IMG/VR virus record: IMGVR_UViG_3300021478_000277
Coordinates: 1-26,714 of that record
DNA length: 26,714 nt
Origin: a virus
Reading direction: 5' to 3' (one strand)
Shown here piece by piece: positions 1 to 26,714 of the stretch. Positions within the stretch are counted from its first letter, which is position 1. Each line of letters opens with the position of its first letter. The position numbers were made by a program, and so were the translations under genes. The notes beneath the pieces were generated by a model that was not told the origin of the DNA, did no database searches, and saw only the letters and a list, made by a program, of their open reading frames with translations.

Positions 1-245
1 CCGCCACGGGCGCCGCCACGGCCGCCGCCACGTACGACGCCACGGACGCCGCCACGCGCGACGCCACGGCCGCCGCCACGCGCGCCGCCACGGACGCCGC
101 CACGGCCGCCGCCACGGACGCCGCCACGCGCGACGCCACGTACGCCGCCACGCGCGCCGCCACGGACGCCGCCACGCGCGACGCCACGTACGCCGCCACG
201 TACGACGCCACGCGCGACGCCACGGACGCCGCCACGGCCGCCGAA
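1..245 (+). repeat. 12-bp coding tandem repeat, 19 full units plus degenerate ends
   Basis: From position 9 to 236 there are nineteen exact-length 12-bp units of the form NNC-GMC-GCC-ACG, read in frame as X1-X2-Ala-Thr. The GCC-ACG half is identical in every unit. Codon 1 is GAC, CGC, TAC, GCC or GGC (Asp, Arg, Tyr, Ala, Gly) and codon 2 is only GCC or GAC (Ala or Asp). Every difference between units changes the amino acid and none is silent. Units 10-12 and 14-16 are the same 36-bp block, 48 bp apart, which suggests expansion by slippage or unequal exchange. A degenerate unit at 237-248 leads into the DUF6745-type domain. The repeat is much richer in G+C than the surrounding genes. There are no unique spacers, so this is not a CRISPR array. 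Confidence 0.95.
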
Positions 246-962
246 AACAACTGGTTTGTGCTGAACGGGGACCTGGTTCGTCTAGCCGATGAACTTGGTG
301 TCGGCCGAGCTGGACTGCAATGCGCCTACAACGCTTCCAATTTCTGGCAGGGCGGAAATCAATGGTCTGGCTGGGACGCGTTTCTATCGTTCTTTCGGCA
401 CATCGTTAAACTCGATATCAACTACGCTGCGTATGAATCTTGGGAAACGCTATCGCTTCATTCCGGGCCGCGGGCAGTGCACTCGGATTTCTGCATCATC
501 AGCGACCATCCCGAAGTGCTTCTCGTAGACAGCCAGAATCGCCCGCACTGCGCGACAGGCCCGTTTTGCCGATGGCGCGATGGCAGCGAACTGTATTCCT
601 TTCACGGAACACGGATTCCTGCAAAGCTTATCAGGCATCCCGAACGGATTACCGCAAAAGAAATTCTCGCCGAGCAAAATGCTGAAGTGCGTCGAGTAAT
701 GGTGGAGCTGGTTGGAATGGAGCGCTTCCTTCACGAGGCCGGCGCCAGCGAAATTCATCGCCACGAAATGGGCGAGCTGTTTTCAATCGACTTGCCAGGA
801 GACCCGGAACGGGTGTTGCGTGCCGTGCGAGTGAAAGATCCGTCTACAGCTCGAATCTACTTCCTTCGTGTACCGCCAACGATCGAGCGGGCAGACGATG
901 CCGTAGCGTGGACTTTCGGCTTTGACACCGCAAAACAATATCGTCCAGTTGCGGAAACTTAG
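3..962 (+). CDS. DUF6745-type protein with N-terminal tetrapeptide repeat (5' partial)
   Basis: The reading frame is open from the left edge, so the gene is 5' partial; a GTG at 258 is probably internal because the repeat upstream is in the same frame without stops. The visible protein has a long X-X-Ala-Thr repeat (about residues 1-78) and then a globular domain of about 240 residues. The globular part matches my memory of the DUF6745 family: a WDAFLSFF segment, SLHSGPR, LLVDSQNRPHC, TGPFCRWRDGS, HPERIT, EQNAEVRRVM and a C-terminal YFLRVPP then AVAWTFG. The family has no established function that I know. Known members often carry short Trp/Asp/Ala/Val repeats N-terminally; here these are replaced by D/R/Y-A/D-A-T units. 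It is followed by a zinc-ribbon gene after 8 bases. The family call is recalled, not searched. Confidence 0.72.
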   Translation, partial: ATGAATAAATYDATDAATRDATAAATRAATDAATAAATDAATRDATYAATRAATDAATRDATYAATYDATRDATDAATAAENNWFVLNGDLVRLADELGVGRAGLQCAYNASNFWQGGNQWSGWDAFLSFFRHIVKLDINYAAYESWETLSLHSGPRAVHSDFCIISDHPEVLLVDSQNRPHCATGPFCRWRDGSELYSFHGTRIPAKLIRHPERITAKEILAEQNAEVRRVMVELVGMERFLHEAGASEIHRHEMGELFSIDLPGDPERVLRAVRVKDPSTARIYFLRVPPTIERADDAVAWTFGFDTAKQYRPVAET

Positions 963-970
963 GAGCCATC

Positions 971-1228
971 GTGAAAACCTTCAAGCAGCATGTTTCTTCC
1001 TTCCCACGCTGGTTGGATCTGCCTCCGCGGTGCTCCCGCTGCCAAGGACCCATGCACATCATCACGATTGGCGTGCCACGGTTCGTTGTTACCCAGCATG
1101 GAGCAGGAGGGCACAGCAACGTAACTAGGCAAGCTTGGACTTGCGACCAGTGCCATTTCTGGCAAGTTGAGGCCATGTGCGTGATCCCGGTTAGCGGGAA
1201 GCGCAAGCGCTACATGGCATTTCTATGA
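971..1228 (+). CDS. Small zinc-ribbon-like protein
   Basis: This is an 85-residue protein starting at GTG, preceded by AGGAG at 961-965. It has two Cys-x2-Cys knuckles, CSRC near residues 21-24 and CDQC near residues 58-61, the usual spacing for a four-cysteine zinc ribbon. A basic C-terminus (GKRKRY) follows. No specific family is recognised. Its stop overlaps the ATG of the HNH gene in an ATGA junction, so the two are probably translationally coupled. A nucleic-acid-binding role is plausible but inferred only from the metal-binding pattern. It is the first of several Cys-rich mini-proteins in this operon. Confidence 0.6.
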   Translation: MKTFKQHVSSFPRWLDLPPRCSRCQGPMHIITIGVPRFVVTQHGAGGHSNVTRQAWTCDQCHFWQVEAMCVIPVSGKRKRYMAFL

Positions 1229-1590
1229 AAAAAGATAGACAGCTCACCGAAGCAGCACGATTTGAAGATAGTCGCTCGTTTGTGTTCAAGGACGGCAGGG
1301 AGCAGCTCGCCGGCTATGACTGGAATCAGCGCAAGAAAGAGCTGCGGGATCGCTCCAAGGGCCGTTGCGAGATGCATGTAAAGGCTGGATCACATGAGTC
1401 TGGTATTACTATCGCTAGGTGCCAAGCCGCTGCTGACGACCCGCACCACATCATCCCACGCAGCAAAGGGCGAGATGACAGATTGTCTAACCTGATGGCG
1501 CTGTGCAGGTACCATCACAATCTGCTTGACGAACGCAAAGTACGCAGTGATCGAAAGGAGCGACAATGTACAACAAAGAAAACCAAATAG
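1225..1590 (+). CDS. HNH endonuclease
   Basis: The protein has 121 residues with a typical HNH layout: Cys48, Cys66, then HHIIPRSKG (His74-His75), Asn89 in LSNLMALC, and Cys94-x2-HH (His97-His98). This is the pattern of small phage HNH nucleases with a structural zinc, in which the first histidine pair and the Asn/His form the metal-dependent nicking site. In many phages such a gene lies near terminase and helps packaging; here it lies in an accessory operon far from the capsid genes, so defence, mobility or recombination roles are as likely. It is coupled to the upstream zinc-ribbon gene by an ATGA overlap and overlaps the next small gene by 25 bases. Confidence 0.85.
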   Translation: MKKDRQLTEAARFEDSRSFVFKDGREQLAGYDWNQRKKELRDRSKGRCEMHVKAGSHESGITIARCQAAADDPHHIIPRSKGRDDRLSNLMALCRYHHNLLDERKVRSDRKERQCTTKKTK

Positions 1591-1706
1591 CCAGGGCCAA
1601 AGTCCGCGCTATCCTGCGAGAGCTGCGCAAGCGTAAGTGCGATAACTTTACCGTGCTAGGGCCATTTGTCTCGAAGGCTACCAAGCGTGTAATTGGCCAG
1701 CCATGA
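1566..1706 (+). CDS. Small basic hypothetical protein (46 aa)
   Basis: The ATG follows AAAGGAG at 1555-1561, and the stop forms an ATGA overlap with the next gene at 1703. It starts inside the end of the HNH gene in a different frame. The 46-residue product begins MYNKENQIARAKV and is rich in Arg and Lys (LRELRKRKC) in a probable helix over residues 8-25. No family is recognised. The good ribosome site and the coupled junctions on both sides argue that it is translated. Confidence 0.55.
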   Translation: MYNKENQIARAKVRAILRELRKRKCDNFTVLGPFVSKATKRVIGQP

Positions 1707-2023
1707 AGCCAAAGATCAACATAGGAGAGACCTTACTTGGCATCCATCTCGACGAGCTTGGCCTGGCCTATGTCACCCAGGCGCCTGTCTGCGAAGGCCG
1801 AAAGTGGAAATGGGATATATTGCTGGTCGAGTCAAAGATCGCCATCGAGATAGATGGCTACCACAAAGGAAAGCATGGCAAAGGCTACGGCGCTGACAAC
1901 GAAAAATCGAATGTTGGCACGCTTTTGGGGTATCGTGTGCTGCGCTTCTCGACGCAAGACGTTAAATCAGGAAAGGCGCGTGATTTCTTGGAAGCGTGGC
2001 TCTATGCTCCCGTACCGCGTTAG
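1703..2023 (+). CDS. DUF559/Vsr-like PD-(D/E)xK nuclease
   Basis: The 106-residue protein has the core of the Vsr-like restriction-fold family. Asp38 lies in the strand KWKWDILL, Glu49 and Asp51 lie in IAIEIDGYHK, and the conserved downstream strand reads LLGYRVLRFS. These give the D...ExD acidic cluster expected for metal-dependent cleavage. DUF559-type proteins are compact stand-alone nucleases, so the length is normal. In phages they can act on nicked, mismatched or foreign DNA, but the substrate is unknown here. The gene is coupled to the preceding 46-residue ORF by an ATGA overlap and overlaps the following small membrane protein by 20 bases. Confidence 0.8.
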   Translation: MKPKINIGETLLGIHLDELGLAYVTQAPVCEGRKWKWDILLVESKIAIEIDGYHKGKHGKGYGADNEKSNVGTLLGYRVLRFSTQDVKSGKARDFLEAWLYAPVPR

Positions 2024-2114
2024 CCCCACTGGCCGGCAGCTGGCTTTCTTCTGGCTTTGCTGCGCTGGCATGGCGGGCTTGCTGGCTGGGTTGCTGTGGT
2101 GGGTGAAGAATTGA
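2004..2114 (+). CDS. Small single-pass membrane protein (36 aa)
   Basis: The ATG at 2004 lies inside the end of the nuclease gene. The 36-residue product has a short polar N-terminus (MLPYRVSPTGRQ) and one hydrophobic segment from about residue 13 to 33 (FFWLCCAGMAGLLAGLLWW). Its stop TGA shares its last base with the ATG of the next gene, which supports coupled translation. No clear ribosome site is seen, so it may be reached by reinitiation from the nuclease gene. Function is unknown. Confidence 0.45.
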   Translation: MLPYRVSPTGRQLAFFWLCCAGMAGLLAGLLWWVKN

Positions 2115-2377
2115 TGAGCAAAGGATTACCATGCTGGCATCATTGGAGAGATTGCGAATCAGGCACGCAGGTTCTAGTTGTTTTTGACTGGCATAGGATT
2201 GGCTGGGCTTGGAATGTTTCTTCTCCGGCGCCTGACATTCCTGCTCTGGAGTTTGGACCAGTCGAGATTGAATTTGGCTTTGATTCCGAGGAACCACTAG
2301 GCGGAATTAAAAATCTTGGCATGGAAATGCTAAGAAAACGAATAATCGGGCTTGACTTCTCCGAAGGGAGAAAATAG
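2114..2377 (+). CDS. Hypothetical protein (87 aa), acidic C-terminal half
   Basis: The ATG at 2114 overlaps the upstream stop by one base. This start is preferred over an earlier in-frame codon at 2057, which would lie inside the upstream gene. The product begins MSKGLPCWHHWRDC, with Trp, His and Cys residues, continues with the strand-like VLVVFDWHRIGWAW, and ends in an acidic region followed by a basic tail. I do not recognise a family. Its place in a run of tightly spaced genes supports it as a real gene. Confidence 0.6.
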   Translation: MSKGLPCWHHWRDCESGTQVLVVFDWHRIGWAWNVSSPAPDIPALEFGPVEIEFGFDSEEPLGGIKNLGMEMLRKRIIGLDFSEGRK

Positions 2378-2439
2378 CTTGACAAACCGAGCAGCGGGCA
2401 GCCTCGCAGCTAGCGCGGCGGAGGAATTGAGGAGGGGCT

Positions 2440-2610
2440 TTGAGCGATACACCAGATGAATTAAAGCGGTGGATTGATGGGCTGGCGATGGCTTCGGAGA
2501 TTTTCCGCCAGATGGCGGAACAATCCAATCGTGAATGGGAAGAGTTTGAAGCGGCATGGAATAAGCGCGCCAAAGAAGTTGCCGAGCTTGGAAAGATAGC
2601 TAAATTGTGA
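2440..2610 (+). CDS. Small helical hypothetical protein (56 aa, TTG start)
   Basis: A TTG at 2440 follows a strong purine-rich ribosome site (GGAGGGG at 2431-2437). The 56-residue product begins MSDTPDELKRWIDG and is almost entirely helix-forming and charged, with a possible coiled-coil face (IFRQMAEQ, WEEFEAAWNKRAKEVAEL). Its stop overlaps a GTG in a GTGA junction at 2607-2610, where the next, amber-interrupted reading frame starts. No family is recognised. The ribosome site and the coupled junction are the main support. Confidence 0.5.
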   Translation: MSDTPDELKRWIDGLAMASEIFRQMAEQSNREWEEFEAAWNKRAKEVAELGKIAKL

Positions 2611-2777
2611 GCCAAGTGAGAGGGGAATGTCCAATTTGCGGATAGTACAACTGCCCTGGCAGGCACTTCTTGCGGTTCCTGTGGGTGCTCCTCGATTCCC
2701 CCGTGCTGTGGCTGGAGACTCGGTATTTGAAGTGGAGACTTAAGAGAAAGCAAAGGAGGCATTGTGAACCTAGATAA
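2607..2777 (+). pseudogene. Zinc-finger mini-gene with in-frame amber at codon 13
   Basis: A GTG at 2607 overlaps the stop of the preceding gene (GTGA), a junction type used throughout this operon. The frame reads MSQVRGECPICG, then a TAG at 2643-2645, and then runs 43 more codons to a TAA at 2775-2777. The part after the amber is protein-like: YNCPGRH completes a Cys-x2-Cys...Cys pattern and is followed by an aromatic amphipathic stretch (FLRFLWVLLDSPVLWLE) and a basic tail. The simplest reading is a nonsense mutation in a real 56-codon gene. Suppression or a sequencing error are alternatives. TAG is used as an ordinary stop by other genes here (for example at 2377 and 23991), so a genome-wide recoding is unlikely. 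Confidence 0.45.
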
Positions 2778-2955
2778 GCTGAAGGTTGCGATCGCCAAAG
2801 AAGCTGGACTGAACATGGAAAACAAGGCCAAGGGGTTGTGCGTCGATTGCGGCAAGCCCGCCCTTGAGAATTGCTATTCCGACGCTGGCCGGGCAGAGGT
2901 AGCAATCACTGGCCTATGCGAGTTTTGCTACGACAAGGCTTGCGAGGAAGAGTAA
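2764..2955 (+). CDS. Small zinc-finger-like protein (63 aa)
   Basis: A GTG at 2764 follows AAAGGAGG at 2752-2759, a strong site. The product has a helical N-terminus of about 24 residues and then Cys-x2-Cys (CVDC, residues 26-29) and a second CEFC pair near residues 52-55, spaced as in a treble-clef or zinc-ribbon fold, with an acidic C-terminus. A further Cys lies in ENCYSD. The pattern suggests metal binding; no family is recognised. It overlaps by 14 bases the end of the amber-interrupted frame upstream and is followed after two bases by another Cys-rich gene. Confidence 0.6.
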   Translation: MNLDKLKVAIAKEAGLNMENKAKGLCVDCGKPALENCYSDAGRAEVAITGLCEFCYDKACEEE

Positions 2956-2957
2956 GA

Positions 2958-3125
2958 ATGACACCGACCTGCAAGTGCGTGCATTGCTGGTGCTGTGGTG
3001 CATCCGGCAATACGCTGGTAGATACGGGGCTTTACCCAGAAGAAGAATTAGAAACATGTGAATGGTGTTTGGGGACTGGGATTACTGAGCTTTGCGAAGA
3101 ATGCCAAGCAGATGGGGACGAATGA
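2958..3125 (+). CDS. Cys-rich mini-protein with DnaJ-like CxxCxG motifs (55 aa)
   Basis: The ATG at 2958 starts a 55-residue product with four cysteine pairs: CKC and CWCCGASG near the N-terminus, CEWCLGTG in the middle and CEEC near the end. CxxCxG-type repeats are typical of the zinc-binding domain of DnaJ and of small phage zinc fingers. The C-terminus is acidic (QADGDE). The stop overlaps the ATG of the methyltransferase remnant (ATGA at 3122). A role in nucleic-acid or protein binding is inferred only from the motif. Confidence 0.6.
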   Translation: MTPTCKCVHCWCCGASGNTLVDTGLYPEEELETCEWCLGTGITELCEECQADGDE

Positions 3126-3316
3126 AGCCCTACTACAGCGAAAAGGGGATAGAGATTTATTGTGGGGATTGCCGAGAAGTATTGCGGCAACTTGACCAGG
3201 TGGACTTAGTGTTGACTGATCCGCCTTACGGAATCCGTAAGGCGGAATGGGATGAAGTCTTTGTCATGCCGTGGGAGCTGTTCGGCCATCTGACGCAGGT
3301 GCTAACCAATCTGTAA
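3122..3316 (+). pseudogene. DNA methyltransferase, truncated after the DPPY motif
   Basis: The 64-residue frame begins MKPYYSEKGIEIYCGDCREVL and contains DPPYG at residues 33-37, the catalytic motif IV of N6-adenine/N4-cytosine DNA methyltransferases (alpha or beta class, phage DAM-like). Such enzymes normally have 200 or more residues and need a C-terminal half with the AdoMet-binding FxGxG motif; it is absent here because the frame ends at TAA 3314-3316. It starts by ATGA overlap with the upstream gene, so expression signals are intact. A deletion or recombination near 3300 seems to have removed the rest and joined the gene to a zinc-ribbon remnant in another frame. The product would be inactive as a methyltransferase. 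Confidence 0.75.
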
Positions 3317-3398
3317 GCATGGAGTAGCTGGATGTCCAGAATGTAAAACTGGATGGTTTGGCAGACCGAAGAAAGTAGTTGACAAGGCGGCGAAATGA
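3306..3398 (+). pseudogene. Headless zinc-ribbon gene remnant fused behind the methyltransferase stub
   Basis: Directly after a TAA in this frame at 3303-3305, thirty codons read PICKHGVAGCPECKTGWFG and then RPKKVVDKAAK before a TGA. This has Cys, His and a CPEC pair, as in a small zinc ribbon with a basic tail, but no start codon of any usual kind lies in the frame before the motif. Its TGA overlaps the ATG of the next gene (ATGA at 3395), as expected if it was once a normal member of the operon. I take it as the C-terminal end of a gene whose 5' part was lost together with the methyltransferase 3' part. Confidence 0.5.
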
Positions 3399-3556
3399 AT
3401 GATTGGCCTAAATGTCCTAAGTGTTATGGAGTCATCGAATACAACATAGGTTCACCTGAAAATGAGTATGTCTGCCCCTATTGCAAGGCAGCCCTGAAGT
3501 TCGAAAAAAGAAATGAGGAATATGTCTTGACTTTCAGGAGAAAGGATTTATGCTGA
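3395..3556 (+). CDS. Small zinc-ribbon protein (53 aa)
   Basis: The ATG at 3395 overlaps the stop of the upstream remnant. The 53-residue product has CPKC (residues 7-10) and CPYC (residues 27-30), the two knuckles of a compact zinc ribbon, and then a Lys/Arg-rich tail ending FRRKDLC. The spacing of the knuckles is normal for small rubredoxin-like ribbons. Function is not known; such proteins often bind nucleic acid. Downstream, AGGAG at 3536-3540 lies inside its last codons and serves the next gene. Confidence 0.6.
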   Translation: MNDWPKCPKCYGVIEYNIGSPENEYVCPYCKAALKFEKRNEEYVLTFRRKDLC

Positions 3557-3578
3557 ACGAACGGTACCTGATTGCGAA

Positions 3579-3968
3579 GTGCGGCGCTGGGGTCGAAAGC
3601 CTTTGCCGGTTCACACCCCACACGCATTTCGCAACGGTACTGAGAAAGCTGAACCGGCAAATGTCCTCAAAATTGACCACGTACTTTGTGACCATCACGA
3701 GAGAGTCATTCGCCGCTTTGCGCAAAATAGTCCCGCTCTGTATCAAAGTTTCGTCCAAGTACCAAATCCACGCTCTGCCGGCCTGCAACGTGGTGCTCAT
3801 CACGGGCGAAATAGCTTTACTACCTTACTGTCAGGGAGTGGCCCCGAAGCAAGGCTGAGAGTCTCCGGTTACCCCCACGGAGCAAACCCTTGCGGACGGG
3901 AAAGGCAGCCAGCCATAAGAGAAGATGAGCGTTATGGCGGGGGTGTCGGAAGGAGGAACGATGTTTAG
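3579..3968 (+). CDS. Hypothetical protein, frame and start uncertain
   Basis: Two frames overlap here. The one annotated is open from 3531 to its TAG at 3966-3968, starts at GTG 3579 at the latest, and overlaps the next gene's ATG by eight bases, which fits this tightly packed operon. Its product is basic and includes KIDHVLCDHHERVIRRF and LQRGAHHGRNSF, His/Cys-rich patterns that could bind metal. The competing frame starts at ATG 3550, has a good ribosome site (AGGAGAAAGG), runs to 3858 and would leave a gap of about 100 bases. The annotated frame could also start at an ATT at 3546, five bases after AGGAG. I recognise neither product. Only one is likely to be real. Confidence 0.35.
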   Translation: MRRWGRKPLPVHTPHAFRNGTEKAEPANVLKIDHVLCDHHERVIRRFAQNSPALYQSFVQVPNPRSAGLQRGAHHGRNSFTTLLSGSGPEARLRVSGYPHGANPCGRERQPAIREDERYGGGVGRRNDV

Positions 3969-4203
3969 CTTCGATATATTTTGGCGCAAGTATCCGAGAA
4001 GAGTAGGGCGAATGAAGGCTGAGAAAATTTGGCTCAATCTGAAGCCTGAAGAGCGCGTGAATGCAATCAAGGGGTTAGAGCTTTGGATACAGACGGTTCA
4101 GTGGCACCAAGCAGACGGGCAATTCATCCCTTATGCCAGCACATTTTTGGCTCAAAAGAGGTATCTTGATGAGCCGTGGACGGGAGCTTTTGAGGGCCAA
4201 TGA
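3961..4203 (+). CDS. Stand-alone replisome-organiser/helicase-loader C-terminal domain
   Basis: The 80-residue product starts at ATG 3961 behind GGAAGGAGG. It carries the pattern seen at the C-terminus of many phage replication proteins: an FxxFWxxYPRRVG segment at residues 4-17, a W-x-x-L-KPEE turn, a long helix, and an FIPYASTFLAQKRYLDE stretch near the end (the familiar 'FIPhPxTWLNxxRWxDE'-type ending). In most phages this domain follows a DNA-binding winged helix in a protein of 200-300 residues; here only this domain remains. It may recruit the replicative helicase or single-strand DNA-binding protein, but that is inference. It is coupled to the next gene by an ATGA overlap. Confidence 0.65.
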   Translation: MFSFDIFWRKYPRRVGRMKAEKIWLNLKPEERVNAIKGLELWIQTVQWHQADGQFIPYASTFLAQKRYLDEPWTGAFEGQ

Positions 4204-4394
4204 GCGGGCAAGCTGAAAGGCTACATTCCATGACGCCAGCCCGTGAGCAACTAGCAGCTTGGATGATCGCACATGGCTTTGCCACTGGCCACGGCGATAC
4301 CTTCGAGGACTTGCTGAAGGAACTGGAATGGCAGATTGCAGAGTTGCGAGCGCGAGGTGGGAAGAAGGGAAAGGAAGGGGGCCAGCATGGATGA
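4200..4394 (+). CDS. Small conserved-looking phage hypothetical protein (64 aa)
   Basis: The ATG at 4200 overlaps the preceding stop. The product contains WMIAHGFATGHGDTFEDLLK followed by an Ile/Leu helix (WQIAELRAR) and a basic Gly/Lys tail. Short proteins with a 'GFATGHGDT...LL.EL' core are common hypothetical proteins in phages and prophages as I recall; no function is known to me. An internal ATG at position 4230 would give a product beginning MTPAREQLA and may be the true start. Confidence 0.65.
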   Translation: MSGQAERLHSMTPAREQLAAWMIAHGFATGHGDTFEDLLKELEWQIAELRARGGKKGKEGGQHG

Positions 4395-4767
4395 GTTGAG
4401 AGAGCGACACCTACTACGTTTTGAAGACTTGGCTACGAAGTGGGACAAGCGGGCGGGTGGAAGGACTTGGACTCCACCAGAGCCTGAGATTAGCGATGCG
4501 GAGCGCAAGTGCGCTGAAGAATTGAGAGAGCTAATTCGCAAAGTAGAACATCAAGTGCTTGCCCAGCCCGTCCCGGCAGAGGGGGCGCAGGCGGACGCTC
4601 GCAACCTCCGCAAAGAAGCGGAAAAATGTCTAGCTTGCCTTTATCTCGCAGTCGAACCAAGGATTGCTGACGATGTTGCGCTGCATGTTCGTGCTGCGTT
4701 CAACGCCTATGAAGCCATCGCCGCCGCCCCTCCAGCTACGGCAGCGCCAGCGGAGCCGCCAAAATGA
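4387..4767 (+). CDS. Hypothetical helical protein with Ala/Pro-rich tail (126 aa)
   Basis: The ATG at 4387 overlaps the upstream gene by eight bases; an earlier in-frame start at 4336 would lie deep inside that gene and is not preferred. The product is charged and helical (MDELRERHLLRFEDLATKWD; then ELRELIRKVEHQVL) and ends in a low-complexity Ala/Pro segment. A probable helical pair with one Cys-x2-Cys (CLAC) lies at about residues 77-105. No family is recognised. Its stop overlaps the ATG of the next tiny membrane peptide. Confidence 0.6.
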   Translation: MDELRERHLLRFEDLATKWDKRAGGRTWTPPEPEISDAERKCAEELRELIRKVEHQVLAQPVPAEGAQADARNLRKEAEKCLACLYLAVEPRIADDVALHVRAAFNAYEAIAAAPPATAAPAEPPK

Positions 4768-4844
4768 AAGTTATTTTTGTTGTGGTGCTCGCGTTTGTAT
4801 TCCTTTGCTGGCTAGTGAATGGGCTAAGCAAGGCAAAGTTTTAA
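4764..4844 (+). CDS. Tiny membrane peptide (26 aa)
   Basis: The ATG at 4764 overlaps the previous stop (ATGA). The 26-residue product is one hydrophobic segment (VIFVVVLAFVFLCWLV) with a basic end (SKAKF), as in small phage membrane peptides. It has no recognised family. The support is the junction and the coherent transmembrane composition; there is no independent ribosome site, so it would be translated by coupling. Confidence 0.4.
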   Translation: MKVIFVVVLAFVFLCWLVNGLSKAKF

Positions 4845-4879
4845 GTGGTAGACGTTAAATTCAAATCCTCGGAGGAGAA

Positions 4880-5266
4880 ATGAAGAAACTCATGGTTGTA
4901 GCGGTACTGATGTTGTCAGCGATTCCTGGTAGGTCACAGTCTAGTGGGACTTACACGCAGACTAATCACGCGTGTCTAATCAACGAGTGCTCCGGGGCGC
5001 AGTTCAGCCCAGCGGCAACGCTCAGCTACACCAACTCGATCAGGTTCTACGGCAACCACACCTTCATCGGGACAGCCACATGGAACGGAACGGAGTACAC
5101 CGACTTTAGCGGCACGTTCACCTACCTGGGGCAGCATGCCGGACGCGCCAACTGGCGGTTGCAGGGCACGTTCGATGCGGGGCATCTGACGGTGACGGAG
5201 GATTGGAACTGCTTCCGAAGCTGTAGCACTGGGGATAACGTGGCTGGGAGCGTAGTGCAGAACTAA
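4880..5266 (+). CDS. Secreted small beta-rich protein with signal peptide
   Basis: The ATG follows GGAGGAG at 4870-4876. The 128-residue product starts with a clear Sec signal (MKKLMVVAVLMLSAIPGRSQ) with cleavage likely around residues 19-20. The mature part is rich in Thr, Gly, Asn and aromatic residues, suggesting beta strands (GTYTQTNHAC, SIRFYGNHTFIG, WRLQGTFDAGHLTVTEDW), and has four cysteines that could form two disulfides. No family is recognised. It may be a surface or periplasmic factor made early in infection or by a lysogen. It is followed directly by a strong hairpin. Confidence 0.7.
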   Translation: MKKLMVVAVLMLSAIPGRSQSSGTYTQTNHACLINECSGAQFSPAATLSYTNSIRFYGNHTFIGTATWNGTEYTDFSGTFTYLGQHAGRANWRLQGTFDAGHLTVTEDWNCFRSCSTGDNVAGSVVQN

Positions 5267-5312
5267 AACCCTGAACAAGGGGCCGTCGCAGCGGCCTCTA
5301 ATTGAGGGTTTT
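5265..5312 (+). terminator. Nested hairpin after the secreted-protein gene
   Basis: The outer arms AAAACCCT (5265-5272) and AGGGTTTT (5305-5312) are perfectly complementary. Between them an inner stem pairs AGGGGCCG (5278-5285) with CGGCCTCT (5292-5299), with one G-U pair and a six-base loop. The 3' outer arm ends in four Ts. This is consistent with an intrinsic terminator or attenuator between the secreted-protein gene, whose stop lies in the 5' arm, and the next gene, whose ribosome site (AAGGAG) begins just after the structure. Confidence 0.5.
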
Positions 5313-5324
5313 AAGGAGAAACGA

Positions 5325-5675
5325 ATGAGCGACAAACTACGTGAACTAGCAGGGGATATGAGCGCTGTAGCGGACTACATCGACGTGATACAGCCGCTGA
5401 AGGATCGCTTTGGCGTGCCAAAAAACATCATCAGGGCTTGGGCCCAAAAGCTAGCAGCGTTGGATGTATATGACGGATTAGCAGCCGCTTTCGATCTCAC
5501 TATGCAATTCCCCACTAAGGGGAGCGCGAATTTTATGGAAGGCTTTTTGGCGGGGGTCTCTGCCTACCGCACAGCAATCAAGCAGCTACAGGACTACCGC
5601 GAGAAAGTGGTTGAGACCAACCAGGAACTCACTGGGACACTAGAAGCTAACACCAAATGGCTGGGCAAACCATGA
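5325..5675 (+). CDS. Hypothetical helical protein (116 aa)
   Basis: The ATG follows AAGGAG. The product is mostly helical and moderately charged, with a segment resembling a short helix-turn-helix (DRFGVPKNIIRAWAQKLAAL, about residues 28-47) and a C-terminal coiled-coil-like helix (KQLQDYREKVVETNQELTG). No family is recognised. The stop overlaps the next ATG (ATGA at 5672), so it belongs to an operon with the two small genes downstream. Confidence 0.6.
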   Translation: MSDKLRELAGDMSAVADYIDVIQPLKDRFGVPKNIIRAWAQKLAALDVYDGLAAAFDLTMQFPTKGSANFMEGFLAGVSAYRTAIKQLQDYREKVVETNQELTGTLEANTKWLGKP

Positions 5676-5806
5676 GAGGCGACTTGATCCTGCTGGTCTA
5701 CGCCTATTGCATGCTGTGGTGCCTTGCAGGCCCGATATGGGCTATTTGGCTGAGTATACGGGTCCTGCGAAGAACCAGGACCAGCAAAAGGACAGGCGAT
5801 GACTGA
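5672..5806 (+). CDS. Small membrane protein (44 aa)
   Basis: The ATG at 5672 overlaps the upstream stop. The 44-residue product has one hydrophobic stretch from about residue 5 to 30 (LILLVYAYCMLWCLAGPIWA) and a strongly basic C-terminus (RVLRRTRTSKR), giving a probable N-out, C-in orientation by the positive-inside rule. Function is unknown. It overlaps the start of the following gene by eight bases. Confidence 0.5.
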   Translation: MRGDLILLVYAYCMLWCLAGPIWAIWLSIRVLRRTRTSKRTGDD

Positions 5807-5918
5807 ACGGCAAAAACAACAGTTGCGCTATGCGGCCTATGCCAATCATTGCGGCATCAGGAAGCATGTGCCGCTGACTTGGCGAGCATGGATTAAAGCT
5901 GGTGGGCCAAAGACGTAA
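5799..5918 (+). CDS. Small basic protein (39 aa)
   Basis: The ATG at 5799 lies inside the end of the upstream gene. The 39-residue product begins MTERQKQQLRYAAYANHCG and ends in Trp and Lys-containing WRAWIKAGGPK. It is basic and probably helical. No family is recognised. The overlap pattern is like that of its neighbours, but there is no strong ribosome site, so confidence is moderate. Confidence 0.4.
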   Translation: MTERQKQQLRYAAYANHCGIRKHVPLTWRAWIKAGGPKT

Positions 5919-5945
5919 GGAGTAGACTCAGGTAAAGGAGACACA

Positions 5946-6551
5946 ATGAATAGACGCGAGTTCGTTACAACCAGCGGTATCGCGGTAACAATGATTGGGA
6001 CGGTAGGGCTGGAAGGATGCACGTTTGGCTCTGTAATGGCCAATCTGGCTAAATATCTCCCGATTGCGCTCAGGGCTGTGGCCGGCGTGGCCGCTATCGT
6101 GGCACCTGGAATGGGGACCGCGGTAGCTAGCCTGATCGGCTTGATCAACACAGCTTTTGGAGCTCTCCAAGGCGCCGTAAACGACTACAATTCCGCTCCA
6201 GCAGCTTCCAAGCAAACCACGCTTGAGAAAGTCTTGCTAGCTCTAGACCTTGTGCAGGAATACTTAGGCCAGACAATCAAGGCCCTTGGCGGAGGCACCA
6301 ACGCCGCGCTCCAGGGGGCCGAGGCTGCATTATTGCTGATTTCTACCACCCTGGCTAGCATTGAAGCGACTTTGGCTCCCCAAGCGGCTCCTACAGTCGC
6401 CAGCGCGCATTCTACGCATGCCTCAGCACGTTCTGTAAGCTCTGTGACGGTCAACGGCATAACACTGGCGGTATCTGGCAAGCCCGGGGACTTCAAGCGG
6501 GATTTCGACAAGATCATGACCGATGCAGGCCGAGGCGATTTGAAGCTTTAG
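5946..6551 (+). CDS. Predicted Tat-type lipoprotein
   Basis: The ATG follows AAAGGAG at 5935-5941. The 201-residue product begins MNRREFVTTSGIAVTMIG and has a lipobox-like VGLEGC ending at Cys25. Arg3-Arg4-x-Phe is the twin-arginine pattern, so it may be exported folded and then lipidated. The mature part has two very hydrophobic Ala/Gly-rich helices (about residues 38-75), an amphipathic helix (TLEKVLLALDLVQEYLGQ), a further Ala/Leu helix, and a small C-terminal domain ending FKRDFDKIMTDAGRGDLKL. It resembles lipoproteins of unknown function that I associate with soil bacteria. It could act in the envelope, for example in exclusion or lysis control; this is inference. Confidence 0.65.
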   Translation: MNRREFVTTSGIAVTMIGTVGLEGCTFGSVMANLAKYLPIALRAVAGVAAIVAPGMGTAVASLIGLINTAFGALQGAVNDYNSAPAASKQTTLEKVLLALDLVQEYLGQTIKALGGGTNAALQGAEAALLLISTTLASIEATLAPQAAPTVASAHSTHASARSVSSVTVNGITLAVSGKPGDFKRDFDKIMTDAGRGDLKL

Positions 6552-6604
6552 GTTCAGTCCGCGCATTGATGCGGGCTAGAAGGAGGCCAGAGCCGTCACG
6601 TTGG

Positions 6605-6657
6605 CAGGGCCAGGTTCACAACCCACTCACCTATAATCCCTAGCGAGCTTGGCCCTG
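6605..6657 (+). promoter_or_regulatory. Perfect inverted repeat flanking a TATAAT box
   Basis: CAGGGCCA at 6605-6612 and TGGCCCTG at 6650-6657 are an exact 8-bp inverted repeat. Between them is a consensus -10 hexamer TATAAT (6632-6637). No good -35 is at the ideal spacing: TTGGCA at 6601 is 25 bases away and TTCACA at 6615 only 11. The element sits in the 115-base space before the ATG at 6667. It may be a weak or activator-dependent promoter with an operator, or the repeat may simply form an RNA stem. Confidence 0.35.
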
Positions 6658-6666
6658 AAATACTCT

Positions 6667-6927
6667 ATGACCGAACAAGAATCCAAAGCACTTTGGGAGT
6701 TAGCCTTCGACTTTGCCAGGCTGAGGGACCATGCTGCCTCACGAAAGCAGGAATTGAATCATGATGTAAACGCTGGGATTGAGTTGGCGTATCTCGATGC
6801 GTATTCTAGGCTTGAGCGACTACTGCCACCGATCGACACACCTGAAAGTAAAAGCTTGGCTGACGATGCGAAACCGGCCGCGGATGATTGCGGATCTCTC
6901 ACAAACAACAACAGTGGAATTACGTAG
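6667..6927 (+). CDS. Hypothetical protein (86 aa)
   Basis: The product begins MTEQESKALWELAFDFARL and is helical and charged over its first 60 residues, followed by a Ser/Asp/Asn-rich tail. A TTG at 6649 could extend it by six residues but overlaps the inverted repeat, so the ATG at 6667 is chosen. There is no obvious ribosome site. The last 108 bases overlap, tail to tail, a minus-strand lipoprotein gene, so the low-complexity C-terminus may be unimportant. It is the last plus-strand gene before the late genes converge. No family is recognised. Confidence 0.45.
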   Translation: MTEQESKALWELAFDFARLRDHAASRKQELNHDVNAGIELAYLDAYSRLERLLPPIDTPESKSLADDAKPAADDCGSLTNNNSGIT

Positions 6928-7059
6928 GTGCTGGATGTAGTGGACCGAGCAATCTGCCGGCATTTGGCCTACCTCGGTGCATCCGTGGACACGTACAGGA
7001 CGTGCAGCACAGCCGCCAAGCAGCAGAGCCAGTAGGGCTACTTTGCGCACACTTTCCAT
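6820..7059 (-). CDS. Small predicted lipoprotein (79 aa), possible outer-membrane spanin-like
   Basis: The protein begins MESVRKVALLALLLGGCAAR, a textbook lipoprotein signal with lipobox LLGGC (Cys at residue 17). The mature part is short and carries four more cysteines, suggesting disulfides in the periplasm. It lies at the end of a run of tiny membrane genes, where phage lysis cassettes often carry a small lipoprotein (Rz1-like o-spanin), but the Pro-rich composition typical of Rz1 is not seen. Its start overlaps the upstream gene by 22 bases. Its 3' end overlaps a plus-strand gene. Role unproven. Confidence 0.5.
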   Translation of the reverse strand: MESVRKVALLALLLGGCAARPVRVHGCTEVGQMPADCSVHYIQHLRNSTVVVCERSAIIRGRFRIVSQAFTFRCVDRWQ

Positions 7060-7271
7060 TCCAGTGCGCCTGCGCCAAACAGTTCAGCGACAATGTCTTT
7101 GATGTCCTGTGGCAGTCCTGCCAGGTAGACAACGCGGAATTCTACTGTTTCGCCATTGTCCTTGGCATAAAGCACGCCAATACCGCGAAATTCAGGCTTG
7201 GAAGGGGCGGACTCGGTTGAGCCGAGTTTCCCGCCCGTTACAGGAGTCAAGCGAGGAGAAGTCGCAAACAT
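7038..7271 (-). CDS. Hypothetical protein (77 aa)
   Basis: The product begins MFATSPRLTPVTGGKLGS, has a Ser/Pro-rich N-terminus and then an alpha-beta part with strands VEFRVVYLAG and a helix DIKDIVAELFGAGALEW. I do not recognise a family. It lies between a coiled-coil membrane protein and a lipoprotein in a minus-strand run of small genes and overlaps the latter by 22 bases. A space of 52 bases separates it from the gene upstream, where nothing clear is seen. Confidence 0.5.
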   Translation of the reverse strand: MFATSPRLTPVTGGKLGSTESAPSKPEFRGIGVLYAKDNGETVEFRVVYLAGLPQDIKDIVAELFGAGALEWKVCAK

Positions 7272-7323
7272 GCAAAATGATGCGACTGGCTAGAAATACC
7301 TGTCTATCCCTTTTTGCACACTT

Positions 7324-7530
7324 TCAGTGGTTGCCGTGGAGCGCTAAGTACAGCGAGACTATCAAGGCAAGCACGGCAATGATCGAACTCCATTGGCTGC
7401 GCTCTTGGGCCCGGGCGGCAACCGTGGACGCGGCAGCTAGCTTCTCTGCCAGGGATAGCGCTTTGTCGCTTGCGGCAAGCTTCTCCTCGAGGCGTGCAAT
7501 CTGGACCTCGAGTTTGACTTCATTCCCCAT
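7324..7530 (-). CDS. Coiled-coil protein with C-terminal membrane anchor (68 aa)
   Basis: The product starts MGNEVKLEVQIARLEEKLAAS with about 45 residues of heptad-like charged helix, and ends in one transmembrane helix (SIIAVLALIVSLYLAL) with a short His-containing tail. Tail-anchored coiled coils of this size are common in phage lysis or envelope modules, sometimes resembling holins, antiholins or i-spanins with reversed topology. Its start overlaps the end of the upstream gene by 11 bases. No named family is recognised. Confidence 0.6.
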   Translation of the reverse strand: MGNEVKLEVQIARLEEKLAASDKALSLAEKLAAASTVAARAQERSQWSSIIAVLALIVSLYLALHGNH

Positions 7531-7717
7531 CGTGCTCTGCTTTGCCTTCTGCTATCCCTTCCGCTTTGCCTTCAGCGCGCGAGGTCTTTGCGGTAAGCTT
7601 TAGAAACTCATCCATACGGGAATTGAATGTATCGTGTACCCGCTTGACGTGGAAATGGTTCAAAATTCCGAGCGCCAGCGTGCCAAAAACTCCTACTTCA
7701 GTCCAATTTATGGTCAT
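7520..7717 (-). CDS. Small protein with N-terminal hydrophobic segment (65 aa)
   Basis: The product begins MTINWTEVGVFGTLALGILN, a short hydrophobic segment that could anchor it in the inner membrane, and continues as a charged helix ending in a repeated AEGKAEG pattern. It is coupled to the upstream gene by an ATGA overlap at 7714-7717 and to the downstream coiled-coil gene by an 11-base overlap. No family is recognised. It could be one partner of a membrane pair with the coiled-coil protein. Confidence 0.55.
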   Translation of the reverse strand: MTINWTEVGVFGTLALGILNHFHVKRVHDTFNSRMDEFLKLTAKTSRAEGKAEGIAEGKAEHDGE

Positions 7718-8034
7718 TTTGGCCAGCCTCCTGGCGGTGGTGGAGTCTGCTGAATGGGCTGGACTTGCACCTGAGGAAGCGGCAATGGCGGAAGCTCTGG
7801 AGGGTCGGTCTTGCGCTGGGCGCCTACGGACTGGCCTGTCAGGAAACCAAGCAGAGCGCCGCTGAATGCGCTAAACGTTGAGATAATCACAGTTGTGGCC
7901 TGCGAATCTCCAGCATCGCGCAGCGTTACCCAGATAACCAATGCCATCAAGCCTGTAACAAAGAAGCATAGAATGAATAGCTGGCCGCCCTTGGTAGCCA
8001 GGCTGTCGAGCAGGGATTGCCATGCTTTTATCAT
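7714..8034 (-). CDS. Two-helix membrane protein, holin-like (106 aa)
   Basis: The product starts MIKAWQSLLDSLATKGGQ and has two hydrophobic helices (LFILCFFVTGLMALVIWV, about residues 19-36, and ATTVIISTFSAFSGALLGFL, about 46-65) followed by a polar, extremely Pro/Gln-rich C-terminus. Two membrane helices and a cytoplasmic tail are typical of class II holins, and the small genes beside it fit a lysis cassette. No endolysin is seen nearby, so the role is inferred from topology only. The ATG directly follows the stop of the upstream gene. Confidence 0.55.
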   Translation of the reverse strand: MIKAWQSLLDSLATKGGQLFILCFFVTGLMALVIWVTLRDAGDSQATTVIISTFSAFSGALLGFLTGQSVGAQRKTDPPELPPLPLPQVQVQPIQQTPPPPGGWPK

Positions 8035-8445
8035 TTACCGCACCGCCACCGAAACGTTAGTAGGCGCCACAGGGTTAGATGGCAGGACCGCGGGAAGTAC
8101 CACCGTGGCGATGTTCGAGAACACCGATTCATTCCCGCTGGCGTCTACGGCCGTAGCTGCGTAGGAGTACGTTGCCCCGGGCGTCAACCCAGCAAGCGGA
8201 ACCATGTAAGCAGTGGATAGATCCGGCACAGTGTTCACCTTTGTCCAGAAACTGCTCGTTGCCGTGCATGTTCCAAGGCACTGGTAGATCGAATAAGACG
8301 CCACAGAACTAGTAGACGCCGTAAACGTAATGAACACGCCATGCTGTGTTCCGTTCTGGGCATGGGCCGAGGGGATGAACAAAGCGCACAGCAGCGGTAG
8401 CATTAGCCAGATTATCAGCGTGAGGCAAAGTAGGAGTTTTCTCAT
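8035..8445 (-). CDS. Secreted fibronectin type III-like domain protein (136 aa)
   Basis: The product starts with a Sec signal (MRKLLLCLTLIIWLMLPLLC) with likely cleavage after AHA at residue 29. The mature part is one Ig/Fn3-like beta domain: SIYQC, FWTKVNTVPDLSTAYMVPL, then the characteristic LTPGATYSYAATAVDASGNES loop-and-strand pattern and a final VNVSV-type strand region. Fn3-like domains are common on phage surfaces as adhesive modules, but a signal peptide is not. It is the last of five consecutive genes with export signals. AGGTGA lies just before the next start. Confidence 0.75.
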   Translation of the reverse strand: MRKLLLCLTLIIWLMLPLLCALFIPSAHAQNGTQHGVFITFTASTSSVASYSIYQCLGTCTATSSFWTKVNTVPDLSTAYMVPLAGLTPGATYSYAATAVDASGNESVFSNIATVVLPAVLPSNPVAPTNVSVAVR

Positions 8446-8456
8446 ATAATCACCTT

Positions 8457-11400
8457 TTAGTCCACCGAGTCTACGATAAGCTGTCGTTGGGTCATAGAGT
8501 TGCTGCCGCTCGCCGCCGAGAATGCTCCTGTTATCTGTAAGAACAGTTGAGCGGTTGAGTCGATAGTACCGATTGTAGCAGTGTTGCCGTCAGCGTAAAC
8601 TGCCTCCGCGGCGCTAGTCAGCACCGATACGTCAATGGTTAAGTTGCCATGAACCTCATATGCTGACGAGGCCCCAGCCGTTTGTGTGCTCGCATTCAGC
8701 GTCATGTTAAACGGATCATTGGTCGCTTGAATACCGCCAAGCGCCGCCGATGTGATGCTTGCGAGCGTGATGACTGTGCCGCTACCGCAACCGGAGACGG
8801 TGCATAATTTAGCCTTGAGGTTGACCGCCGTCGTGGAGGCTGCCGGCGTAGAGTAGACTCCCGCGAGCTGGATGAGGACCGTGCGACCGACTAAGTTGAG
8901 CGTGCCCGCAGGAATGGTGCACGCCATAAGCGTCTGGTCGGTGGATACGTTCGCGTTAACGGTGACCGGAGTGACGTTTACGCAGGTGAACTTCCCCGCG
9001 ATGGTGCTGGATGAGATGCCCGAGTCCACTGCGTTGCCGTTAACGTCGTAGCTTAGAAGGTCTGTGTTAGTGAAGCTACCTGTTGCGGCTTGGAGCTTTG
9101 CCCCGGTGCCTTGAACGGTAAGGTTAGTATCAGGGAGTACGAGCGTGCGCGGGACGGTGGCATTGGAGGTTATGGTAGTCTGACCGATAACTTCACTCTG
9201 CGCCCAGACTTTCCCATTTTGGATGCCTGCTAATCCGCCACCAGTAGAAGCTGGGATGCTACCGAACCCGCAGTTGCCACCTTCGTAAGTCCAGCTTAGC
9301 GCTGTAGTCGTAGTGTTGGGGCATGAGCCATTCACTTTCGAAAAATTATTGCCTTGGTCTTGCCATACGTATGTACCTACTCCTGGTAACAACGAAGGAA
9401 GAGTAACGGTGATCTGTTGCGTTGTTCCATTAGACGTACAAGAATTTGAAAGAGGAGAAGCTACTCCACGACCTCCATTCGGATATATCCCTGAGTACAA
9501 AAATTGAAATGTTCCAGCCTCGGCAAATGGTGGACCCCCTGTTATAACTGCGCATGTAGGGGCTGCTGGAACTCCGGGATCTGTGAAGAAAGAATAATTC
9601 GCTCCTAGAATTGAATCTCCGCGTAATACCTGCGCAAATCCACTATTGGCCCCCCCGTCCAGTATGCCCCCAACGGATTGTCCAATAGAAAGATTAAAAT
9701 TTTGCCCGATCAGTGACAAACTGCTAGTTAAAGTTGACATGGTAACCGTGGCAAAAGGATTCCCCGTTAGAGTGGCAATCCCACCGGATGAACCGCTGCC
9801 AATGCCAGAGACAAAGGCGGCCCCGTTTACAGACCAGTTAGCTACAGCAGGTTGGCCAACAGTATCAAGGTTACCGCTCTGCCAGTTTATGCCACCGCCT
9901 ACACCGCGCGACATAAAGGCAAGCACTGGCATGCTTCCGCCTTGAATATCTCCGGCTAAATCCCATGTAACATTACATCCGCCGTTATTGCCAGCAATGA
10001 AGGTAAGGCCGCGGTTTGACAATGTCCCGTAAGCCCGGAAGTTCCACAGACCAGAGTTCTTGCCGATGAAGAGTGGCGTAGCAGTTGAACTAGTTGGTGT
10101 ACCTGCTCCGAATGTTATGTTTCTAAAGATGCCTCCGAATCCTCCTCCAGTAGAAGCCCAGCCGTAGTATTGAACGCCCATTAAGTCGGCACCACTACCT
10201 CCGTTGAACACTGTATCTTCAAAGATCACAGGAGCAGTACCAGTGTTGAAAATAAGATCGTACATATTCGCTGGGCCTTGGAAGGTCAACCCTCTAAAAG
10301 TGCCCCCGCCATTTTTCATATAGATACCTGGGTACGCCGCACCTACAGTAATAGGAGCATGTGACTCAAAAGAGAACTGCCCGCCGCTCATCGTAGCGGA
10401 GCCTCCAGACAGTTGGAGGTCTCCATGCCATTGACCGTTTTGCCAGACTATTGTGTCGTTAAGGATCATCCTGGCACTTTGGGATATGACCGCATATCCA
10501 TTTACGGAACTAATGTCTGCATATGAATTTATGAAGTAATTGTTTGTAGTAACTGAAGGGCTAGAGATATATACTGCTCCACCGCTCGCGAAAGCTGCTA
10601 CTTCTGCCGCAAGTAATGCTGGAGTTGTATCAATCAAAATCGTTGCACCAGCTACGCTATTGGAAGCTGCGTTTGCTGTAGTGATCGAAGTCGTGCCGCC
10701 ACCAGATGCAATGGTGGTAACTAACGTGTCGTTGGTAGCCGCACCAGGAGCTGTCGTCGGCAACCACCCAGGGAAAGTTGCGCTGCCCATCATCGTTGCC
10801 CCAAAGTCATCCCAGGTCATATATGCGACGTCACCTTGGTTGACAGAGTTCACAGGGAGACTAATGCCAATCAAGTTGCAAGTCCCTGGGCAGTTACGAC
10901 CATAGATCGCGTACTGACGTACTCCTGCTGGATTCGTGGTGGGAAGCTGAAGATTGTTGGAGTTCCACCAAGTAGCTGTGCCGCCAGTAGATATTGCGGA
11001 AAGCACTCCGAAGCGAGTATCTATGCCGCTGTTATAAGTGAAGTGCGTGTTATCTGCAACGCTCGTGACGACAAACCAGCCAAAGAACTCCGCTACGTCG
11101 GTCAAGCTGTTTGCGTTGCTGATAAAAACAACAGGACAGCCTGTGATAGTGATGCCGCCGCAGCCAATCGGTAAGCCGTGAGCTGTAGCCGTAGTCACTG
11201 TCGTCACATTGTTAGCGCGAGACTGAGATGTTATATTGACGGTATTCGCGCCGAGTGTGGCTGCTCCTGTAGCTGTCGTCCCTGCCGCACTCGCTGCTGT
11301 TACGCCTTCCCCTGCATCAAAGGCCACAATCTCATAGGCATAGGACGTTGCTCCCGCAGGGCCATTAACAACATACCCCGTCCCTGTAGACCCCTGTGCG

Positions 11401-11894
11401 ATTCTTGGCGTAACAGTAGGCGCAGCAGGAGTACTCAAGACGTTTGTAGCTCCAGCCCCCCAGATATCGATGCCGTCTCCGGTTATCAATCCACAGGCGC
11501 TGCTGAGCGTTGCCGCTGTTAGCCCGGAATTGATCGTAGCCGTACAACCAGGATTACCGGGAGTTCCGCTAGCAGAAACTGCTCTACCTCCGTAAGCAGC
11601 AATATCCACATAAGGATTTGGACCTTTGAACACCGTATTCACGTTGAATTGTAGCGGATTAGGAGACGTTATAGGGCTGCTGAGTGTCGCTGATCCTGGC
11701 CCAATTAAAACCCAGGAACCCGCCAAACAGCCATAGAGATTTCCTGTAGTGGTATCAGTAGCCTTAGATGATCCTGTACAAGCTCCGGTAGGAGCTCCGG
11801 AGAATAGAAGCTCCACACCCCAAGTAGATCCCGTCTGTGCGAACGAATATCCAGACAGGAGCATCAAGACAAAGACAGTGGCAATGATCTTCAT
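8457..11894 (-). CDS. Secreted right-handed beta-helix / pectate-lyase-like fibre protein (1145 aa)
   Basis: The product starts with a Sec signal (MKIIATVFVLMLLSGYSFAQ, cleavage near residue 19). An N-terminal domain with Cys39 and Cys56 follows, then YVDIAAYGGR at residues 95-104, the entry motif of pectate-lyase-superfamily beta-helix proteins. Next come an Fn3-like segment (SYAYEIVAFDAGEG) and a long region of short beta rungs (residues about 420-700) ending in GGG-rich strands. The C-terminus has a probable beta-sandwich (LFLQITGAFSAASGSNSM). Phage tailspikes with such helices bind or cut surface polysaccharide. Catalytic residues cannot be assigned by eye. Sec signal plus several cysteines suggest a mature form outside the cytoplasm. 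Confidence 0.75.
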   Translation of the reverse strand: MKIIATVFVLMLLSGYSFAQTGSTWGVELLFSGAPTGACTGSSKATDTTTGNLYGCLAGSWVLIGPGSATLSSPITSPNPLQFNVNTVFKGPNPYVDIAAYGGRAVSASGTPGNPGCTATINSGLTAATLSSACGLITGDGIDIWGAGATNVLSTPAAPTVTPRIAQGSTGTGYVVNGPAGATSYAYEIVAFDAGEGVTAASAAGTTATGAATLGANTVNITSQSRANNVTTVTTATAHGLPIGCGGITITGCPVVFISNANSLTDVAEFFGWFVVTSVADNTHFTYNSGIDTRFGVLSAISTGGTATWWNSNNLQLPTTNPAGVRQYAIYGRNCPGTCNLIGISLPVNSVNQGDVAYMTWDDFGATMMGSATFPGWLPTTAPGAATNDTLVTTIASGGGTTSITTANAASNSVAGATILIDTTPALLAAEVAAFASGGAVYISSPSVTTNNYFINSYADISSVNGYAVISQSARMILNDTIVWQNGQWHGDLQLSGGSATMSGGQFSFESHAPITVGAAYPGIYMKNGGGTFRGLTFQGPANMYDLIFNTGTAPVIFEDTVFNGGSGADLMGVQYYGWASTGGGFGGIFRNITFGAGTPTSSTATPLFIGKNSGLWNFRAYGTLSNRGLTFIAGNNGGCNVTWDLAGDIQGGSMPVLAFMSRGVGGGINWQSGNLDTVGQPAVANWSVNGAAFVSGIGSGSSGGIATLTGNPFATVTMSTLTSSLSLIGQNFNLSIGQSVGGILDGGANSGFAQVLRGDSILGANYSFFTDPGVPAAPTCAVITGGPPFAEAGTFQFLYSGIYPNGGRGVASPLSNSCTSNGTTQQITVTLPSLLPGVGTYVWQDQGNNFSKVNGSCPNTTTTALSWTYEGGNCGFGSIPASTGGGLAGIQNGKVWAQSEVIGQTTITSNATVPRTLVLPDTNLTVQGTGAKLQAATGSFTNTDLLSYDVNGNAVDSGISSSTIAGKFTCVNVTPVTVNANVSTDQTLMACTIPAGTLNLVGRTVLIQLAGVYSTPAASTTAVNLKAKLCTVSGCGSGTVITLASITSAALGGIQATNDPFNMTLNASTQTAGASSAYEVHGNLTIDVSVLTSAAEAVYADGNTATIGTIDSTAQLFLQITGAFSAASGSNSMTQRQLIVDSVD

Positions 11895-11897
11895 ATG

Positions 11898-12680
11898 TCA
11901 GTTGATTATCCAATAATCGTAGCAAGCTGGGTTAGCCGCTGGCGCTGTGATTGTGATGCTAAAACTAGTCGCCGCTACTTTTGCAGTTATCTCTGGAGGG
12001 TTGAGTGTCGTGTTGCAGGTCACTCCTAGAAGTGTTCCGGTAGTCGTGGCAGAGTCCTGTGTTACAATCACCGAGGAGTTGGCGCTGATCATCGTCGTCG
12101 TGTTCACCGTGCAAACCGTCTCTGCCCCAACACCGCAGGAGAACACTCCTGCTGGAGCCGCACCGCATGCGACCACAGACGGGCTAGCAGCTGTGCCATT
12201 GGCCGCGCATTTGGTAGCTGTAGAGTAAGCAGAAGTATTTATTCCGGTGGAACTAATCGTAGAAAATGCCGCGCCTGTGTAAAAAGCAACTCCTGCTGCT
12301 TGCGATACTAGACTTAGCTGAGAAGCGCCGACGTTATAAAACATTCCTCCAAATGTGGCATTTGTAAAACTGTAGGTCGGAGTTGCCTGTAAACCATTAG
12401 GACCTTGCAGGATGTTGCTCATGATTATAGGGTTCGTACTTGTTCCAGCCACAGCAGGTGCCGTGAACGTAGCCGCGCCGCTCGTACTCCCCGACAACGC
12501 CAGCACCCCGTTACCATTTCCCGCGCTGCTGATCGTGAATGTTGGGCTTGCAAAAGTAAGGCCAGCAGGGAGGCCGCCGCCAGAGCCTCCGCCTATCTGT
12601 GTCTGCCAGGCAATGAGCACTGGACTGGCAAGCAAGAGCAAGATAATCAATAGCTTGGCTTTAGTCAATTTGCCGTACAC
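11898..12680 (-). CDS. Exported fibre-like protein (260 aa, GTG start)
   Basis: The chosen start is GTG at 12680, preceded at five bases by GGAGG; a longer frame from 12836 lies inside the upstream gene and has a non-protein-like beginning. The product begins MYGKLTKAKLLIILLLLASP, a signal peptide or anchor over residues 9-24. The rest is Gly/Ser/Thr/Ala-rich beta sequence of phage-fibre type (FTISSAGNGNGVLALSGSTSGAATFTAP) with cysteines concentrated in the last third (SCGVGAETVCTV, CNTTLNPPEITAKV, NPACYDYW). It overlaps the upstream fibre gene by 16 bases and precedes the 1145-residue gene by three bases. Confidence 0.7.
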   Translation of the reverse strand: MYGKLTKAKLLIILLLLASPVLIAWQTQIGGGSGGGLPAGLTFASPTFTISSAGNGNGVLALSGSTSGAATFTAPAVAGTSTNPIIMSNILQGPNGLQATPTYSFTNATFGGMFYNVGASQLSLVSQAAGVAFYTGAAFSTISSTGINTSAYSTATKCAANGTAASPSVVACGAAPAGVFSCGVGAETVCTVNTTTMISANSSVIVTQDSATTTGTLLGVTCNTTLNPPEITAKVAATSFSITITAPAANPACYDYWIIN

Positions 12681-14698
12681 GTAGTCCTCCACACATCGCT
12701 TGCTGCTGGTGCCGTCGCCGCCGCTACGTCGCTGAACATCTGGAGGGTTACCGAGGTGGTGCTTAGAGCGCCGGTCTGCTGAATGATGAAGTTTGTTGTG
12801 CTGATGGCGCTGGTGTGGCTCGCTTCGCAATGCCAATCAGTAGTCGCTGCTGGCATCGTGATCGTACAGCCGCCAGAGGTAGGCGCTGTCCCGGTGAATA
12901 TGTTGAATGATGCTGTACCGTTTGGATTCTGAATCGCCGCTACTGTTCCGCCGCAGCCTGCTCCTGCTATCGTTGGAACTGTTGTTGAAACCAATAGATT
13001 AGCGCCTATAGACAAAGAATTGTTCAAAGCTAAACCCGCAACGCCCCAAGTGAAGTCGCAGGTTCCCAGAACAGCACTATTACCGCCGTGCGCTAAGCAA
13101 AACGTTGATGCTGTTTGGTTTTGAATCAACCCGAAATTTGCTCCAGAAGCATTGATAATAAATCCCGGTACAAGAAGAGGAGCAGAAAGAAAATTTGGGG
13201 CAATAAGTCCAGTACCGGCTTTGCTGGTAAGCACTTCTAAAGCACCTCCAGCTTGTTCTTTAATGGTAGCGTAATTGGTGCTGGAAACGGGATCGAATGC
13301 AGCAAACGCTATACCCTGGGACGGGTTGTTGACGCCACTGGCTACTGGATTAAAGAGTATCCCCGCATTGCCGTTAATGGTACTTGGTATGTGAGTTGCG
13401 GCAACGTCGAAGTATATTCCAAAAGGCCAGAAACAAGTGGGTGTGCATGCAGGACTCTGAATCGGGTAGCCAATTTCAACGCCTCGACTATCGGTAGGCT
13501 GAGCGTTGAACAATGCATTCACTAGCATTCCATGAGCAAGAGATGTTACAGCGTTCGTGTTAACGTCAAACTCTGCACCGTAGATATTTACCGATGGATT
13601 CGCAGCGACATCGGTAGCTACTGTGTTGATGCCCCACACCCTCCCGTTATTCGTCGTTGTCGCTCGCGCACCGCCGAATAGAGCTACCGCTGCTGTCGCT
13701 GTACCAGATTGATTCTCGACAAACCCGCCTTCGGCATTCGCTTGAAATGTTGTCGAAGAGGCTGGAACAGTAACACAGTTAGTGAATGCTTGCTGACCGT
13801 TCTGGCCGGTGAATACCAGCCTGTACTGCTGCTCTGGGTTGCAACCATTTACACTGGTTTCAAATAGCCCTTGCGTTGTCCGCCCGGTGAAGTTACCAGG
13901 GCCAGTAAGTACCCAAGGGTGCCCGTCGATTATTCTGCTAACGGCATTGCCATTGCGGAAGTCTAGGAAAGTCTGCCCTCCCAAGGGGATGCCAGGAGCG
14001 CCGGCAGAGGACGGAACTGTTGCAGGTATGATTTCGGCTCCAGGTGCTCCCGTAGCAGCTTGTACGGAAGGCAGAATGCCGATAGCTGTGTTAGATACCG
14101 GAGGCTGCGTGCCGCTTGTCGGCGGTGTTGTAGTCTGAGCATCTTGCAAGTTCAAAGCTACAGAAGAATGGCCAAGGAAATAGTTCCCTGCACCACCTGT
14201 TTGCCAGTACACATTGTAGGAAACCGCTCCCGCAGGAGGAGGAAACTCCATCTGCACGCAATATAGGATCGTGGTTGCGCCTCCGGTAACTTCCGCACCG
14301 GCTGCCGGTGGTGATGGAGTAGTCTCGCCAGACGTCCCGCCATTGAAGGTAACTTCGCATTTATAGTTATTGGCTGCTACGGAACCGCCAGTTGCTACCT
14401 GAGACGTGCTTGCGGCGTTAACCGGGGCTGCTACCGTGGCAGTAGTAGAGAATTGATCGGCAAAGGTGATGCTGTTTAGAGTCTTGGTACTAACTGATCC
14501 TAATGGGTTTGTAAAAGTCCATATACCTGTAACCGTGCAATTCAGGTTTGCAGCACAGAAGGTGTTAACTTGGGGGAAAATTAATGGAGTCACTTTTATA
14601 GCGTGGAAACTCGGGATCTTTGGCGCATGGAGCGTGTAGTCATGCGGGCGAGCCGCGGCCGAGGTCGCAAAGAGCAAGAAAATTAGCAGTCGTTTCAT
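12665..14698 (-). CDS. Exported tail-fibre-like protein (677 aa)
   Basis: The ATG at 14698 gives a classic signal (MKRLLIFLLFATSAAA) with cleavage near residue 16; a TTG at 14704 would add two residues and overlap the upstream stop. The mature part starts with an Ile/Phe-rich region containing FCAANLNC, then a fibre-type motif (GIWTFTNPLGSVSTKTLNSI) and a Fn3-like domain with YKCEVTF and VSYNVYWQTGG. A middle beta domain (FLDFRNGNAVSRIIDGHPWV) and a long shaft rich in Asn, Gly and Thr follow. The C-terminal part (CEASHTSAISTTNFIIQQTG then VWRTTCTAN) could be a trimerisation or receptor-binding end. Ten or so cysteines, several paired in sequence, fit an oxidising compartment. Confidence 0.72.
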   Translation of the reverse strand: MKRLLIFLLFATSAAARPHDYTLHAPKIPSFHAIKVTPLIFPQVNTFCAANLNCTVTGIWTFTNPLGSVSTKTLNSITFADQFSTTATVAAPVNAASTSQVATGGSVAANNYKCEVTFNGGTSGETTPSPPAAGAEVTGGATTILYCVQMEFPPPAGAVSYNVYWQTGGAGNYFLGHSSVALNLQDAQTTTPPTSGTQPPVSNTAIGILPSVQAATGAPGAEIIPATVPSSAGAPGIPLGGQTFLDFRNGNAVSRIIDGHPWVLTGPGNFTGRTTQGLFETSVNGCNPEQQYRLVFTGQNGQQAFTNCVTVPASSTTFQANAEGGFVENQSGTATAAVALFGGARATTTNNGRVWGINTVATDVAANPSVNIYGAEFDVNTNAVTSLAHGMLVNALFNAQPTDSRGVEIGYPIQSPACTPTCFWPFGIYFDVAATHIPSTINGNAGILFNPVASGVNNPSQGIAFAAFDPVSSTNYATIKEQAGGALEVLTSKAGTGLIAPNFLSAPLLVPGFIINASGANFGLIQNQTASTFCLAHGGNSAVLGTCDFTWGVAGLALNNSLSIGANLLVSTTVPTIAGAGCGGTVAAIQNPNGTASFNIFTGTAPTSGGCTITMPAATTDWHCEASHTSAISTTNFIIQQTGALSTTSVTLQMFSDVAAATAPAASDVWRTTCTAN

Positions 14699-14700
14699 GG

Positions 14701-16215
14701 TCAAAATGGCCCTTCAAGTCTGAAATGTAGCGCATAAGCCATGGATGTAGCTCCGCTTGTGGCGTATCCCGTAGTCTGATAGCTTATAGCAACACCACTC
14801 TTGGCAAAAAAGTATGGGATACTTGCTCCCAATGCGCTGGAGGTTCCTACAGTATTGGTCGAACTGGTCGTAGTGAGGTTTTGCGTTGCTGCTGTGTTTG
14901 CGTCTCCATCGTTGTAGGTCACTGAGCATACAGGGAGAGTGGAACTGATTGTCGCTGCTTGCGTGATTACCAGATAGCAAGAAGCGCGATAGAATCCATT
15001 GACGGAAGGCGTTACCAATGGCGTTGATGAGACGTTGGCTACTAAGCCAGTCGTATTTGCAGCTGTTACCACTATAGGAGGCGTAGCCAAAGGGCGTATT
15101 TCATTCGGGAAAAGGTCGATTGCAGTGACTCCGCCAGCCCCGGTTAAAAGGACTCTACCAATTACCTGCCCTCCAGAAGTTGGGAAAGTCGCTGAGCCGG
15201 AATCGTGGCAAGTTCCTGTCAAAGTAGAGCTTATTTGCACGTAGTCTCCTGCCGTTGTGGCACCATCGAATATGCAAGGAGTCTGGCCTACAGTGCTGAT
15301 GGAAGATGTAGGGCCGTTCCCGCAAGTTGAAATACAAACGCCTATAGCCCCGCCAGTATCCGTAGTAGCGGTAACGATTGCGCAAGCGCTGGCTGTAGGA
15401 CATGAAACGGTTGTCAGCTTCGCAATCTGGTTAAGGCCAGTTCCTACACCGGTATTGTTGTTGAAAACCGATACGACATTCCCGCTGAAAGTACCGCCAT
15501 TGATCACAGGGCTAGTCAGCGTTTTGTTTGTCAGTGTGTCTGTGGTATTCCGGCCTACCAGCGTGTCGGTGGTTATCGGGAATGTCAGCGTAATGGCTCC
15601 TGCCGGTGCTGGAGCATTTAGAGTAGTGGTGTTTGGCGAGGTCCCTAGCACTAATTGGTTCACGCTTGGCGTAATCTTGATTGGCTGGCTGAAAGTCTGC
15701 ACGCCTGACCAAGTGTTGGAGAGCGATAGCAGGCCAAGCTGGCCGGTAATGCCATCAACGGACCAGATTTGCGTGCCTGTAGCGCAGGCCACCCCGCCAG
15801 CAGAGAAAAGAACCAATTTGTAGCCCTGTGAGGTAAGCCAAATGCTTGCACGGCCTCCAGCGTCAAGAATGATCGGATTTGTCGATGCAGTTAGCCCCGT
15901 AGAATCAACATATGTAGCCTGTGGCGTACTAGTACCTGCTGCATACGAAAAAACGCACCCACCTGCCAATGGGACTCCGTTGTTCGAAAAAAACTGCAAT
16001 TTAGGTTCTGGCGACAAGGATACCGCAACTTGCGCTTTGGTTGTTGCACATAAAGTGAAAAGTGCTATAATGGCAACTACGAGCCTAGCAATTGCAGGTG
16101 GGCGACACGCGCAGAACAAATTCAGAATCGCCGAGATTATAAGCCTCGGTGCGATATAGGTCGGAAGCGCATAACTATTTCCGGTCGTAGCTGGAGATAT
16201 GCGTAGTCGTTTCAT
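14701..16215 (-). CDS. Tail-fibre/tailspike protein with N-terminal export signal (504 aa)
   Basis: The ATG at 16215 overlaps the stop of the upstream ejection-protein gene (ATGA). After a long N-region, a hydrophobic segment (LVVAIIALFTLCATTKA, residues 45-61) ends with a TKA-Q cleavage-like site. Directly after it comes the domain seen at the extreme N-terminus of many tailspikes: PKLQFFSNNGVPLAGG, then YAAGTSTPQATYVDSTG and NPIILDAGGRASIWL (residues 71-127). A shaft motif DTLVGRNTTDTLTNKTLTSP (about residues 214-233) is typical of tail fibres, and a C-terminal beta domain follows. In P22-like phages this is the place of the tailspike gene. The signal before a head-binding-type domain is anomalous. 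Confidence 0.78.
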   Translation of the reverse strand: MKRLRISPATTGNSYALPTYIAPRLIISAILNLFCACRPPAIARLVVAIIALFTLCATTKAQVAVSLSPEPKLQFFSNNGVPLAGGCVFSYAAGTSTPQATYVDSTGLTASTNPIILDAGGRASIWLTSQGYKLVLFSAGGVACATGTQIWSVDGITGQLGLLSLSNTWSGVQTFSQPIKITPSVNQLVLGTSPNTTTLNAPAPAGAITLTFPITTDTLVGRNTTDTLTNKTLTSPVINGGTFSGNVVSVFNNNTGVGTGLNQIAKLTTVSCPTASACAIVTATTDTGGAIGVCISTCGNGPTSSISTVGQTPCIFDGATTAGDYVQISSTLTGTCHDSGSATFPTSGGQVIGRVLLTGAGGVTAIDLFPNEIRPLATPPIVVTAANTTGLVANVSSTPLVTPSVNGFYRASCYLVITQAATISSTLPVCSVTYNDGDANTAATQNLTTTSSTNTVGTSSALGASIPYFFAKSGVAISYQTTGYATSGATSMAYALHFRLEGPF

Positions 16216-17516
16216 TGCGCTCCCATCTTAGCCTTAACCAGCATAGAATCGCGTGTTTTTCTGTCAGCCAGCTTGTAGCGCTGGTAGGCTTCGGGATCCT
16301 TCATGATTCTCTGCAATGCTTCTCCTTCGCTCAATGGATTGATTGGGCCAGCCCTGGTTGCGCGTATCTGCTGAGCCAGTTTCTCGCCTTCTGTGGGCTG
16401 GTCATAGGCTGTAGAGACGCCTTTCAGGAAGGTGCGGCGCTCCGGGCCTGTGTAAGTTTCGCTGTCGGCTACGCGGCGCTCGCCCGCCAAGTCGCTTAGA
16501 TTCGCCTCTTGCCGCGGCCCTGGATAGCCTACACCTTCTTTTGGCGTGTAGATGACGGGCTTGTTGAGGTTCTGGAGCACGTCTCCGGCTCCTGGTGCGC
16601 CTCGCTGGGCGGCTGCTGGCAACTCAGTTTCTCTGCCAATCGACCACATGGCTCCTGGGCGGTCGCTGGGCAGCGGTGCGCGGGGCTCGGGGATGACGGA
16701 AGTATCAGGCGGAGCGTTCTTGGCAGCTTGGCTGTCGGCAAAGCGCTTCTTGGCCGCGGCCAGTCTATCCGCTGTTTGCTGGCGCTTGACTGCCGCTGCT
16801 TGCTCTGTGGCGTCCTGCGTCTCCAGCTTCCCTCTGTCAGATAGGAACTTTTGGCGAGCCGTTTCCGCTGCTGTCATCTGGTCTTGCAGCTTTGCGGCAG
16901 TGGCCTCCCCCGCTTGGGCCTTTGCTGCTGCCAATGCTTCAGGTGGAGCTGGAACAAGTGATCTTATGAGATTCTCTGGCATCTGCGTAGGGTGTAGGAC
17001 TGATTTAGCGATAGTCGATAGCTCTGGAGTTCCATCAGCCGCCACTTTGCCGCTAAAGAATAGCTTGCTGAGGCCAGATTTAAGCTCTGGAGCGACCGCT
17101 CCAAGGCCCTCGAGCGCGCCAGTAGTTCCTCCCCATATAGCGCCAGCTTTGGCCGATTGTCCTGGGTCTACTGTGCCAGTCGTGGCGAACTGCCCAGCAG
17201 CGTTACCAGCCGCCGCACCTCCGCCAGTGCCCAACATGCGTACAATCGTTCCCAAGACGCCGCGCAGGGCTGGAACAGATTCACCGCCGAGCACGCCACC
17301 AGTTGTCTCTGCCGCCGATACTGCACCAGCCTTCTTGCCTGCATCAAACTCCGGCTGGTCCTCGGGATTCTGCATCTTCTGGCCAGCCTGAGCTGAAGTC
17401 ATGTTTTGTAAGAAACGCTGTCTGGCCTTCTCGCTAGGCGAAAGAACTGAGGTATCCGGTGTAATCGTGATGGGATTAGCTTGCGCGTCGGGCGTAATGG
17501 TTATTGTGCCACCCAT
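16212..17516 (-). CDS. DNA-ejection/internal virion protein, gp16-position (434 aa)
   Basis: The product begins MGGTITITPDAQANPITI and has a low-complexity, Ala/Gly-rich composition with hydrophobic glycine-rich stretches (TGGGAAAGNAAGQFATTG; AGAIWGGTTGALEGLGAV), followed by an Ala/Lys/Gln-rich coiled coil (about residues 200-270) and a C-terminal region with Tyr/Arg/Pro. Ejected proteins of P22-like phages (gp7, gp20, gp16) show this mix of membrane-active and coiled-coil segments and sit between the tail accessory genes and the tailspike. The identity is by composition and synteny rather than by a signature motif. The start overlaps the upstream gene by 16 bases. Confidence 0.6.
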   Translation of the reverse strand: MGGTITITPDAQANPITITPDTSVLSPSEKARQRFLQNMTSAQAGQKMQNPEDQPEFDAGKKAGAVSAAETTGGVLGGESVPALRGVLGTIVRMLGTGGGAAAGNAAGQFATTGTVDPGQSAKAGAIWGGTTGALEGLGAVAPELKSGLSKLFFSGKVAADGTPELSTIAKSVLHPTQMPENLIRSLVPAPPEALAAAKAQAGEATAAKLQDQMTAAETARQKFLSDRGKLETQDATEQAAAVKRQQTADRLAAAKKRFADSQAAKNAPPDTSVIPEPRAPLPSDRPGAMWSIGRETELPAAAQRGAPGAGDVLQNLNKPVIYTPKEGVGYPGPRQEANLSDLAGERRVADSETYTGPERRTFLKGVSTAYDQPTEGEKLAQQIRATRAGPINPLSEGEALQRIMKDPEAYQRYKLADRKTRDSMLVKAKMGAQ

Positions 17517-19000
17517 TTGCCCCCCTTGACCACGTATGGCTTGCCATCAGAGCCTTTTCCTGTCTGCCCTTCTTTCAGTCCGTTGGACGAGCCTCCAGCG
17601 ACGTGCTGTGTAGTGGAATCACCAGCCCTTTTCTGGTAGTACGCGCCAGCCCCGCCCTGCTTGGAGTGCGTCTGATAACTCTCTGGCCGGGCGTTGTCGA
17701 TGAAGGTCTGCACGGAATCAACGTTGCTGCCAAGTGCGCCCTTGACCGCTTCCGGCCCATTCTTGAAGTGGTTCAGGAGGTTGGCTTCTGTCTCCTTTAC
17801 GCCTTCTTGCGAGCGGAATCCGTGAACGCCTGAATTGGCCATAGCAATGTTGTGGATGCGGTTGCCAATGGCTGAAATATCGGGATCGTTGTTGCCAATC
17901 ATCTGCTCTACGTTTGTGAACCTGCCAGAGATAGCGCCAACCAGGTCAGGACGCTTGGCGAGCGAAGCGTTTACAGCAGTGGCGTTCTCCGAGATGTTCT
18001 CGGCCAGTTCAGCCTTTTTCTTCTCGTCGGCGGTGACTTTTGGCTTCCATTCTGAGCCAGCTGTCGCAGCAGCGGTAGCGGAGGCCTTTGCAGCAGCCGC
18101 AGCAGCTTCATTCTGGACCTTCTCAGGGCTTAGCAGGATATTGGCTCGCGCTGCGCCTTCTGCCTTAGATAGCGCCAGTTTGTTGGCCTGTATGTCTGGG
18201 TTTAGCGCCTCTTCTGTCTTGCCAGCTTCGGCTGACGCTTGGCTGAGTACGCCTTTTGCACCTTCGAGGTCGCCCCTTTGCAGGAAGAAATTGGCTTGTG
18301 ACTTGTAGCGCTGGTTGGCTCCGCTGGTGGTCTTGCCTGTTGGCGGAAAGATTTGGTCTAGCTGCTTATCCATTGCACCAGATTGCAGGCCTGATTGCTG
18401 CTTGACCTTCAATTGGGCAAGAGCGGCATCTTGCTTGTCCTTTTCTGCTTCGGCTTTCTTTAGATAATCAGCAGTGAACGCAGACATCCCCATCAATGAC
18501 TTCTGTAAGCCCTGGAGTTGTTCGGGATTTTGATAATTCATGGCTTTGGCGTGTTGCGGATCGAGCCACTGATTCTGTACGGCGTTTTGCTTGAATGCTT
18601 CAAAGGCTTGCGGCTGCTTATCAGGGTCTTGCTGGAGCACGTTGTCAATGCCAGCGGCTATATGTTGGTTTTTGTCGTTCTGTGTCTCGAATTGCATCTT
18701 GGCGGCATCGGCATCATTCTTGATGGTCTGTGAAGCCTTGGCGTGCATGTCGAGGATGTGCGACTGCATCCCTACAACTGACTGCGCGGAAGCTCCATTC
18801 TTTCTTAGCAGATCTACGTAATCATTGAAATCCTTGCCATCCCATTGCTGCATGGCTCGCTGGCCAGCTTGTTGGTCTTGCAACTGGATTTGCTGTTGCT
18901 GGTTCTGCATGGCAAGATTCTTTAACTGCAAAGCCTTAGCTTGCTGGTCAAGCACATTAGGCTGTTGCTGAATCGACAAAGCCGCTAGAGGTACGCCCAT
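17501..19000 (-). CDS. DNA-ejection/internal virion protein, gp20-position (499 aa)
   Basis: The product is strongly Gln-rich at its N-terminus (LQLKNLAMQNQQQQIQLQDQ) and coiled-coil through most of its length, with long Ala/Lys/Gln helices. A recognisable globular part is at about residues 370-450 (NRIHNIAMANSGVHGFRSQE, then AVKGALGSNVDSVQTFIDNA) and a Gly/Ser tail ends KEGQTGKGSDGKPYVVKGG. This tail resembles the 'G.DGKPYVVK' ending of several phage internal virion proteins as I recall. Position and composition match an ejection protein that forms the trans-envelope DNA channel. Start ATG follows the upstream stop directly. Confidence 0.65.
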   Translation of the reverse strand: MGVPLAALSIQQQPNVLDQQAKALQLKNLAMQNQQQQIQLQDQQAGQRAMQQWDGKDFNDYVDLLRKNGASAQSVVGMQSHILDMHAKASQTIKNDADAAKMQFETQNDKNQHIAAGIDNVLQQDPDKQPQAFEAFKQNAVQNQWLDPQHAKAMNYQNPEQLQGLQKSLMGMSAFTADYLKKAEAEKDKQDAALAQLKVKQQSGLQSGAMDKQLDQIFPPTGKTTSGANQRYKSQANFFLQRGDLEGAKGVLSQASAEAGKTEEALNPDIQANKLALSKAEGAARANILLSPEKVQNEAAAAAAKASATAAATAGSEWKPKVTADEKKKAELAENISENATAVNASLAKRPDLVGAISGRFTNVEQMIGNNDPDISAIGNRIHNIAMANSGVHGFRSQEGVKETEANLLNHFKNGPEAVKGALGSNVDSVQTFIDNARPESYQTHSKQGGAGAYYQKRAGDSTTQHVAGGSSNGLKEGQTGKGSDGKPYVVKGGKWVAQ

Positions 19001-19813
19001 TTACGGTTGCCCTCCAAGAAGATTAGCAACAGTATCACCTGGATTTGTACCCGCAGGGATGCCAGGGATCCCTCCAGTTGGACCAAGCATAGAAAGTTGC
19101 GCTAGGTTGCTAAGACCACCAATACCAGCATTGGCTACTCCGGCATAGCCGCTAGCCGTGGCCGCTCCTTGATTAAGCAGGCTGTTTCCAATCTGCTGGC
19201 CACTGCCTAGCAATGTGTTGCTGATATTATTGGCGGCTCCCTGGCCTTGCTGTCCAAGCTGGCCTGCCGCGGTTTGCCCAGCTCCAGCTACTGAAGCTAG
19301 CCTGTTGAACTGATTGGCTTGGTTCTGCTCAAAGATGTTGTAATTCTGCTGATACTGACCTAGTGCCCGGTTGTAGACGTTTGAATATTCGTTTGAAGCA
19401 TAATCCTGCCCGTATTGCTGGATGGCTTTGGCCGTACCCCCAGTAAGGAGGTTTCCGCTAGCCGCCGCGGAGTTTTGCAGAGCTTGATTGCCTTGCTGAA
19501 GCCTGAATTGATAGCCAGGATCATTTTGCTCAGTGGCCCCTGTAGGCGCTTGGAATTGCTGGTTCCATGGCTGGAAATTCTGCGCCAAATTTGATAGTTG
19601 GCCGACAGCACCTTGCCCAGCTTGGAGCCATGGCGCCATGTTCTTTTGCTGGGTATTCCATTGCTGCTCTTGGAATTGAAGAGCTTGCTGGGCATTTTGT
19701 GATTGGAGACTGGCGGCATTGCCAGCTGCTCCAGCTTGTGTACTGGCAGCAAATCCGGCACCAACAGCTCCAATAAGAGCTCCACCGCCTATCGCTATGG
19801 CAACAAATGACAT
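19001..19813 (-). CDS. DNA transfer/ejection protein, gp7-position (270 aa)
   Basis: The product begins MSFVAIAIGGGALIGAVGAG, a glycine-rich hydrophobic segment that can insert in membranes, followed by a Gln/Ala-rich helix (NAQQALQFQEQQWNTQQKNM) and WLQAGQGAVGQLSNL. The DPGYQFRLQQGNQALQNSAA motif and the QQYGQDYASNEYSNVYNRAL region with a regular Asn/Gln/Tyr pattern are typical of phage 'DNA transfer protein' homologues as I remember them. It would be packaged in the virion and ejected with the DNA. It overlaps the upstream cupin-like gene by 19 bases. Confidence 0.7.
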   Translation of the reverse strand: MSFVAIAIGGGALIGAVGAGFAASTQAGAAGNAASLQSQNAQQALQFQEQQWNTQQKNMAPWLQAGQGAVGQLSNLAQNFQPWNQQFQAPTGATEQNDPGYQFRLQQGNQALQNSAAASGNLLTGGTAKAIQQYGQDYASNEYSNVYNRALGQYQQNYNIFEQNQANQFNRLASVAGAGQTAAGQLGQQGQGAANNISNTLLGSGQQIGNSLLNQGAATASGYAGVANAGIGGLSNLAQLSMLGPTGGIPGIPAGTNPGDTVANLLGGQP

Positions 19814-20250
19814 TTGCTAGCCTCAAACTCTTCAAATGTATCCACTACCAAAAGCTCCTCAGCTTTATCAGGGTCAGTTTCTCTGCAAGAATGAACTGTA
19901 GTCCATACCGTCTCTTCATGGGCATAGCCTACCCGCTTGATCCCAGGCTTTGATATGATCGTTGCTGGAGCCACGATACGCTTAACGCCAGCCTCAGTAA
20001 GTACCGAAATATCTCCCTTAGAAATTATGTTGATGTGCTCGAAAAGATGAATCTTGCCAGTCAATAGCGTGCCTTTAGGGATGGTAATTTCCCTAGCATA
20101 CAGCCCATCCGCGAAGTAGTGCACTGGTTCAATGTGAATCTGTTCCTGCTTGCGCATCCCATCCTCTAGCTTTATGATCTTATCGCGCAAGACATCCTGA
20201 CCGCTTGTAATGGCGGTCGAATCAAACGGATCAATGAACCTTTCTTCCAT
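19795..20250 (-). CDS. Cupin-like phage protein (151 aa)
   Basis: The ATG at 20250 shares a base with the stop of the upstream gene (TAATG); a longer frame is rejected because its N-terminus lies antisense-like inside that gene. The product begins MEERFIDPFDSTAI, has a helix (DKIIKLEDGMRKQEQI) and then a beta-rich cupin-type stretch: HYFADGLYAREITIPKGTLL, GKIHLFEHINIISKGDISVL and VGYAHEETVWTTVHSC. Small cupin-fold proteins of this pattern (...GK.H...H..ILSKG...) occur between structural genes of several phages; their role is not established. His residues in KIHLFEH and YAHEE could hold a metal. Confidence 0.65.
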   Translation of the reverse strand: MEERFIDPFDSTAITSGQDVLRDKIIKLEDGMRKQEQIHIEPVHYFADGLYAREITIPKGTLLTGKIHLFEHINIISKGDISVLTEAGVKRIVAPATIISKPGIKRVGYAHEETVWTTVHSCRETDPDKAEELLVVDTFEEFEASKCHLLP

Positions 20251-20534
20251 TAAAATGAGTTCAGTGGTATACGTTTCCACTGGTTGACCCCCACAGCCAC
20301 ATATAGAAAGTTCTGATCGTAAAAGAATAGCTGACCTGGCAAGCCTTGCGAACTGGATGTATTCCCTGCTGGCCAAGTTGCGAATGGCGTCGAGAGCGTT
20401 GCGCTGATGTTCTGGAAGTACTTGATCCACGGAAACGAGAAGATCCACACAAGCCTAGCCATCGTTCCTGGCAGCTGAGTGCCTTGCTGAGGAAAGAATT
20501 GCGTGCGAATGGGCGGATCTTGGAACTTAGCCAT
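20250..20534 (-). CDS. Small phage hypothetical protein (94 aa)
   Basis: The ATG follows GGAG and directly follows the upstream stop. The product begins MAKFQDPPIRTQFFPQQGTQ and is rich in Phe, Trp and Pro, with WIKYFQNIS and a terminal strand-like LFFYDQNFLYVAVGVNQWKR. Similar short Trp/Phe-rich proteins are seen between tail genes of environmental podoviruses; no function is known to me. It is probably a tail or fibre accessory protein by position. Coupling to the cupin-like gene is by a one-base overlap. Confidence 0.55.
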   Translation of the reverse strand: MAKFQDPPIRTQFFPQQGTQLPGTMARLVWIFSFPWIKYFQNISATLSTPFATWPAGNTSSSQGLPGQLFFYDQNFLYVAVGVNQWKRIPLNSF

Positions 20535-20813
20535 TTAGCTCCATTCAATCTCCATTTCGCCTGGAGTTGCTCCGGCCGTCACGACTTGCAAGCCTTGCGT
20601 GAAGAATAGCGGTGTCAGCACGCCCAGATTGACCGTAATTGCCGCTGGCGTGGCGCCGTAGATGGTTGTCACGTTGCCGGCAGGATTCGGCCCATCATTC
20701 AGGGTCAATGTCCAGCTCGTGCCAGCCTGTGGAACGCTGATGGCCTGAATGTAGCCGGCAGAACTTAGCTTTAGGTTGAATGTACCGCTAGTCGTGATCT
20801 TGCTTATTGGCAT
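20535..20813 (-). CDS. Small beta-rich virion protein (92 aa)
   Basis: The product begins MPISKITTSGTFNLKLSSAG and alternates Thr/Val/Gly strands (TSWTLTLNDGPNPAGNVTTI; AAITVNLGVLTPLFFTQGLQVV), ending GEMEIEWS. The pattern is that of a small jelly-roll or beta-sandwich decoration or tail protein. No named family is recognised. It is one base from the stop of the downstream gene and one base from the upstream gp10-like gene's stop, fitting a single structural operon. Confidence 0.55.
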   Translation of the reverse strand: MPISKITTSGTFNLKLSSAGYIQAISVPQAGTSWTLTLNDGPNPAGNVTTIYGATPAAITVNLGVLTPLFFTQGLQVVTAGATPGEMEIEWS

Positions 20814-20814
20814 G

Positions 20815-22623
20815 TTATGCTCGCTTTCCTAGTTCCTTTACAAGCCGTTCTTGCGGCTGGAATCCTGGCGTCGCCATTAGGTAGGCATCCACAATCCGCC
20901 ACGGGATAGGGTCAGACACTGAAACTTCGTAAACTCTGTCCCTGGACCTTCCCATACGCCTCCAGATGGCACGCTTGGTGTATTCCCCAGTCTTTCCGCA
21001 GTCTACCATGTAAATATTCGACCAGGCATGCCCGCCATCGTTTGACCATCGCAGCATCGCTTGCGGACCTCGAGCTAGCGCCGTGAAGTTCTGCGAAGTG
21101 GTCAAAAGCCCCAGCGTCGTCACGCCCAAGTACCAAGCTGTAGTCCCTGTTATGCTGAACATCTGGATTTGCGTTGGGTTGGCGGCATTGAATGCTACCG
21201 AAGTCGTTGTAAGCAGTCCTAGCGTGGTAATGCCTAGCTGCCAAGAAACTGTGTTGCCTGGATTGTTCAGGATGATTGGCACAACTGCGCCCGTTGATCC
21301 TGGCGTGCTTTGCAGCAAGCCTGCATCTGTTACTGTCACTGACCACAAGACCAAACCTGAGTCCTGCAAGGTAACGACTGTCGGAGCTCCACTGCCGCCT
21401 TGCAATGGAGGCGATGGCCCTAGCCCTGTCTCAAAGTCTACTTGCAGCTGATGATGGAAGATCCATTCTTGCTCGCTAGCTATATGCGGTGCTCTGCGGA
21501 CCCGTCTAATCGGATTGCCAAAGTCTGAGAAAATGTTCGTGCTCATGTTATAGACAGCGCCTGTAGTGTAATCCCCGACAAGGTGCATGCCGAAGTTGTA
21601 GGTATGGAATCGCGCTCTATGCGCTGTAAAAAATCCTGCGTTGTTCCAGTAGCCACGCTGATGCCACATCCCGGTTGCTACGTCGTAGACCCAGGTGGCG
21701 CTGGCTGTCGGGAAGTGCAGCACGTAGTAACTATGCCCTGAGTCCTGATAGCAGTAGGCAATCGCGTCTGTAAGTGTGGTGTACTGGCTCCAGGCATACT
21801 CCACGGCATGATTAGAGACTCTTGTAGGGCTGTAGCCTTGCGCTCTCCAGACAATTCCTGCGCCTCGTTCGTCACCGCCAAGCCAAAACACCGAATTATC
21901 CAAGCGAGCCGAGGACAAAGCTGCTATTGCTCCTTGCTCGAGGAAGCCTCCAGGGACTGGCTGAATAGCGTTTAGCAGCGTTCCAGCATTGTAGAGCACA
22001 ATCGACTTGTTGCCACCCCATAGCCATAGTTCCCTGTGATCGGCTAGCGAAGACACCACATTATCGGCAAAAAGCGAGACTTGGCTGACATTGGCGAGGT
22101 TCCAAGTGGTTGAATCTTCGAGGTTTGACAGCTGAAAAGTGTTGGAATTGGCTACTACAGCGATAAAGAAGCCATCAATGAAGTGCACTGCCTGCCACGG
22201 CCCTGCCTGCATCGCTACTGGTACTTGCGTCAGCGTGTTGGTGGCTAGGTTGAAGCTATAGCCTAAGCCTCCGGAAGCTATCAGTATTTGCGAGTTGCCC
22301 GGCGCTCCGCCGACCGTCATTGACACTGGATTGCCGTCGTTAATGATTCCTGTGTAGGTGATTTTGGTGCCATTCGACAGCAATTCAAACAGGCTGGTGC
22401 CAGCCACGAAGAACGTGCGGCCGTTGAATGCAGGCAAAGTGCCTCTGACAGGGTCGTTGCCAAGCGTGTAAAGCAGGCTCAGCCCTGGTGTAGGATAGAG
22501 GTAAGATCCAGCCTTGCCACCGCCTGACTCGTTCGTTTCGACGAGCCAGTTCATCGTCAACTGAGCATCGGCATTGACGCTCTGCGACTGGTACGATGGA
22601 CCGCATAGGCCGAAACGAGCCAA
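20815..22623 (-). CDS. gp10-like tail hub / packaged-DNA stabilisation protein (602 aa)
   Basis: The product begins MARFGLCGPSYQSQSVNADA and then NWLVETNE, the conserved start of the P22 gp10-type tail accessory or stabilisation proteins, followed by a region of about 300 residues of WD-like beta-propeller strands (AFNGRTFFVAGTSLFEL; WQAVHFIDGFFIAV). It starts at a TTG (22623) right after the upstream stop, with GAGGAAG before it. Between about residues 430 and 515 there is an inserted repeat of W-x-L-G-x-T-T-L-G-L-L-T-T type. The C-terminus reads LRWSNDGGHAWSN and KRAIWRRMGRSRDRVYEVSV, as in related proteins. The product closes the portal channel and binds the tail fibre or needle in P22. 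Confidence 0.8.
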   Translation of the reverse strand: MARFGLCGPSYQSQSVNADAQLTMNWLVETNESGGGKAGSYLYPTPGLSLLYTLGNDPVRGTLPAFNGRTFFVAGTSLFELLSNGTKITYTGIINDGNPVSMTVGGAPGNSQILIASGGLGYSFNLATNTLTQVPVAMQAGPWQAVHFIDGFFIAVVANSNTFQLSNLEDSTTWNLANVSQVSLFADNVVSSLADHRELWLWGGNKSIVLYNAGTLLNAIQPVPGGFLEQGAIAALSSARLDNSVFWLGGDERGAGIVWRAQGYSPTRVSNHAVEYAWSQYTTLTDAIAYCYQDSGHSYYVLHFPTASATWVYDVATGMWHQRGYWNNAGFFTAHRARFHTYNFGMHLVGDYTTGAVYNMSTNIFSDFGNPIRRVRRAPHIASEQEWIFHHQLQVDFETGLGPSPPLQGGSGAPTVVTLQDSGLVLWSVTVTDAGLLQSTPGSTGAVVPIILNNPGNTVSWQLGITTLGLLTTTSVAFNAANPTQIQMFSITGTTAWYLGVTTLGLLTTSQNFTALARGPQAMLRWSNDGGHAWSNIYMVDCGKTGEYTKRAIWRRMGRSRDRVYEVSVSDPIPWRIVDAYLMATPGFQPQERLVKELGKRA

Positions 22624-22842
22624 TTACTTCCTCTTTCTGCGCCGTAGTTCTTCGTCATCCTGCCTGGCTGAAATCGGGTATGGATGATCCCAGCGAGCTT
22701 TCAGCACATGCCCGCCAAGCTCAGCTAGAACTTGCCCGGCAAGCTTCTCTTTGTGCCCGTCGTCCTTCTCTGGGCCGCTTTTGTCTTCGTTCTGCCGCCC
22801 AAAAGCTGGGTCTGTTGGTTGTTTCTTTACGTCGTATGCCAT
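22624..22842 (-). CDS. Small charged hypothetical protein (72 aa)
   Basis: The ATG at 22842 has AAGGAG six bases upstream. The product is highly charged and hydrophilic (MAYDVKKQPTDPAFG; KSGPEKDDGHKEK), with a short helix containing LAGQVLAELGGHVL, and a basic C-terminus (DEELRRRKRK). It lies between the gp10-like gene and the plus-strand HNH gene, only 14 bases from the latter's start. No family is recognised. Confidence 0.6.
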   Translation of the reverse strand: MAYDVKKQPTDPAFGRQNEDKSGPEKDDGHKEKLAGQVLAELGGHVLKARWDHPYPISARQDDEELRRRKRK

Positions 22843-22856
22843 GGTAAACTCCTTCT

Positions 22857-23279
22857 ATGGAAAATTGGCTTGCAGTTACCGGATACGAAGGTATTTACGA
22901 GGTCAGTGACCATGGGCGAGTTCGTAGAATCGCAACATGGAAAGATAATTGGGGAACGGTGCGAAAGCCAAAAGGCTTTATTGCGCCACAGAAAAAAGGA
23001 GCTAATTATGCCGGAATATCGCTTTCCAGGGATGGCAAAAAATATCAAACCTATGTCCACATCCTTGTCATGAAAGCGTTTTTTGGCGGAATACCAGAAG
23101 GTCTTGAGCCGAACCACAAAGACGGAAACAAGTTCAACAATCACATCGACAACCTTGAACTCATTACCCATTCCGATAATTGCCATCACGCCCATGCCAA
23201 CCTCCTTTCTGTGACTCGTAATTCAAATGGCACCTTCAAAAAGTTCAGCCGCCTACCGTCCCGCGGGGAGGTCAGTTAG
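22857..23279 (+). CDS. NUMOD4/HNH homing-type endonuclease inserted antisense in the structural operon
   Basis: The product begins MENWLAVTGYEGIYEVSDHG, the NUMOD4 DNA-binding motif, and continues with RVRRIATWK and a Gly/Lys-rich strand. The HNH core is VHILVMKAFFGG, then EPNHKDGNKFNNHIDNLEL (residues about 82-100), with His, Asp, Asn and the 'HKDGnk.NN...NLE' pattern of homing nucleases (I-HmuI type). It is the only plus-strand gene in the late block. The start has no ribosome site; the 14 bases before it are instead the ribosome site of the minus-strand neighbour. The last 27 bases overlap the end of the gp4-like gene. It is probably a free-standing mobile element. Confidence 0.85.
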   Translation: MENWLAVTGYEGIYEVSDHGRVRRIATWKDNWGTVRKPKGFIAPQKKGANYAGISLSRDGKKYQTYVHILVMKAFFGGIPEGLEPNHKDGNKFNNHIDNLELITHSDNCHHAHANLLSVTRNSNGTFKKFSRLPSRGEVS

Positions 23280-23981
23280 CCAGTTCCACACCCTTCCACG
23301 TGGATTCACTACAGCTGGATCTGCCTGCATCTGTGGATTTGGCGCATTCATTGCCTTTAGAATTGCTTTGGTCATCATCGCCTGTGCAATGACTTCTGGC
23401 GGGGCTTGACGCCCGAATTCAGGCGCAAGATCGACTGCAAGGCAATAACGAATCGCCTTGAGGTATGCCGGAGGGAACGTAATGTCAGTGACCAAATCGG
23501 GGAAAGTCGTGAGTGGTGTCCAGCTATACAGCCGCGTCTTGACCAGTACGCTGGGGATGCACCAGTAGTTGAGGTTTCTGAGCGGGTAGGCATTGTCATC
23601 GTAGATCTTCTGCGGCAGCGTTGAACTGATTAGCTTTACAGGGATAAGCGACTGCCATTCTTGGAAGTCGAGCACTTGCAAAGGAAGTTCGAGCGGCTGG
23701 GCTGGATTGTTGAGGTTGACAATGCTATAGCGCTCGATGCGGGCTGGCCGCGGAATGTTGAAGTTGCCGCCAGTTCCGCAGGTATAGACTTGCTGGCCGG
23801 GAACAAGCGGGAATTCACTTAGCAGGATTGCAAAGACATTAAGCCGTTCAGCTTGCCAGGTATCCAGCATTTGCTGGAGGATGACAAGCCCATCGGCTGC
23901 TTCCATGCCCGAAGGAGTTTCGCCACTTGCCAAAACACCGATGAGCCGGAGAGCGCTTGCTATTATGTCCCCACCGGTGAT
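23253..23981 (-). CDS. gp4-like head-to-tail adaptor protein, putative ATC start (242 aa)
   Basis: The product includes GDIIASALRLIGVLASGETP near the start, then MEAADGLVILQQMLDTWQAE and LNVFAI, the N-terminal helices of the P22 gp4-like tail accessory factor family, and Trp/Pro-rich strands and a C-terminal helix (PPEVIAQAMMTKAILKAMN). No ATG, GTG or TTG precedes the conserved segment: the first is TTG at 23933, which would remove it. AGGAGG at 23992-23987 is followed after five bases by an ATC at 23981, with the stop of the upstream gene just before. I therefore place the start there. Gp4 binds the portal in P22 and prepares it for gp10 and the needle. Confidence 0.75.
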   Translation of the reverse strand: MTGGDIIASALRLIGVLASGETPSGMEAADGLVILQQMLDTWQAERLNVFAILLSEFPLVPGQQVYTCGTGGNFNIPRPARIERYSIVNLNNPAQPLELPLQVLDFQEWQSLIPVKLISSTLPQKIYDDNAYPLRNLNYWCIPSVLVKTRLYSWTPLTTFPDLVTDITFPPAYLKAIRYCLAVDLAPEFGRQAPPEVIAQAMMTKAILKAMNAPNPQMQADPAVVNPRGRVWNWLTDLPAGR

Positions 23982-23990
23982 GGCGCCCTC

Positions 23991-24257
23991 CTAGTTTATT
24001 GCCGCTTCTGGGATCGTTGACCAGCCCTTTTCAAGCAAAGCAGCTTCGTCGTCGGCGTCTTCCGCCCAGCAAGTCACGTAGGGATGGCGGTCCTTGACGC
24101 GTTGCGCTTGGCCTGCTTCCGAGACAATGATTCGCGGATAAGCTGGAGATATTTCTTCTCCCTGTCCCTTGGCCGCTTTCTTGTACAGCGCTTTAGGATA
24201 GTTTGGATCGCGGACTTCAAGCTGTGTGGGCTTCTGCTTTGGCTGCGGGATTGGCAT
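23991..24257 (-). CDS. Small hypothetical protein in the structural operon (88 aa)
   Basis: The product begins MPIPQPKQKPTQLEVRDPNYPKAL split by Pro/Lys-rich residues, then AYPRIIVSEAGQAQRVKDRH and CWAEDADDEAALLEKGWSTI. It is probably a small alpha-beta protein; no family is recognised. The ATG shares a base with the upstream stop (TAATG), and the stop is within the ribosome site region of the gp4-like gene. It may be a head or tail-joining accessory protein, but only position suggests that. Confidence 0.55.
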   Translation of the reverse strand: MPIPQPKQKPTQLEVRDPNYPKALYKKAAKGQGEEISPAYPRIIVSEAGQAQRVKDRHPYVTCWAEDADDEAALLEKGWSTIPEAAIN

Positions 24258-24508
24258 TATTCAGCATCCTTGTTGCCGCCAAACGCGTCAGGCTCGACAC
24301 GCTTACCATGCGGCTGGCCGCGACCTGCCTTCGGAACTGGATTGAATGAATTGGGGTAAGGATGCTCGTCACGGTGCGTTTCGCGGTGCGCATCCGGCAG
24401 CTTCCCAACCTTCGTCAATCCTACTTCGCCTTGCTGGTTCATGATGTGATCGTTCAAATGCTCAGGAAGCATGACTTTCTGGCCGTGCGGATGTGGATTG
24501 TGTCCCAT
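24257..24508 (-). CDS. Small hypothetical His-rich protein (83 aa)
   Basis: The ATG follows AAGGAGAA. The product begins MGHNPHPHGQKVMLPEHLND and is rich in His, Pro, Gly, Lys and Asp throughout, with little predicted regular structure. Several His-x-His patterns (PHPHG; DAHRETHRDEH) could bind metal, but this may simply reflect composition. No family is recognised. It is packed between the 172-residue structural gene and the 88-residue gene. Confidence 0.55.
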   Translation of the reverse strand: MGHNPHPHGQKVMLPEHLNDHIMNQQGEVGLTKVGKLPDAHRETHRDEHPYPNSFNPVPKAGRGQPHGKRVEPDAFGGNKDAE

Positions 24509-24517
24509 TTCTTCTCC

Positions 24518-25036
24518 TTAAGTCGTTGTCTCTACCGTGTAGAACACAGTGATATGGGCAGTGCCGCTGCCCGCAGCAAAGTTGTTGGTAGCCTTGGAAA
24601 TGGTGAATGCAGCATTCTCGTTCGTCGGAGGTGCAGCCGCTGTCGAAGTCCCTCCAAAAGCAAAGATTTGCTGCGATCGCTGGCCGGCAGTAGGCCCGGT
24701 AAAGACAGTATTGGCCGCCAAAGTCGCTGTCATGGAGCCAATTGAAAAAGTGACTGCCCCGCCAACGTCTGTATAGGCTGCCGTAACCCCTGAAACGCGA
24801 ATAAAGATCGTCTCAGGGCAAATCATTAGGCCAGGACCAGGAGCCGGAACAAGCGTTACCGGAACTGTCAGCAAAGCAAGGATTTGCGCCGAAGTAAGCA
24901 GAGTGTCTGTCCGGTAATCCATCTGGAAGGCATTCTGCAACGATTGAATGACTTCGCCTGCCAGAAATGCGCCTGATTTGCTGCTTGCCAGAGTTCCAGG
25001 CGTTGCCGCAAAAGGTAGAATTGCTGGTGTCGCCAT
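24518..25036 (-). CDS. Virion-associated beta-rich protein (172 aa)
   Basis: The ATG follows GAAGGAGAG. The product has a helical N-terminal part (LASSKSGAFLAGEVIQSLQN; YRTDTLLTSAQILALL) and a beta C-terminal part with Thr/Ala-rich strands (AVTFSIGSMTATLAANTVFT; AHITVFYTVETTT). No named family is recognised. It lies between the coat gene and the gp4-like gene, where decoration or head-completion proteins are common. A GC-rich hairpin lies just upstream of its ribosome site. Confidence 0.55.
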   Translation of the reverse strand: MATPAILPFAATPGTLASSKSGAFLAGEVIQSLQNAFQMDYRTDTLLTSAQILALLTVPVTLVPAPGPGLMICPETIFIRVSGVTAAYTDVGGAVTFSIGSMTATLAANTVFTGPTAGQRSQQIFAFGGTSTAAAPPTNENAAFTISKATNNFAAGSGTAHITVFYTVETTT

Positions 25037-25052
25037 ATCTCTCCTTCAAATT

Positions 25053-25074
25053 GGGGCGGAGTCCCCGCCGCCCC
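25053..25074 (-). terminator. GC-rich hairpin between two structural genes
   Basis: GGGGCGG at 25053-25059 and CCGCCCC at 25068-25074 form a perfect 7-bp stem with an 8-base loop. Read in the minus direction it is followed by AATTT and then by the ribosome site of the 172-residue gene. The U tract is short, so it may act as a partial terminator or an mRNA stabiliser that separates highly expressed genes upstream from those downstream. Confidence 0.4.
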
Positions 25075-25087
25075 GCGGGCTGAGATT

Positions 25088-25732
25088 TTATGCCTTACGA
25101 GATGGATACCAGAGCTGCGATGTCAAACTGCCGTCCAGAACAAAGTCAATGAACGTTCCGGCCGTCAAAGCAGCTACTGTTCCAGCAATCGCAATGCCTG
25201 TTCCACCGCCACCCGTCGCCCATGCCGCCGTACCATCCGTGATGATGGTGATACGAGTGCCGTTGACGTAGTTTTCCTCTGTGCTTGAGCCGGTGTAGCT
25301 CAGCAAGGCAGAAGTTGGCGGCTGCATGTTGGTGATGCTGGCAGAGCCGCTGACGTGGAAGAAGCCGCTGGGGCATACGATGCTGGCGGCAGAAGCTACG
25401 ACTGGGCCAGGCATCATAAAGCCAACTTCTGGCTGGACGATGCTGAATGCCTGGATGGCAGGCTTGAAGCCCAGAAAGTCAGCTGGCAGCCCTGATACGA
25501 TCGGAGCCAAAGCGTTGTGGCTCATCGCCCTGGTTCCGCCTACGCCGCGCTGCACTGTCACCACGACGCCGCTTACCGCTGTGACCAGCATCAATTCCTG
25601 GTCGCAGAGAATGTAGGTAATGCCTGCTCCAGTGTTGAATACTGGCGAGGTAATACCCGTAGCGGACGTTACGCTGAATACGGTCTGGTTGGGAGTCGTT
25701 GCGCCAACGATGGTTGTGTAGTTTAGGCTCAT
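25088..25732 (-). CDS. Structural protein next to the coat gene (214 aa)
   Basis: The ATG at 25732 overlaps the coat gene stop (ATGA); an earlier in-frame GTG/TTG-type start is not needed. The product begins MSLNYTTIVGATTPNQTVFS and is rich in short beta strands (YILCDQELMLVTAVSGVVVT VQ; GTRITIITDGTAAW). The motif MLVTAVSG...VQRGVGGT resembles small phage capsid or decoration proteins. No named family is assigned. A head decoration or stabilisation role is inferred from position just downstream of coat. Confidence 0.6.
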   Translation of the reverse strand: MSLNYTTIVGATTPNQTVFSVTSATGITSPVFNTGAGITYILCDQELMLVTAVSGVVVTVQRGVGGTRAMSHNALAPIVSGLPADFLGFKPAIQAFSIVQPEVGFMMPGPVVASAASIVCPSGFFHVSGSASITNMQPPTSALLSYTGSSTEENYVNGTRITIITDGTAAWATGGGGTGIAIAGTVAALTAGTFIDFVLDGSLTSQLWYPSRKA

Positions 25733-26714
25733 GATGCCACCCTGCAAGCAAGCTCGGGATAGAGCGTTGTCCAGCCGTACAGAACGTCAGTACGAGTCGG
25801 GAAACGATCTGTATTAATGTCATAGGCGCGAACGAGGCGAATGGAGATGCCTAGCTGCTTGTCAGCAACGCGAGCCGCCATGTCAACCCCACCCGGCAGC
25901 GGAAGATCCGCAGAACCAAGCGCAAAAGCATCCTTGTGGAATGCCAGTGCTTGAGGGCTTGATACGTTAGCTGCTGAAAGGCCGCCCAGCAAGTTGATAC
26001 TGACGCCGTTGCCTGGAGCTGCGGTAACGTTTTGGAACGGTCCGCTGGTAACGATTGCCGGCGATATCGTGAAGGTCATTGCACCGCCGCCTGTAGCTGT
26101 CGCGTTGGCTGTCACTACGAACTGCCGTAGCGCGCCAGTCGAAGCCTTGGACTGCGTATTGACCGCATATACGCCAGTTGCGCCAGAACCGAAAGTAATG
26201 ACATTCCCTGCCAGCAGCGTTGAAGTCGTTACCGTCCAGTTGCCTGATACGATAGATGTTGCTGTCGAGCCTGCCAGCGTGTAGGTAGGCTGCAAAATGC
26301 CATAGTTGCCCATGACATTGATGCCTACGTTCTGGTCCATTGACCACTTCATGCCAATCGACCGCCCCATTGTGCCTTCTTCGTACTGCCGGGCAATCTC
26401 GCTGGACTCTTGAAAGAGGCCTTTGAGAGTGTCAATGATAGTCGCCTGCATGGCTGGTGAAATGACCAAGCTGCGCAGATTGTCACGTGGCGCTGCTTCC
26501 TCATCGAGTCGCTGGCCAGCTTGCAAGTAGGTCAGAAGCGCGTTGGGAACCGTGCCAGGCGTGCCAATCACGTTGTTTACGTTCAGGTACTGTTGCATGC
26601 CGTCGTAGTCGATGTGGTTTGCAATGTTGGCAATCGCTGGACGAATGAAACGGTCGCTGAAGTCGTCAATGGATAGTGCGAGGTCTTGCGAGGTAAATGC
26701 AATGTCTACGCCTT
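25729..26714 (-). CDS. P22-type major coat protein (5' partial at right edge)
   Basis: The frame is open to the right edge, so the N-terminus is missing. The visible 327 residues contain the pattern of P22 coat (gp5, HK97 fold) proteins: LALSIDDFSDRFIRPAIANI, NVIGTPGTVP, AGQRLDEEAAPRDN, RSLVISPAMQATIIDTLKGL, IARQYEEGTMGRSIG and KWSMDQNV. An Ala/Thr-rich insertion-domain-like region follows, and the C-terminus has ISIRLVRAYDINTDRFPTRT with DVLYGW, also typical. A GGC-TAC-GAC segment before MQQYLN is part of the conserved sequence, so the ATG at 26598 is internal. It forms the capsid lattice. Confidence 0.88.
   Translation of the reverse strand, partial: GVDIAFTSQDLALSIDDFSDRFIRPAIANIANHIDYDGMQQYLNVNNVIGTPGTVPNALLTYLQAGQRLDEEAAPRDNLRSLVISPAMQATIIDTLKGLFQESSEIARQYEEGTMGRSIGMKWSMDQNVGINVMGNYGILQPTYTLAGSTATSIVSGNWTVTTSTLLAGNVITFGSGATGVYAVNTQSKASTGALRQFVVTANATATGGGAMTFTISPAIVTSGPFQNVTAAPGNGVSINLLGGLSAANVSSPQALAFHKDAFALGSADLPLPGGVDMAARVADKQLGISIRLVRAYDINTDRFPTRTDVLYGWTTLYPELACRVAS

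Follow-up and report, generated by a model that had tools for sequence, protein, structure and literature searches.

We analysed a whole IMG/VR virus record of 26,714 bp (this whole stretch is called the window here), a fragment of a P22-like, short-tailed phage with genes for a P22-type coat protein, head closure protein Hc3, DNA ejection and a short tail fibre. The window opens with a tandem array that is joined in frame to the C-terminal part of a DUF6745 protein. The contig edge cuts this open reading frame (ORF) on its 5' side, so that the array is cut short and the N-terminal domain lost. The features are as follows.

3..962, + strand: ORF with the array joined in frame to the DUF6745 C-terminal part; 5' end open at the contig edge, stop codon at 960-962
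3..242, + strand: tandem array of 20 complete 12-bp units GCC-ACG-NNC-GMC, from TRF and in-frame reading; truncated at its 5' end
107..152, + strand: first copy of a 46-bp exact block repeat, including the 36-bp block 111-146
155..200, + strand: second copy of the 46-bp block repeat, including the 36-bp block 159-194
243..446, + strand: stretch linking the array and the Pfam match, with the phage-type motif QGGNQWSGW..FLSFFRH..KLDI that is common to relatives (alignment A1)
447..959, + strand: DUF6745 domain, profile positions 34-206 of 206 (Pfam PF20530, E = 7.2e-35; a six-frame search agrees)
1225-2023: HNH endonuclease and DUF559 protein, downstream of the DUF6745 ORF
19001-26712, - strand: P22-type structural genes (coat, Hc3, DNA ejection, short tail fibre)

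TRF places the array at 1-243, with a score of 297 for period 12 and 332 for period 24. The original prediction, made from the letters of the window, had counted nineteen 12-bp units; the repeat is real, but reading in frame gives 20 complete units, and the first codon after them is GAA, from 243. The peptide unit is Ala-Thr-[Arg/Asp/Ala/Tyr/Gly]-[Ala/Asp]. GCC-ACG is kept in all 20 units, codon 3 is CGC (6), GAC (5), GCC (4), TAC (4) or GGC (1), and codon 4 is GCC (14) or GAC (6), so that the predicted pattern of a constant GCC-ACG with two varying codons and no silent change holds throughout. Codon usage does not account for the array, since codons are mixed further downstream: GC3 falls from 1.00 within the array to 0.56 over the remainder of the ORF, and the probability of drawing the array's exact codons from the downstream usage of the same gene has a log10 of about -40. 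Two identical 36-bp blocks had also been described; they are present with starts 48 bp apart, and their exact match reaches 46 bp, a block repeat that within the window alone is compatible with chance (P = 0.26 against shuffled unit order). At 7536-7573 the window has another short tandem repeat, with 3.2 copies of TCTGCTTTGCCT.

The assignment of the C-terminal part to DUF6745 proved correct: the Pfam match covers residues 149-319 of the ORF with 120.6 bits, against a gathering score of 27 bits. The repeat-containing ORFs from a DNA-pattern scan of viral contigs (below) have this layout too, an N-terminal domain followed by the array and then a DUF6745-type C-terminal part, to the extent that each contig covers it. 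Among solved structures, the DUF6745 protein has no significant match by sequence or fold; a match to an antifreeze protein (E 4.6) merely reflects Ala/Thr helix resemblance. BFVD yields few significant matches: two named DUF6745 proteins, of which one belongs to Microcystis phage LMM01, plus two fragments of phage origin that are uncharacterised. Matches of the array to phrog_8332, phrog_342 (PHROG) and NF033849 (NCBIfam) were disregarded as likely composition matches.

Directly upstream of DUF6745, a small gene with RQGDVL...GEATGHxH...HEEH...RQREY...VAD motifs is present in 39 of the 67 loci, phage and cellular, that have enough upstream sequence (a few are second copies of the same contig). 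Examples are the ORF at 4247-4579 of L003 and its counterparts in L004, L005, L007, L065 and L079. The protein has no Pfam match, and its sole match is the unnamed PHROG phrog_27831; the gene is a likely functional partner of the DUF6745 protein. Some of the phages carry exonuclease and single-stranded DNA (ssDNA)-annealing genes in the same region, which hints at a possible source of short-homology recombination. A PADLOC search for known defence genes gave no meaningful matches, and two weak ones on L068 were disregarded.

Arrays in relatives and their predicted structure

A scan of viral contigs for the DNA pattern returned 47 stretches. Because such a scan is biased to the pattern, we also sought relatives with the DUF6745 part alone; the locus search used the smaller A2 and A3, the 33-row profile being too diverse. 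These repeat-independent searches gave 89 distinct phage records, window included, and 81 of them (about 90%) carry a tandem array in the same slot. The period is four residues in 79 of the 81 array-bearing viral records and three residues in the other two, and complete arrays have 7-95 units with a median of 34. The remaining eight records have no array by the scoring used, with L140 and L177 among them showing a few units; the array is thus dispensable in some phages. At L011, L013, L112, L114 and L118, a three-residue array (ARDALDA type) replaces the four-residue one.

The commonest motif is ATxx, and the same slot also holds QATx, SQVx, SAVx, SAAx, xDSV, xDSL, xDQL and xGAV. Read from the main variable residue onward, these motifs follow x-[A/D/S/G]-[A/S/Q]-[T/V/L], where x is mostly R, D, Y, W, E, G or S. 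The alphabets are restricted, with R, D, Y and S at the third residue (x3), A and D at the fourth (x4), and Lys and Pro almost absent. Arrays are also found in isolate records (Mycobacterium prophage prophiGD102-1 and Nocardia farcinica NCTC 11134), and the complete phage record MW202476 has SSLx units. The Actinoplanes-type chromosomal members lack an array of this kind. Some Verrucomicrobia and Planctomycetes members show, by eye, apparent leucine-rich repeats before the last 123 DUF6745 positions; the cellular DUF6745 C-terminal part stands behind such LRR-like repeats in L097, L099, L100, L101, L102, L104, L106, L108 and L111, and Pfam LRR was not called in the three cellular members of this kind that were scanned.

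AlphaFold2 on the relative L004 (31-row alignment) shows a confident N-terminal helical domain and a C-terminal domain with one long connecting helix, residues 90-183, for which pLDDT is low (~44-70) in most of the array. The V-type member L068 is modelled with shorter helices that are also partly of low confidence. Opposite charges at x3 of neighbouring units are commoner than in shuffled arrays (z = -6.6 at i/i+4), as expected of i/i+4 salt bridges if the array is helical. Together, the model and the charge alternation make the helix plausible in the predicted regular surface pattern "on a helix or solenoid", and the array is probably an alpha-helical rod.

Array differences between near-identical phages

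Comparison of near-identical phages shows how the array changes. L122 and L123 have no mismatch over 12,006 columns, and a single 24-bp gap between them corresponds to two array units. L121 and L123 differ at 5 of 6,935 bases, four of which lie in the 216-bp array and are all non-silent. Between L152 and L172 there are 34 array differences, none silent, against one in 6,498 bp outside, while 9 of 10 unit types are common to both. L135 and L136 have all seven unit types in common in a different order, with 38 array differences, and L179 has at least 7 units against about one in the near-identical L182. In several near-identical pairs the array is the most variable place found, and reshuffling among a few unit types is the best reading of the pattern. 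Not every pair shows such turnover: overlapping array segments are identical in three pairs (L164/L165, L176/L178 and L257/L260), and the two mismatches between L224 and L226 are both outside the array. Two further patches were seen in these alignments, a second hypervariable one outside the array at 9797-10063 of L135 (against L136), and clustered mismatches at 5088-5557 of L179 in its long, otherwise near-identical alignment with L182.

Arrays are difficult to assemble from short-read metagenomes, the source of most near-identical pairs, so single unit orders may be wrong. Caution on unit order in single metagenome contigs is warranted because, of the 81 viral records with an array, 40 stop within the array ORF. 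The array stands at both ends of records of 36,319 and 39,364 bp, as circular or circularly permuted genomes would show if their assembly failed at this place alone. None of the pairs includes the window phage, for which homology with these relatives points to the same turnover.

Both the rearrangement of a coding repeat and the length-variable module of the original prediction are borne out by these pairs, through differences in unit number and unit order, among them the two-unit gap without a single SNP in 12 kb. A unit length that is a multiple of three and a unit-number polymorphism between close relatives (L122/L123) are the marks of a coding VNTR or minisatellite. The prediction had also allowed for phase variation, which fails in the on/off sense: twelve-base units preserve the frame, so the variation is one of length and sequence, and one array only, in L161, is frameshifted. 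In L161, from ~5720 (the same contig as L208), the frameshift lies in the array and leaves the N-terminal part and DUF6745 in different frames; it is either a broken allele or an assembly error.

Silent change and competing explanations

We counted silent and non-silent steps on minimum spanning trees of the unit types of 80 arrays, including the near-identical L121-L123. There are 674 non-silent and 65 silent steps, against ~215 silent steps expected if change were neutral, an expectation that has no separate GC3 term and in which unit types are not equal to independent mutations. For AT arrays we obtained a dN/dS-like ratio of ~1 at Ala and Thr, which change little at all, of 1.5 at residue 4 and of 3.6 at residue 3, where 23 silent steps are seen and 68 expected. 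Variable letters number 1493, 1847 and 330 at codon positions 1, 2 and 3.

Silent codon choice is nearly uniform inside arrays and different between arrays. The Ala-Thr pair is GCC-ACG in 23 arrays, GCG-ACC in 13 and GCC-ACC in 9, with GCT-ACA, GCA-ACG and others elsewhere; in L002 and L004, whose domain is ~80-88% identical to that of the window, every unit has other Ala/Thr codons. Since silent codons are near-uniform within and different between arrays, each lineage seems to have undergone wholesale replacement of its units, with the variable residues staying diverse. Block repeats are also in excess over 55 arrays, with 333 three-unit words seen against 117 expected and 49 five-unit words against 3.7. 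The original prediction took the exclusively non-silent variation as a sign of recent slippage or of rearrangement driven by gene conversion. The rearrangement part of this stands, but slippage alone is insufficient, because the ratio of 3.6 at residue 3 goes with a silent background that is near-fixed within arrays and differs between them; protein-level selection is also needed. In our best model, the pattern would reflect homogenisation of units together with such selection. Homologues with a fixed unit number and normal synonymous variation were looked for among the relatives and not found.

Our preferred reading, to which we give a probability of about 0.6, is that the array is a recombining in-frame coding minisatellite whose product, within a phage accessory protein of two domains, is a rod that varies and is probably alpha-helical. 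The likeliest of the alternatives, although unlikely in our judgement, is neutral slippage in a permissive spacer, in which the variable residues are irrelevant and silent changes are few owing to young arrays and codon bias. A loosely specified linker would fit the range from 7 to 95 units, the array-free relatives and the different motifs accepted by one slot. However, silent steps at residue 3 are well below the neutral number, the alphabets at x3 and x4 are restricted, charges alternate at i/i+4, and GC3 reaches 1.00 in the window array although it is 0.56 in the rest of the gene.

A more novel and, in our judgement, improbable reading is a code-like recognition rod. Every tetrapeptide would supply a periodic binding surface with one or two variable residues, and phages would rewrite that surface through in-frame reshuffling of units, so as to track or evade a partner that itself varies. 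Such a rod would be a minimal four-residue counterpart of modular repeat proteins, with ATxx, SQVx, DSVx and DQLx as interchangeable chemistries for one slot of the protein.

That short-read collapse, expansion or chimerism creates the repeat variation is improbable, even though so many records end inside the array ORF and some contigs have the array at both ends. Complete arrays are internal to long contigs (L003-L005) and occur in the two isolate records, so the collapse or expansion that had been named as a possible refutation does not explain the repeat; collapse would also not yield new unit types or in-register changes, and the pair differences are all non-silent. The array itself is no assembly artefact.

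We consider targeted hypermutation of the variable codons, for example by a diversity-generating retroelement (DGR), very improbable. These codons are often NNC with a fixed third base, like DGR target codons, but the adenine of ACG is constant, and near-identical phages mostly reuse common unit types, with few new ones. A DGR is also unlikely because no reverse transcriptase (RVT_1) was found in 23 records, a set of possibly incomplete records that includes two named phage genomes and lies apart from the window's own record. There is equally little room for a repeat that acts as DNA (binding sites, a packaging or recombination signal) with incidental coding: the 12-bp period is regular and present in most relatives, but variation tracks codon positions, relatives (V/L types too) preserve the amino-acid pattern on differing DNA motifs, and, apart from one that is frameshifted, the arrays found without the DNA pattern share the frame of the DUF6745 part that follows them.

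A proposed mechanism and known systems

In the coding minisatellite that we favour, a rod of Ala-Thr-x-x tetrapeptides would sit between the N-terminal helical domain and the C-terminal DUF6745 domain. New in-frame arrangements and homogenised silent sites might arise as units recombine or slip, perhaps aided by the phages' own exonuclease and ssDNA-annealing proteins, and selection would retain the Ala-Thr frame and the mixed charged and aromatic alphabet. The result would be a rod able to change rapidly in both length and surface pattern, and its likeliest use might be to tune or diversify how the protein interacts with a partner that varies.

Coding VNTRs and modular repeat proteins are already known. 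In the limited open-access literature, preprints excluded, we found no description of DUF6745 or of phage tetrapeptide or hypervariable coding repeats, nor of what appears new here, a four-residue combinatorial array that turns over between near-identical phages and has interchangeable chemistries in one family. The array often breaks assemblies while being the most variable place found in several near-identical pairs. It is a clear example from nature of concerted evolution in which selection can be seen at single codons, silent sites being uniform and chosen residues diversified, and it provides a candidate helical rod of four-residue units that is tunable in length and sequence. It also leads to a testable hypothesis, that phages can achieve fast in-frame diversification needing neither a DGR nor phase switching.

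Several known systems resemble the array in part. TALE repeats are helical units of 33-35 residues that bind DNA, one base each. Like them, the array has near-identical units that vary at two adjacent residues (here residues 3 and 4, with Ala-Thr constant) and are reshuffled as units; in contrast, its units have four residues. Single alpha-helix (SAH) domains are stable lone helices rich in E, K and R and held by i/i+4 salt bridges. A long lone helix is predicted here too, at low confidence, and opposite charges are favoured at i/i+4, whereas the array is Ala/Thr-based with period 4 and almost free of Lys. With DGR targets the array shares a hypervariable segment of a phage protein with fixed third codon bases, but its variation consists of reshuffled tandem units, and the 23 records contain no reverse transcriptase.

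The nearest functional precedent is NeuO, the polysialate O-acetyltransferase of prophage CUS-3, also a phage-encoded protein with a variable-number coding tandem repeat. In NeuO, slippage changes the repeat number of the poly-psi segment, which scales catalytic efficiency, so that the segment tunes activity without being required for it (PMC3046976). The 7-bp units of NeuO switch the frame on and off, whereas the 12-bp units here keep it, and the identical RLKTQDS heptads of NeuO are N-terminal, whereas the array described here is internal and combinatorially varied.

Follow-up and report, generated by a model that had tools for sequence, protein, structure and literature searches.

Predicted export of the tail spike and fibre proteins of a P22-like podovirus with a probable Acidobacteriota host

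Tailed phages are, in the textbook view, assembled entirely in the cytoplasm, and both the synthesis and the attachment of their tail fibres are taken to be intracellular. The tailspikes of phage P22 add to finished heads in lysates. The decoration protein Dec of phage L binds only to mature particles, and it associates in vitro with P22 capsids with nanomolar affinity (PMC6449081). Phage DGR proteins have been stated to lack signal peptides (PMC6199706), and phage lambda encodes an exported outer-membrane protein, Lom, between its spike and its side fibres (PMC12309495). Among bacteria, the MAT fibres of Bdellovibrio are phage-fibre-like trimers in which a signal peptide is followed by a beta-rich domain (PMC10769870), and WceF of Pantoea is an exported protein with a tailspike fold and a Tat signal (PMC7949094). 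In the openly accessible literature searched, no phage of the kind considered here is described as exporting its tail spikes.

The window (the whole stretch of 26,714 nucleotides that was analysed) is a fragment of a P22-like podovirus. Downstream of its ejection-protein genes, five late genes are packed closely together (Table 1). They are the probable tail spike and fibre module of this short-tailed phage, whose host is probably a member of the Acidobacteriota. The distances from the upstream ejection gene through the five genes are -4, -4, -16, +3 and +11 nt, and the tailspike gene follows those for the coat, gp10-like, gp7-like and internal proteins in one operon. The counterpart of the 602-residue Hc3 protein is annotated in cultured relatives as a 'packaged DNA stabilization protein'. 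The block is conserved as a whole among relatives of the window virus, and it is therefore not the peculiarity of one odd genome.

Table 1. Location of the spike and fibre genes and of neighbouring virion genes in the window
Feature	Coordinates	Strand	Remarks
Small protein, 136 aa, exported (predicted)	8035..8445	-	signal AHA/Q; sub-threshold Fn3 match
Fibre-like protein, 1145 aa, exported (predicted)	8457..11894	-	signal SFA/Q; 17 Cys
260-aa protein, hydrophobic signal-like N-terminus	11898..12680	-	GTG start preceded by GGAGG; cleavage site the weakest among the five
Fibre-like protein, 677-679 aa, exported (predicted)	12665..14704	-	start at 14704 or 14698; signal SAAA/R
Tailspike, 504 aa, exported (predicted)	14701..16215	-	residues 1-61 leader with site TKA/Q; head-binding domain at about 62-158
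Third internal/ejection protein, 434 aa	16212..17516	-	neither Cys nor signal; translational coupling with tailspike gene; position of PBR31 internal protein C
Second internal/ejection protein, 499 aa	17501..19000	-	no signal; synteny with PBR31
gp7-like DNA ejection protein, 270 aa	19001..19813	-	phrog_598, E 1.6e-33
Head closure Hc3, P22 gp10-like, 602 aa	20815..22623	-	phrog_578, E 2e-98
214-aa protein adjoining coat gene	25088..25732	-	without signal in window; signal-bearing in 11 relatives
Major head protein, C-terminal part	25729..26598	-	phrog_283, E 9e-45; gene cut by record end

The preliminary description of this DNA, made from the sequence alone, had claimed that five consecutive genes begin with export signals, four of them with typical cleavage sites, and that the products are rich in cysteines. 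All five reading frames exist and carry such signals, and the case has become stronger than first stated. The N-termini read ...RLVVAIIALFTLCATTKA/Q in the 504-residue protein, MKRLLIFLLFATSAAA/R in the 677-residue protein, MYGKLTKAKLLIILLLLASPVLIA/W in the 260-residue protein (the least typical site), MKIIATVFVLMLLSGYSFA/Q in the 1145-residue protein and MRKLLLCLTLIIWLMLPLLCALFIPSAHA/Q in the 136-residue protein, with cysteine totals of 13, 14, 6, 17 and 4, respectively. The leader of the 504-residue protein is unusually long when counted from the ATG that overlaps the stop codon of the upstream ejection gene, and an internal TTG start would leave a normal signal of 29 residues. Signals were scored with a heuristic of our own rather than with SignalP, so that the absolute scores are rough, but the contrasts between gene classes and between homologues are independent of it. 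The 270-residue gp7-like ejection protein, used as query, fetched 47 related loci. In related loci, strict calls were obtained for 52 of 79 distal genes as against 15 of 395 core and ejection genes (p 1e-35), and the signals are thus not due to chance.

The tailspike-type domain reported behind the signal of the 504-residue protein is borne out by profile comparison. The A1 profile matches the head-binding domain of the cyanophage Pam1 tail spike (7eeq_A; PMC13243795) with an E value of 7.3e-16, and the 9vyg and 9vyh tail spikes with values from 1e-12 to 3e-14. Exactly one head-binding protein is found in each of 24 whole records, with no second copy, which leaves the signal-bearing protein as the sole candidate for a spike of the head-binding family. 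An AlphaFold model, in which a trimeric beta-helix body was sought, was poor (mean pLDDT 42) and was not used. P22-like tailspikes are characterised by cytoplasmic synthesis without a signal peptide, whereas the window protein and 33-34 relatives carry one, and the protein is therefore filed as a variant of this class.

Conservation of the signals in related phages, which had been suggested as a check, is found in 34-35 of 102 viral tailspike homologues, the signal being absent from 67-68. Since the A1 alignment was too diverse for pattern scans, narrower alignments were used. The features of Sec export and signal peptidase I cleavage are present: a positive n-region, a hydrophobic core and small residues at -3 and -1. 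Position -3 is A or S in 24 of 33 signal-bearing homologues and position -1 is A, G or S in all 33, although the search accepted only residues of this type at -1, so that the Gln found at +1 in 32/33 is the more independent sign. Cleavage would fall three residues ahead of the first model position in 22 of the 33; most unsignalled homologues start three to four residues ahead of it, and the predicted cleavage point coincides with their initiator Met. A few members without a signal occur inside the clade (L012 cleanly so), which indicates that export is not strictly needed.

The signal is accompanied by cysteines. The head-binding domain of the 504-residue protein contains a pair (C87 and the Cys of GGVAC), and such a pair is present in 31 of 34 homologues with a signal and in 1 of 68 without (p 1e-21). 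Its position differs among homologues, several being used, and this is what would be expected if disulfides had been acquired in an oxidising compartment. A test on independent pairs was not significant, too few pairs being supported, and the link rests on the raw counts and on the varied positions. Host genomes point the same way, with the signal in 12 of 13 Acidobacteriota loci (nine by score, three by eye), one surveyed locus lying in a 1.16-Mb scaffold of Acidicapsa dinghuensis, and in 1 of 14 Pseudomonadota loci. The signal-bearing viruses are probably a family of soil viruses with Acidobacteria as hosts. Because of this conservation, the precise position of cleavage, the accompanying cysteine pairs and the host phylum, predicted export of the spike and fibre proteins is well supported.

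For the remaining members, the first 62 residues of the 677-residue protein are shared, at 76%, with an otherwise different protein (L167), and it is also related to a protein of another contig (L166, on L003); a conserved N-terminus thus precedes a variable C-terminus, as in a fibre. Signal-bearing homologues of the 136-residue protein occur at three loci (L039, L043 and L057), while the 1145-residue protein has no relative in the families, PDB or viral contigs searched. The four larger proteins gave no Pfam match at E 0.1 and no S74 domain match, and the PADLOC models of defence and exclusion gave no match. A second virion-module family, encoded after the coat gene (214 residues in the window), has gained signals, with extra cysteines, in 11 relatives. 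Its model (pLDDT 82) gave only partial fold matches, with none in PDB below E 1e-3, and among its viral matches tail-fibre-like and unnamed proteins predominate.

The preliminary description had offered three readings, namely assembly outside the cytoplasm, membrane anchors and coating of the host surface, and the first fits best. The reading that we favour, and that is probably correct, is that the proteins join the particles outside the cytoplasm when the cell lyses. The model towards which we lean has two compartments. Each of the five products would be synthesised behind a cleavable Sec signal and would reach the periplasm late in infection, where signal peptidase I would cleave it and the protein would fold with disulfide bonds; another virion-module protein would follow the same route in some relatives. 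Heads would meanwhile be assembled and filled with DNA in the cytoplasm, where they would also acquire the portal, the adaptor, the gp10-like plug and the ejection proteins. Only at lysis would the spikes and fibres, already folded, encounter these finished particles and attach to the tail by way of the conserved head-binding domain. The binding of Dec to mature particles and the addition of P22 spikes in lysates provide a precedent for such late addition.

The main rival to attachment outside the cytoplasm, which we consider unlikely, is that the exported proteins serve at the surface of the cell that makes them and not in the virion, coating or trimming the polysaccharides of that cell, blocking re-adsorption of progeny to debris and excluding other phages. 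Exported tailspike-like or fibre-like proteins do exist in bacteria (WceF, PMC7949094; Bdellovibrio MAT, PMC10769870), lambda encodes the exported Lom in its tail region (PMC12309495), and a solitary signal-bearing head-binding protein (L158) lies in an Acidobacteria chromosome outside any evident phage, so that an exported head-binding domain may have another use. The head-binding domain has nevertheless been retained in dozens of lineages, as a single copy in the 24 records and with the gene position and coupling of a virion spike, and without the exported protein the virion would have no spike of that family. A dual role, in the virion and at the cell surface, is possible, and some of the exported fibre-like proteins may never enter the virion. 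That the genes are lysogenic-conversion cargo (morons) is improbable: although the 677-, 260-, 1145- and 136-residue proteins lack a strong known family, the genes overlap or abut inside the late operon, and the 677-residue protein has the fibre-like architecture described above.

There is likewise little probability that the hydrophobic N-termini stay uncleaved and serve as anchors in the virion or, while the genome enters, in the host membrane. The long leaders of some members (61 residues in the window; also L037 and L023) and the hydrophobic N-terminus of the gp7-like ejection protein would suit anchors, but an anchor role agrees poorly with a positive n-region and hydrophobic core ending in an AxA-type site followed by Gln in nearly all signal-bearing homologues, with a cleavage point equal to the native N-terminus of unsignalled homologues, and with the accompanying cysteine pairs. 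That start codons were miscalled or the DNA misassembled, so that the true proteins start only after the hydrophobic stretch, was rejected as having a negligible chance. Some starts are TTG or GTG, and in L029 the signal lies in another frame, but the signals keep their form across dozens of contigs and in host genomes, several of the genes have an ATG with a Shine-Dalgarno-like sequence, and the cysteine pairs are linked to the signals. Signal-less homologues, through which wrong starts had been expected to betray themselves, do exist, mostly in phages of other hosts, but with a Met at the cleavage point, which does not bear that suspicion out.

If spikes and fibres do leave the cytoplasm before they are attached, phage assembly would include a second stage outside it, receptor-binding proteins could make use of disulfide bonds, and a particle could carry spikes that were made in a different infected cell. 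Very few phages have been studied from the Acidobacteriota, a major phylum of soil, and genes of this kind would be misfiled wherever annotation counts a signal peptide against a virion role.

Compared with the described systems, the decoration proteins Dec of phage L and gpD of lambda resemble the proposal as virion parts added to mature particles only. To our knowledge they have no signal peptide, and their synthesis is assumed to be cytoplasmic. Lom is exported, as the window proteins are predicted to be, and is encoded in the tail region, but it is an outer-membrane beta-barrel and not a fibre. The MAT fibres are products of bacterial genes for prey recognition, whereas the window genes belong to a phage genome, and the S74 or related C-terminal domain of MAT fibres is absent from the window proteins, although MATs without S74 also exist. 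WceF, unlike the window spike, is a bacterial polysaccharide enzyme with a Tat signal, encoded in a biosynthesis cluster. A likeness is also found in Xanthomonas phage PBR31, whose spike likewise comes directly after the internal and ejection genes, in the same gene order as in the window; the window spike has a signal peptide and a Cys pair, whereas PBR31 and the other cultured relatives inspected have a Met at the cleavage point. In the cultured podoviruses PBR31 (gp35), BcepC6B (gp19) and Rhodoferax phage P26218 (gp24), the gene for the spike or tail fibre is followed at a short distance by one for a signal-bearing protein, as here, but each phage has only one small exported protein, and its own spike is not exported. 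Residues 36-269 of PBR31 gp35 match the tail fibre family phrog_11393 (E 1e-15), and the available part of the PBR31 paper does not mention a protein of this type. These three phages thus carry smaller, unrecognised cases of exported proteins and, being cultured, make the question testable now.

The window, a complete IMG/VR record of 26,714 bases classed as linear, has the gene order of a P22-like podovirus. On its minus strand, the major head protein (phrog_283) is followed by a 214-aa protein, small proteins, a gp10-like head closure protein Hc3 (phrog_578), a gp7-like DNA ejection protein (phrog_598), two Cys-free proteins of 499 and 434 aa, and five consecutive open reading frames with hydrophobic N-termini, all of which were found as the preliminary description had listed them. 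The same order is seen in the cultured Xanthomonas phage PBR31 (gp10-like protein, adaptor, acetyltransferase, internal proteins A/B/C, tail spike, structural protein, holin, lysozyme). Within the five-gene block, the genes overlap or are separated by at most 11 bases, and the first, encoding the 504-aa spike, starts at an ATG that overlaps the stop codon of the ejection gene before it. Typical cleavage sites had been claimed for four of the products, and four do have good signal peptidase I sites, that of the 260-aa protein being weaker; the reported richness in Cys also holds, with 13, 14, 6, 17 and 4 residues in the 504-, 677-, 260-, 1145- and 136-aa products, respectively. The first 62 residues of the 677-aa protein are 76% common with a protein of the related locus L167 and the rest of the two differs, so that its sequence suggests a constant end for attachment and a tip that varies, as is usual in fibres.

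Features in the window and in related loci
Feature	Location	Strand	Remarks
Low-complexity repeat	window 1-260	plus	cut record end; several open frames coding Ala/Thr/Arg/Asp or Pro/Arg
Two more exported-looking products	window 4880-5266 and 5946-6551	plus	one of 128 aa with signal; the other of 201 aa, starting MNRREF, with LEGC further on, lipoprotein- or Tat-like
HNH homing endonuclease-like ORF	window 22857-23279	plus	EPNHKDGNKFNNHIDNLE; strand opposite to structural genes
214-aa protein	window 25088-25732	minus	gene after coat; unsignalled in window
PBR31 gp35	L168:10154-10963		annotated structural, next gene after spike; begins MKKLIALFSLFCTSAFG
BcepC6B gp19 (tail fiber)	L173:7001-8074		signal-bearing
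Rhodoferax phage P26218 gp24	L169:10718-11227		signal-bearing
Chromosomal head-binding protein	L158:9628-11358 (G1000)		signal-bearing; also in L159 and L160
Out-of-frame signal peptide	L029 ~9300-9400		MKITKIVFFALFITCFTSVSQ; upstream of spike

Signals were predicted with a simple score (charge, hydrophobic core and AxA site), and contrasts were used instead of absolute values. Conservation in related phages, proposed earlier as a check, is apparent in the contigs fetched with the gp7-like protein as query (47, of which 41 were parsed for signal counts): strict calls were obtained for 52/79 genes that closely follow the ejection genes, against 15/395 upstream or ejection genes (p 1e-35, a guide only, since genes of related contigs are not independent). 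Cys content in the same contigs is 1.9% and 0.7%, respectively. Part of the 15 upstream or ejection genes with calls are of interest in their own right, as putative further virion parts.

The tailspike-type N-terminal domain ascribed to the 504-aa protein is upheld by profile matches to solved head-binding domains, the best being 7eeq_A (E 7e-16), the cyanophage Pam1 tail spike, which is joined to the tail nozzle by its N-terminal domain (PMC13243795). This domain is present in 102 viral ORFs, 34 of which pass the signal criteria. Gln directly follows the cleavage site in 32/33 distinct signal-bearing sequences, and this site lies mostly three residues ahead of the first model position; in unsignalled homologues, the initiator Met lies mostly three to four residues ahead of it. 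This coincidence indicates that the signal was cleanly added before an ordinary spike, or cleanly lost. A Cys pair occurs within the domain in 31/34 signal-bearing sequences versus 1/68 others, and that single exception, from locus L057, has a signal by eye. The placement of the pair varies: it is GGC...GGVxC in the window group and CxGC in others, with further places in L037 and in L007/L023, as would be expected if disulfides had been acquired again and again within an oxidising compartment. On the domain tree, signal-bearing rows cluster (6 changes vs 32 in shuffles), although many forks are unresolved and independence could not be formally demonstrated. Exactly one head-binding match was found in each of 24 whole contigs of relatives, some of them possibly fragments, which argues that no unexported spike of the same family is kept in reserve. 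In the related locus L029, the spike could begin at its own ATG, the signal in a different frame being a sequencing error or a decaying signal.

The 214-aa family, whose matches are tail and tail fibre proteins, bears signals in eleven relatives (L007, L021, L023, L032, L042, L043, L048, L049, L090, L162 and L130, the last being Acidicapsa). These forms have at least 4 Cys versus mostly 0–2 in unsignalled ones, whose Met start falls at the cleavage point of the former.

In a scan of named genomes, the homologues found in Acidicapsa dinghuensis (on a 1.16-Mb scaffold) and in an Acidobacteria MAG carry the signal, and those found in Burkholderia, Paraburkholderia and Ramlibacter lack it. Wider surveys gave 13 Acidobacteriota loci, 9 with a signal by score and a further 3 (L141, L149, L186) with one that is clear on visual inspection, versus 1 signal-bearing locus of 14 in Pseudomonadota (L178, also with a Cys pair). 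The exported form is therefore mainly a trait of Acidobacteriota phages, and the window's putative host is assigned to this phylum by kinship, not directly. The L178 protein looks like an independent gain. The chromosomal protein of L158 lies in an Acidobacteria chromosome with no evident phage genes around, possibly through domestication or as a prophage remnant.

Three cultured phages, PBR31, BcepC6B and P26218, have a gene for a signal-bearing protein placed one to two genes past that of a spike, as in PBR31, or of a tail fibre, itself without a signal. After its signal-like start, gp35 matches a tail fibre family (E 1e-15). No comment on these signals is made in the phage records, nor in the relevant passages found in the PBR31 paper (PMC10975493).

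Export of the five products is thus very probable. What they do once exported is less certain, the chief rival to a virion role being action at the surface of the host, with WceF (PMC7949094), the Bdellovibrio MAT proteins (PMC10769870) and lambda Lom (PMC12309495) as models. Three features speak for the exported spikes as virion spikes, namely the retained head-binding domain, the single copy and the place in the late operon, and attachment to virions outside the cytoplasm is considered probable; both roles may be true. As heads cannot reach exported spikes until the inner membrane opens, binding would take place at lysis. P22 tailspikes add to finished heads in lysates. Likewise, the P22-type decoration protein Dec binds mature particles only, and its binding to P22 capsids has been shown in vitro (PMC6449081). 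Both precedents make late attachment biochemically plausible. Judged from their sequences, the exported spikes of such phages, of which no description was found in the literature searched, would constitute an apparently undescribed variant of the P22-like tailspikes.
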